Source: Cytidiella melzeri
Taxonomy: Eukaryota; Basidiomycota; Agaricomycetes; Polyporales; Irpicaceae
Direction: 5' to 3'
Assembly: GCA_022592445.1 (NCBI GenBank)
Contig: JABYQR010000043.1
Location: 62,001 to 126,000 of the forward strand
DNA length: 64,000 nucleotides
Part shown: in pieces, positions 1 through 64,000 of the stretch
Numbering within the stretch: position 1 is the first letter of the stretch
Layout of the letters: every line of letters starts with the position of its first letter
Made by a program: the position numbers and the translations under genes
Notes under the pieces: generated by a model
Told to the model about the DNA's origin: nothing
The model's database searches: none
The model's input: only the letters and a program-made list of their open reading frames with translations

Positions 1-1529
1 AGGACTGAGTAATCAGTCTTCTTGGGCTTCAGGATGACGATAGTCACCGACGATTTAAACTGCGGGGGCCAAAAACTGTTAGCCACGCATGCGTTGAAGA
101 CAGAGAGAAGGTACATCTCAATCTCGCGATCAGCGACGAGGGACTTGATCATCGACCAGGTGAGATGGTCTGGTCCTGGTGCAGAGCGGGAAGACGTCGA
201 GGCAAGGCATTCTCTCAGCTCTTGTCGAGAGAAGGGCGGGAAGGCTCTTTCGTCGCGCTGTTCGAGGACGTCAACGACAGAAAGATCGACTGGCCTGTCC
301 TGTGCCGAGTAGAACTGCTCGGTGCACCCCCTGACGAAGTCGTCAAAGGAGTGTAGGGTGGCTCCATCATTACCTTTGATATGAGATGCGGTTGAAACTG
401 GTCGAGGCTCGGACCACGACGTGAGGTCCCAGACACGTTTTTTAGCTGCCATGTCTTGGATGACATTGTCGAAGTGAAGTCTCTTGGCCTTCCGCACTGC
501 TCGGAAGAAAGCCCACCGGTCCTCTTGCTGATTGGTGAGCCGGAACACTCGCAGAGTCTCCCGGCACTCCTCGTTCCACCACGGCTTGGAGTGGCTGGTG
601 ATGCGTGGTATTGACGAGTGTCGATTGAATGCTTCCTGGATAGAGTCAAAAAGAATGTTCAGCAAGCTTTCAACATCCTGAGTAGAAGAAAGAGGGTCGT
701 GGATGCGCAATTGGGCCGCGTCCAGGATGTCTAAAATGAATTCCGTTTCTGCATCGGAATTAGGTGGAATGCGCGGGAGAGCGACGTATTCCGGAGTGGT
801 AGGGATGTCGATGATCAGGACAGCGTGGTCTGAGCCCATGCGCATGTTAGCGTCCACAGTGAGCGTGGTAAGAGGATGATCCATGAAAGTTGAATCCACC
901 CATGCCAGATCGATGACTGATGGCGCGAATCCGCGACGGTGAGGGAAGTGAGTGTGCATGTCCGGAGAGTTCAGAAGTGAGACTCTAATGTTCGGCATGA
1001 AATCGATGATGTCTTGCGCATGCCGCTCATCCCGGCGCCCTGATTCCCAGAGCATGTGGTGAAGGTTGAAATCACCTGCGACAAGGGTGAATGATGGAAG
1101 GTGCTGCGCTGCAATGAGTTCGTGAGTGGCCTCATGCGTGTCAGGATGGCTATACACATTCAGAAAGAAGTGTTCAGTGTTTTGAAAGAGAACGGAGAAA
1201 CAGAGTAGATGAGGGTGCGAGATAATGTCGTGGCGAGTCCGCGGGTTGGAGCCCGCCCACCTACGGTTGATATAGCACGCTACTCGTGCCTCCCGAATAT
1301 TGCCCACCTCGAGGAGAATCCAGTCCCTCAATTGCGCCTGAGTTCCAAAGAACTCATCGCCATGGGGGTTCGTGGTAGAAGGAGTGTGCTTAAGCACTGC
1401 ATACGCAGGTTCCTGGATGAAGATGGCGTCGGCTTGGACGTAATGTTGTAGTACAGCTGCAGTATTAGTAGCAGTATGATTAGCATTAAAGGAGATTACC
1501 CTGAATACGTTGCGTGCAGATTCTGTCAT
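1..1529 (-). CDS. LINE ORF2: APE-type endonuclease plus N-terminal part of reverse transcriptase (partial)
   Basis: The frame starts at an ATG at 1529 (MTESARNVFRVISFNANHT), overlaps the end of ORF1 by 44 nt and has no stop down to base 1, about 509 codons. It carries endonuclease/exonuclease/phosphatase signatures in order: SFNAN, the catalytic Glu in IFIQEP, AGDFNLHH and GSDHAVL. After about residue 420 the reverse-transcriptase N-terminal motif appears (SAPGPDHLTWSMIKSL, then a VIVILKPKK-like stretch). The endonuclease nicks target DNA to prime reverse transcription. The rest of the RT lies outside the window, so activity cannot be judged. The overlap with ORF1 suggests termination-reinitiation or frameshifting for ORF2 synthesis. 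Confidence 0.88.
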   Translation of the reverse strand, partial: MTESARNVFRVISFNANHTATNTAAVLQHYVQADAIFIQEPAYAVLKHTPSTTNPHGDEFFGTQAQLRDWILLEVGNIREARVACYINRRWAGSNPRTRHDIISHPHLLCFSVLFQNTEHFFLNVYSHPDTHEATHELIAAQHLPSFTLVAGDFNLHHMLWESGRRDERHAQDIIDFMPNIRVSLLNSPDMHTHFPHRRGFAPSVIDLAWVDSTFMDHPLTTLTVDANMRMGSDHAVLIIDIPTTPEYVALPRIPPNSDAETEFILDILDAAQLRIHDPLSSTQDVESLLNILFDSIQEAFNRHSSIPRITSHSKPWWNEECRETLRVFRLTNQQEDRWAFFRAVRKAKRLHFDNVIQDMAAKKRVWDLTSWSEPRPVSTASHIKGNDGATLHSFDDFVRGCTEQFYSAQDRPVDLSVVDVLEQRDERAFPPFSRQELRECLASTSSRSAPGPDHLTWSMIKSLVADREIEMYLLSVFNACVANSFWPPQFKSSVTIVILKPKKTDYSV

Positions 1530-3298
1530 GGGGTCTAAATGGCTCTAGCGGGGCCATGGGGTTGACGACCCATGCCAACGGGCGTGTTCCGGTTAGGTCG
1601 TGTGACCTGCCGGGAATCGATGCGAGGAGCGTTACGTGCGGTTTGTGAAGCAGGCTGGTGAGCCTGAATCCACTCCCGGTCGCGACGGTGCTGGAAAAAG
1701 GGGAATCAGGAGAGTCTGAGTGGTGAGCCTCACCACAATTAAAGCATTTGGTGTCAGCGAGAGGAGCCAGCCGTTCGTGGTTGCGTTCGTCGTGAGGTTG
1801 TGTGCACACCGGGCACCTTACCACTTGCGAACACATATGTCTGCAGGGTGACCCCATCGCTGACAAACAGCGCAACGGGGAGTAGCAGGTCGGAAGTTGT
1901 GAGCTGCACGGCTCGGCACGTACCACCGTTGAGGTATACATCTGGCGCATAACCTGGCGCATGCAGCGAGACGTGGAGCTATCATAGAAGTCCACAAGAC
2001 CGTGCCGAAGGAGGAGCTTTCGGAGATTTGGATGCGCGGGTTACCAATCATGGTAACCCCTTCCCATGCGTATTGGCTGAGCAGAGCCTGTTTGATCTGT
2101 TGGATAGACTCGTCAGATGTGGCAGTAGACGGGTCTGAGAAAGGAACGCAACAGTAGAGCACACTGTTGCGGAATCGGAACTTTGAGCAAGCCGGAGTGG
2201 CATTGCACAGGCCCCTGCACTTGTTCCAAAAAGACTCAATGACTGCCTCCGTTCCTTCACTTGGAGAGGTCCGTAACTGGAGGTGTAGTGCGTTGTTGAG
2301 CCATCGCACAAATAGGATGTCAGGCGCATCCAGTGGGATGCGCTTGTCGATTTTGGCCTCCTCGTACTCGATCGAGAAGTCGCTAAGGAGTTTTTGGTCG
2401 TTAGGAATATCTGACACTGAAACATTGCTGCTGGACGGCTTTACCGTGATGACCTTTGATGCATTGCGTGGAGCATGTCGGGGAACAGCTCTATTGGGTG
2501 GCGAAGGGACCATTCTTGTGGCCATAGAGAGCACCGCCTCAGCTGGGGCGTCAGGTAAGGCAGTAGCGAGAGCAGAGGTGATATTTAGCAAAGTGTTGGC
2601 AGGTCGTGACTTGAGGGCCTGCGCATAGGTTGGGGCTGGTCGATTGGCCACGGGGATGGGAGGTGGTCTCGATGCTGCGGCGAAGGGAAGAGTGGTTTGA
2701 ACGGTGTGGTGAGTCGGGTTGCCTCCAACTCGAAAGGGCCTCTGGGTGGTCCCCAACCCGTGTGTAGGGCGCACTGTTTGGGGAGCGGGCTGAGCGTAGG
2801 TGACAGTTGGGGCCGATGAGATTGGAGCTGCGCGGGGGAGGGGGCGGAGACGCTGCGTTGAATGGTGAGTTCGGCGTCCACCGTGTTGTTCCAAGTGTTG
2901 ACGAGGCCGCGTAGATTGTTGAACATGGGCAAGATGGTGCTTTCGAATGCTTTCGTGTGTCTTGCCAGCTCTTGAATGCGATGCATGACCGCCGGCTCGG
3001 TGAGGAAAGCGGCGAGGGTGGAAAGGGTGGCGGCGAAGACCGGCAATAATTCGCTGATCTGGTCTTCGCTGTCGTACGGGAGGTAGGCATTGCATGGTGC
3101 TTCTGGAGAGACGTCGTCTCCCCACAAATCAGCATCTTCCTCGATGGATTGCGGTTCAACGGTGGCGGCGGGCTGTGAGGGCTGCGGGATAAAGCTAACC
3201 GGGATGCTGTGAGAGTGATTGTAATAAGGCGCACCAGCGGCCTCTGGGGGCAGTAGCTGATTAACTTCAGCTTGGTGCATTGGGATCGGGGGGGTCAT
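1486..3298 (-). pseudogene. LINE ORF1 (gag-like RNA-binding protein), frameshifted
   Basis: Coding sequence begins at ATG 3298 (MTPPIPMHQAEVNQLLPPE) and is proline rich. It jumps frame near a G-rich run at about 2830, continues as a second frame (TLLNITSALATALPD and onward) and ends in a third frame that stops at 1486. Zinc knuckles are visible across the last shift: CAVCQRWGHPADIC (CX2CX4HX4C), then CPVC and CFNCGEAHH. A probable pair of compensating shifts lies around 1920-2000, where a DFYDSS-type segment is in the other frame. At least two shifts are certain. Function by family: nucleic-acid chaperone of the LINE particle. Confidence 0.75.
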
Positions 3299-3923
3299 TT
3301 AATCCAGCGATTGCTGGGACAGAGGTAAAGTCATGTCTGCGTCTTGTGGAACGGCAGACATGATGGATTAAGGCGGATTAGGGCTCTAAAGGGGAGACTT
3401 ATAACGCGAATATTAGAAGCAGAGATGTTATTAAGGTGATTTAAAGAGGAACTCGAGCGATTAAGGGGGGAGGGAAGGGGAATGGTGGCGAGGGAGGCGT
3501 TATGTTTAAGCGTGGGAATTTTCTGAGTGGTGGTGGTACGGGTTCAAGAAGCGATGAACAAACCCTATGTCGGTCAAAACTCGCCGATATCTGTGCCATT
3601 ACTAACGACCCGAGATAATTCGAACCTGAAGGTAAGAGATCTTCTGCACATCTCCTGCATACTCTGATAAACTCATCATGCACCCTTCGGTCTTGTCCTC
3701 ACTCGTTCAAGCAGCACAGTACTATAAGAGTCAATGATGATTTCTGTCTCCTTTTTCCACAACTGTCTACAAGTTCCGGGTTAAGTTGTGCTCTCATCAT
3801 CTCAGATTCGAACCTGGCTTATCTCCCTCCCCGTTCAAGCTTTCTAAAACAACACATGGTAAGGAAGTCCTGTTAAGTTGAGCTAGTGTCAAATTGTACT
3901 CACCGCATCCCCCGGACAGTTTT

Positions 3924-4187
3924 CTACGCAGGCAAAACAGGTTTCACGATAGGAGTGCAGCTGCACGCGCACGGGTCAGGCAAACACTGGCAGGAGCAAT
4001 CCGGCTCGATCGTCCTGGCTCCCAAAGACCCTTCAAAACGTGCGTCTAAGATGCGGACAGCGATGGTGAGTCTCAACTGCAGCAATGTATAGCATAAACA
4101 CGAACCTAGCCCTCTGCCCACCATAAAACCGGCAGATACGGATGTCGCAACAAAGGCGAGGAATGCAAGAGGGGCGATGAACTTCAT
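3924..4187 (-). CDS. Possible small secreted cysteine-rich protein
   Basis: From ATG 4187 the frame encodes a clear signal peptide (MKFIAPLAFLAFVATSVSA) and ends after 87 residues in a cysteine cluster (DCSCQCLPDPCACSC). A TATA-like TATAAAG lies about 90 nt upstream (4273-4279). The gene may be longer. A good donor GTGAGT just past the stop and acceptors ending TTTTAG and GTGCAG suggest introns that would replace the present C-terminus with another cysteine-containing frame (YRETCFACVENC). The exact exon structure is therefore uncertain. No family was recognised; small secreted proteins of this kind are common in mushroom genomes. Confidence 0.4.
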   Translation of the reverse strand: MKFIAPLAFLAFVATSVSAGFMVGRGLGSCLCYTLLQLRLTIAVRILDARFEGSLGARTIEPDCSCQCLPDPCACSCTPIVKPVLPA

Positions 4188-4449
4188 GCTGAGAGGGTTG
4201 CGAGTAAAGTGGTAGGCAAAGAGTCTAAAGTTTCTGGTATGAATGGGGGTCACTAACAGTATTGCTTCTCTCTTTATAGATTTCGAGCGAGCTACGCTGC
4301 ACAGGACTCTGCAACCCCGTGCACCAGATTTGATCAGGTATTGGTCTTTCGATAGTGACGAAGCCCATGATAGGGAGCAGTCGTGCAAACGACAGTCGAT
4401 GAAATTCCTGAGGCAAGTGAAGTGATGTCTGACATGCCGCGCTGCCAAT

Positions 4450-5300
4450 ACGTACTTGCCGTAAGTAAATCATACGGCGTCGCGGTGGGCTTTTCATCCG
4501 ACAAGAGCTGACATAGCTCAATCCTCCGCTGCTAGAAGGAACGTCAAAACGACCAGCCCCTAGGCCTCATCTCGCGTGTAAGGTAAGCTGCGATATTCCT
4601 TAATCGGTGGACATGCTGATGGTATTTAATTTATGTCGAAATATACGTGGTCCTAGAAGTTTATCACACAGGAAGAAAGTGAGCTTGGTCTGTTGTCGTT
4701 GCCCAACTCGTCTCCCAGCTTGAACTTGACGTAAATTCCGATTGAATCCGGAAGTTGACTGGTCCGTAGGACGTGCCTATTCTCTTCGTACAGCCGTGAG
4801 TGCGTTGATACGGGAAACGTGAAATGTCTGACTGCAACATCCATCGTATTTGCGCACCAGGTACACAGGCACAACCGAGAAGAGTCGCAAGGCTGTCGAT
4901 ATCGATGTCAGTCTCCACTCCCATGCCCTGACTTTATTTGCAATATGACTGCCACCTCGCTCTCACCTTCATGCCTACAATTGTCCCGTGACTAAAACGT
5001 TGGCAGTGTATTGATAGACTGCCGTCGAGTTTTCTTCAGGTATACTTCAATATATTGCAAATAATCAACCCACAGGCAGGTCCATGCTTGATATCAATTC
5101 ACCCTTGCACACACTCTCTCTCGCACTTTGCCGCCGGAATTGGCAACTTCCTGGGTACAAGAGAATCTATAATCCAGTAATATTTTTCATGCTCGTATGA
5201 ACAAGAATTCTGATACTCAGGCAGGCCGTCACTTATTGAGCTTCGTTGCCCGATAGCTGCCTAGAATCCCCGCGCCGGCCCAAATTCGATTTTGTTTCCA
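4450..5300. other. Non-coding stretch
   Basis: Only short overlapping frames without domain signal or plausible splice structure were found. It separates the small secreted candidate from the first barrel-gene duplication unit. No repeat was recognised. Confidence 0.5.
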
Positions 5301-5906
5301 CTGGCAGTGGAATGAGGGGCCTTGCAGGTAGGAGATCTTGCATACATGGCCTCCACCCTCCTAACTCACCATACACCGTTCACTCTGGAGTCATTATGTC
5401 CTCACGAGCACGTTGACACAATCGATCGCACACCAACATATCACCGTACTAACCTCTGTTTCGAACCATGGTGGCCCACTTTTTGCAAAACTTGCCACGG
5501 CTATTGGGTTGGCAACCAACTGTCTCGCTTGGGCTTCGTAACAGGACTGCCACTGGCAATAGCGACGCTCGACTTCCTGGAGCGAGGAGAACAGTAGTAT
5601 AGCCACGCACCTACTTCTCCACCGACGTCAAATCGCGGCGGGCTCGGCTTACAGAGCAGAAGAAGCGTTTCTTGCGCGCACAACCACGTCGAAGAGCTCG
5701 ATCTGGAGTTCGGTGCGGACGCGAGAACTTTGGAGGAAGAGGTTGAGAAGGCGAAGAGGGGCTGGTTGCTCTTATAATGACGAGTGGTGTCTGTTGCGTC
5801 GAGTTCAGCTCGCGGGATGTAACGATCAACCCTTAGGCCCTTTATGTGCCAGTGGGTCATTCCTTCTGACTTGAAGCAAGACACGAGATTCGATTGCATA
5901 AACTGC

Positions 5907-6473
5907 TCATACTTCCTCCGGATCCCAAACAATATCACGGGAAGTACCATCAATGCCACCGAGTTCGTGGAAGGCTTGTGGGGAGATCTGCAGGTCGTTC
6001 GCCTTACATTGCAAGCAATAATCGACAATTGTGGCATGCACTGTGCTGGCAGTTCTTCCTGATTTTAGTTTTGTCAGCAGGCTTGGAACAGCCAAGTTAC
6101 TCAAATCCACTCACTTGCGGAGACTTTCACCTTTTTGCCACAGCTGTCGCTGTGAGATGACAATACGCGTCAATCATAGAGCTCAGAAAAGATCCTGATT
6201 CACAATAGAGCTACTCACGGCTTGAACCATATGGCCGACAAAGCAACAACGGAATCAGACTCGCTGGTCGTTATATTGCAACCATTGTTCTGGCCAGTCA
6301 TGTAGACTGTTGCTGGAGGAGATTCTCTGGACGTCAGTCGCCGCCGAGAATACTGAAATCAAAGCACATTCACCAGTGCCGCGGTTTCCAAAAATTACTG
6401 GCATAGCGTCAGAAAAGCCAGCAATGGCCAGCAAAGCAAAGAGGAATGCAGAAGGCGTGAAGAAAAACATCAT
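5907..6473 (-). CDS. Secreted double-psi beta-barrel (RlpA/expansin-like) protein, paralogue 1
   Basis: Four exons, complement(5907..6058, 6115..6149, 6219..6312, 6374..6473), give 126 residues. All introns are GT..AG (61, 69 and 56 nt) and only this splicing keeps the frame open. Residues 1-23 are a signal peptide (MMFFFTPSAFLFALLAIAGF). The mature part follows the barrel pattern: GTATVYMTG near the start, SDSVVALSAIWF, CGKKVKV, then the signature VDYCLQCKANDLQISPQAF and a final IVW strand. Family members are small extracellular proteins related to expansins; no enzymatic activity is assured. Two paralogues at 10.6-11.2 and 23.3-23.9 kb share exon phases and promoter. Confidence 0.85.
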
Positions 6474-6580
6474 GATGGCGTTGAAAGAGGAAGTGTTGGA
6501 TGAGAGAAGGGCACCAGGCCGACGCAACAGTGAAGAATGTGAAGGGGAGATCAACTCTACTCTGCCCATGGAACACTGGG

Positions 6581-6589
6581 CCTTTTATA
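6581..6589 (-). promoter_or_regulatory. TATA box of barrel gene 1
   Basis: TATAAAAGG lies about 110 nt upstream of the ATG and is in the same relative place in the other two paralogues. Confidence 0.6.
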
Positions 6590-6739
6590 CACTTGTTTGA
6601 GGGGCTGCAAGGCACAACGAAATCAGAGACATCATGAAACTGCTTGGCGTCGAGTAGGCCGTCTTTTGTTGATAGATGTTGAAAGGCGCCAGCAATAGGT
6701 ACGAACAGCCAACTAGGAACCATCACACCGTTTCACAAG

Positions 6740-7700
6740 CATACGCGCATTCAGAGTCGGCGCTGGATTTTCTTTTTATCGATTATCCCTCACCCTCTCA
6801 GGATTAGTTCAAATCTTGTAGATCCCATGCTATAAACCGGTATAAGTGTTTTTTTTTACTTATCTTTCAATGAACCAACCGCGACGACCTCCAGCACTGA
6901 TTTTTCAGTACTCAGTCCTCGGTCCTCGGTTGCCGAACACGTTTGCCTTTCACCACACCCAGGCGTCAGTAGTTGCACGTCTTTGTACAAAATTGACATT
7001 ACCTGCCAGCGACTCGCAAGGCGCGGCGGGATTTTCGACTGTGCTCGAAAGACAAAGACGGCTAGGATTGCGACCACTGACGGTGGAGAGATATGTGTAG
7101 GCAGCACGTTATCACGCTCTTTGGAAGGCTTATGTTTGTGAGTACGTCGTCGCCGCGTCTGCAAGTGGGCTGACACAGACCTATGCAAGGGCGCTGCGAA
7201 GAGCTTTGATGTTCTGAAATGGCTCTCGAGAAACTATTCAGCAACGGGTTAAGCCTGAACCTCCTTCAATTTCGTTGCATGTTGAGATCCGCTGGAGAGT
7301 TACATAGTGATCTCTGCGTGGTACAGCATCTACTAACTACCTGTCATTTTGGCCACATAATGTCTTGTGTACAGGCCCAGCTCCTATATGGTGAGGTGCG
7401 CTACGCTTTTACATCGTCACATCTAGTTTCCTTGTGTGTAAACCCATTATTCTTGAGCAGCGGACCTTTGTGGCTTGCTGGAAGCCAGATTCCAGTGACC
7501 TCATGCTTCGCTATGAAGTCAGGTGTCAAACCTCATCGCGGTCGGTTCAAACGACAATTCCTGCGGCCAACGAGAGCTTGCCATAGCTGACAAGGTGAAT
7601 TTATCCTATGTTAATACTCACGCAATAGTTGGGATGCTCTCTCGCACGTTCCGATATCTGAAGGTGGTCACCTCCGCAACTGTTCTGTTGTCTACTACTG
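6740..7700. other. Non-coding or unrecognised stretch
   Basis: Contains only short frames with no domain or splice structure I could support. A short GSNDNSCGQ-like segment at about 7545 on the plus strand faintly recalls a barrel protein but cannot be extended. Confidence 0.4.
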
Positions 7701-7751
7701 TCACAGATCTTGCAAGTGCGGCTGCCACCACTTCCACAGCTCACTTGGATG

Positions 7752-8107
7752 ACGGCGTTTTTATTGATGTACACAATGAAACTACCATGCGGTTTTTGCG
7801 AATATTGTTCGCCTAACCTCCGTAAGCATTTACTCAACTCACCTGTTCAACGCGCAACTCTCTTATACATTGAATTCATCGCAAAGATGGTGGTCAACTT
7901 CTACGACTACCACTCGCGAACGGACCATTCATCAACGCCACAGCGTTCAGCTTGGGCTACCCTCAGCAGGCTTTCTCGTTTAGATTTCCTCCAAGTTTTT
8001 CACCGGCAGCGGTGGCTGCGTTAGGAGCTGTAACTGCCCAAGCTAACCTGTCTCACACACCGGAGAGGACTGTACGATACTCTTGTCTCTCGACGAAAAA
8101 TCGATAA
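7752..8107 (+). CDS. Possible two-exon gene fragment, unrecognised
   Basis: An open frame encoding MYTMKLPCGFCEYCSPNL ends at a good donor (GTAAGC at about 7821). After an acceptor at about 7886 the frame continues in phase as GGQLLRLPLANGPFINATAF and then AVAALGAVTAQANLSHT to a stop at 8107. The second exon has protein-like composition and the junction keeps the frame. I do not recognise a family, and the upstream start is unclear, so this may be a gene relic. Confidence 0.25.
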
Positions 8108-8109
8108 CA

Positions 8110-9990
8110 AGATGTGTGACACAGGTCTCAATCTCAATCTGTGGCAGAACGGCAGGGCTGTCCGCGGGCGTAAAGCTATTTGTTGTTTTTTGTACGTGCG
8201 TTTCAAACACGTCTTTCTTCGCCAAGCTCAACACCGCTCGTGCAGGGGATTTTTGGCGGTACAGTTTTCTAGTCGTCAGGCTGAATTGCTTTGTAGAGCA
8301 TATGACAATCATGTAGCAGGTTTCGAAAGCGGCGATGCCGACCGAAAAGTTTTTATTGGTGACTCGTGGTGTCACGTGTGGCATGCTGCCCTGCCAGGTC
8401 CGATGGCGCGGTGATACTGGTCATAGGTCTATAGAGCTGGGCCAGCCTGTTGTATGAGCAGGCATCAACTATCGGTGAGGCACCGTGCCAATCTCTGGTT
8501 CATGAATTTGCTCGCAAACCATTGATGTCTCTAGTGTCTCTGGTGGAGACCCCGTTGTAATATCGCTCTTACCAATCTGTCGATGCTACTAGTATCTAAA
8601 ATTTTGGGCTTTCTCGTTGGCAAGAGGTGAAGAACGCTGGTGTAGGAAACCTTGGGTTGCTCAATCGTATGTACACCTCGGGCCAGCGGAGTTATTGAAT
8701 TACTAACTACTAACTCTTCCTTCCTAAAACGTGAAGCCCTGCGCTGGGTGCAGAGATACACCAGTGCATTCAACGGCAATTCTTGGAGAGTCACCATGTA
8801 AGCCATTCGTAGCGTATAGAATTCTCCATTCCTGACGTTTAGTCAGATGGGGCGAGTCTGCCGGAGCCATCTCCGCGCCCTACAGATGCTAGCGTACGAG
8901 GGTGATGCTGAAGGAGTTCTTCGTACGACGCACTTATGCAGTCAGGTTCACAGTCACCTGCCGGTGACATCGTCCAAGGTCAGCGGCGCTATGAGGATGC
9001 AATAGCCAGTGTGGGGTGCTAAAATGCTTCCGACACTCTAGAGTGTCTGCGGCAGGCACCCTTGGACACTCTAAAGACTGCCCTGGACACGTCTACAAAC
9101 CTGTTTGGTTTACGATCGTAGTCACTAGTCATCCAGCTGTATATAACGCTGACGACATATCTCAAGTGCTCATATCTTAACCCTGCAGCCAGCTGAAGGT
9201 GTTTTCCTTCGAGACCCACCGCAATCAGGCAGTATCGACGGGCAAGGTAGCTGACATCCCTTGGTAAGTATCAGGTGGACCCAAGGATTTACGCGCACGG
9301 CTTGCTTGCTGATAATGCATACTCGCAGGACTGCGACGACGAGGCCCCTCTTCTGGTTGTCCCAGAAACTTCACGTACGTCAACAACGGTCATTTGTAAC
9401 CAATGTGCCGAAGATCTTCTCACTCTTCTCCAAATCTTGCCACTGTGGAAGAGCTTCGGGTTGTTACGTGACCTAGGATCCGTACGTACCCATAATGACT
9501 CCTTTTTCACGGACCTCTCTGACTCGAAGTTGTTGACATACTAGATTACTAGTTTCATAGCTATAGCTCTGATCTCACGAACAGCCATGGACCAGGAGTG
9601 TTCGCCGACTACCTCATCCGTTTTGCATATCAACGGCAAGGGAAGCGTGAATTGGCCGAGGTACACCACATCCGCTCTCTAATTGATGACTTTAGGACGC
9701 ATGCGATGGACTTACTCATTGAGCTGTCCGCGAAATTTCCGCTGCAGACTTGCGATATTTGATTGCTCGAAGATGCCGCACGGAACAAGTATGGTGATTG
9801 ATTTGACGAAGCCCCTCGAGTCCCTTGCTGAGATCGCGGATGTTTCGAGTATATTTGTCAAGAGGCCCGGTCATCACAAGTGTACACGTACTTGACACGA
9901 AAAATAGGACTAGAGGGAGAGAGGAGAGAAATGAGCTGCGTACGCAGCAGGCAGTCTAACAGTAAGTAACGAGTGACCGATGTTGTTTGT
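8110..9990. other. Unrecognised stretch
   Basis: Several 60-100 codon frames overlap on both strands. The longest with mixed composition is on the plus strand at 9275-9544. None shows a motif, signal peptide or consistent introns. No mobile-element ends were seen. Confidence 0.4.
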
Positions 9991-10620
9991 GAAGGAGTTG
10001 TATCTGACGACGGCTTGAGGGCTTGTGTGTATTTCGATGGTCAGTTGGCCTGTGCCATTCGTACTTACTCGTCATTCATCACAGCAAGTTGATTGCAGCT
10101 CATATCGAGAGCTGTTTGCTTCGAAAGTCTCTGACTTGTTCACGGTACGTTCTACTACCTCTTGGAGCTGTTCGTCCTGAGTGCACACTAGATTCACAAG
10201 CACAAGTTCCCAAGAGCGCCTTGACATGATTGCGATTTGACATATCACTGTAGCGTCTGTTTTGACCCATGGTCACTCAGTTCTCCAAAACTCGCGACGC
10301 TCTTGGTGTTGACTACGAACTGTCTCTCGAAGACTTCCTGAGCCTCGCCGCAGGGCGACCACCGGCAATAGCGGCCCTCAGCTTCCTGGAGCAAGGAAAG
10401 AGCACAATTATCGCCAGGGAGCGTTTATTACACGCACGCTTCTGAGTTGACGAGCTCGTTGTTCTTAGGTATCCAAGATGCGGAAAGGCTGATTCAGCAC
10501 TCATCGGTCTATCAGTGTCTGTTGCGTCGTCTTCCGCTCGCGAGATGGATCGGTAAACCCTGAGGCCTTCATGTGCCAGTGGGTCATTCATTTTGACTGG
10601 AAATAAGACACAATTTGGGG

Positions 10621-11210
10621 CTACAAAATTTCTTTATGTCTTTTCCATTGGACAGGAATGGATGCACCGGCAACGCCGCCGAGGCTTGTGAAGGCTGAGG
10701 GAGATATTCCCAGGTCATCGTTTCCCCTGCATTGGGCGCATACTCCCACAATGCTGGTGCGCACTGTGGCGCCAGTTTGCGGGTCTGATCGTGGCTTCGT
10801 TAGCACGCTGAGAATAGTTATGCTGCTCGATCCACTCACTAGTGACTTTCACTGTTTCGGCACACCTGTCGCTATAACATAACAACACGTAGAGTCAATA
10901 GAACTCAGCGAACATCCTCATGCGTAAGGTAGTCTGGCACAGCTACTCACGGCTTGTAGTGTGCGAGCGGCACAACAACATAAGCGTCATCAAGGCCGGG
11001 CACCACACCGCAAGTAGTCGGGTTATACGGATCGGGCTCGTAAATAGATGCTGGGGAAGTTGTCTGGATGTAAGTCGCCGTGAAAAATACTGAAGATGTA
11101 ACATTTTTACCTTGACCGTTGTGTCCAAAATGTACTTGGGTTGGGTTAGCTTTCGAAAGACCGGCGAGAACCAGCAGAGCAAAGGGGACGGACGTAAAGG
11201 AGAACATCAT
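10621..11210 (-). CDS. Secreted double-psi beta-barrel (RlpA/expansin-like) protein, paralogue 2
   Basis: Four exons, complement(10621..10784, 10840..10871, 10951..11050, 11111..11210), encode 131 residues. Introns of 60, 79 and 55 nt have GT..AG ends, and CTAAC- or CTTAC-type branch sites are visible in the first and last. A signal peptide occupies residues 1-22 (MMFSFTSVPFALLVLAGL). The barrel core reads TTCGVVPGLDDAYVVVPL, CAETVKVTNPQTGATVRT, VCAQCRGNDDLGISPSAF, then IPVQW, close to the classic RlpA-like pattern. The first intron is a multiple of three, so it could be missed by a gene finder; the 61-nt homologous introns in the other copies show that it is real. Likely extracellular. Confidence 0.88.
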
Positions 11211-11317
11211 GATGGCAGCGAGGAAGTGTTGGATAATAGGTGGCACCAGGCCGACGCAATAGTGAAAAAATGTGAGGGGGAGGTCAACTCTGCTGAACCT
11301 GCTCATGGAACGCTGGG

Positions 11318-11325
11318 CCTTTTAT
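11318..11325 (-). promoter_or_regulatory. TATA-like box of barrel gene 2
   Basis: ATAAAAGG about 110 nt before the start codon, aligned with TATAAAAGG of the two paralogues; the first T is changed. Confidence 0.5.
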
Positions 11326-11409
11326 CCCCTTGTGTTTGGGGCCGCAAGACATCGAGATCAGAGACATGATGCTCATGAAACTGCTCGGCGTTGAGGAAAC
11401 TGTCTCAGC

Positions 11410-12230
11410 AATTTTCTTTGCTCCTGTGGCGACAGCACACGCACTTTCAGAGTTTGAGGTGTTTGGATTATCCCGTGGCCTCACTGCTTTGCGGGTTGTC
11501 TGTTGGTCCCGAACTTCCTGCCTCGAATCATGGCCGCGTACGCCTATTGACTTGGCTATTGTTAATCTCTTGAGGAGTTCATGTCGCAGGACTAACATCG
11601 GTAATCACCATGCTCAATTTCCTTAAGCGGGAGAGCAATCTGGCCACGCACCTGGCTTATTCCTTCGCCTACGTAGGAGCATGCCTGCGTGCGCTATGTT
11701 TCATGTTCGCATCTTCCTTTTTCATCCCGCGAGTGACAGACTGACCTCCGCGCCTACCAACCGTTCTTGATCATTCCATTGCCACAGTCACATCTCTTAA
11801 AAAAACAAAACATTATCGCACAATACCTACCACTGTAAACCCGAGCATTACAATATAACATTGAGCAAACTTTATCTCACACAATCTCTGTACCTGGAAA
11901 GTTATAAACACCCGACACCCGCGATAATGGTCCGCGGGCCACTTTATCTTGCATGGTAATACATTTTAATATCTCCGCCCACAGTATACATTGCAAGATA
12001 ATCTCGCCACCGGTAGTTTATATTGTCATACACATCAATGCAATGCTTTCAAGGCAGTAGTTCTTGCATTAGGGTGCATAGCAACAATGGCAATGGATTG
12101 AACAGCGCAATGGTGAGAACATCAGCTAATTAATAATACAGCGCAAGCATGGTGAAAGAAATAGTCAGGAATGCGAGAGCATTGCAGGCAGAGGTGGGTG
12201 TCATTGAATTGTAGCGACCGTGAAAGAAAA
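11410..12230. other. AT-rich non-coding stretch
   Basis: No supportable frame. It contains short AT-rich runs but no recognisable element ends. Confidence 0.4.
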
Positions 12231-12324
12231 CGAGAGTGTTTGTGCAAGATGACGTCCTGCGGGTGTTGGCTGCTTAACCATCAGGTGAGAATACAAGCGG
12301 TATCAGTACTGCGACTTACCTTAG

Positions 12325-12650
12325 GGCCACCCGTCGCCATACACAAGGCTTCAGCTGCTCGCACTCCTCGACGGTGTGGTTCGTGCAGAAGGCCCAGAGG
12401 GGGTGTGGTACCGCAGCAATGGCCCAATAGCTGGTTGGCATAAGTCTGTCAGCTTGAAGTCGTTTTCACACATGACTGCGAGGGCTCACCGACAGAGCAA
12501 GTGCGCGGCTTTGACCGGCGTCCAGTTTAACAGAGAGTGCCATGTTGAAAGGGCCGTTCCGAGCCGCACCCTTCGGGGCAGCGGAAGAGGCCCGGCTGTC
12601 GTGGCGTGCTTCAGCAGCGCAACTGTAAGTGTTGACAACCAAAGCCACTA
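12325..12650 (-). pseudogene. Possible exon remnants of an unrecognised minus-strand gene
   Basis: Two segments have exon-like borders. One reads RASSAAPKGAARNGPF and ends at a GTGAGC donor. The other reads YWAIAAVPHPLWAFCTNHT with further cysteines and ends at a GTAAGT donor. The phases of the two do not join cleanly. The segment ends close to the solo LTR inserted at 12,690, which may have cut the gene. No family recognised. Confidence 0.22.
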
Positions 12651-12689
12651 TGTGTCAGGTGGTGAACAGAGTGACCAACGTGGGGCTTG

Positions 12690-13448
12690 TGTCATGGATG
12701 GCCTGACTAGCCCTTAATTTTCGCAATTTACCTCTTGTTTTTATCTGTAAAACTCCGGGCTGCAGCTCAGTTGCAACCTTCTCTGCATACACTCCCTGTT
12801 CACGTCTATTAAGCGCCCGTATCACGTGGCTTAGATGCTCCACACGGTCACATTACTTGCTACTACGTCACACTGGCATGTGACTTAGCTTAAGTAAGAC
12901 CACATGGCTACAAGCACATGGCTCAGCCCATAGCTAGGGTTTGACGTCATAGATACTGTCCACATGGGCTCCTTATTGTTCTTTCCTTATTGTTCTCTTT
13001 ATGGAAGGATGTTCTCACAGGTGTGGGAATGGAATACAATAGTTGGTCTCCTTTTAGATAGATTCTCTCACGGGTAGAGTTCTTGGCAAGGTCTAGACAA
13101 TAGCTATTGTTCTCCTTTAGGTAGTTCTTTTGTTCTTCGTTCACATGGCTTCTTGCAAAGCCTGCCCTCAACATGGTCTGTGCGCAGGTCCCTGAAGTCT
13201 ATATATACTGCTGCATGTACGCTCCTAGCCCCCATCTCAACCTCTTGGTCTTTACTGGGCTAGGTAAGCAAATCCCCTCTGTACTACATAGCTGGTAGTC
13301 AGAATACTAACTTGGTCTTTACTGGGCTAGACAACTTGTATAAAGTCTGATAGCTGATGAGAGCACTGTGCTACACGCCTGCCACCACCTCCTCGTCGAT
13401 ATCCACTTCGTGTCCCTGTCTGTCACGTCGAGCCTTGTCTCCGTGTCA
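12690..13448 (+). mobile_element. Solo LTR A of the Gypsy-1 family
   Basis: 759 bp from TGTCATGG to CGTGTCA, homologous along its length to the LTRs of the element at 50,962-58,635. It is bordered by a perfect 5-bp target duplication GCTTG (12,685-12,689 and 13,449-13,453). The promoter (TATATATA at about 13,200) and the intron-like cassette 13,264-13,330 (67 nt, GTAAGC, TACTAAC, CTAG) are preserved. It arose by recombination between the two LTRs of a former complete copy. Confidence 0.95.
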
Positions 13449-13757
13449 GCTTGGACAATGACCAGGAGCACAGCACTGAAAACAAGATATCAGGTCACAG
13501 CCAACAAGAAAAATGAGAGAAATACATTCAAAGCCCAGCATGAGATGGCAATCGAGCAGGAGCCGCATCAGTGAGAATCGCGATCCGTTGCTTCATATAA
13601 GGGAGACATATCGAACAATTAGACGGATGCTGTCTCATGCGTTCGCAGATGACGATGAAAGGATCTACGCAGCACAACCTACGCTAGTGTTAAGAGTAGG
13701 CAACGCACGCTGAAGCCACCACAGCGTAGACTTGATGCATCATCCGACGGAGGTGTT

Positions 13758-15590
13758 TTACTGGTAATTGATACGACTGTCAGTACAGAGTATATTCATC
13801 ATAGCGGTAAACTTACGCAATGGACGAGGGTAAGAGCCACAGTCATAAATGTGCATGATGGTGCAGAAGGGATAACCGGAATCGATGCATGCGATTACAC
13901 CTGGCCAGTATCTTGTGCTTTGCGGTTGTGATGACCCTGCGGTTCTCCTGTATTCCGGTTCGGCTATGCAACTTACTGACTCGTTAATTGTGATTGTTGC
14001 TTCTGGACTCCCGCACCCTGGATCATAATCAGAACTGGGGGGGCTGGCTCTGAGTGATAAAGAATGGCATTGCCACTTAGCAGAGCAGGTGCAATCCCAA
14101 CAACCGTGCCTCAGAGGGCGAACACGTCCGAGAGGATGCCACTTGACAGCGTGCAAAGGATCGAGGGCATTCGCGGGAAGAACACACAATACAATCTTGC
14201 CTCTGATAAGTAGATTTAGCGAAGTAAAGAAGATATCACAAGTGATACTCACGCGACGTCGTCCCTAATGACTTCGGGGAGCTCACAGGCGACGAGACCT
14301 CCATCGGAAGTCACACCCGCCAATCTGTTCCTCTCACAGTGACAGAGGTTGGGAATAGCGGTGGCAGCTGGAGTAGGGTACGATCACTGCTCGAGCGCGA
14401 GATAACCCTGACACGACCTAAAAGTCCCGTTGTAGCATGTCACAACTCAGATCGGTGTAGCTTGCTTACCTTTCGACATTCTGTACGCTACCCAGTGAGT
14501 AGCTCCAATGGTGCTTCTAGGCAAGAAGGTCGAGTCCACTTTGACCAAGGCAATGGCCGTAGACTTGACGGTATCATGAGGAGCCTGAACCTCATCAAGC
14601 GGCTGAGAGACATCGAATATGATAGTCTGCTGCACAATGCTATACAAGATGTGTCAGGACTGTACGAGTTAGCCGCAAATTACCGCTGCTTACTTCGTGG
14701 TAGTTTTTCCCTTCATGACTTGGTTCTTGGCACAAGGCTCTTGACGGAACGAGCCAGGAACGTGCTGGTTGTTGTCCTTTGGTCCCGACTGGTAGTTACC
14801 CATACCAGCGGGTCCTATTGGCAATTCCGCAGACCGTCACTGCTGACGAGCCTGCGCGACTGGCTTGGGAGGCGATGCACAAGGCAAAGATGTGCCCTGC
14901 TGAGTGAGCTGTGGTGGCAGGGGTCGCGACCTGGTTGGTTCAGCGATCGGAGTAAGGTCCTCCTGAGGAGCATAGGGTCAAACTGAGCAGTCACAGACTG
15001 CGCAGGAGGCGGAAGGGACCCTTGTCCCCTTGTGAGCTGATCCATGAGGTTCTCAACAAATTTGCACTTAGGATCCATCGACACCGCAGTCCACGATGAT
15101 ACTTGGTCGGATGTACTAGGAGCGCTGGAAGGCTGAGTAGGTACTGGCTTTCTCTTCTGTTGCTGGGTAGCTGGAGGGTTTGAAAGGGCATCAAATGGAG
15201 AAATGAATTCAAATATCGGCCTTCCTCCTGGCGATGGTGGACGCTGCTGCTGAGGAGTCTCGCTCGCAGGAGTGGGGTCAAGAGAGATGAAAGAACTATT
15301 GCCGTAGAAATCGATCGATCCCTGGGACTGAGGGTCAATGTGAGAGGTGAGATAAGTCAGAGATGGTCTTCCTGAACCTACGGAGCCAACATCCGCTGGG
15401 CGTATTGCATGCAATGCGCATATAGGGAGTACTCACCCAGACATGAGCTGCTCAAGTAGAAACTTCCCCTGCGACTCACTCGAAGATGCTGGCGGTAATC
15501 TTGGCGCAGACCCCCGGGGTGTTGGATTTGGTTATTGGAGGTATGAATAGTCCTGAATCTGAGAATCAGCGTACACATGAAAATCAAGGG
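13758..15590 (-). pseudogene. EDC4/Ge-1-like WD40 protein, decayed copy
   Basis: Minus-strand exons with good splice sites but several frame breaks. In order: a proline/glutamine-rich N-terminal part (SIDFYGNSSFISLDPTP, FEFISPFDALS); GPAGMGNYQSGPKDNNQ; IIFDVSQPLDEVQAPHD, then STIGATHWVAYRMSKG; after a GTAAGC..TTTTAG intron GRVRVISRSSSDRTLLQLP; RLAGVTSDGGLVACELPE; and after another intron ANALDPLHAVKWHP. This order matches the WD40 region of enhancer of mRNA decapping 4 as I recall it. Stops after LRNCQ, a missing segment before RLAGV and a shift after KWHP make it non-functional. The C-terminal half is absent. Confidence 0.6.
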
Positions 15591-15599
15591 CAGAGACAG

Positions 15600-16032
15600 T
15601 CGTTAGAGGTGACGAGAGTGCAAAACAAGGCGCGTAAGCGCTTCGAGGCACGCAAAGTCACGTAGATCACACAGGTCACACATGTGACACTCATGGTGGC
15701 CAGCAGAAATAAATTGGTACTATGTGTTCACAGACAGTGCCCAGACGCGGTGTGACATGATGTGACAGCTGTAATAATGGTTAACAATGTAATATATTAC
15801 TGCCACTACTGCTTTACATTGAGTGCTGGGCCTTTACATTGGTTTAGACTTGATTACCGCATGCCACTTCGCCCTAACAATGCAATATAAAGAACCTGCC
15901 TTATGCGGACATCATTATAACGTCAAGCGCGCGCAATAAACCCCTGGCACGCAATATAAAGCGCGATAACATTTTGTTTATTTACCCGATGCAAGACGTT
16001 AGCTTGGATTGCCCGACTCGCCCAGAATTCGA
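15600..16032. other. Non-coding flank of Gypsy-2
   Basis: AT-rich, with short TCACATG/GTGACA runs. No frame or element end was recognised up to the target duplication CGACT at 16,033-16,037. Confidence 0.4.
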
Positions 16033-16037
16033 CGACT

Positions 16038-16366
16038 TGTAAACCTGCTGCAAGAGCGTGACCCCGCTGTGGGGTCATGACGTTCATTTCTGACTCTTTA
16101 CTCTTCTCATGACGTTCATCCCTTTCTCTTTGCTCTTCTCTGTAGTTCTCACCTTCCTATTGGACACCGTCTGAACCTCTATCGTAGTATAAATATTTGA
16201 ACTCTTTCAACGTTGTTTGGCCTCATCTCTTGCCCCGACGTTCAGGGTACGCCTATATACAACTTACATCCTACTACTGTAACTCATCTCTTGCCCCGAC
16301 ATTGAAGCAATCCAAACATCGTGCTCGTTTTGTCTTTCCGAGTGTTCACCGCTCATCGGGTTCACA
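16038..16366 (+). repeat. 5' LTR of Gypsy-2
   Basis: TATAAAT at 16,188-16,194 is the likely promoter. A 25-nt segment beginning CTCATCTCTTGCCCCGAC occurs twice (16,222-16,246 and 16,283-16,307) and brackets an intron-like 61-nt segment. Confidence 0.93.
16247..16307 (+). other. Intron-like cassette in Gypsy-2 leader
   Basis: Donor GTACGC directly after direct-repeat copy 1, branch-like CTGTAAC, and acceptor AG at the end of repeat copy 2. The 3' LTR has the same layout at 22,533-22,593. Confidence 0.5.
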
Positions 16367-18546
16367 CTTTTTTTAAACGATGCATCGATTTTCCTTGTTC
16401 CACGTCGTTGAGCTTTACGGCTCCCTTGTTCCGTTGTCCTTCGTTGCCTATCGCCGTTCGCACCATTGCCGTCCCTCATCGTCTCTCCGTTGTTACTCCG
16501 ACACACACACTGGCGTACACACGCGCCATTACCTGCCAAATAGAACAGAACAGGGAAGCGTTAAACGCGCTCCCATTCTTGCGCCTTGATCTGTTCGAAG
16601 ATGACTTTTCCGAAGACGAAGACTTCCCCCCCTCCACCGACAATGACCAGTACTCTTTCTCCAGTCCGTCGCTGTCCTCTATCACACCCAGTCCACCGAC
16701 ATCTCTGCCACAGTCCACTTCATCTTTGAGATTGACATCTCCATCACCTTTGTTTTCATCCCTTTTGTCGTTGTCATCCAACGATACATACACCTGCATA
16801 TCTCGCACTTCCGACATGAAAGAACTTGCTTGCGTAGAATCTAAAGGGACCAAGCACCCTCCGATCCTCACACCTGGTACTGTCACTCCAGCCATCCTCA
16901 TGCAATTTGAAGTTGCCGCGCTCCATCACTTCCGTGCAAAAGACGTCCCCGTCGACAAACACGTATCGACAGTTGCGCCTGGTTTCCAAGACACATCAAT
17001 TGCGCGCTGGTTTCTGAACAACAAGGACCGCCTCCATGCAATGGACATGAAGTCATTCATCAGCAAATTCCGCCAACGTTGGTATGAGACAAACTGGGCC
17101 GATAAGATCAAGACAAGAATTGTACAGAACTTCATGGCTGAAGCCAACTCGTTCCAATCTTGGATCGAAGACATTGAGGACCAGAACAGTACCATACACT
17201 TCACCCCTGCCCATATGTCAACTGCCAACCTCCGCTCTCTCCTTGATACCCACGTTTGCGAAAAACTTTGCGAATCCTGCTACTCCGACAATGGCAAGTC
17301 ACTAGCCACCTTCGACGAACTCAAACAAGCCTTACGCCTTGAGGACGAGAAACACCGCACCTTCCTATGTGACCTGTTGAACGCTACTCGACGCTATCCA
17401 CCTGGTATTTCTCTTGCTGGTAAACCTCCTCTCGCTGCGCGAATCTCTGATTGTCCCCCGCTCGAGTCTTGCATCAACATGTCTACTTCTGATACTAAAG
17501 GCAGTCTCCCTACGTGTGTTAAACCACCTCCCTTGACCAATGGAGAACGTAGGTACCTCAACTCCACCCAAGGCTGCTACAAGTGTCGGAAGCCAAATGT
17601 ATCTCATCTGGTGAATGCATGTCCTAACGGTTACCCGGACGCTAAGACTTACGTTCCCCTGGTTTCTCCGGACTGGCAGCCACCACCTTGTACAAACGCA
17701 ACAACCTCCGCTTCTAATACGACTCGTGTTGCGGCCGTGGAGACCAGTACCAAACAGGAAGAAGTTTACCCTGTTGGGGCGTTTGACTACTCTGAAACGC
17801 CACCTGCTCGACGATGGTCTGTTCTTAGCGAAGGCGACACTACGGACGAAGACGCGTACGTCCCTCCCCTCACATGTTCCCACATCCATTGGGATGCCCT
17901 CGTCCACCCTTCCTCTGCTCCCACCTCTCCTATTCGCATGCTGATTGACTCCGGGGCCCCTGCTATTCTAGTTGACGACGCCCTCGTGACCCCGCTCGGT
18001 CTACGTTGCAGACCGCTTCCCAAGTCTAAAGCATTTGGTACGGCATGGGGTGGAGAGAGGCAGGTAGCCACGGAGTGGGTGAAGTTCAAGGTTTTGAATC
18101 AGCAACTTTCTTCGTCGTCTCGCACATGTAGAGCAATCGTTGTCAAGGGAATTTTTGTCCCAGTAATACTAGGTCTACCTTTCTTTTCCGTCAACCATTG
18201 TTCCATCGACCCGGTTTGCAAAACTGTTATCCAACAAAGCGACAACCTGGATATAATCAACCATCCACCACCAATTCCACCGCTTGACCTTGACCAACGC
18301 TCACCTCGACAGGGTCTCACAGATTGCCAGAACGCTGCCACCAATGCAAACAAACAACCACTATTACAAGAAACTCTGCGCCGCACTTCATACAAAGATA
18401 CCCTTCGACAACTTCTTCTCAAACGACCTCGGAAACCACCTACAGACGATGATTCGAATGACTCTCACTCTTTAAACCGCACTAAGAACAAAGTTGCTGC
18501 AATTCGAGATTGTATTGACGAACTTGCTGGCAAAGCAACACTATAA
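16321..18546 (+). CDS. Gypsy-2 gag-protease polyprotein
   Basis: A 741-codon frame opens inside the 5' LTR with no early in-frame ATG, so its true start is unclear; the first in-frame ATG is near 16,816. The N-terminal region is acidic and serine rich (LFEDDFSEDEDF). A gag domain follows (FEVAALHHFRAKDVPVDKHV; WIEDIEDQNSTIHF). The zinc knuckle CYKCRKPNVSHLVNAC has the unusual CX2CX6HX4C spacing seen in basidiomycete elements. A retropepsin active site MLIDSGAPAIL lies near 17,940, with LGLPFFSVNHC as its C-terminal part. The frame ends at TAA 18,544-18,546, after which the same frame continues into pol, so this stop is probably a mutation. Confidence 0.85.
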   Translation: MLVLSFRVFTAHRVHTFFKRCIDFPCSTSLSFTAPLFRCPSLPIAVRTIAVPHRLSVVTPTHTLAYTRAITCQIEQNREALNALPFLRLDLFEDDFSEDEDFPPSTDNDQYSFSSPSLSSITPSPPTSLPQSTSSLRLTSPSPLFSSLLSLSSNDTYTCISRTSDMKELACVESKGTKHPPILTPGTVTPAILMQFEVAALHHFRAKDVPVDKHVSTVAPGFQDTSIARWFLNNKDRLHAMDMKSFISKFRQRWYETNWADKIKTRIVQNFMAEANSFQSWIEDIEDQNSTIHFTPAHMSTANLRSLLDTHVCEKLCESCYSDNGKSLATFDELKQALRLEDEKHRTFLCDLLNATRRYPPGISLAGKPPLAARISDCPPLESCINMSTSDTKGSLPTCVKPPPLTNGERRYLNSTQGCYKCRKPNVSHLVNACPNGYPDAKTYVPLVSPDWQPPPCTNATTSASNTTRVAAVETSTKQEEVYPVGAFDYSETPPARRWSVLSEGDTTDEDAYVPPLTCSHIHWDALVHPSSAPTSPIRMLIDSGAPAILVDDALVTPLGLRCRPLPKSKAFGTAWGGERQVATEWVKFKVLNQQLSSSSRTCRAIVVKGIFVPVILGLPFFSVNHCSIDPVCKTVIQQSDNLDIINHPPPIPPLDLDQRSPRQGLTDCQNAATNANKQPLLQETLRRTSYKDTLRQLLLKRPRKPPTDDDSNDSHSLNRTKNKVAAIRDCIDELAGKATL

Positions 18547-18629
18547 CGCGAAAACAACTGCATACAAAGGCACTTTGCCGACCTCTTCCCTGAAGACATC
18601 CCACACATTTCTAGCTTACCGACTGATGT

Positions 18630-19304
18630 TGACACAGAGACGGGGCTTGACGTGACAGACAGGGACACGGTGTGGATATCAACGAGGAGGTAATGGCAGG
18701 CGTGTAGCACAGTGCTCTCACCAGCTATCAGACTTTATACAAGTATCTAGCCCAGTAAAGACCAAGAGGTCGACATGGGGGCTAGGAGCATACATGCAGC
18801 TGCTTATATAGACTTCAGGGACCTGCGCACAGACCATGTTAAGGGCAGGCTTTGCAAGAAGCCGTGTGAACAAAGAACAAAAGAACTACCTAAAGGAGAA
18901 CAATAGCTATTGTCTAGACCTTGCCAAGAACTCTACTCATGAGAGAATCTATCTAAAAGGAGACCAACTATTGTATTCCATTCCCACACCTGTGAGAACA
19001 TCCTTCCATAAAGAGAACAAAAGGAGTCCATGTGAACGGTATCTATGACGTCAAACCCTAGCTATGGGCTGAGCCATGTGGTTGTAGCCATGTGGTCTTA
19101 CTTAAGCTAAGTCACATGCCAGTGTGACATAGTAGCAAGTAACGTGACCGTGTGGAGCATCTAAGCCACGTGATACGTGCGCTTAATAGACGTGCAAAGG
19201 AGTTTATGCAGAGAAGGTTGCAACTGAGCTGCAGCCCGGAGTTTTACAGATAAAAACAAGAGGTAAATTGCAAAAATTAAGGGCTAGTCAGGCCATCCAT
19301 GACA
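18630..19304 (-). mobile_element. Solo LTR B of the Gypsy-1 family, inserted in Gypsy-2 pol
   Basis: 675-bp inverted copy (TGACACAG..CATCCATGACA on the plus strand) with perfect 5-bp target duplication GATGT (18,625-18,629 and 19,305-19,309). Removing it and one target copy rejoins the Gypsy-2 frame as PTDVYHQFRLID. It has a single copy of CTTGGTCTTTACTGGGCTAG (complement, 18,747-18,766) and lacks precisely the 67-nt cassette present in the other LTRs of the family. A further deletion of about 16 bp lies near 19,020. Confidence 0.95.
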
Positions 19305-21190
19305 GATGTTTACCACCAATTTCGCCTCATTGACTCTAACGCTGTCATTGCGCGACGCCAATACAATTGTCCAAAGAAATATTGTGATACATGGCAAACA
19401 TTGCTCAATCAACATCTCGAAGCTGGCCGAATTCGACCTTCCCCCAGCCCATACGCATCCCCCGCCTTCCTCATTCCAAAGTCCGAACCCTCTGCCATGC
19501 CACATTGGGTCAACGATTACCGTGTACTCAATGCCAACACCGTTCCAGACGCTCACACTCTGCCTCTCATCAGCAACATTTTATTTGACTGCGCAAAAGG
19601 TCGCTTCTGGGCCAAGATTGACATGACGAACAGCTTCTTCCAAACTCGAGTACATTCGGACGACATCCCACTCACGGCTGTAAACACCCCCTTTGGTCTA
19701 TACGAGTGGACGGTAATGCCGCAAGGCTGTTGGAACGCTCCTGCGACTCATCAGCGGCGAATGTTCAACGCGCTGCAAGACTTCATTGGCACTATCTGTC
19801 ACGTGTACCTGGACGACATCATCATCTGGTTGTTCACTCTGGAAGAACAACGCCAAAACGTCGAAACGGTCCTCACCGCCTTACGTCGTCACTCGCTATA
19901 CTGCTCACCCAAAAAGACAAATCTATTCTGCGTCGAGCTTGATTTTCTGGGTCATCATATCTCTCGGCGTGGTGTTGAAGCAGACAACAGAAAAGTCGAA
20001 AAAGTCCTGTCTTGGCCTACACCTCAGTCAACCTCCGATGTCTTGTCATTTCTGGGCTTGGTTTGTTATATTGCGAATTTCCTCCCTACACTCGCAAAAC
20101 ATGCCCGTCTTTTGCACCAACTCACGACACATGAATTGCAAAAGAACTTCTGCTGGACTGCCACTCACGACGCCGCCTTCCAAGTGGTCAAGGATCTCGT
20201 CGTCTCTCGCAAATGTCTCACTGTGATAGACCATCAAAACCTGGGCGACAATAAAATCTTTGTGGCATGCGACGCTTCTGACTATTGTTCTGGTGCTGTT
20301 CTATTGTATGGACCCTCCCTCGAGAGTGCGCAACCTGTTGCTTTCGAGAGTCAGACCTTCAAGGCCGCTGAACTCAACTATCCGGTACACGAAAAAGAAC
20401 CACTTGCGATTGTTCGTGCCCTCCCCAAGTGGCGCGTTGAGCTTCTCGGCGTCCCCTTCCAGGTCCTCACTGACCACCGCACACTGGAAAACTTCGGAGT
20501 ACAACAACATCTTTTGCAACGGCAAGCGCGATGGCAAGAACTTCTTGGGAAACACGACTTTTCTATCAAGTACATCCCTGGCAAAGATAACGGCCCCCCC
20601 GACGCCATGTCTCGCCACCCTGTCACTATGCCGCAAGCCCGCTCTGACGCTAGCCTCGCTGTTGGTGCCGCCTCTCATCTGTCTATCTCACTCGATGCCT
20701 CCTACATTCAGCACATCAAGGACAGCTACACAGAAGATCCTTGGACTAAAACCTCGTCAACTCCCTTTGGAACGGCCATACCAAGTTGGAGTGCACGCCT
20801 GGCAAATGTGCCAAAGATTTTTTGCACGCCCTGTGCGCCGGTTGGCTCGACGGTCACACGTCAAATGATTTAACTGTACGCAACGGACTGTTGTATCTCA
20901 CCAATCGTCTTCTCATACCAAACACACGACATGTTTGAGAAAAGCTCTTCCGGCTGGCCCACGACTCTCTTGGACACTTTGGTGCAGACAAATCTTACGC
21001 TGCGCTACGCTCTGACTACTTTTGGTTGCACATGCGTAAGCAGCTGGAGGAACTGTACATCCCGATGTGCGAACAATGTCAAAGGAACAAATCTGCCAAC
21101 CACAAGCCTCGTGGACCTTTGCACCCTCTTCCTGTACCTGACCGCCGCTGTTCCTCTGTCGCCATAGACTTCGTTGGACCCTTACCGGAC

Positions 21191-21242
21191 GATGATAGTT
21201 ACAACTGCATCATCACGATGATAGTTACAACTGCATCATCAC
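21191..21242 (+). repeat. 26-bp tandem duplication in integrase
   Basis: Two perfect adjacent copies of a 26-bp unit starting GATGATAGTTACAACTGC. 26 is not a multiple of three, so it breaks the frame between the first two integrase catalytic Asp codons. Confidence 0.95.
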
Positions 21243-22323
21243 GATGACTTGCTGACTGAACTCCGATTTTTGTGCAATCCCTACTCAAACTCACATCTCG
21301 GCTGAGGACTTCGCTGGTTTGTTCTTCACACACTGGTATTGTGAAAACGGCCTCCCAGACAACATTGTCTCTGATTGCAACAAACTGTTCGTCTCCAAAT
21401 TCTGGAAGGCCTTACACGCATTAACCGGGGTCTCGCTGAAATTGTCCACATTGTACCACCCTGAAACCGACGGAGCGAGCAAACATACAAACAAAACAAT
21501 CATACAGGCCTTGCGATACCACGTTGAACGCAACCAGAAGGGTTGGGTTAAAGCGCTCCCGCTTGTACGGTTCAATTACATGAACACGGTCAACGCGTCC
21601 ACGGGTTTCTCAGCCTTCCACTTGCGTTACGGTTGTTCACCCAGGATCATTCCACCTCTGTTGAGGGCATCCACTAAATCTATCACCTCTACGTTTGGTG
21701 ATGATACCTTTAACGCAAGACTGCTGTTAGACTGAATCAACTGCAATGTACTCGAGGCGCAAGACAATCTTTTACTCGCGAAAGCGCAGCAGTCTTGTCA
21801 GGCGAACAAGCATCGTGGGAACAAGATCGTGTACAACGTTGGCGACAAGGTCCTCCTATCCACATTCCATCGACGGCGTGACTACGTTAGGAGAGGAGAC
21901 AACTGAGTCGCAAAATTTATGGTACACTACAATGGTCCTTACACCGTTCTCGAATCCTGGCCGGACACGTCCACCTACCGTCTCAATCTCCCTAAGCACA
22001 TGCGCGCATTCCTATCTTTCCATGCATTGTTGCTCAAGCCCTTCAAGTGAAACAACGGCACATTGTTTCCTGAACGGGAATACGAATGACCTGGGCCCAT
22101 TGCCACCCCGGATGGACCTGAACACGTCGTTGAACGCATCCTGGACCGCATGCCGATCAGACGCGGTTTCTGCTACCTCGTGCAATGGAAAGGTTTCAGG
22201 CCTGAAGACAACGAGTGGCTACCTGGGTCACAAGTCAAAGACCTTGCCGTACTGGACTCGTTTCTGCAAGAAAACGACCTGCCGGATCCAAAGACTTGCT
22301 CAATTCTTCTGGACGGGGGAGAG

Positions 22324-22652
22324 TGTAAACCTGCTGCAAGAGTGTGACCCTGCTGTGGGGTCATGACGTTCATTTCTGACTCTTTACTCTTCTCATGACG
22401 TTCATCCCTTCCTCTTTGCTCTTCTCTGTAGTTCTCACCTTCCTATTGGACACCGTCTGAACCTCTATCGTAGTATAAATATTTGAACTCTTTCAACGTC
22501 GTTTGGCCTCATCTCTTGCCCCGACGTTGAAGGTACGCCTATATACAACTTACATCCTACTATTGTAACTCATCTCTTGTCCCGACGTTGAAGCAATCCA
22601 AACATCGTGCTTGTTTTGTTTTTCCAAGTGTTCCCCGCTCATCGGGTTCACA
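22324..22652 (+). repeat. 3' LTR of Gypsy-2
   Basis: Same 329-bp length as the 5' LTR. The leader direct repeats end GAAG in both copies here, giving AAG|GTACGC at the donor and GAAG at the acceptor. Followed by target copy CAACT (22,653-22,657). Confidence 0.93.
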
Positions 22653-23275
22653 CAACTCCGCGGCTACGTGCTGTAAATGTGCTTTGCTTCACCTAGCTTG
22701 TGGACTGAAGAGTAACAGAGCAAGTCGAAACCTGACGACTCCGTCTCACAGCGGCATTTGTGAGGAGCAAGCAGGGTATACGGAAAAGCGTAGAGTTGGT
22801 GAAGCAGTGTGGCTGCGACCCGAGCCTCAACAGCTCTCAATTCACGTTTGTGATGACGTGGCTTAAGCTCAGGCATGTTTCGTTGGTTGAGGCTGTCCTG
22901 TACCGCTCCCACTAACTCATCATTCGTCACAGTTCCAACACAGCTCATCATGATATCGAGAGCTGGTTGTATAGATAATCTCTTTATACAATGTAACTTG
23001 TTTACGGTGCGTTTTGTTACCTGTTCAAGCTGCAACAATAGCCACAGCGCACAATAGATGTGGTGGCACCGTTTTTCACCGCAACCTCTGTTCCGAACCA
23101 TGGTCGCCCAGTTCTCCAAGACTTGCTCAACTGATTGGGTTGGCTGCCAGCTGTGTCTCGCAGATTTCACAAGCCTCATCATGTGACTACCACTGTTAAT
23201 AGAAGCCCTCGGCTTCCTGGAGCACAGAAAACAGTGGGTCATTCATTATAACTCAAAATCAGACACAGGGTCGAA

Positions 23276-23857
23276 CTACAGGAAATGATGATAGTCCCAC
23301 TGGACCGAGATGGGTTGATTGATATCGCCACCAAGATCTTTGAGAATGCCACCAAGATCTTGGAAGACTTGGTAAGACAGTCCCAGGTTCTCCAACACGC
23401 AATCCGGGCATTTTCCCACAACAATGACCTCAACTTTCGCGTCATTGTCCCAGTCTGATTGTAGCTTTGTGAGCACGCTAAGAACAGTTATGCGACTCGA
23501 TCCACTCACTTTTGACCTTCACTGTTTTGCCACACTTGTCGCTGTAAGAGTACAAAACACAGAATTAACAGAAGTCAGAGAAGATCACTCTCATAGAGTA
23601 CTCACCTATCGAACTCTCCGGGCGGTAAAACAACAAAACAATCGGCGGGGGCGGTCGTTGTGCCGCAAGTACCCGGTCCCTCGTCAGTCCAGATGACCGA
23701 GGCTGGAGGAAGTGAACTGGATGTAAGCCGCTGCCGAGAATACAGAAGATGTGGCACATTCACCATAACTGCGGTCTGCATAATGTATTGGGAAAGCTTT
23801 CAAAAGACCGGCGAGAGCCAGCAGAGCAAAAGGGAAGGACATAAATGAAAACATCAT
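23276..23857 (-). CDS. Secreted double-psi beta-barrel (RlpA/expansin-like) protein, paralogue 3
   Basis: Exons complement(23276..23454, 23510..23541, 23606..23702, 23764..23857) encode 133 residues; introns are 61, 64 and 55 nt, all GT..AG. The signal peptide is MMFSFMSFPFALLALAGL. The mature protein reads ASVIWTDEGPGTCGTTTAPA, FVVLPPGEF, CGKTVKV, VIVVGKCPDCVLENLGLS and ISVQW. Near the C-terminus a short internal duplication adds residues (DLGGILKDLGGD). Exon phases are identical to paralogues 1 and 2, which supports common descent by segmental duplication. Function is inferred only from the fold family: an expansin-like extracellular protein. Confidence 0.85.
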
Positions 23858-23964
23858 GATGGCAACGAGGAAGTGTTGGATAATAGGTTGGCACCAGGCC
23901 GACGCAATAGTGAAGAATGTGAGGGTGAGATCAACTCTGGTGAACCTGCTCATGAAACGCTGGG

Positions 23965-23973
23965 CCTTTTATA
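23965..23973 (-). promoter_or_regulatory. TATA box of barrel gene 3
   Basis: TATAAAAGG about 110 nt upstream of the start codon, conserved with paralogue 1. Confidence 0.6.
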
Positions 23974-24148
23974 CCCTTAGGTTAGGGGCTACAAGACAAC
24001 GAAATGAGAGACATGATGCTCTTGAAACCACTTGGAGTTTGGTGGCCCGTTGCAGCTATTCTCTTGCGTGATGCAGCAGTGTGGCATAAGCACTGGTACG
24101 CACCTTCAGAGGGACAGGCAGCCGCACAACATCCTTCCTCTTTTGGGA

Positions 24149-24860
24149 GGCGACAAGATTTTGCAAGCTAAACAAACATGATTCAATGCTAGTGCTGAGA
24201 GCTCACAATTTGCAGTAGGCTTTTTCTGCTTGCAAATCCGATGTACTATCCATGCCTGAAATCCTATGCAGAGCGCAGAGTTTTGGGGCTGACAAATCTC
24301 TGAGGGAATTCCTCCAAAATTGTGAATACAAAGTCAGCATTTTGCAGGTGACAAAACCGTTGGTGAAATGCATGCATCATTAGTAAGATTTTGTAGCATG
24401 GAAATTCTGCTCCTAAATGTACATACAGACTAACTAGTCCTTTGCCCTTGGTGCGTAGTCCGTAGTCCGTACTGACCGTAGTACTTGGCACAGCACGTGT
24501 TCATTTTTGACTTGGACAGCCTGCGGACAAGGGACCAAGGACTATGGACTAAGGACTAAGAACTAGGGACTATGGACTAAGGACTACTTTGTCTGTATGT
24601 ACAGTTCGAAGCAGGATTTTACATGCTATAAAACCATACCAATCATGGATGCATTGATCAACAGTTTTCTTGACCGCAATAGATTCAAAATTCTTGGATT
24701 AATTTTCTCACAAATTTGTCAGCTGCAAAACTCTGTACTCTGCATAGGATTTGAGGTATGAATAGTACATTGAATTTGAAAGCAGAAAAAGCCGAGTACA
24801 ACTTTGAGCTCTTGGCAGTAGCATTGAACCACATTTGTTCAACTTGCAAAACCTTGCCGC
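24149..24860. mobile_element. Foldback element with long imperfect inverted repeats
   Basis: The left arm 24,149-24,442 and right arm 24,579-24,860 are reverse complements of each other over nearly 300 bp with many mismatches. Anchors include ATCCTATGCAGAG, GGCTTTTTCTGCTT, GCTGACAAAT and GTACATACAGAC. The spacer contains GGACTA-type tandem repeats on its right and the complementary TAGTCC motif on its left. No target duplication was found. A transcript would fold into a long hairpin. It may be a MITE-like or foldback transposon. Confidence 0.7.
24525..24586 (+). repeat. GGACTA[A/T] imperfect tandem repeat
   Basis: A run of GGACTAT/GGACTAA units in the loop of the foldback element. The opposite-strand motif TAGTCC recurs at 24,435-24,470, extending the inverted symmetry into the loop. 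Confidence 0.7.
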
Positions 24861-24864
24861 TATC

Positions 24865-26680
24865 GCAGAATTGGTGCAGCATTCTGCTAACTTCAAAATT
24901 ATTACAGAAGTAAGTAAAATCATGCTGACAGTCACGATTTTGCTACCTCACAAATCCTAGACAAGATTAGATCACTAAACTTGGCACCTCACAACGCTTT
25001 ACTGCATGATTTTTCAACGGTTGAAATCCAGAACCCACAAACTGAATTTTTACATCATTTTCTGACTCATCCGATCTTAGATCTGGTCGTGCAATAGTTC
25101 ACGCTTTTTCAACCGTTTTTGATGCTGGAAAATCCGGTATTTGACGTAGTGGGAGCTCCGTCTGTTCGCAGGAAGGGGTTCTTGTTTGAGCTTGTCGCAT
25201 GTCCAGAGGTTTCCAGGCATATCAATGCCTATTGTTACAACCCAAATTAGCCTACGTGATGGGAACCAAACTTCCAATCATTCTGGCCCACCATTTCAAA
25301 CATCCACATCACATGTTCCAACAATTCTCCAAACCCTTCACAACTTCATCATCTGATTGTCCCCATTGAGCACTCCCTGGTACTTTTGCTTCATCTGTTT
25401 CTGAATTTCCAATCCAATTCCAATACTCACACCTGAACACTTCACCATATCAGTTTGCTATATACGTCTCCTATTGTACTTCTAACCTGTAGTAGTATAT
25501 AAGCAGACCCATGTTGTACAGTAGCAGTCTTAAGTTTGAATATTGAATTATATGCCCCACTCCTGCTTCATTCTACTAATCTAGCTGAATTAGTCTTACC
25601 GGTTGTTGCCCAACTTCTGCTTATGGTTCATCTTGCTCCAATCTGATCCAACTCTGACCCCAATTACCAGAGGTTGGACCTCTGATCCTGCTAAGTCCTG
25701 AATCTGAGTCTGAGGGTTATTGAGTGGTGCAGCTTACTTAGCTGGAGCCAAGAACTCACTCACATCCCCCTCTCGCCAATTCCAATCCCAAATACCTTAG
25801 CTCTGATATGCTCCGAGCATGATGTGATCTGATTAGGCACAGGTCTTAAAACCCTTGGTACAGGTGCTGACCCTAGTCATACGCTGAGTAATGCACCTAG
25901 TAATATGATAGAATAGCTGAAGTAGACATGCTGCTTACATAAGTAGATACAGACATGTATATGAGCTGAGCTGCTGGAGCAGCAAGAGCAATAAGACTTG
26001 TCTTCAAAGCTTGACAGCCTCTACTTCTCACACACAACTTCCACTTTGTTATGTCATATGCAAGTTCCAATACACTATTGCTTGTGCTGTGTACAGGCTA
26101 TCAATTCACAATATTTGGCAGAGTAAATGTATAATATGGAGCCAGATGTTCAGCAGTTGGTCAGGAAAAAACACTACTGTGAGCTGCTTACAATTAAAAG
26201 ACAGTATTATTACAGCTGATGATGCAGAGAAGAATATTGGTTACCAAAAAGAAAATCTCCAGCGAAGAAAAATCTTTTGGGTTGAGACGGCAACAAAAAT
26301 TGATAGAGATTTGAGACAGTCAGGCACCTCAGGCACGCGAGGTAGAAAAGACATGGATGGCGCAAGGGCTACGACGGGATAGGGACAGGAAAGGTGGGAG
26401 AAGGTTCTGGATGGGCAAGGGTGAAAGAGGCACAGAAAGAGTGAGAGAAGGGGAGAGGAGGTGGGGGAGGGGGGGTGGGGAGTTGTACTTTACTGATTAA
26501 CTGTTGACGTTGACTGTTGAAAGATCAAACACGCCGATCACCGCATAGATCAAGGTGCTACTCCTGTATGCAAAGGGTGTGAGCACCTGTTCATTTTCAG
26601 AGTCTATGTCGATTTTCTGTGCTTACCAGGTAAGGATGCCACTTCTTTCTTGAGGCATGAACTTCAAGTTCTCAGTAGCA
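24865..26680. other. Non-coding stretch, possibly with a decayed solo LTR
   Basis: No supportable gene. A segment from TGTTACAACCC (25,231) through GTATATAAGCAG (about 25,495) to about 25,670 looks like a promoter-bearing LTR, but no matching end or target duplication was found. A G-rich patch lies at 26,390-26,490. Confidence 0.35.
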
Positions 26681-27724
26681 ATTGACATAAACAAAAAAAT
26701 TGTGAATTCTACGCTCATAGTACAATACAAAAGCCACGTTATTCGGGAACCCCTTCCTAGTCACTTTCACCTCTAGGTGTACCACAGACGGAACATGCCA
26801 GATGGTCTGATTTGTTTGTTCTGAAGAGGTGTTAGCAATCAATACGCAATCTTTGTATGATAAGATTAGCACATACAGTGTGCACACCAAGCACAACCAA
26901 CCATTGAATGCCGCTGATGTGCCACATGCTGGAGTACAAGGCATCAGGAAGTTGTCGATAAAGGCATCAAGGGTAGTCTGTGTCAGCCTTTCTGCGTTGG
27001 CATCTGAATCAAGAAGCATTTGTCGTTGGTCTTGGTCTGTCTCTGGTCTGAGGGAGTCAGACTCTGAATCTGAGTCTTCAAGATCCACAGAAGAACTCAA
27101 CGCTGCCTCTAGACAATGAAAAAGTGTTGGGGAACACTGTTGACAACACTGGGGATGAACAGTACCTGCGGTTTGGCTTTGCAACGCTAACAACCAACGT
27201 TCAGCAGCAATAGCATGAGCTTCCCTAGCCTTTTTGCTGTTTTAACGGCGTCAGTCAGTACATCAATAAACCCAGGACCTTGAGGTTTACCTCCCAGCCT
27301 GCTTTCGAAACCCTGCACCTGCTTTCTTGATGCTCTCATCTTCAACGTGCTCATCCAAGGCTCTTCCAACCCCATTGAAGGTTCCCTGCGCTGTTACACG
27401 CGACCCAGCCTTGCGTTTCCTGGTTGTTTGACGGCCGGTGTGGTTTGAAGGCCCGCTGTGTTGTCTGCGTCGTTGCAAGGAGGAAGGCTGAGGTCAAGAG
27501 TGAGCACCGCCACACTGAATTGATTCAAAGAAGGCGTGAGGGTGACTGGCAGAGCTATGAGGTTATACACACTTAGCATATACTCAGGTAATCCGGGATC
27601 ATCCAGTCCCTGACCGCCTACGAGGACAGAGTCTCCGAGACGCTGATACGCCCGGAAATTGCTGGACGTGCAACAGGCCCAAAGGCGAGCACATTTGCAT
27701 GGACTAGCAGCAGCCCTTGGGTCT

Positions 27725-28165
27725 GGCAAGACTTGCATTGCATTGCCTCGCTTTGCTTTGCTTTCCATTGCATCACTTCGCCTTGCTTTGCTTTCCATTG
27801 CATCGCTTCGCCTTGCTTTGCTTTGCATCACTTCATTTCACCTTGCTTCGCATTGGGTCGCTTTGCTTCCCTTTGCTTCGCGTCCCCTCGCCTTGCATTC
27901 TCTTCGCGTCGCGTCGCGTTATCTCGTGTTGCCTCGCGTTGCATTCCCTCCACTTCGCTTCGCCTCGCGCCGCCTCGCCTTGCCTCGCCTTGCATGTTGC
28001 TTCGTGTCGCGTCGCGCCGCCTTGCTTTGCCTCGCGTTATCTCGCGCTGCCTCGTGTTGCCTCGCTTCTCCTCCGCTTTGCTTTGCCTCGCTTTGCCTTG
28101 CTTTGCCTCGCGCTGCCTCGCGTTGCATTCCCTCTGCTTTGGTTTGCATGGCTTCACTTGCCGCA
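27725..28165. repeat. Pentanucleotide-like pyrimidine satellite (TTGCY/TCGCC type)
   Basis: About 440 bp of loosely repeated five-base units such as CTTTG, CCTCG, CCTTG and TCGCG. The unit lacks stop codons in most frames, so long frames appear on both strands. Lies between two coding parts of the WLM gene. Confidence 0.8.
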
Positions 28166-28589
28166 TATTGCATCCTTGTAGTCCCTCGCACTCAAGCTCA
28201 TAGCTGTTGGAATCCCCCGGCCCCCTTTTTCACTCCCTCAGATTCCGCAGCCTGTTCTCTTTGCAGAGCGGCTAAAGGCAGTGCCCCATTGCTCCTGTAA
28301 CATGTTTCGCGTTTGTCCCTCGTTTCATCGCACAATGCCCCTTTCCTTGCCTTGCTCTCGCATGGCTTCAATTTGCTATAGCCCCTATTGCCTTTTACTT
28401 ATATACACTGTGTCTGTACCTTGCTTAGCTTAGAATACGACACTCCCGCGGCTTTTCCCTCAAAGTTGCCCCTGCCACTTTTCCCTTGCTTCTTGAGCAA
28501 CTCCGCAGTGCGTATCTCTCACCCTGCGTCACTTTCTCCTTCATTGCGACCCCCTTTTGTGTTCCTACTGCGCTTATTTCACTGTGTTA

Positions 28590-28735
28590 CTTACTGCGTT
28601 GCGTTTCTCCTTCACTGCGACCCCCTTTTACAGCCGCCCCTTCTCTTTCTCAAGGCTATTGAGTCTTACTGCGTTCTCCTTCACTGTGACCCCCTTTTAC
28701 AGCTGCCCCTTCTCTTTCTCAAGGCTACTGCAATT
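28590..28735 (+). repeat. Imperfect tandem duplication, about 70-75 bp units
   Basis: Two adjacent copies beginning TTACTGCGTT and containing ACCCCCTTTTACAGC and TCTCTTTCTCAAGGCTA, within the same WLM interval. Related sequence occurs in the opposite orientation at about 31.83-31.95 kb. Confidence 0.75.
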
Positions 28736-29984
28736 TAGACCGCGTTTATTCTGTGTTCCCATTGCATTTCCTACTGTGTTTGCCATGGCGTTTTGCGTTA
28801 TCCTCTTGCATTGAGCCAGTGCAGTCCTTTCTCTTGCACTTTACCACACCACTTCCTCTCCCTCCTCTTGTGTTACCACATTCCCATAGCTCTCCTTTCT
28901 TCACCACTGCATTGCCCCTAGCTCTATCGCTTTTACACCACTTTCTTTTGCAACACTTAAGTTCTATTGCCCCTTTGCATTGCCTTGCTTGGCTTTACTT
29001 TACATCTTTCTACCCGGAACTTTTCCCAGCTACCCAAACAAACCACAGCGCTTTTGGCCTGGCACTCCGAGCCCTGCAAATGCATCACCGCTCGCCCGAG
29101 CCTAGGTGCAGCCTAGGACTCTTGGACCCACTCGCAACCTACATTCACGCATACCCTCAACCCCTCCTTACACATGTAATCGCCTCTTGCGAGGTCAGGT
29201 GTGTTTGTGCCCGGTCCCTTTGTGTCCGGGGGGTGTGTTAGTGTCTCAACGCTTGCCTGAGGACCAATAGCCTGGGACTTGAGGTAAAATACCGTGTGGT
29301 CAGAGGGAGGATGTAAACGTACCATCTCCGTAGTAGCCCTTGTTCTGCAGCTCCTTCACCTCCCTGCGAAGCTGTGCCCACAGAGCTTGAAAGGCAGGGC
29401 CGTGATTCATATGCTGCATGGGAGCAGGTGAGTGTTGCAGGCGTGATGAGGGTTGCACAGCATACCTTAATGTGCACCAACTAGCTCCTTGCTTCAGGAA
29501 AGACTCAGGTACTATTTACTCAGAAGAAGAAACATACCTCATGACATAGAGTCCCCAGGAGAGATGACACCTGCCGGAAATTCCCAGTGGCATCCCTGAG
29601 CACTATTTCTAAAGTTGCGCAAGAAGTCAACATGGACCCCCTGCCACTAAGACTGAAACTCACCGATAACTTCGTTGCTGTTTCAATTGCGCCCCAAAAA
29701 TACTTTGTTGTACTGGTACTGAACATAACGTGGTCAGAATCTCCTTACATGTAGTCGCTTGAACTGACATGGACATACTTCCTCAATGCTGTTCACCTGT
29801 AGTTGATGAGCCTTCATGACAGGCTTGATCTGTGCAATCAAGGCTCGGAGCAGCTGTCTGGCATCCTCCTGGGCAGCTGCATCCCGAACTGGCAGAGGGG
29901 CAATGAAGTTGACGTAAGGATTCAGGTTGGCCTCCCATTCATTGAGCCTGTGGTGCACCATCTAGGTAGAGATGGACAGAAAGG

Positions 29985-30185
29985 GGGCAACAACGACGGT
30001 GGCGAGGAGGGCAGCGAGGAGGGCCAAAACAAGGGTGACAAGGGCAAGGATGGGAGCAACAACGAGGGCAGCGAGGAGGGCGGCGAGGGCGGCGAGGGCA
30101 AGAAGGGCAAGGGCAACAATGAGGGCAAGGGCGACAACGAGGGCGAGGACAAGCGCAATGGCAGGGGCGAAGTGGACGGCAAATT
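29985..30185 (+). repeat. G/A-rich minisatellite (GGGCRA units)
   Basis: Short units such as GACGAGGGC and GGCGAGGAGGGC repeat for about 200 bp just upstream of the WLM gene start. It is the reverse complement in character of the C/T-rich array that follows. Confidence 0.85.
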
Positions 30186-30209
30186 GGGGCGCCCAGCACG
30201 TGATTGTTC

Positions 30210-30835
30210 AGTTCTCACGCGTCACGCCTTGCCCTCTTGCCCTCTTCCTTGCTCTCGTCCTCCCCTCTCTCTGATCCTCTCCAACGCGCTCGCCCTCATT
30301 GTCTTCTCTCGCCCTCACCCTTCTCTCGCCCCCGTCTTGATGCTGCAGCCGTTGTCCTTGCCCTTGTCGCCCTTGTTTGCACCCTTGTCGTTGGCCTCCT
30401 CATTGCCCTTGTCGTTGTCCTCTCATTGCCCTCGTCGTTGCACCCGTCCTCGCCCTCGTCATTGCCCTCGTTTTGGCCCTCCTCGCCGTCCTCTCGTTCC
30501 CCCCCTTCTGTCGCCCTTGTCTTGACGCTGTAGCTGTTGTCTTTGCCCTTGTCGCTCTCGTTTGCGCCCTCGTCGTTGCCCTCATCATTGCCCTCCTCGC
30601 TGTCCTCTCATTGCCCTCGTCGTTGCGCCCGTCCTTGCCCTCGTCATTGCCCTCAGTTTGGCCCTCCTTGCTGCCCTCCTCGTCGTCCTTCTTGCTGCCC
30701 TCGTTGTTGCCCCCTTTCTCGCCCTTGTTGCCCTCGTTTCATGCCCTTGTTGCCCTCGTTTCCCGCCCTTGCCCTTGCCCTCTGTCACTCTCCCTCGTCC
30801 TCGCCCTTGTTGCCGCCCTTGTCGCCACTCATCCT
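30210..30835 (+). repeat. C/T-rich minisatellite with 185-bp higher-order unit
   Basis: GCCCTCGTYGTT-type units. A higher-order repeat is marked by CTTGATGCTGCAGC (about 30,336) and CTTGACGCTGTAGC (about 30,521), each followed by similar order of sub-units. The same higher-order unit occurs inverted at 45.6-45.8 kb. Confidence 0.8.
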
Positions 30836-30839
30836 TCAG

Positions 30840-31300
30840 TACACGCTTGTGGCGTGGTACTGACCATACACGCCTGTGGTGTAGTCACAAACTGCATTGA
30901 GCAGTCTGTCGACACTTGTTTGCTGGCTGGACACAAAGGAGGGTTGTTGCATGAGTGAATGTGGGATTGGGGTGTGCTTGGTTCTGAATTACATGTACGT
31001 CCTCCCGCCGTCTATGTACAGTCTTTGCCCAATCACCTCGCCTCTCCACCATTAGACCAATAGGATATTTCATTGCCTGACTTGAATTCACCAGTGAGTG
31101 GTGATTTTTTACATTCCTTCATCTTTATTCCTTGCACAGCACGCTTCTGGAAAAGTGCGAGACCGAGCGGCCACGGAGTTACACAACACCTAAGCCGTCT
31201 CACTCAATCTGACCCAGAAGATGTGCTCATTCTGCTCTTCCTCGCAACGATGATGACGTTGGGGTGTCAGCAATTACGGAGTTACATAGCACCTCACTCG
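30840..31300 (+). mobile_element. Possible internally deleted derivative of the KDZ element
   Basis: 30,840-30,935 resembles 37,292-37,384 (ACACGCTTGTGG, ACACGCCTGTGG, CGACACTTGTTTGC). Then 31,150-31,205 resembles 62,940-63,070 (GCGAGACCGAGCGGCCAC, GTCTCACTCAATC). These are the two outer parts of the KDZ region in the same order but only a few hundred bases apart. No terminal repeats were confirmed. Confidence 0.35.
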
Positions 31301-31319
31301 CTGGCCCCTGGCTGGGTTT

Positions 31320-32010
31320 TTTGATGCCAATGCCGATCCTTATTCCCAACATTGCCTTTGTACCTGCAATAGCCATCTAACTGATCTGTGTTCATGTTTA
31401 GAATGCCAACGCCGATGTTCCGCCACGGTGAGACACTGAGTCACGCTTTGAACTAAAAACAACCTTAAAGACAACACAACCAACCACGAAGTGGCAATAG
31501 AAGTGTAAAGGTGTGGAAGCGCGGAAGTGTTAAAGTAATGCGAGGTGGTCTAAGAGTCCTAGTTTTACCTGTGCTAAAAAGCGACAAGGTTTTGTGATAA
31601 AATTTATATGAAGGGAGCTAAACGGGCAACTACCACGCGTATCGCGGGTAAAAGGGGCAAGTCGACGCGGTGAAAGCGAAAGAGTTATGGCGCGGCTCAA
31701 AGAGAACGCGCGGGAGATGTCGCGGCTTGTAGGAAAACGGCGCGCGGGGGAGGGGAACGCAGAAGGTAAACGCAGGCGCAATATGAATCTCGAACACAAA
31801 ATGCGGTCGCTGGTGAAGGTGAAATAGTCGCTGTAAAACGCGGGCGCAGTGAAAGTGAACGCAGTAAGCTCGACGCAGTGAAGATGAAACGCAATGCAGT
31901 AACGCAGTAAAATAACGCAGTAAAAAGCAAACGCAGTATAACAAAGCCGAAAGGGAACGTGAGAGAAAGGTAAACTAATAGCGCGCGGGTCGCAGCGGAA
32001 GGCTATGTGA
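31320..32010. other. Non-coding stretch with CGCAGTAA repeats
   Basis: No gene supported. An (A)ACGCAGTAA-type repeat at about 31,855-31,940 is the complement of the TTACTGCGTT repeats at 28.6 kb. Confidence 0.5.
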
Positions 32011-32018
32011 GACCGCCG

Positions 32019-32546
32019 TTAATTGGACTCGGCAGACTGCGCGCGGGGGCGGTAGTGTAGAACCACACCTCCCGAGCGGCAATGCGTATTACAAGCGAAC
32101 GCGTGGCCAACGACGACGTTGGTAGAGCTGGTAAGATTGAACTGCACTAGTTCGCACTCGTGACCCTCGCCTTCAAAGTCTGGGGATAGCCAGCAATCTG
32201 GGTGCGGCGCGCGCGGGCGGTCGCAGTCGAGCGGGACGAAAGGTCCTGTACGTAGGGGAATTGGATGGTCGCTCTGAGTGTCGCAATAGGAGCAGTTATC
32301 AAGCGAGTCCGCGACCGAGGCGACGGACGACGCTGGCGAGGGTGATTTAGGAGTTGATCTCTCAGGGGAGACCGTAGGCGCTGCTGAGGGCTCGGGCGGC
32401 GGCGTGGGCGCGGGGATGATGGGACAACGGCGTAGAATCTCGCGCGGGCGCAGGCTCAAAGGGCAACGGCTGGTGGGTGAATGGGGAACAGTGGGACAGC
32501 AGCGGCAGACTCGAGGCGGGTTGTCGTTGTTGGACGCCGCGGGCAT
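32019..32546 (-). CDS. Unrecognised proline/serine-rich protein in a CpG-rich patch
   Basis: A 175-codon frame from ATG 32546 with a low-complexity Pro/Ser N-terminal half (PAPTPPPEPSAAPTVSPERS) and a cysteine-containing C-terminal half (NCSYCDTQSDHP, FEGEGHECELVQF, HAFACNTHCRSGG). Base composition is markedly GC- and CpG-rich compared with its surroundings. A TATA-like TATATAAAAAG on the minus strand (about 32,694-32,704) lies about 150 nt upstream. No family was recognised and no introns are needed. It could be a host orphan gene or part of an unidentified element. Confidence 0.45.
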   Translation of the reverse strand: MPAASNNDNPPRVCRCCPTVPHSPTSRCPLSLRPREILRRCPIIPAPTPPPEPSAAPTVSPERSTPKSPSPASSVASVADSLDNCSYCDTQSDHPIPLRTGPFVPLDCDRPRAPHPDCWLSPDFEGEGHECELVQFNLTSSTNVVVGHAFACNTHCRSGGVVLHYRPRAQSAESN

Positions 32547-32699
32547 AAACGTGGAAGAGATCGCAATGAGGCAACGCAGGAAAGGCTACAGCTAGGGACG
32601 CGAAGAGACTCCCTCGACGCGAACGCAAAGTGTAAAGTGTACTCTGGGAACTGGGGTGTGGATTGATTGATTTCTACGCAGTACAAGCAACACCTTTTT

Positions 32700-34366
32700 A
32701 TATACCCTAAAGACCCTCTCCTAAACCTTTCCTTCTATGTCCTAAACCCAAACGCGAGAGCGAGGAAACGGGGTGGCAGAATACTTCCGTCTGCGGAGGC
32801 AAAAATGCCCAGCGAGTCGACGCCCGACGGGACACAGCGTTGGTCGACGCGGAGTAGCGGCGCGCGCACTTGCGCCGAAGAGGCGCCAACCGTCGCGAGC
32901 AGGTGATGAGGCGCCGTCCAAGAGTTGCACAGCGTGGCGTGATAGGAGCCTTCCTGAAATGGGGTTCGCGCGTCAAGTTTCTTCTACCGTTGGTCCGACC
33001 CGTGTCCGAAACACTTGGTGGCTGACCGGCCCATGCTCCGATGCAAAAAGGGGCGTGTCTGTGAGTCAGAGTTTGGTGCGATCCCTCGGCCTCAGATGTT
33101 TCCGGCGCATTTGCTCCTTGTCAAGTCCTCGGACCCTCAGCGGACTCCTCGTGACCTCGGTGAACTCCTCGTGCCCGTGACGCTGGGAAAGTTGAGGGAC
33201 TTGCCGCTCAGGATGACGCGGGCCGCGCAAATGGCGGGCTGCTGCCGGGTCCCCGCGCCTAGCCGATTTCCGGGCGTATCAACGGTCTAATACTTGGATT
33301 TCTTTTGCAGACACGCTGATGGTAGTGGTGTCCAGCACGGTGTGTTTTGTTCCTTGCGTTCACAACTCCCTCTTGGTATGTTCTCATGACAAATGTTTTC
33401 ATCCAGCATTGTCAAAACCACTCATACTTTGCTCAAATTGCTCATTGCTGGAACTCTGACGTTGGCGCGCTATTTTGTACACTGGACCTGCTGTGTTTCA
33501 AGTTAAGCAGGCATTATACACGGGCTGGAGCAGGTTTTGACATTGGTATGTGTTGGGGTCAATGCTGGCAACGGTTTGGACATTGGATTGTTGCTGTGTA
33601 TAGACAAGGCTGCCTTCCCAAATGCGAAACCTTCATTCCATGAGTGGTATGTGTGATGTCAGTATACGTTGCCAGGTCACCAAACAAAAGAAAGATGAAT
33701 AAAAGGTTGATGTTTGAAAGTTACGAGTGTAGGGGATGACTAGGAGAGTCAACTAACTCTGGGAGTAAGTGTCTTATTATTTCTCTGCTCTCTAGGAGAG
33801 GTATATATACATGTCTGTAACTAGATTACTAATGCTACAGTAATGTCATATGAGTAAGGATTGGTAAGGATTGGTAATCCTATGAGTAATGATTGGTAAT
33901 GCACAGTCCTGCTTGCTAATACTACTGAATAGAGAATGTAAGCGATGACTGAGCATCCTACATAACTGAATGGTGCTGACTGAGCCTTTAGTAAGCTCAA
34001 TACATTTGGTATATGGAATATGAGTCATGCAGAAGCCTCATGGTACTTCTGCTATTCAGTCATGGAAACTACTGGAACACGATGCCATATGGTGCAAGTA
34101 TCGCATCGTGTGTGACCATAAGGATGGTGGAATCACATGCTATGTACTATCTGATCTTATCTATCTACATATCTAATTTACATTGTCCATAGATCTGATG
34201 TCCGATAATCAGCAATACAATCTCGCTTTGACAGTTGATATGCATATATCGACGGACGTGGACTGTAGTAGTGAGCTGCTCACTTGGGACTGCAGTCAGA
34301 AAATCTGTGAAGTCCGACACGCCCGACACGCCCATCACGTGAGTACGCGCGTGACTGCCTGATCAC
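32700..34366. other. Non-coding stretch
   Basis: The first 600 bp are GC-rich with mixed short frames, the rest is AT-rich. A TATATATACATG promoter-like motif near 33,800 hints at a decayed LTR but no ends were found. Confidence 0.4.
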
Positions 34367-34819
34367 CTGACAGTAATGCTTAGCAAATACCATTAAATAT
34401 TCCAACTGGCCTGTGATTGATGATTACCATTGAATACCAATATCACGTGATGTGTATTGAATAATAATGTATTTAATAGTATTGGTATTGGTTAGTATTG
34501 GTATTTATTGGTATGTAATGGTATTTAATGATATAGTCAGTTTGGGTGATTCAAGTTCAAGTCCTTGCTCAACTGAGTCTCTGATTGTCTTGCATTTATA
34601 GCTAACACATTGTACAATGCACTCATGAAGACAGTAAGATGGTATGCATGACTACTAGTATGCATTATAAGTAGCATCACTGTATATGTTACCACTACTT
34701 CATTGGAGTTTGGTATGTTCTGTTGTCTTGCAACTGGACAGTGCTACTACATAGACTTTGAAAAAATTGGTACATGTATGCTAATACACACAGGTGGACA
34801 CAGCTGCAGTCAATGACAT

Positions 34820-36540
34820 TTACTTGCTCCAGATAGACACACCATTGAGATACTCAATACCCTCACCAAGCCCAATCTGTAACCACTCCTTTGAGATAAC
34901 AGTCTTTGATGCCTTCCTGGCCCCAAGAGATGAGCGAGAGTCTCTCATAGTGTGCTTGCATGATGAGAATAGCCTCTCAACTGAGACACTGACACAAGGA
35001 ATTGCAAGAATGTCTTGTGCAATGTGAGAGAGGGTGGGAAAGACCTTTGCATGACTCTCCATAGGCAAGTTGGTTAGCAAGGACCACAATTTTGTGTTAA
35101 ATGTGGTACATACCTTCCACCAAGTCAGTACATCCTCATCATCCTGAGGAGAATGTGCATCACTGAGGTAAAGCTCTATCTCAGTCTCCCAATGAGCAGC
35201 TGATGTGACTGATGCAAAGGCTATTGCAGATGCAAAATTTGACTTGTTGGTTGGCTGTGCAGATGTGGGTGTGTTGGCAGACTGCAAGGTTGTGGCAAGC
35301 GCAGAAGAATACTGGGTATAAACCTCTCTGAGAAGACACTCTGCTTGAGCTGCTACTGCCTGATCCCAATCTGCTGTCTCAAAATACTTCAGCCGGATAG
35401 ACAGATGAAGGACTGTGGTTGCAGAGTCATGTCAATTCAGCCTGAATAGCCTAGTGTATATGTACTTACCAGCAGCTAGAAGGGGGAACTTTTTCTTAAA
35501 CGCAATCTGCATATGCTTATCAAGCTTTGCAAGTGCCATGGACAATGCCTTTTGCAGATTTGGAGCTGAAAAGTGTGCATCAAGACAACAACTACTGAGA
35601 TGGTTTTCAAGATGCTTGTAGAGTGGAAGAAGTTGTGGAAGTGTTGGAACTTTCTTCTGTGATAGACTGCTTGTGAATTTTTTGAATGGCTGTTGAGGTG
35701 AAGTGGGAGACAATCAAACAACAAGTGATGATAGCTAAACTGACTGCTAGTATTTCCACAAGATTCTCTAAAAATTGCCACCCTTTGGGATCAATGTATA
35801 ACTTGGCTTGCTTCCAAACAGCTGCTGCTCTTTTCTTGCCTCATAGCTGGTCAGGCAGTGTGTTAACCCAGAATGTGATAGCCTAGGATAAAATTAGTAC
35901 AGAGTCAAAGTTCTCTGGAGAATGCCAAGAATGCACATACATTTGGAAGAAGAATGCCCCACTCAATCTCTGCCAGAGTTGTGTTTCACCGGATGGGCAT
36001 ACCACGTTCAAGATAAAAATGATGATGCTCTGTGCTGCACATTGTCTGGATGATCTGACACATTTTCTTGCGCCATGGCTCACTTCGCAGAACATCTACC
36101 ACAATAGCATGGAGCTGACCACTTTATTAGCTCAAGTGATTTAAGGAACAGTGTCTTACCTTATCAGCAACAGTTGGTTGCTGTTTTGCTTTTATTGACA
36201 TCCTCTTAGTACTAGTGACTGCCTCTCCCATGTCCTCATCACTGCTGACAATTTTAGCCTCAGACAACTCTGAGTCAGTATCACTCTCATTGTTATCTGG
36301 TAGCTTCTCCTGTTCAGAGGCCTCTCTGGCTAACACAGCTTCTCCAGCTTCAACTTCTGCTTCATTGACAAGTACCTCACGAGCACAAAGATACAGATCT
36401 TCCTTTTCTGGGCTAACTTCTAGTCCAAGGCCAAACAGTAGCTCTCTTCTTGATAGTCGATGTGCTGTCAAGCTGTGAGAAAATATGGCACTTACTGCAC
36501 AACAAGATGTCCTACGTGAAGACCACAGCCTACTTGACAA
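34820..36540 (-). pseudogene. hAT-2 transposase relic
   Basis: The C-terminal part is best preserved: DVLTWWKVCTTFNTKLW, then FPTLSHIAQDILAIPCVSVS, VERLFSS and RDSRSSLGARKASK, the hAT dimerisation region, ending at 34,820. Upstream exons encode PNLQKALSMALAKLDKHMQI and KKFPLLAAG before a GTAAGT donor. Further upstream are EPWRKKM-type segments and an acidic stretch (SDTDSELSEAKIVSSDEDMG). Stops and frame changes between 35.7 and 36.1 kb show it is inactive. Confidence 0.7.
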
Positions 36541-36958
36541 TCATTGGCATTAAGCTGGACATCCTTGTTACGCTTTACAATGCAATGACAAAGTCCTTCA
36601 ATCAGGGTAATATTATGAGCAGTGCAAAACAGGGGCAGTACAAATGATCAAGGTAGCTATGCAACATGAAAACTTGTACATATATGCATGAGCAGTGCAA
36701 AACATGGGGAACAGTCTGTATAAGTTGGAGAGACAAAGATCATACAAACATGGCTGGAACATCAACAAATGTGTATGAATACATGAGCAGTGCAAAACAA
36801 AGGCAGTGCAAATGATCAAGGTAGCTATGCAGCATTGAAAAACTGTGTATGGGTGCATGAACAGTGCAAATTGTAGGAAAGAGGCTGTACATACATGCAT
36901 GTGCTCAAAACTTGTCACATGCATAATATTCTAGAATACCATTAAATACAGGAATAGT

Positions 36959-36986
36959 ATTGTATTGTATTGTATTGTATTGTAAA
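36959..36986 (+). repeat. (GTATT)n microsatellite
   Basis: Five to six GTATT units near the right end of hAT-2; related ATTGGTATT units occur near its left end. Confidence 0.8.
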
Positions 36987-37499
36987 TGGTAATCGTATTC
37001 TAAAACAATTTCACAAGCAAGTATTTAATGGGTATTCAATGATATTCTGAGATTATATTGCATTATAATGGTATTTTTGCAGAGCACTACCTGACAGTTC
37101 TGTTGACTGAGTGCCAACAGTAGTTTCCCAGGAGCCTTGCGTCTTCAACACACCTGCCTCATTCCGTGTCCATCTCCACCCTCATTGTTGTTCTCGCTAT
37201 TGGCACCTCTACCCACCAGTAAGTGTGTCGCTCACACACACACACCCTCCATTCACCTCTTCTAGCCTCATACCTGCTTCTACCAACCGCCATACACGCT
37301 TGTGGTGTTGTACAGGAAGTCTTGACACGCCTGTGGCATTGTCTCAAACCGCATCAAACAGTCTGCCGACACTTGTTTGCAGGGAAAATTCCAAGAACAC
37401 ACTTAGAAGGGTATACGATTGGGCTGTGGTTGTGAACTACGGATATACAGGCACGTTCTACGCTCTACCCTGCGCAACAACTTCACACTTTTGTTTCTT

Positions 37500-39487
37500 T
37501 CTATCATTAGCAATATTCTATTGCAATGATGAGCCCCTCTTGTATGATCTTGATGTCAAGCTCACTGGCACATACCTGGCAATTGACCAGCCTGAATTGA
37601 CCAGTTGGACGGAGAGGGTGACTATCCCCACCGACGCCAACTACACCAGTGTGTCCAGTCTGCAACACAAGTTAAGTGAATGTCTCATTCTTATTGCACA
37701 CGTAGTTTGCTTCCACAATGGGCTTGTGGCCACCTCGTCCCCGGATGGCAAATATGTGATCATATCGCCCAACATGACATACATCCCCCAACCACCCTGG
37801 GGACGCTTGTCTGTTTCGTTGAAGGCAGACAGAAATTCGGAATGGAGGACCCGCTTCAATGGCCACAGGTTTACTCTCCTCAATCAAAGCACAACTGGCT
37901 TCATTGTATGCCGAGGAGTAACCATCCGCGCCATCAGCCTCAAGTATGGGCTTCGCTGAAGGACAAAGATCTGCAGTTGTTTGAGGGCATTCTTTGCATT
38001 CTTTACGTCGTCAAACCATCTTGCTTAGAACCAATACGCGCAAGCTTGGATGAACTGAGTGCTGAGGTAGACACGTTAGAGCAGCAGAAGGGCTATTCTC
38101 AGAATCTCCATTGGATCCAGCTCAGTGCTGAACACGTGTATGCCTGCTTGTCTCTTGCAGCCACGAAGCGTGACCTGATCCTACAGTTCGTGGCTACGGA
38201 GCGGAAATACTGCATGGCAGTTGCCTGGATGACATGGGACCATCTTGCTGCCACCATCCCACTGCCTAACGCCGCACCCGTCCTGCACAATGATCTGATG
38301 GGCTGCTTTACAACAGATGCTGCCATAGCTCAACGTTGCTTCCACATTGGCATCCCAGTTTGGTACCTACGCATCACCAACTGTCTCACAGCCAGAGATA
38401 TCATCGTCTCTAGGGTGGGAGTGCAGCAACCAACTGGCATTGTTCCTACCACTGGCGTGTACAGCGACTTTCCGTTGTACACCGGCAGCCCTGGCCCTGC
38501 CCAGTTAGATGCCATCTGTTTTGGCAGCATGGAGTACATCAATGCAGAGGCAGTGCCTTACCCTACAGAGTACGGCTGTACGCCGTCTGAGTCCGACAAT
38601 GCAAAACCCGGACCCACTGCCTCCTCAGCTTGTCAGCAGCAAGCTGGGCCTTCCCGTGCCATGTCCACAACACCTTCGCGTACCATCCCGTCAGCAAGTG
38701 TCCGCATGGAGCCATGTGAGTTACATAATGCCTAATAAGGCTTTCATGCTCACCTTCTTCTATGACAGATTGTCAACCAGTCCAACACAAGGATGGTGGG
38801 CGCTTGAAATTTGAGGACAAGCTATCCCCTCGCATTCCCCCTTTGCTCAGTGCCTGGGAGGACGCTCTTGTCAATCTCGATACCAGTCGTATGGTGACGC
38901 CCCCTTCTGGCTCCTGGGGTTTCTGGGTCCCTGAGCCGGCTCTGGTGGTGGGTCCAGCCAACCCAGACAGAGTGCGCCGCTACATGCTAAACTGGCTTAG
39001 CGTGTGTGAGCCCTGGTACTACGTGACTCGCACAATCAGGCATTGCCGTGCCATGGTTGTGCAATGGTGGCGTGCCTACCTTGACGACGGCCTGAACCCT
39101 TCCGCCTCCCCTCAAGCAAGCAAGGCCAGGAATCTCTCCAAAGTTCTGGACACTTTGGCTGAAATCTTTGACAAGAACAATATCAACAGCGAAGATCTGA
39201 AGCCAATGTGGTTGGGGCAGCCTGTCATCTCTGTTGACGACAACCTCTGTCGGGACGTGGTTTGGGAGCTGCCGGAGATTGGTTTCAGAATGGACCTGTT
39301 CATGCTCGACAGGGCTCTCCACCAGCGGGATTGTGATCAGGCGGTGTCAGCAGCTGAGCGGGTGCAGCTGCTGAACCAAGTTTTCTCCGGTGGCAACATT
39401 CTGCACGTTGACTCAATTCCGTCCAGCGACATCGGCCTTGCGTCGCCAAACTTGGTAGAGCGCGGCAAGTGCCTTGAGGAGCTTTGA
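37500..39487 (+). CDS. Unrecognised large protein next to the KDZ/TET genes
   Basis: At least two exons. One ends at 38,715 (GTGAGT donor) and the next runs 38,769-39,487; joining keeps the frame (PYCQPVQHKDGG). The protein has tryptophan-rich segments (ALVNLDTSRMVTPPSGSWGF, RRYMLNWLSVCEPWYYVTRT) and DLMGCFTTDAAIAQRCFHIG followed by IPVWYLR. Upstream coding (TSSPDGKYVIISPN) is in another frame and needs an intron or a shift near 37,940. It resembles, from memory, a highly repeated Agaricomycete family of unknown function, but I cannot name a domain. Translation start is uncertain. Confidence 0.55.
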
Positions 39488-40081
39488 TGCCTCATGAAGT
39501 CATGGCCTCATCCCCCGGATGTCCTCAAGTCTGATATTTCTCTCAACGCTGTCGACAAACGTGTTCTCAGGCACGTGGAAAAGGTCATCGCCAACTTTTA
39601 TGTTGAGACCTTTGTCAAGGAATCTGGACGTGCACCCATTCTCCCTCAACACTGTCCGCGTTTTTCAGCTTTGTCGTAGTTCAGGCTGTCGGTGGTTTCA
39701 TGTCTCTGACTCATATATCACTTTGTAACGTTTCAGCGCATCAGATATTCAACTTTCTCTGCTTGCTTGTTTTGACAACCTCCAACGCCCGATCTGGCAA
39801 AGCCTCAGTGTCAAATTGTTGCTTCCCGGCCCTGCAGGAGGAACTGGCAATCACGACAGTTCTACAATGTTTTCTGGATGCAAGTGGCCCTGACAACCGC
39901 AATAGTTCTGCAACGTTTTCTGGAATTGCTGTGGCTCTAGCCTCATTTGTGAGGCAAGTGTGTGCTTGAGATTCGTTTTTGTACAACGCTAATTTCGCTC
40001 GCTCTTTTTGCAGTTCCTTTGCTGAAACAAGAAAGGTAACGTCTTCTCTTCTCTATTTCCCTTTCCCTTACCCTTGCTGCT

Positions 40082-41065
40082 ATGAAGCCTTTCTCTGACG
40101 ATGAGAGGGACTGGTTACACCTTACCTTTGCAACGGATGTTATCCAGCAAAAAATCAGATCGAATGCCCCCCGAGTTGAACAGCTAGACGAGCAAGGTCA
40201 TGCAGTAAAGGTAGCTAGAGGTTGCCTCAAGGGAAACCAAGACGGAGGCTTCAAGGCCGCAGCAGCCGAAATAACCAAACTCTATCTTCAGCGGTTCGGT
40301 TCTCAGTTCCAGGAAGACAAGAGTGACCGTGATTTTGCCTTACGTTGTTCTCTTCGCAAGAAGCAGGGGCATACTAGGACGACTCAGCAAAGAGCAGAAA
40401 GTGACAAACAGTTTCAAGAATGCATCGACATACCCAAGCTCACTGCTGTAAGTCTTCCCAATGTCCTCATGTACCTTGCTAATCTTGAGCAGCACATCTA
40501 TAGCTGGGTTACCACTCATAGTCCCAACAAGGTACAGCAGGCCAAGCCAGTCCGGCTCACAGATGATGCACCTTCCACCCACCAGTACACAGCCTATGGA
40601 GTCTTCAAGGCCTCCAAGCCCATTGCGACATCTGCTCAACGTGGCAAGGAATCAGAGCAGGGCTCCTCAGCATTGTTCAGCATTGGCTCCTGGAACAGTA
40701 GCGTCAAGCAGACATTTGATAGTCGAACACCTGAAGAGTTGGACGTCCTTCAGCGTAAAGCGGACCAGCTCAATGTTCGGCTTAAAGAGCCTCAGGACTC
40801 TGGTATGGACGATGTTATCCGAGCGCAGTGAGTGTTCATTGCAGTGTTCTTACATCAGCTGCCAACTTGTACTGCAGAAAAGCAACTCAGCTTTGCGGAG
40901 ACGTTCAGAAACGTCTGTCGTCCTGGTGGTAACAGACCGGATTTAGCGGCACAGTCATCTTGGGAGGCATGTTGTCGGGGGGAATTACCCACTATACATA
41001 TGTTGAATTCCCCTATGCCCTGGATACTTCCTCATTTTGTTTCTCAGCCTGAACAACGCTGTTGA
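40082..41065 (+). CDS. Unrecognised protein, accessory gene in the KDZ region
   Basis: From ATG 40082 a 249-codon frame encodes a charged, probably helical protein (MKPFSDDERDWLHLTFATDV; AAAAEITKLYLQRFGSQF; DVLQRKADQLNVRLKEPQDS). A 45-nt in-frame intron (GTAAGT..TTGAGCAG at about 40,450-40,494) is likely. Near the end a GTGAGT donor (40,831) and a TACTGCAG acceptor suggest further exons reaching beyond 40,880, which I could not follow confidently. Further intron-rich coding-like patches continue to about 42.3 kb. No domain recognised. Confidence 0.45.
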
Positions 41066-42850
41066 TTGTCGGGGTCAGACTTTCATTCAGTACATGTGCA
41101 AACAGCTTGGCTGTACAGAGCTGCGTTGGCAGACATTGACGGACTTATTCTTCCAAGACATGTATGAGCGTATGTACCTGTCTTTATTTCTTGATATGCT
41201 GCTGAAAGGAGGACGCAGCTATGCTCAACAACAACATGGATCCCGTAGCTGCAGGCCAAACTGAATCATACAGCGCTGAAGCTGTTGAAGTCAGTCCTTC
41301 TCATCACAAAGACGCAGCTCATGTTATACCTGAAACCAACTTTCATCGGTTGAATATGTTGGTAAGCACCCCATTTAATTGTCAGACTTCGGTACTGATT
41401 TTGTAGCAGCTTTCCGGTCAGTTAGCGCTATCCAAGCAGTCAGTCTCTTCAGAGCAGTCAGTCTCTGCCGAGAGGGTCAGTTGCCACAAAGATGTATTCA
41501 TGCTATGGTAGCAATCAGCTTACACGTTCACTCCTACAGTTTTACCATCAATTGCCCATCTCTAATGAGCGCACCAGTTCATCGTTTGAAGACAAAGGGA
41601 CAAGGGACTACGAGGTTTATGCTGCAGATCACAATCAAGTAAGCATTGCTTTGTCATTGCCAAGAAGTTCAACTGTACTTACCACGCTGCAGGAACCTTC
41701 TGATGCTAGCAGAGAAGGGCTGTTCCAGGGTAATGCTGCAGACATCGTCGATCAACCTGACATCAATCATATTTCCGAGCCGGATGCTATTGGCAGCAAT
41801 GAACCTGAATCTGTGAGTGTCTCGTCTGTACCACGTTGGCTGTGACTGCTAAGCAGGTTTCAGAGCATCCCGCCTTCCAAGTTGGCCGTCACCAAGGCTG
41901 AGCCATTTCTCTTTACTGTTTGCTCAGGAGATACCATTTCAGACCGCCGACACAGGAACATGCCAGTTCTACAGTTGGAACTGGAAGACGTTCCAATGTG
42001 AAGAAGCGTAAGTGTGGAGCCTCAGGGCCCAGTTGACAGAAGAAACTGCGAGTGTTGGCTTTATCATGTATCACGGACAACCCAGTACCGCTCTCAGCGT
42101 CGGCTGAGATCAGCAGCCGTGCAGACATTGCAAGCTCGTCAGCATTCCGTACACGGTCAGGTCGCTCAGTCAAGAAATGAATCCCCGGCACCGCCAAGTA
42201 TGACAGAGTTGCAGAACAACCACAAGTCAAGGCTAGGTCTGTCTCAAAGCCCTTGAACCATGTTACATACTGACAGTTTGCACCACAGGTCTCAAAAATA
42301 GCGTAGTCGTGTGTTAGATACCATTTTCAAATTCTGAAATTTGTGAGACTGAATCGAGTTGTAGTGTTAGCAGTGAAATCGTAATCTCAACTACCAATCC
42401 AAACTTGGTTAAGATTATGAGTGCTGAACCTAATGCCAGAACAGCTTGACTCATTTACAACCAGGCACCTGAATTGGCACAACATGGTTTCGAGGGGCCT
42501 CCCGTTCAAAATCTTAGACAAGGTATGATCGACTAGAATTTTTTTGGCTAGCTGTTTTTGTGGCTGACCAAATTTCTCGAAGAGCAGAATTGCTAAGCAA
42601 GCAAGAATTCAACGTCGAACACACAAAGCTGCACAGCCTTGGATGAAATTGGGAGGTATCCAGGCATCATGTGTCACGCATTTTTTGTGAGTATGCAGCA
42701 AGTTGAATTCATACTGCGACTTCTCTCACCATACATAAAGTGTGGTGCCTTGCCTCAGTACCCTCGTTACCCTGCCCTGCCAGCCACTACATTCTACCAA
42801 CAACAACTCATCCGCTTGTCTACTCTCCACATTGTACTGCTTGCCTACCA

Positions 42851-44211
42851 TGGGAAAATACTCTGGCTCAAGAGACTGGAGCGGTAATCCAAAGGAGGCC
42901 CCCCTTTTGCGGCGCAGCACGCTGTGGAAGGGATTGACAGAGTACCAAGCCCTGAAGTATGCTCCTGAGCAAGGCATAGACGTCTCTGGTTGCTGTCCCT
43001 GCGGAGCAAAAGGCACAATAGCTGTGGGCAAGAAGCTTGATTGTTTTGGCACAATTTTTCTGAATGTACGTGCCAAATTGAAAAGCGTTTGCTCTTTTAT
43101 TACTCAATTATAGTGTCCGGATTGCCGTATTGTGGTTGCATTGGGAACGGTCATCTTCCCAAATGATGTACGGGACGACTTGGAGAGGCAGCGACTCAAG
43201 GACTGGGAAGCGTGGATGCGCGAAGAAGGGCCTGAAGGATATCTCAAAGCTGAAAAAGGGGCTGCCTGCTCCTCTAGCAACTCCCCAGCCTCCTCCTCCC
43301 AGCCAATATCGACGTGAGGTAAGTTTGCTCAGGTGTATAAAGTCATATATATTGCTGACAATCCGGAACTTAGCTGACCCTATCACCTCCCACTGCCAGC
43401 TCCTCTACTGCTGCTGGTGTTGGTCTGCTCCCACCTGTTACAACACCTGTGAAGAAGGAAACTATCTTTGGCATCATGATCAAGAACGAGCCTCCTGTCA
43501 CTCCAAAGAGTGCTCCCCACCCACTGTTGCGACAATTGTCTCACTCCTCCATAAGCTCGTGGTCAGATGAAGGTAACGAAGTTCCAGGTCTTCCAACTCC
43601 TACTGCGCCAGTCAAAGGGGAAGACGATTCAGACATTGAGGTGGGAGAAATCTACATGAGGTGCCAGAGCGTCAAGGCTAGCTCACTGTCAAGGGCTGCA
43701 GCCAAGAAGACTCAGCTTGGCAAGGTACGTGATACTTTATTGAGACACCGATAAGTGCTGACTTAATGCAGGGAACCATAACTAGTCCAATCAGGCTCTC
43801 GTCTCCTCCGGCCACTCAATCTGTCCCACCGAGCTCCCTCACTCCGAGCAGTGCGTTGGCTAGGCAGAACACTGAAGCCCCAGGCAACTCCAGTGATGTA
43901 TCGTTGCCTACAAAACGCAGGATTGAAACCTTGATGGAGGTGAGGTTCCACACCTGTTGCATCTTCTTACAGTCCTTACTCATCCAATGGTAGGTCTTCA
44001 CCTCCAAGAAGCCGAAGCTCTCCCTGGAGGACGTCAGAAAGAATGCTATGCGCGATATCAAGGTCATTCTGTGGTACACGGTAAGCAACCAATTGTTGCG
44101 GGTCACAGCTTTACCTAACTCTGCAGTACAGGTATCTGGTCAGCCTCTCTTCGTTGATTCCAGGTCCCATACCTCTTTCACATTACCAATCTGCAGCAGC
44201 TTTGCCACACC
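42851..44211 (+). CDS. Unrecognised multi-exon protein with a four-cysteine cluster
   Basis: Starts MGKYSGSRDWSGNPKEAPLL. The first exon ends in a cysteine cluster (GCCPCGAKGTIAVG, CFGTIFLN) and, after a GTACGT..TTATAG intron, continues CPDCRIVVALGTVIFPNDV, so CxC and CxxC pairs may bind zinc. Later exons are serine/proline rich (TPVKKETIFGIMIKNEPP, DDSDIEVGEIYMRCQSVKAS) with a basic patch KRRIETLME and KKPKLSLEDVRKNAMRDIKV. Introns with GT..AG ends separate all parts. No known family; possibly a DNA-associated protein of the KDZ element. Confidence 0.5.
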
Positions 44212-44742
44212 GTAAGCATCAAGCCCAATGATTGCTTCAAAGTCTATTACCCTGGACTTTGTTCGTGGGTTAACCTGATCTCATCAGACAGCATTGTTGA
44301 CAGCTATCCCCTTTGTTTACCGGCTATAATGCTTTGACGTGAAGGAGTGGAGTACTGTGCAGGTTTTCATGAGGCGCTTGCTCTACTGTACACCGACAAA
44401 GTGTACAAGAATTAACTGTGGTCACGTTGAGTACCTTGAATAGTCTGTTCCTCTTGTCTTCGTTTTCTTGTCTCTCAACGTATGCCCTTAGACAAAAAAG
44501 AGCAAAGAAACCCCTGACTGCACTAGCTTAGTGTTTTGTTCTGCATTATTGTGTAACATTGTCCTTCTCAATCAATTCGAGCTGTAGTGTTCATAGTTGA
44601 CAAGAGTGATTATATGAGTATAAGATTGACCTATCTGAGGGTATTCGTAAAGATTGTATGTACAAGGGAGTGGCTACGTAAAGATTGTATGTACAAAAGA
44701 GTGGCTACGTAAGCTACGTAAAGCTGGGTGATTAGAGGTAAT

Positions 44743-45602
44743 CTAAGTTAACAGTTGCTGGTCCTCTTCTAATGATTCCGGTGTTGAAAATGAGTTCAAC
44801 GAATTGAAAAACCTAGTCTTTTGTCGCTCCTTCTCCTCCTTTATGAACTCCAAGTCCCTAGTCTCCTGGATGGTCCTCCAAGTCCTAAACCCATACTCCA
44901 CCCAGAAAAACAAGCCACCGGCAGTGAATTGAGTAAATGACTCCCGCTGTTCACCTGGGGCAATGTCAACGTTGCCATGTGATAGTATTGCAGAGGAAAT
45001 AAAAATGAATGCTCCAGGAGGGAACTCAATGAGAAGATTGAGCTTGCGAAGTATCAGATGGCCCCCTTTGGTTGGGTCAAAGTCTCCAGAGCAGAATATA
45101 GGGCAGATGCCATCCGCTTTGTTGGCGCAGTCTGTATGCTTGTAGGTCACTGCTCTCCTGCCGTAGTTGGTTGACTGTGCAGCAAAGAGGCTACCGTCAA
45201 AAGAATATCAGAGCCCTGGGTGATGTGCAAGAAGTGTCTTGTGAAGCTCTGCATACAAAATGTAGTGCTTAGGGAAGTAGAAAGCGAAGGCACCTAAAGA
45301 TGTGTGAGCATATATGTGCACAGACATGTACACAAGACTTACTCTTGATGAATACAACCACACGACAAACGTTTGGGTCCGAAGCAAACATATCGAGAAC
45401 TCGTTGATCGTGCTTGTTTTGGGCCAGTTTGCCTGGACGCTGTATGTAGAGTCAGAAACAGATCTACCCTTGCATGGATCACATACCTTCTGCCCACCAC
45501 CGAATGAAACACCTGAGGTGGTGCTGTGGAACTTGCCCCGCCTCTCTACATGCTTCGGAAAACGGAACTTACGTTGCGTGGCCCACAAACGACGAGGGGG
45601 CA
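44743..45602 (-). pseudogene. TET/JBP-like Fe(II)/2-oxoglutarate dioxygenase, one nonsense codon
   Basis: Minus-strand exons joined by GT..AG introns read FHSTTSGVSFGGGQK, RPGKLAQNKHDQRVLDMFAS, AFAFYFPKHYILYAELHKTL, then YGRRAVTYKHTDCANKADG, GDFDPTKGGHLILRKLNLLI, EFPPGAFIFISSAILSHGN and GEQRESFTQFTAGGLFFWVE. The iron-binding HxD (HTD, codons 45,129-45,137), the distal His (44,977-44,979) and the 2-oxoglutarate-binding Arg (44,944-44,946) are all present. Family members oxidise 5-methylcytosine. An in-frame TGA (45,208-45,210) interrupts the frame upstream of the active site, probably from CGA. The 5' part runs into a minisatellite at 45.6 kb, so the N-terminus is not defined. It is divergent from the KDZ transposase. 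Confidence 0.7.
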
Positions 45603-45860
45603 AACGAGAGCGACAAGGGCGAGGACGACGACTACAGCTTCAAGATGAGGGCAAAAGAAGGGGGGGGAACGAGAGGACGGCAAGGAGGGCAATGACGAGG
45701 GCACCGACAAGGGCGCAAACAAGGGCGACAAGGGCGAGGACAACAGCTACAGCGTCCAAACAAGGGCGAGAGAAGCGCAAGGGCGAGAGAAGGGCAAAAG
45801 CGAGAGAACGGGGGGGGGGGGGGGGGGGGGGGCAAGGATGAGGGCAAAGGCAAGGTTGGA
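45590..45860 (-). repeat. G/A-rich minisatellite, second locus, with G23 homopolymer
   Basis: Same unit family as at 30.2-30.8 kb but inverted; on the minus strand it shows CTTGAAGCTGTAG and GGACGCTGTAGC spaced like the 185-bp unit there. It contains 23 consecutive G (45,810-45,832). Lies in the interval between the TET/JBP-like and KDZ genes. Confidence 0.85.
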
Positions 45861-46245
45861 CGCAAACTCCAACACTACTGTCAGGTGATTGCAATGATCA
45901 CTTGGTGGGCGCTTGGACTTACGCAGACTCAGAGAGTCATCTGTGACTCTTTGCCCTCGCTCTCAGCTCACTGGTCTTTGCCTCCTCCTCGCTGTCTTGC
46001 GTCCTCCATTGTCTCAAGCCAGGACGTCTCTGGGATTGCCTGTGGTGTCTCAACACATCGGTGTCTTGTGCGACTGTGTTGCCAGAGTCGTTGTGCAAAT
46101 CTGTGTGACTGTGTCGCTGAGCTCCTCCATCTTGTGCAACTTGTAGGAGGTGAGTGTTCTGTAGGTCGCTGACCTTGACCTTTCCCTCACCTACTGACCT
46201 TCCACTGCTTTGGACTGGCATTACACATGATTTTCAGCTACCAAG

Positions 46246-49200
46246 ATGTCTGGACCGCCTGCAGACCCACCCAAGACGCCCTGCAAAACTCCATCCAGGC
46301 CTCCTTCTATCACGGTTTTGATGCCTTCGCCACAGCACAAGCAACTCATCACAAGTTCTACACCTTTGCCACAGCAGGAGCAACTCGTTTCACCCGCCTC
46401 CTCCCTCGCATTCTCTCATCTTCAACCACCAACAATTACAACCTCTGTTAATCAACGTTCCATTTTGACCACCAGTTCTATATCTATTCGTGAACATACA
46501 CGGTCAGGAACACTGTCATCCACACATGCATCCAGTCGACTAGTAGCACCGCCTCTCACCATAGCTGTTGCTGGGGCTCAGGCCTCAGCAATGAAGCTGA
46601 AAAGTCTGCACTTGTTCCCGTCAAAAAAGGCAAGAACAGGAACAACAAGGCTATATTGCAAAGATAGCAGCCCAACTTCGAGCGTAGAGGTAAGGCCTGT
46701 TGACTTTGCCCTTCTTTATGCTGATGTTTAGCCAGCCTAAGCAGGTAGACGGCCTCAACGCATCAACTGGTGAGGCCAGTGAGCCTAAGAGCATCTCGCA
46801 CGTATGTTTGGCAGCTATACCAGCAGTATGTTGCTAATACAACTCACAAGTTCCAGAAACCTTTGGTAAAAATGAGTGACTTCCTCAGCCTTGCTTTGGA
46901 AGTTGAAGCAGCTCTCTTTGGTCGCCATGCTGGCCCCATCAAGTCAGCAATGCTTTGCACCGTTTGTAACGCTTCCGCACCTAGGGGTGTGTATTGCTGC
47001 AAGGAGTGCTGGGGTGGTCATGTTTGCTGCAAACGGTGCATGGTTGACGTGCACAAAGGGAATCCTCTGCACATCATTGAGGAGTGGGTGTCAGAGCGAG
47101 AGTGTTGGACTCGCACTATGCTGGCGGATCTTGGGATGATTATTCACTTGGGGGATCACGGAGGTACTCCCTGTGCGAGCACTGTCAATGTTGCGCGAGA
47201 CATATGTGTTGTCAACCTTCGCGGAGTTCAGCAAGCTATGGTCAGGTTCTGCGGATGCTGCAAAAATGGTCAAGTTCCCCGGGCAGATTATACCCAGCTT
47301 CTGGACGCGGGGCTTTGGCCTGCAACCTGGAAAAAGGTCATGACTGTCTTCTCTCTCAACGTTTTGGACAGCTTTCAAAGGCTTTCAACACAAGGCAATG
47401 TAACCGCCCAAGACTTTCTTACGTGCCTTGTTTGTCAAATGGATGGTGTGCTGCCACACACCGTCAAGGTCAGTCGGTCCATTCATATCTTGTATGTTCC
47501 GCTCTGACCAAGTTCCTTTCTTTAGGATTGTTATCGAGAATTCTTGAGTGCGACTCGGGAGTATCAATTCATCAAATTATGTATGTGCAAAGGTGTTCAG
47601 CCATCCCCAGAATTAGGATATGGCAGCTTAGCAACGCTGTGCCCTGCCTGTCCTCACATAGACATAGACATCTCCCCCAAATGGACCACACGTCCTGACC
47701 ATAAACTGTTTGTAATCCCCTTGCTCATTCAACTGGGGGCCAACTGATCATTTGTATAGCCACTTAGAAGCCCTGTACCATGCGGTAGATGGCAATTTTA
47801 CCCCAAACCTGAAAGACAAAGGGTCTGACAACAGAGACTTCCCCCTTACCCTTGGCGCTGGTTATTTTGCCAACAAAAACAATGCCAAGACTTACTTTGC
47901 ATTGATGCCCCCACCCAAAAGTCAGGTCTGTGTTTCATAGTGCTGATATAACGCACACGTGCCTATTAGCTGCTCATTCACGTCCTTGCTCCCCTCAGGC
48001 TTCCAGTTGCAACAAGTTTGGCGCAATGGGCTACTACGGCCATTGGGGTTCTGTCTCAGGTCTGGTTGGGCTGTCTTGTGCGCAACACATGTTTGTTTTA
48101 CCAGGTGGGGGGGTGGACCTGAAGCTGGGTGAGACGTGAGTCCGAATCACGTCTCTTAACAGCTTGAATTCTGAAAGTCTGTAGCTGGGCAGCAGTCAAT
48201 TTCTTGATGCTTTCCGGGCTGCAGCGCTGGATGCGACTAAGACTTCACATATCCGCGTACGACATCAATTGCCAGTACTGTATACATTTCTGGGAGCGAC
48301 TGGCAGCAATTCAAGAGAAGTTTTTCAAGGAGCAGATGTCTGCCCTTGCGTCTATCAAGGACTTCCGTTTTCCTGCTACTCATGCTGCAGTTGGAAAGTT
48401 TCATGAGCCTGCCCACAAGCAAGACTGCCGTCTCTCATACTCATTTCACTACTTACCAGGTGCCGGCCAAACTGATGGAGAGGCACCAGAGCGCATATGG
48501 GCTTCAACAACATCCATAGCACTCCACACTCGGGAAATGAGTGCTGGTGATCGCCACGACACCATCAATTTTTTCCACGACAACATGAACTGGTGCAGGA
48601 CATATGGCATAGGTACGTACTTTGTCAGCAGAGATGTATGGTTGCTCAAATTTTTGAAGTGCGTTGTCTGGTCAAGAAGTATTCTGAAGCAAGCAAGTAT
48701 GAGAGTGAAAGTACGTTAGGCTTGGAGGAACTCAGCGAAGAGATCAATTCGTCTGGCCTGCCGGCAAACATTTTAGATGAGTGGGAGGCTAAGAAGGTCG
48801 AGTGGGAGCAGCACCTGATATGTGTTGGCCTGCCTCCCTCAGACACAAGACGCACATCTCGGAAGCCCAAGGATTTGTATTCACCGTATGAGCCAGCAAA
48901 GACAAAAGGTGAGACTATTCTCCAGCTGTGATTTGTCTCTCTTTACTTACCATTGTTCCAGCTGCTACTCAAAAAGAGATCCTTGAGTCACTTCAGAAAC
49001 GCGCCGTGGTTGGGGTACCTGACGGCGTAGGTATGTACAACATTATACGTGAGGGCATAGAGCTTCAGGAGCTGAGGTTGGTACTTTGCATGCTACAATA
49101 TACCAAGGCTGATTATCCAGCAGATCAATCCTTGCCCTACAACTTACTCGTAAATCCAGCAGTCTTCCAGATGAGAAAGTTAAGGAAATTCAGGAGGGTA

Positions 49201-49965
49201 TCTTGAATCGAGTTGTTGTATGGGAGGAGAAAGCTCAGTTGTCGCTGGGGATCTCTGTTGCCACTGCTATGGACAGCCTATCAGACACCCGTTGCTCATC
49301 TGTACGGAGAATAGTCAATGACAGAGAAGGTCTTGCCGTAAATGAGACTTGGGATGACGAGGTAATATCCTGGTCTCTTTGACATATGTGTACATGCTGA
49401 TATTTGTTTGTCTAGGGCGATAGCAATGATGAAGACGATTTGGTCTTACCAAGCAGGGACTCAGGCTCCAGAAAGCGCAAAGCGCAAGTGGTAGATGCAG
49501 GTCAGACTGTGAAGCAGCAGGGGACAAAACTGGGCCGGAAGGTTTTAGACGACTTGCAAACAATCAGAATTCACCTTCCATCATCGTATCCTAAAGATAT
49601 CAGAGCTCACCCAGCTATGAAGGAGGCAGTCGAGCTTGAGATTGCAATGTGGCGGGCTGACGCCAATGATGCTCTTGACCAAGTCCAAGCCTACCTGGCC
49701 TCAATGTATGGGCTTCGCCGGCATCTGAAGAAGTCCACTACTCAGCAAACCAAGCTTCATAGCCGCGCACCCGCACAGCGCCTTCGATCTGCAGTGTATG
49801 CTGCCGCAAATGTCTACCGTCGGGCACGAGTGGCAATGATTTCTTTGGGTATGGCAGAGTCTGACAACGTGTATTGGCCCCTCAAGAATGCTCATCTCAA
49901 GGCATTTGTGGTGCACGAGCAAGACCGGCATTTGGGAGATAGTAGAAAGCTGGCACAGTCATGGA
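46246..49965 (+). CDS. KDZ-family transposase, 5' and central part (3' end displaced by hAT-1)
   Basis: Begins at ATG 46246 with a Ser/Thr/Pro-rich N-terminus. Next come a CxC2-type zinc cluster (CTVCNASAPRGVYCCKEC, then CCKRCMVDVHKGNPLHIIEE) and DAGLWPATWKKVMTVFSLNV. The RNase H-fold catalytic residues follow: Asp in YHAVDGNF (47,788-47,790), Asp in ISAYDINCQY (48,261-48,263) and Glu in TDGEAPERIW (48,480-48,482). Exons are separated by about eight GT..AG introns. The C-terminal helical part (EIAMWRADANDALDQVQAYL; RSAVYAAANVYRRARVAM) is cut in RKLAQSWI by the hAT-1 insertion and resumes at 62,301. The protein moves the KDZ element by a DDE-type mechanism. No internal stop was noticed, but exon 2 borders near 46,750 are uncertain. 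Confidence 0.8.
49958..49965 (+). other. Target-site duplication of hAT-1, left copy
   Basis: GTCATGGA, repeated exactly at 62,301-62,308. Confidence 0.95.
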
Positions 49966-50169
49966 TAGGGACCAGCACGAGTGTACCCGCGGGTGACCTG
50001 GATCCGCGACCTGCAGGTCACCGCACTCTCCAAAACGCTACTCAGATCCGCGCAGGTGCTTTGCCACGGGTGATTCAGAGCCGCACTGCAGGTACCTGCC
50101 AACCCGCAGGTCGACCTGCCACGAGTAGTTCCACGAGTACCTGGGATCCATGGGTCAGGTAATAACCTG

Positions 50170-50956
50170 CCGCAGATCTATCAGGTCAAGTACTTGTACA
50201 TATCTACACAGACTGTTACAATATAAGTATCAGATGTTACACTACTTATCCGGATGAAGCTACTCATTATTCGGAACACCAAGCAACGGATAAACCAAGG
50301 ACATCACGTTCAAGTGCTTCAGCGTCGAAAATAATCAAATAGTGACAATTCGCGATCTTGAGGTCTGTCAGGCCGTTAGGGGTTAGGCAAGGTATGTTGG
50401 TTGGGATCGAGGGGCGCTCAGGGTTGAGCCAGCGCCGTGAGTTGTCGTGAGATTGACTCGGTGGCATCGTAGCTAAAGATGGAGTCAGTGCGAGTTTGAA
50501 GATAGACTGAGGAGCCATGACGCACCTAACAACCGCTCGTCTTGTAAAAAAAATGTGACATTAACCTGCACGAACAGCTTTCGTGCAGGTTCAAGTGCGG
50601 GACACTTCTAGTGTGCCGCACTTGATCGTTCTCTATATGGGCTTGGACCCTGTGCTTGGAGTCGATGGTGAGGGGGTGCGCGTGTGGTATGAGGCTGTTC
50701 GTTCGTGCTTGCAATGAATGTAAAGCTGCAGCTGACTGAACAAGTATATATGAGCTTTAGTTTGAGCGAGTGAACGCGGGAGCACTTACTTGGCAACTAC
50801 TTAGCATCTAGACAACCGACTCAAGGAACAATAAAGGGGATGCAACAGCGATTGGAGGACTCTCTGCGTGGTCCAGGTGTCTCGATGGCTATCTCCAATG
50901 GTCGGAGTCGGCCTTCTTGACAGTCTAGATGGTAGGCAGGAGTGTGTCGTGGCACA
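50170..50956. other. Non-coding 5' part of hAT-1
   Basis: Between the subterminal motifs and the Gypsy-1 insertion. Only short frames. The sequence GAACAGC..GTGCAGG forms a short inverted repeat near 50,560-50,590. Confidence 0.5.
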
Positions 50957-51472
50957 GATGCTGTCATGGATGGCCTGACTAGCCCTTAATTTTCGCAAAT
51001 TACCTCTTGTTTTTATCTGTAAAACTCCGGGCTGCAGCTCAGTTGCAACCTTCTCTGCATAAACTCCCTTTTCACGTCTATTAAGCGCCCGTATCACGTG
51101 GCTTAGACGCTCCACACGGTCACATTACTTGCTACTACGTCACACTGGCATGTGACTTAGCTTAAGTAAGACCACATGGCTACAAGCACATGGCTCAGCC
51201 CATAGCTAGGGTTTGACGTCATAGATACCGTCCACATGGGCTCCTTATTGTTCTTTCCCTATTGTTCTCTTTATGGAAGGATGTTCTCACAGGTGTGGGA
51301 ATGGAATACAATAGTTGGTCTCCTTTTAGATAGATTCTCTCACGAGTATAGTTCTTGGCAAGGTCTAGACAATAGCTATTGTTCTCCTTTAGGTAGTTCT
51401 TTTGTTCTTCGTTCACACGGCTTCTTGCAAAGCCTGCCCTCAACATGGTCTGTGCGCAGGTCCCTGAAGTCT

Positions 51473-51479
51473 ATATAAG
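51473..51479 (+). promoter_or_regulatory. TATA box of Gypsy-1
   Basis: TATATAA, 34 nt upstream of ATCTCGACCT, which is complementary to the site just after the LTR and therefore marks the probable RNA 5' end. Confidence 0.7.
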
Positions 51480-51536
51480 ATGCTGCATGTACGCTCCTAG
51501 CCCCCCATCTCGACCTCTTGGTCTTTACTGGGCTAG

Positions 51537-51603
51537 GTAAGCAACCCCCTCTTGTACTACATAGCTGGTAGTAACAATACTAACTTGGTCTTTACTGGGC
51601 TAG
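51537..51603 (+). other. Intron-like cassette in Gypsy-1 leader (67 nt)
   Basis: Donor GTAAGC, perfect branch TACTAAC, acceptor CTAG. CTTGGTCTTTACTGGGCTAG occurs immediately before the donor (51,517-51,536) and again as the last 20 nt of the cassette (51,584-51,603). Identical layout in the 3' LTR (58,453-58,519) and solo LTR A; absent from solo LTR B. Confidence 0.6.
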
Positions 51604-51721
51604 ATATCTGTGTAAGGTTTATAGCTGGTGAGAGCATTGTGCTATACGCCTGCCACCACCTCGTCGTCGTCTTCCACTCCGTGTCCCTAGTCGTTACGTC
51701 GAGCTCCGTCTCCGTGACATT

Positions 51722-51731
51722 AGGTCGAGAT
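51722..51731 (+). other. Putative self-primer binding site of Gypsy-1
   Basis: AGGTCGAGAT, two bases after the LTR, is the exact complement of ATCTCGACCT at 51,507-51,516, the predicted RNA 5' end. Tf1/sushi-type elements prime reverse transcription this way. No tRNA-like TGG start is present. Confidence 0.6.
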
Positions 51732-51793
51732 CGTTGTGAAAACCCTGGGTCCCCCATTCCCACCGTTTTAAAAAGTTTATTCCTGTTTGACGA

Positions 51794-51866
51794 GTACGTC
51801 TCCGGTCTTCTCATACCGTTGAGCTACACTTACGTCGTCCGTTTCTACCCCCTGCGCGTTGTCTAG
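51794..51866 (+). other. Predicted 73-nt intron that creates the ORF0 start codon
   Basis: Donor GTACGT after ..TTTGACGA and acceptor GTCTAG before TGCCTAAGG. Joining A (51,793) to TG (51,867-51,868) gives ATGCCTAAGG in the ORF0 frame. A CTTAC branch-like motif is at about 51,829 and the 3' part is pyrimidine rich. Confidence 0.55.
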
Positions 51867-52594
51867 TGCCTAAGGACACACGCCCCCGTTTTTCTAAGAA
51901 CCTCCCTGCCACTGAGCCTCAGCTCAAGAGGTCTCTTCCACCATCTTTCCTCGACGCTCTCGCTGAAAAGCGCAAGAGTGGTCAACCTCATCGTTGGTCT
52001 GACAAAGACCTGGTCACTGTCGCGAAATACGTGTCCAAGAAGCCGCCTGTCAAAGGCATCACCCTCACCGTCCCCTCTTACGAGGAAAACCGACAACTTC
52101 GCGCCTCCGCACGAGCATACGGAGAACGAGCTGCTGAGGAGCGTGACCGCACCTTAGCCGAGCAACAGACCCACAAGCTCACTTTTGCAGAACGACTAGC
52201 AAAGCTCCCTGCACCAACTCCCGCCCCCGCTGCACCAAAGCCGGTGTTGATCGACTTCAAGAAGTTGTCACCGGTTGATCTTGTAGGCATCTTCAAGCCA
52301 AAACTTACCGCCGTCCGTACTCGCTTGCAAGCTCTCACAGAGCTTGAGGAACTCCTGAACCGCGCCAACCCCGACCACCGTCGCGCCCTGCTCCACCTCG
52401 TCGTCAAGGTCAATCGTTTCCTCAACCGAGTCGACGATCTTGCACCCATCACAGCAGACCGCGAGTGGCAGCTCCTAGACTGGGGTTGCAAAGCAATTGG
52501 GAAGGTTTCTTTTAAGCAGCTTCGTAAAAACTACGATAGAGTTCTAGCACAACTTAACGTAGTCAATAACGATAGCTACTTCGAGTGGATCTAG
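51867..52594 (+). CDS. Gypsy-1 ORF0: extra protein upstream of Gag
   Basis: An open frame of about 242 codons ending at 52,594. It contains no ATG and no Met codon at all; genomic reading would have to start at GTG 51,866. The predicted 73-nt intron supplies a split ATG (MPKDTRPRFSKNLPATEPQ). The protein is basic at the N-terminus, then charged and helical (EENRQLRASARAYGERAAEE), with a proline-rich linker (PAPTPAPAAPKP) and a second helical domain (LNRANPDHRRALLHLVVKVN). No known domain was recognised. It ends 70 nt before the Gag ATG. Codon usage looks protein-like. It might be an accessory or structural protein of the element. Confidence 0.65.
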
Positions 52595-52664
52595 ACAGTC
52601 CACAGTTTTCACCACGTCCTGTAAATAATTATATACATTTCTACGCCTCATCACAGCACCAGAC

Positions 52665-53927
52665 ATGGACCAGAATCAACAGCCCGCTGCCCCTGCTACT
52701 CCAGCTGCCCCAGTTGCCAATCTGAGCCAGCAAGACGTCCTAAATATATTGGGCGTTCTGTCACAAAGGATGATTGACCTCACCAATCAAGTGGCTGCCT
52801 TGGCAGCTGTTCAGGCACCAGCCGTCGCTGCGGCCACGCACACGTCCCAAGAACGGAGTATTGTCGAGAAGCCCGTCTCTTTTAAGGGAAAAACGTCGTC
52901 GGAAGCAAGACTTTTCCGGCATGCGTTCATCGTCTGGGCTCAGAACCAGGGCAAGGCGTTTTTCCAACAGGACGCACAAGGCCAGGTCCGAGTGGACAAC
53001 AATGGCGCGAGGATCTTTGATCCTCACAAGCTCATCACCAGTGCTCTGTCGTTCATGCAAGACGACGCAGCCGACTGGGCTCGCCCTCATATTGAGGAGC
53101 TAGCAAACAGCAAACCAGCTTTTGGCAACAGCTGGGATACGTTTATCGAGGCTTTCAAAGCCAAATTTGAGCCAATAGATGCCGTCATGGAGGCTAAGAC
53201 GAAAATAGCCAACATGAAACAAGGCAACAAAACCTTTGCCGCCCATATCTCCGAGTTCGAGACCTGGGCTCCTCGCACTGGCTGGAGCCAGCAGGACCTC
53301 TTCGATCGTCTCAAGTCGAGCTTGAGCACCGAGTACTTGCAACGTGTCTCGTACTTTCAAACCCGCGCTGCTACCTACGACGCTCTCAAGGACCAGTGCA
53401 AGGCAGTCGATGCTCAGCTCGCCGATTTGCGAAACAGCACGGGCAAGGTTATGGTGGACAGTTCCTCGGGACACGGCAAGTCCCACCAGCAAGCGTTCCG
53501 CGATCCCAACGCTATGGAGATCGACGCCTCCCGCTTCTCTGCCTCGTTTGACTCGCTCTTCGCGGGTCTGGGCAAGCAGGAGATCTTCCAGAAATGGAAG
53601 AAGGAGATGAGCAAGCGCTGCTCGGTTTGTGGGTCCGAGAACCACAAGAAGCGGGACTCGAAGCACCCCGATGACCCGGTCTGCAACCATTGCGGTGGTA
53701 CCGGTCACTGGGGGGCAGTTTGTCTGAAACGGCTTCAAGGCGTCCCTAAAGGACAAAAAGTTGCTGCAACCTCGTCGACTTCGTCGACCACCACTGCGCC
53801 GAAGCAAGATGCATCCAGTGACAAGGATGCTAAGATTGCTGCTCTCAAGGACATGCTAGACATCCAGAAAAAGCAGATGGATGAGATGGCAGCCAAGATT
53901 AATGCGGTTTTTGAAGCGGACTCGTGA
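52665..53927 (+). CDS. Gypsy-1 Gag
   Basis: 420 residues from ATG 52665 (MDQNQQPAAPATPAAPVANL), the first ATG downstream of the predicted transcript start. The N-terminus has a coiled-coil-like segment, followed by the capsid domain (EARLFRHAFIVWAQNQGKAF; WDTFIEAFKAKFEPIDAVME; NKTFAAHISEFETWAPRTGW). A first Cys pair CSVCGSENHKKRD precedes a canonical zinc knuckle CNHCGGTGHWGAVC (CX2CX4HX4C). A C-terminal coiled coil (ALKDMLDIQKKQMDEMAAKI) ends the protein. Intact. It packages the element RNA in virus-like particles. Pol follows in the +1 frame. Confidence 0.92.
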   Translation: MDQNQQPAAPATPAAPVANLSQQDVLNILGVLSQRMIDLTNQVAALAAVQAPAVAAATHTSQERSIVEKPVSFKGKTSSEARLFRHAFIVWAQNQGKAFFQQDAQGQVRVDNNGARIFDPHKLITSALSFMQDDAADWARPHIEELANSKPAFGNSWDTFIEAFKAKFEPIDAVMEAKTKIANMKQGNKTFAAHISEFETWAPRTGWSQQDLFDRLKSSLSTEYLQRVSYFQTRAATYDALKDQCKAVDAQLADLRNSTGKVMVDSSSGHGKSHQQAFRDPNAMEIDASRFSASFDSLFAGLGKQEIFQKWKKEMSKRCSVCGSENHKKRDSKHPDDPVCNHCGGTGHWGAVCLKRLQGVPKGQKVAATSSTSSTTTAPKQDASSDKDAKIAALKDMLDIQKKQMDEMAAKINAVFEADS

Positions 53928-53929
53928 CA

Positions 53930-56900
53930 CAGCCGCAGCTGCGAGTCCCCCAGATACCCTATCCTTGCCTCCTTCGTCGCCTTCGTCGTCTTCTGCCTCG
54001 TCTTCCTCGTGTACAACATCTACTCCATGCCCGTCGTCTACTATCTCCTCGTGTACTATATCATCGCTAGATCGGTTATCATCTCATTTCCGTGTACATG
54101 TACTAGTTAAAGGTCTGAATAGAAGCATTCGCGTTCCTGCTATGATCGATTCAGGAGCTACGGCTTTATTCATCAGTCACCAGTTCGTCAAGAAGCATAA
54201 GATTATTCAACACCCGCTCGAAAGGGTTATTCATTGCATAACATTGATGGAACTAAGAATAAAGCTGGCGGATTAACGCACTTCGTTCGCCTTACACTCA
54301 CAGTCGGAGATCACACGGAAAAGGCAGAGTTTCTCGTCACGGACTTAGGTCCAGAAGACGTCATTCTTGGGCTACCATGGCTCAAGTGCGTAAACCCTAC
54401 CGTCAACTGGGAAAAAGGAGAAATGACAATTCCGAGCGGCTCGGAAGAATCTCCTGACGAACCTTTCCAGAAGATTGATGGTAATCGCAAAGAACGTAGG
54501 CAGTGGGTCAAAGCCGGATTATCCAAGACACCACTGATGAGGTCTGGTGTATGGCCGGCTTCACCTACTCTACCAAGCTTGCTGCCGAAGCAAACGAGCT
54601 AAAGCTCAGCGTTCCTTCGAAGACATTGTTCCATCAGAGTATCACAGACACGCTAAAGTCTTCTCTGAGGAAGAGTCTAATCGACTACCCCAGCATCAGC
54701 CCTGGGACCATTCGATTGATCTCAAACCAGACGCTCCTGAGACCATCAAATCGAAAGTTTATCCTATGCCCCTGAACGAACAAGCCGAGCTTGACAAGTT
54801 CATTCAGGAGAACCTATCAAAAGGTTACATTACGCCTTCTAAGTCTCCGATGGCTTCTCCGGTCTTCTTCATCAAAAAGAAGGATAACAAACTCCGACTT
54901 ATTCAGGACTATCGAAAACTCAACGACATCACTGTGAAAAACCGCTACCCTCTACCGCTTGCCACCGACATCATCAACAAGCTCAAGGGTGCAAAGATCT
55001 TCACCAAATTCGATGTTCGTTGGGGATATCACAATGTCCGCATCAAAGAAGGAGATGAGTACAAAGCGGCGTTCGTTACCAACCGAGGACTCTTCGAACC
55101 TAAAGTTATGTTCTTCGGTCTCACGAACTCACCCGCTACCTTCCAAGCTCTGATGGACAACATCTTCGCCGACCTCGTCGCCGAGGGCAAGGTGGCTGTC
55201 TATCTAGATGACATCTTGATCTGGAGCAACAACCTGACAGAGCATCGCAAGGTTGTACATGAAGTCCTCGAGCGACTTCAACAGCACGACTCTACCTCCG
55301 GCCGGAAAAGTGCGAGTTTGAGAAATCTGAGATCGAGTACCTGGGTTGATCATTCGCGCCGGCGAAGTAGCTATGGACCCTGTCAAAGTCCAAGCAGTTT
55401 CTACGTGGCCCACCCCAAGAACCTCAAAGAAGTTAGAGGGTTCATCGGGTTTGCCAACTTCTACCGACGCTTCATCCAAGACTTCTCAAAGCACGCGCGG
55501 CCTCTACACGACCTTACTAAGAAGGACGTACCGTTGTCTGGGGTCCAGCACAAGAGACTGCCTTCACGCTGCTAAAGAAGGCCTTTACCACTAAGCCTAT
55601 CTTGGCAGTCTGGGACCCTGAACTCCCTACACGTCTAGAAGTCGATGCCTCGGGCTATGCGACCGGTGGAATCATCTCCCAGAAATCGAAGGAAGATGGA
55701 TTCTACCACCCTATCGCCTACCGGTCCGCATCTATGACTGAAGCAGAACGTAACTACGAAATCTTTGATCGGGAGATGTTAGCCATCACCGAAGCTCTCA
55801 AAGATTGGCGCCACTACCTTGAGGGGCTCAAGGAACCGTTTGAGATCTGGACAGATCACGCAAACCTGCAGTACTGGAAGACTGCGCAACACCTCACTCG
55901 ACGTCAAGCACGTTGGTCATTACTTTTGGCTGACTTCGACTTCGTGTTGGTACACAAGCCCGGTAGTACCATGATACACGCTGATCCTCTCTCTCGTCTT
56001 CACTCTCACGCTGTCACGGACGAAGAAGACAACAAGGATCAGGTGGTACTGAAACCGGAACACTTCCGCATCCTCGCCACCAGTGCACTTGCCACTGCTT
56101 CTCCGCTCGAATCAAAGATCCGAGAATGCACGGAACAAGAAGCAGAAGTCGCACAAGCTCTCGCTACCCTTCGAAAGAAGGGTCCTCGCAAACTTGTCGG
56201 CGGTTTACTCGAATGGGAAGAGAGTGACGGACTCATCTATTACAAGGGAAAACTTTATATCCCTAAAACAAAGAGCTCCGTTACGAAATTGTCAAATCTT
56301 GCCATGACACACCCGCGGCTGGTCATCCGGGCAAACACGGCACCATAGAGCTAGTCTCACGACACTATTGGTGGCCAAAGATGAATGCCTTCATCGAGAC
56401 TTACGTACTAGGTTGTGATCGCTGCCAACGCTACAAGTCAGCTCCACACCCTAAAGCAGTACTACAGCCTCAGGAAACTCCGGCCGGACCTTGGGAACAC
56501 GTCGGAGTAGATCTCATCACTCAGCTGCCACCCTCTAAGGGATTTGATTCGATCGCGGTCTACGTCGACCATTACTCCGATCAAACGCACATCATCCCTA
56601 CTACTACTAAGGTTAACGCTGAGGGGATTGCCGATCTACATTACAAAGAAGTATTCCGACTTCACGGCATTCCCAAGAAAGTGTTCTCTGACCGAGGACC
56701 CCAGTTTGCAGCACGCTTCATGCGTGCGCTCTATCACCGCCTAGGCATAGAGACTGGTTTTACGACCGCCTATCATCCGCAAGGAAATGGCAAAGTCGAA
56801 CGCAAAAACCAGGATATCGAACAGTATCTGCGTCTATTCTGTCAGCAACGACAAGACGACTGGGTCGATCATCTGCCGGCGGCTGAGTTTGCACTCAACT

Positions 56901-57712
56901 CGCGAGTACATGCGGGTAACTCACAAACACCGTTTGAAGTCATCTACGGATATCGCCCCGACTTCACTATACCAGTTGGCAAGCGAAGCAATATCCCTTC
57001 ACTCGATGAGCGCCTTGATAATATGGCTCGAGTACGAAAGGAGACCGAAGCAGCTCTTCGTCTAAGCAAAGAAAAGATGAAGCAACTTTACGAGTCTGAG
57101 AAGCGTTCTCCACGCGTCTTCCAAGTAGGGGACATGGTCTGGCTAAACGCTAAGAACGTCCAGATTCATCAGGCTACCCCTAAACTCGGTCCTCGACAGC
57201 TCGGCCCGTACAAGGTCATCGAACGCATTGGCGATCTCGATTACAAACTCGATCTACCCAGCTATCTCCGAATCCACCCCGTCTTCCACATCAACCGTCT
57301 AAGTCCCTGGCACGACAACGGCAAAGATGTACCTCCACCTCCTGATCCTATCGTCATAGAAGGAGAAGAACAGTACGTCGTCGAAAAAGTGCTAGACAGC
57401 AGGCTACACGGACGTTGGAAGAAATTGCAATTCCTTGTCAAATGGGAAGGGTATTCAGACGGACACAATAGCTGGGAACCAGTAGAAAACCTCGAGAATA
57501 GTCAAGAAGCAATTGACGACTTCTACAAAGCAAACCCCGGAGCGCCCCGGGTCATCAAAGCTTCACTCTTCGCGGATCTCCGCTCGCACTTTCGGGAATT
57601 CAATACCCAGACCGACCCCGCTTTCCTTCGCACGATCTATCCATCTACATACGATCTTAGCTGGGATGAAGGCAAACACATCGGTCTGGATATCTCAAGA
57701 ACATCACACTGA
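53930..57712 (+). pseudogene. Gypsy-1 Pol: protease, RT, RNase H, integrase, chromodomain, with several 1-nt frameshifts
   Basis: Domains in order: retropepsin (AMIDSGATALFISHQFV, about 54,140; then GPEDVILGLPWLK); reverse transcriptase (PVFFIKKKDNKLRLIQDYRK, FDVRWGYHNVRIKEGDEYKA, catalytic VYLDDILIW at about 55,195); RNase H (LEVDASGYATGGIISQKS); integrase zinc region (HDTPAAGHPGKHG, CDRC); integrase core (VGVDLIT, FSDRGPQFAARF, QGNGKVERKN, all three acidic residues present); GPY/F-like LGPYKVIERIGDLDYKLDLP; chromodomain (FLVKWEGYSDGHNSWEPVEN). Frame changes occur near 54,230, 54,510-54,600, 55,290, 55,340, 55,420, 55,535 and 56,270, several being visible one-base losses next to short runs. 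The integrase-chromodomain frame (56,381-57,712) is uninterrupted. Confidence 0.93.
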
Positions 57713-57877
57713 CGGGTAACGTCGAGTCAACGACACCAGAAGGGGAGAAACTTCCTAGCATCCTTCTGACTAGACAATCGGGGCAATTCTGCTGAATCCC
57801 TGTAGACGGGTAGAAGACCTCTATCACCACAGCACAGTGATGCTTCGCGAGGACGCTCGATTTTAGGAGGGGGGTAA

Positions 57878-58635
57878 TGTCATGGATGGCCTGACTAGCC
57901 CTTAATTTTCGCAATTTACCTCTTGTTTTTATCTGTAAAACTCCGGGCTGCAGCTCAGTTGCAACCTTCTCTGCATAAACTCCCTTTTCACGTCTATTAA
58001 GCGCCCGTATCACGTGGCTTAGACGCTCCACACGGTCACATTACTTGCTACTACGTCACACTGGCATGTGACTTAGCTTAAGTAAGACCACATGGCTACA
58101 AGCACATGGCTCAGCCCATAGCTAGGGTTTGACGTCATAGATACCGTCCACATGGGCTCCTTATTGTTCTTTCCCTATTGTTCTCTTTATGGAAGGATGT
58201 TCTCACAGGTGTGGGAATGGAATACAATAGTTGGTCTCCTTTTAGATAGATTCTCTCACGAGTAGAGTTCTTGGCAAGGTCTAGACAATAGCTATTGTTC
58301 TCCTTTAGGTAGTTCTTTTGTTCTTCGTTCACACGGCTTCTTGCAAAGCCTGCCCTCAACATGGTCTGTGCGCAGGTCCCTGAAGTCTATATAAGATGCT
58401 GCATGTACGCTCCTAGCCCCCCATCTCGACCTCTTGGTCTTTACTGGGCTAGGTAAGCAACCCCCTCTTGTACTACATAGCTGGTAGTAACAATACTAAC
58501 TTGGTCTTTACTGGGCTAGATATCTGTGTAAGGTTTATAGCTGGTGAGAGCATTGTGCTATACGCCTGCCACCACCTCGTCGTCGTCTTCCACTCCGTGT
58601 CCCTAGTCGTTACGTCGAGCTCCGTCTCCGTGACA
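57878..58635 (+). repeat. 3' LTR of Gypsy-1
   Basis: 758 bp, two visible differences from the 5' LTR (GCAATTTAC and GAGTAGAG instead of GCAAATTAC and GAGTATAG). Preceded by a polypurine tract and followed by target copy GATGC. Confidence 0.97.
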
Positions 58636-58640
58636 GATGC

Positions 58641-59270
58641 GGTACACTGTTGGGTTGACTCTAGTTACGTACTGCTGACTGCATATAATTCCATGCCTGC
58701 CATGTACTACACGCTCTCAATTCTCAACACAACATCCTTGTCTTTCGCCTCAAGCTACTAGTATTTCATCACTGACATACACTGTCTCTCAAAGAATGCT
58801 TCCTCGTCACCGCTGCTCAATGATTGCTCCCTGCGCTACCTTGAACTACCCGGCAGTTGTAAGTAGAAGTGAATTGTAGCCTACTCGTCATTCAGGCCCG
58901 CTTTGACGTGGATATCCCCTCGGGGAGTAAGCGTCGGGTTTTGAGTGCGTGGCTGCTGTGGGGTAGTCAGAGTCGTGCAGCGGATGCGGTGACGAAGACG
59001 TCGACATGGCACACTTATTCACTTTGAGCAATGTTGTCCACCAGCGGTTAGTGCTCTATCTTCATCTTATTCTCTTGTAATTCTTCCCCATGTAGTTATA
59101 CTTATGGATAAATCCCTCAGACTCCTAAGTATCTTGCCCCTAACGCGCCCCTCTCGCGAGTGCGATACCGAATGATTTCGCCGTGAGAAGCTGCAGCGAT
59201 TTTTTTTCGGTCCTCGCCTCTGTTCCCTCCATCGCCCATCGCCCATCGTCTATTCTTTCTCTTTCCGTGC
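58641..59270. other. Non-coding part of hAT-1 before the transposase
   Basis: Upstream region of the hAT-1 transposase. No ORF supported; a pyrimidine-rich stretch at 59,245-59,270 precedes the start codon. Confidence 0.5.
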
Positions 59271-59273
59271 TGC

Positions 59274-62113
59274 ATGTCTCGTCAGCGCAAGCGCCACCGT
59301 ACAATCGACGAAACTTCCTCGCCGGCACCAAACTCCCCCAGCGAGTCCACGAGCTCATCTACAACCCCCGCTCGTCCACTTTCCAAGAAGGAGAAGTTCG
59401 ATATACGATACGATACTGCTAACAAGAGTAACGAAGAAGTCCTTAGTAAGTTTACAACATTAACATCTGCTTGCTTTCCAAATACTAATGGACAACAGCC
59501 AAGCAGCTTGCTTCATGGACGTCACGATCATACAAGCACTTCAAGATGCCACCGAACATCATTGTTGAGAACGGCGAGGTCAAATACCAATTCATCTGCC
59601 TCAAGTATGTTCAATTTGCCTGGATCTATTCTTTCATTCAAGTTTTGCTAATTTGCTATTGTTTCTGAACCAGGAACCCCTCGCGCTTCCTCGTTCGCGT
59701 ACGTTATGACGATTCGACCAGCAACCTCAAACGCCACGAAGATTGTTGTGACCCTGCGGTCGCTTCTGAAGATTCGAGCATCGCTTCATTCGCCCACGGT
59801 TCAACATACTCTGATGCGAAAATGCGCTTCAAAGCCGTCAGCTGGGTAACACAGCGTCATCGTCCATTCGGTATACTCGACGACCCAGAACTCCTGGACA
59901 TTTTCAAGATGTTGTACGCCCGTGTCAAGGTCCCATCGTCATTCACTGTGTCCCGCGACGTGAAGGAGACATTTCAAATCTGCAAGCGCGCCGTCGCAAA
60001 GCTTCTTGGTCAGTATGAGGGCCAAGTTCACATTGGTTTTGATGGCTGGACCTCGCCCAACGTCATCTCCTTCCTCGGCGTCATCATCTACTTCACTCGA
60101 GACGGCGCTCCGTGTTCAACAATCCTCGATATCATAAAGTACAGTTTGCTCATCGGACTTCTTTTCTCATTGCCTTATTCTTCCACTTTGTAGACTGACG
60201 AAGAGTCACACCGGCATCTACCTGGGTGAACAGATAGAGCACTGTCTTCGCGAATTCAATGTCGACAAAAAGGTGAGTCGCAGTATCCAATGCCTCGAAA
60301 TTGTACTGATATCTGTCACAGCTTCTCGGCCAGGCATGCGACAACGCATCAAACAATGATACGGCCATCGCAACGCTAGAGATGGCACTTCCAACTGGCC
60401 GCAACGGACGCCATACTCAAATCCGATGCATATGCCACATCATCAACCTCGTTGTGAAGGTGAGCGGTCCCAATAATCACTACGACCTCAATGATAATGA
60501 ACCCTTGTAGGCCATCCTCTCACCTTTCATCTCCAAGCGCAAGACTACAAATGCCGATGCACTTGCCGGCGTGACTGACGAAGACGAAGACATTGACGAT
60601 GCTGACGATAACCCTGAAGACTTGGAGCAAGATGAGGAGATAGACACGGACCGGCAGGCTCACGACGAGGCGGAGATAGACGAGATTGCTGCCGACGTCG
60701 ATGAGCGTGTTATTTTGTTGGACTGGGATGCCAAGCGCGGCCGCTCAGCTCTGAAAAAGGTACGTGGGTGCTGCTATTCAGCACAAATATGCCAATTAAC
60801 CTGCTACATAGGTCACGAAACTTGCCAACCGCATTGCCAAGTCACCGGTAATGCTTACCGAGCTCGATGGGCTCTGCAACAAGCTCGATGTTCCCTCTCG
60901 ATGCATCTCGCAGGCCGTTCGAACCAGATGGAACTCGACGTCCATGATGCTTAGCTCAGCAATTCATCTACGGCGGCCGCTAGACATGCTCACCATTATG
61001 CCCGCATTCAACACGGATAAGAAGACCGCGCTCAAACAGTACCGACTTACTGATGAAGAATGGACATTACTCAAGACCCTTGAACCACTTCTCAAGGTCT
61101 GTCCGCTGCAGTTACTGATTGTCGTCCTCTTCTGACATTGATATTGATCCAGGTTTTCCTCGATGCAACCAATCGGATGTCCCAAAAAAATAGACCGCTG
61201 CTACACGAGGTCATTCCGATCATCGACCTTCTCACGGAGCAGTGTAACAGCATGAGCGACGACATTACCCTTTCATCAATCCTCCGTGTCGCGGCTGCTC
61301 GCGGTTGCGCTGTTCTGGACAAGTATTACGCGAAGACGGATGACTCCATTATGCATCGTTGCGCGATGGGTACGTTCATCATCCTTTAATAAGCTATCGC
61401 CCTAATCAGAGCTTCCAGTACTTCATCCGAGATACAAGCTGGCTTATTTCCGGGCCAAAGGATGGAAGGCAGAGTGGATCGAGGCCGCAAAGACGATTCT
61501 TCGAGACCAATGGAAGCATTACAGGCCTAATAGCAGTGTAAGCACTGAAGCTAATGGCTCATCAGTACGTCTTTCCTTTTTTCTTGTGTGCTTGGTCACC
61601 AACTGTGCCCATTCTCAGGGTTCTACAACAAATCTTTTCGATGCCATTGATAACTTTGGCGCCAGTGAGTCATCTGCTGATGCACTCGAAGAGTGGTTTG
61701 ATACACCGCCGATCAACGGGGTCAGCGACCCGTTGCAGTGGTGGCATGTGATCGGGGTTTGTCCAATGAGCCGCATGGCTATTGACTTTCTGTCGGCGCC
61801 AGGTAACAGTATTTTATTGCTGCTAGCTGTTGCAGGGGTCTCACTATTCTGGTTTACAGCGTCGTCGGTGGATGTCGAGCGTGGATTCTCGCGTGGTGGA
61901 CTGACTGTGAGCAAGCTCCGCCATAATCTCTCGGACGAGTCTGTTTGAGCTGCTACAGTGCTTAGCTCATGGTCCAAAATGCCGGGGTTTGTTCCTGAGG
62001 GGGAGATTGTGGATGTCTTCGCTAAGAAGCGGAAGAGGACACGCGCTGGAACAGTTGTTATGTTGGACTCGGACTCTGAAAGCGAGAGCATGGACAGCAT
62101 TAGCACAGCTTAG
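59274..62113 (+). pseudogene. hAT-1 transposase, nearly intact with one TGA
   Basis: Starts MSRQRKRHRTIDETSSPAPN. After an intron the BED-like zinc finger region reads YQFICLKNPSRFLVRVRYDD, then NLKRHEDCC. The catalytic core follows (VHIGFDGWTSPNVISFLGVI; QACDNASNNDTAIATLEMAL; IRCICHIINLVVK), then an acidic insert (DEDEDIDDADDNPEDLEQDE), RTRWNSTSMMLSSAIHLRRP, VLHPRYKLAYFRAKGWKAEW and the C-terminal dimerisation domain (DPLQWWHV; ASSVDVERGFSRGGLTVSKL). About ten exons are joined by short GT..AG introns in phase. TGA at 61,946-61,948, probably from CGA, stops translation just after LRHNLSDESV; the frame then continues to 62,113 with a basic KKRKRTRAG tail. Most of the protein would still be made. 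Confidence 0.85.
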
Positions 62114-62300
62114 TAGATAGCCCGGTGTGCTCTCGGTGTAGGTTACTTGCAGGTACTTGTAGCATACAAAATCGCCAACCCAGATCCGTACTGACCCGTG
62201 GTATCCAGGTACTTGGACCCGCGGGTCAGGTACTTGGGCTTATTTTTCACAAGTCTACCCATGCCTACTCACGAGTAACCTGCACTCGTGCTGGTCCCTA

Positions 62301-62745
62301 GTCATGGATTTGGGGAAGCCTTTCCTTTGTCAACAATGAATTTAGCGAAGCCGTGAAGGATCATATGATTGAGAGTTAGTCACGGATTCAAGTGTTTCTG
62401 CTTATTGTCTCTAAGCCCTACCTCCCTAAACCTACGTGTGCACTGGTGCAGAACGAGAGCGACTGCTGAGCGGTGGGCTGAGGAGAAGGAGGTTGTGACT
62501 ATGGAAATGCAACGAGCGGTATGGTTTTTTGAATTCAATGCTGATGGCAGCGTCGGGCAGAGACAAGGCAGGGTGATAACATTGGCTCAGCTGCATATGC
62601 TCGGAGGTGAGGGTGGTGTACTCCATAGCTATGACTACTTATTTCCCATTGTCAACAGACAGGCCTTCAATTATCAGCAATTATTACAGTATTGCCGTGA
62701 TGAGTTTGCAAAGCTCGCACCAACAGCGGTATGTACCACTCTTTA
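62301..62745 (+). CDS. KDZ transposase, displaced C-terminal part
   Basis: Directly after the hAT-1 target copy the KDZ frame resumes as SWIWGSLSFVNNEFSEAVKD and, after an intron ending GGTGCAG, as ATAERWAEEKEVVTMEMQRA, VWFFEFNADGS and YQQLLQYCRDEFAKLAPTA. This matches the helical C-terminus of KDZ transposases. The intron phase between the two parts did not resolve cleanly. Removing bases 49,966-62,308 would restore the uninterrupted gene. Confidence 0.65.
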
Positions 62746-62937
62746 GCAGAAGCATGTCATGTGTTTACCTTAGCTAGATCACTGCCAAATGCCCATACAT
62801 TGGCCACTCAAACAACATGGACTTAGACTAACAGCCAAGATTGCCTGCGTTGCCTCAGAATTGTGTGTAGACTCTGTATGTAATGAAGCGAGCATCTGCC
62901 CTTCATCCTCCCTGTTCTTTGTACAACATGTTGTTGT

Positions 62938-63075
62938 GGGAAGGCGTGAGACTGAGCAGTCACAGAGTTACATAACACTTCAGCTGTCTCACTCATTCTA
63001 CATGTCTGTGGGAAGGCGTGAGACCGAGCGGCCACAGAGTTACATAACACTTAAGCTGTCTCACTCAATCCGACC
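62938..63075 (+). repeat. Tandem duplication of about 63 bp near the KDZ right end
   Basis: Two adjacent copies starting GTGGGAAGGCGTGAGAC and ending GTCTCACTCA, with GAGTTACATAACACTT inside. A third, diverged copy is at 31,150-31,205. Confidence 0.85.
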
Positions 63076-63129
63076 GCAGATGTTGTCCGTCATTGTGCAA
63101 CAACAATGGGGTAGGGGCGTTAGAGGCTA

Positions 63130-63350
63130 CTAACCCCTGACTGAGTTGTTGGACCCAGCCATCTTGGTTTAGGATAGGTTGTTCATGTTGTGAAGTTGGC
63201 AAGGTGAATACAATTACAGCTGTTATGGGCATTCAAGGTGTGTTATCAGAATGAAAGCGGAGGGGATAAAGGGAGGTGATGGCAAGAATAATTGGAGGTG
63301 ATGGCACGAAGTGAGATGACATGGATAGTCCAACAGAGACCGGATTTTTC
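63130..63350. other. Non-coding stretch
   Basis: No feature recognised; GGAGGTGATGGCA occurs twice (about 63,271 and 63,294). Confidence 0.4.
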
Positions 63351-63509
63351 CAACAATGTCACAAGTTTACAGCCTTAGGCACCTATCTAGAGCGCTTATT
63401 TTCCGGCTAGGAGTGTTACCGGACCTAACCCTAACCTGGGTCACGTGACATCCTGCCTTATTTATCAATAGTCCAGACCCAAACCCTAGACTCAATCTGG
63501 AGTGGTTCC

Positions 63510-63770
63510 AGATCAACCTAGGCTATTGTTCTATTGTTCAACTTCCATTGATAGGGATTCCCCAGAGATTCCCCCAGTTCCTATTGTCCTATTGTCTTCC
63601 GTCTATTGTCTTTTGTCCATTGTTAGGGATTCCCCCAGTTCCTATTGTTCTATTGTTCCTGATGCTATTGTTCTATTGTCTATTGTTCTAGTCCTATTGT
63701 TCTATGTACCCTGGTCCTTGACAGTTACTCAGGTCCTTGACAGTTACCCTGGTCCCTTATTGTTCTATTG
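63510..63770 (+). repeat. CTATTGTT/TCCTATTG interspersed repeats
   Basis: More than ten copies of CTATTGT-type motifs, plus two copies each of GATTCCCC(C)AG and GGTCCTTGACAGTTAC, in the upstream part of the right-edge LTR. Confidence 0.75.
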
Positions 63771-63902
63771 TTACTCCAGCCCCACAGCTACTCCAGTCCC
63801 TAGTGTGGGAACTGGTGCACAGACCACCCAGACACAGTATATATAGTACCCCTTACCCTCCCTGGTTCTGCATCTTGACCTCTTCGTCATTTGCACTACC
63901 AG

Positions 63903-63963
63903 GTGAGTTACTCAATGTAACCTAGTATAAGCATGATATTAACTTCGTCATTTGCACTACCAG
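63903..63963 (+). other. Intron-like cassette in the right-edge LTR leader (61 nt)
   Basis: Donor GTGAGT, branch-like ATATTAAC, acceptor CCAG. The 21-nt segment starting CTTCGTCATTTGCACTACC precedes the donor (63,882-63,902) and is repeated as the last 21 nt of the cassette (63,943-63,963). Confidence 0.55.
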
Positions 63964-64000
63964 TATCCGGCCTCTGTGCCTGCTGCCTGCTTATCATCGA

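Follow-up and report, generated by a model that had tools for sequence, protein, structure and literature searches.

The DNA analysed here, a window of 64,000 nucleotides (nt) from the 49.7 Mb genome of Cytidiella melzeri (731 contigs), carries an LTR element which, like all its features given below, lies on the forward strand. Its 5' LTR (TGTCA...TGACA) is found at 50962..51719, with ends placed from the match track and the sequence, and differs by 2 mismatches from the 3' LTR, which was located by the LTR match at 57878..58635 (offset 6916). A 5 bp target-site duplication, GATGC, can be read in the sequence on both sides (left copy 50957..50961, right copy 58636..58640). The gag gene occupies 52665..53927 and its product is recognized by Pfam Retrotrans_gag, with Ty3_capsid falling under its cut-off; in this copy its start codon is the first ATG of the unspliced RNA. 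The pol region (53881..57712), spread over several frames in the window copy, encodes reverse transcriptase (RT), RNase H, integrase, a Tf2-1-type SH3 domain and a chromodomain, the latter C-terminal to the integrase core (Pfam Chromo, 4.3e-15, residues 332-383, after rve and SH3_Tf2-1). Between the integrase ORF, which stops at 57712, and the 3' LTR (57878) the window copy has only 165 nt, and no env of the errantivirus kind follows pol. The element is a chromodomain-bearing Ty3/Gypsy retrotransposon, probably of the self-priming kind. Counted by the ends of the intron described below, the genome contains roughly 270-300 copies of its leader (donor, 369 minus 73 in the control; acceptor, 313 minus 45 in the control). 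Two more LTRs of the same family, ca. 5.2 kb apart, are present in opposite orientation at 12690-13448 and 18630-19305 of the window. There are also a 185-nt unit in tandem (30306-30675, 85% alike) with a partial inverted repeat at 45588-45819, and a 64-nt unit present twice at 62935-63070, with starts 72 nt apart, and a third time at 31146-31209.

The RNA of the element is predicted to begin at 51507, 35 nt downstream of a TATA-like box (51472..51477). The preliminary description had already placed the start here, and the predicted position gains an independent basis from the fact that the first 10 bases (51507..51516) are the reverse complement of 51722..51731, which is predicted to be a primer-binding site (PBS) of the Tf1 type, 2 nt after the LTR. 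The RNA 5' end would thus be its own primer. With both sites located by motif and few mismatches tolerated, the pair was found in 60 of 61 copies (10/10 pairing in 52 of them and 9/10 in 8), the exception being L012, which has a deletion in the second (PBS) site. Variation is as low as 0.6% over 51720-51731 vs. 12.7% in the neighbouring U5 (51610-51719). Upstream of 51507 the U3 does contain ATGs, for example at 51480 and 51487. A scan for sigma-70 type promoters gave no match, that consensus being irrelevant to a fungus. Some copies have a shorter form of the LTR, with ca. 66 nt missing just 3' of the predicted RNA start (L003, L019, L025, L028, L030, L047, L060, L065, L073, and L089), in which the distance from start to PBS is ca. 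150 vs. 216; this form apparently derives from recombination between two GGTCTTTACTGGGCTAG repeats (window 51520, 51587).

In Tf1, the first 11 bases of the RNA pair with the PBS (PMC7175516). The arrangement predicted here is like that of this Schizosaccharomyces pombe element, and of the Tf1/sushi group of self-priming Ty3/Gypsy elements in general (Cryptococcus Tcn1 is a proposed member), in that the first bases of the RNA can pair with a PBS that closely follows the LTR. The Tf2-1-type SH3 domain of the integrase is another point in common. Unlike in the Tf1/sushi elements, there is here an ATG-poor leader of 1.1-1.3 kb with an extra ORF and an intron. For Tf2, the relevant part of the same source mentions a cryptic intron in connection with RNA silencing, and not a splice-made start codon (PMC7175516).

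Within the leader of the window copy (51507..52664), the preliminary description had pointed out a GTACGT donor at 51794 and a CTAG acceptor ending at 51866, and both are present as claimed. They would delimit an intron of 73 nt (51794..51866) preceded by a predicted exon 1 (51507..51793) with an A as its last base. Behind the intron comes the second exon part of ORF0 (51867..52594), consisting of TG, 241 codons and TAG. When 51793 is joined to 51867 the sequence reads ATG, precisely in the ORF0 frame. To find out how general this is we compared other copies, all of them from this one genome. The 89 loci with a leader match were reduced to 66 after removal of duplicates and 61 of these were used, 56 with the intron and 5 without it. 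Five were left out: L061 and L067 have the junction but contain insertions or align poorly, L082 and L083 lack any matching DNA ahead of the intron, and L075 is misaligned in its 5' part, although its donor and acceptor are intact. The sample is mostly composed of the best ca. 40 and the best ca. 150 places of the searches, and hence leans to copies near that of the window. As the intronless copies were taken from targeted searches (L042 and L046 from one with ORF0, the others from one with the joined junction), 5 out of 61 is not a frequency; genome-wide, there are 7 junctions (0-2 mismatches) vs. about 270-300 intron ends.

The most conspicuous property of the leader is its lack of ATGs. There is none in the window copy from 51507 to 52664 (1158 nt), the first being that of Gag at 52665, exactly as had been described. 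The expectation by chance had been put at about 18, a figure that has to be lowered to 14 (base composition) or 7.0 (dinucleotide-preserving shuffles); zero was reached by 2 of 5000 such shuffles. Control regions of the same copy are not depleted, with 12 ATGs in 545 nt of U3, 21 in 1263 nt of gag and 40 in 3785 nt of pol. Among the other copies the depletion is largely kept: the leader could be measured in 49 of the 56 intron-bearing copies (1,089-1,326 nt), the other seven having no Gag start in the DNA compared (L076, L079, L080, L081, L084, L091, and L092), and 32 of the 49 are free of ATG, while 14 have one and 3 have two. This makes 20 ATGs vs. 358 expected from dinucleotide shuffles, although the leaders are related and so these are not 49 independent trials. 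Single-linkage grouping of the 61 copies at 5% divergence gives 18 clusters. An intron-bearing leader could be measured in 10 of them, and in 8 of the 10 at least one such leader is ATG-free. The compared copies span several Gag N-termini and both shorter and longer stretches before Gag.

Within ORF0 alone, where shuffling of synonymous codons predicts 2.1 ATGs and gives zero in 7% of 5000 trials (not significant), the lack of ATG in a single copy is only suggestive, and it is the other copies that carry the case. C-to-T changes that create an ATG were seen at 9 of 17 ACG sites, vs. 46 of 57 other NCG sites (51600-52594), and relative to the window copy there are 18 distinct ATG-creating substitutions where 28.2 are expected, or 75 vs. 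186 if every copy-event is counted. We had to reject the idea that ATG avoidance is the strongest trinucleotide effect, since ATG is the 7th lowest of 64 in substitution ratio, and the substitution test alone is therefore not specific to ATG.

The splice sites are well preserved in the 56 intron-bearing copies, 55 of which have an unaltered A|GT and 55 an unaltered AG|TG. The full GTACGT donor is found in 53 and a TAG or CAG acceptor in 55, the intron length is 73 in 52, and at least 53 have a branch-like CTNAY motif whose start is 37-39 nt from the end of the intron. The exon end and donor (51786-51799) vary by ca. 1% vs. ca. 5% in the intron middle, and the four bases 3' of the acceptor show zero variation. 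The CTAG bases differ from the window at 15% of the cells, as the pyrimidines ahead of the acceptor AG vary. In one copy, L004, a one-base deletion (equal to window 51865-51868) removes the acceptor G and by itself makes a genomic ATG in the ORF0 frame, the sole ATG in the leader of this copy.

Splicing of 51794-51866 is supported by the genomic copies that are devoid of exactly this stretch and retain the leader around it. A search of the genome with the joined junction turned up 7 places with no more than 2 mismatches, among which 4 fit exactly. Allowing up to 3 mismatches there were 31 places vs. 13 for a reversed control, which means that the 24 places with three mismatches tell little, and only the first seven were followed. 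At 6 of the 7 the match stops at 51793 and restarts at 51867, with the intron missing as one unit, while L067 is off by 2 nt upstream. Some of these copies have very close intron-bearing relatives. Apart from the intron itself, the intronless L062 and the intron-bearing L091 show no difference in the columns compared within 51600-52591 (gaps not counted), and by BLAST they agree at 100% of 775 bases past the junction and at 98.4% of 427 bases ahead of it, a match that reaches into the LTR. Similarly, the intronless L046 and the intron-bearing L009 are 99.7% identical along 2.2 kb past the junction and 97.8% along 0.8 kb ahead of it; in both of them the similarity ends at the LTR edge, and hence they are separate insertions. 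In the best tree of the 61 copies the five intronless rows require 5 changes (bootstrap 5-95% range 5-5), and none of them groups with another (n = 5). Such solitary positions fit poor propagation, although five is few. Since five separate losses coincide to the base at both ends, with GT and AG as the limits of the missing stretch, the intronless copies are best read as reverse-transcribed spliced RNA. The possibility that the intron is a piece of decayed coding DNA was set aside, as the precise losses speak against it.

As for ORF0 itself, the frame of 242 codons without internal Met is indeed there, open to the stop at 52592-52594, and it is under purifying selection, with a pN/pS of 0.12 (1830 pairs, 61 copies). 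This value speaks against a random open frame, and the two wrong frames gave 1.7 and 2.6 (31 of the 61 copies). When the ORF0 frame was followed across the acceptor in the 56 intron-bearing copies, pN/pS was 3.7 inside the intron vs. 0.18 in the first 20 codons past it, so that selection on the ORF0 protein begins at the junction. In spite of there being no protein constraint in the intron, the frame stays open through it (window 51791-51865) in 53 of the 56. Three of the 61 copies have a stop inside ORF0, and in four (L006, L008, L062, and L091) the net gap relative to the window is not a multiple of three, that of L091 being at the last codon. No Pfam family matched ORF0, even at E 10. Among 5.8 billion proteins no relative was found outside Cytidiella melzeri, by a search that needs shared 5-residue words and similar length and that distant relatives can escape. 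The sole match, P0001, is annotated as Cytidiella melzeri (1 match among 1572 candidates for the single-sequence query, and 1 among 7998 scored candidates for a 9-row alignment), and it matches a locus in the genome of the window at 99% over its residues 7-188. A structure model from the single sequence is helical, but with a mean pLDDT of 53.5 and a pTM of 0.25 it is too poor to judge the fold.

We believe that these features describe a switch. Given an ATG-poor leader and a 73-nt intron whose loss makes the ORF0 start, splicing likely puts ORF0 in the place of Gag as the frame that is translated first, a reading to which, judging from the genomic sequences, we would give roughly four chances in five. 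In an RNA transcribed from the LTR the first AUG would be the one of Gag (this holds for the window copy and for 32 of the 49 leaders), and once the intron is removed the AUG of ORF0 would come first, leaving Gag as a downstream frame. Scanning ribosomes would then arrive at Gag on the unspliced RNA and at ORF0 on the spliced one. The spliced RNA would keep the self-primer and the PBS, and its occasional reverse transcription would account for the ca. 7 intronless copies. Since nearly all copies keep the intron, the unspliced RNA would be the form that usually propagates.

The alternative that survives best, in our opinion an unlikely one, is that Gag, too, is made from the spliced RNA, by reinitiation once ORF0 has been translated; the intron would then be an ordinary 5' one, and the unspliced RNA no more than the packaged genome. 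The short distance between the two genes would suit this scheme, with just 70 nt, ATG-free, from the ORF0 stop to the Gag ATG in the window, and so would the presence of the Gag start in all five intronless copies of the tree (that of L066 is soon followed by a stop in frame). But reinitiation after a frame of 242 codons is generally poor. Besides, in most copies the intron is, like the exons, free of ATG, something that matters only if the unspliced RNA is translated, and the failure of the five intronless copies to group looks as if they propagated badly, with the reserve already made about their number. A considerably less probable option is that ORF0 starts on the unspliced RNA, at the GUG of 51866-51868 or at another near-cognate codon, and that splicing is incidental. 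In the 55 copies, out of 56, that keep AG|TG, a GTG is found exactly at the place of the assembled ATG, so that weak initiation at this GUG may occur, and the frame is open through the intron, but the GUG is forced by AG|TG and needs no separate explanation. The open frame upstream lacks protein constraint, as indicated by its pN/pS, and the low variation of the exon end and donor relative to the intron middle is as for a donor in use. Finally, the origin of the intronless copies by DNA deletion, with no splicing at all, is hardly credible, for the same stretch would have been lost to the base in five lineages, with GT and AG at its ends, and the predicted RNA start and PBS are kept in all five.

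There are cellular genes in which the start codon is split by an intron and A|TG is joined by splicing, and the env AUG of Drosophila errantiviruses is possibly formed at a splice junction. Unlike the cellular split start codons, the one proposed here would act in a mobile element, as a switch between two of its proteins. With regard to intron-split start codons, no relevant paper was recognized by title or abstract start among the matches listed. Among the literature matches listed for splice-made start codons, where subscription work, including the older work on env splicing in Drosophila errantiviruses, is thinly covered, no retroelement is so described. They do not contradict the statement of the preliminary description that no such retroelement is known, and this may be the first case.

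What is already known, from the parts of these sources that deal with it, are spliced accessory or Gag mRNAs (PMC4276936, PMC8892269) and ORFs located before gag (PMC11952523). In the Drosophila errantiviruses (gypsy) the RNA that is not spliced serves as genome, and a spliced form of it gives an extra protein (PMC4276936). The element described here would be similar in deriving an additional protein from spliced RNA, a proposal in which splicing is read from intronless copies, but the env RNA of the errantiviruses is without gag and pro-pol, whereas here the loss amounts to only 73 nt and gag is preceded by the extra ORF. In the Arabidopsis Ty1/Copia element EVD, splicing together with early polyadenylation gives a Gag-only mRNA, shGAG (PMC8892269). 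As proposed here, it is the keeping or removal of an intron that decides the protein output of one element; unlike here, no assembled start codon is described in the pertinent sections of that work (PMC8892269). The MDG1-group elements have accessory sORF1 and sORF2, typically before gag, and the corresponding part of their description reports no evidence of splicing of the full-length transcript, sORF2-like proteins having been sought with canonical start codons (PMC11952523). ORF0 resembles these in its position before gag, with 242 aa vs. the short ORF with transmembrane FAST-like features of the MDG1 type.

LTR elements need much Gag, some Pol and intact genomic RNA, and all of it has to come from one promoter. 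On balance, and with less assurance than for the switch itself, we favour the broader view that the leader is kept free of ATG so that retention of the intron yields Gag and its removal a dedicated accessory protein, in what would be a one-codon splicing switch not described in any retroelement, with the intronless copies as its by-products. Expression of the element would then depend on a start codon that is missing from its intron-bearing genomic copies. If this is true, to purge the leader of ATG and to assemble a start codon by splicing would be a minimal and testable way of adding an accessory protein without disturbing Gag. Intronless genomic copies allow the splice to be deduced from DNA, a test that is applicable to other fungal elements, in which upstream ORFs that look startless may escape annotation.
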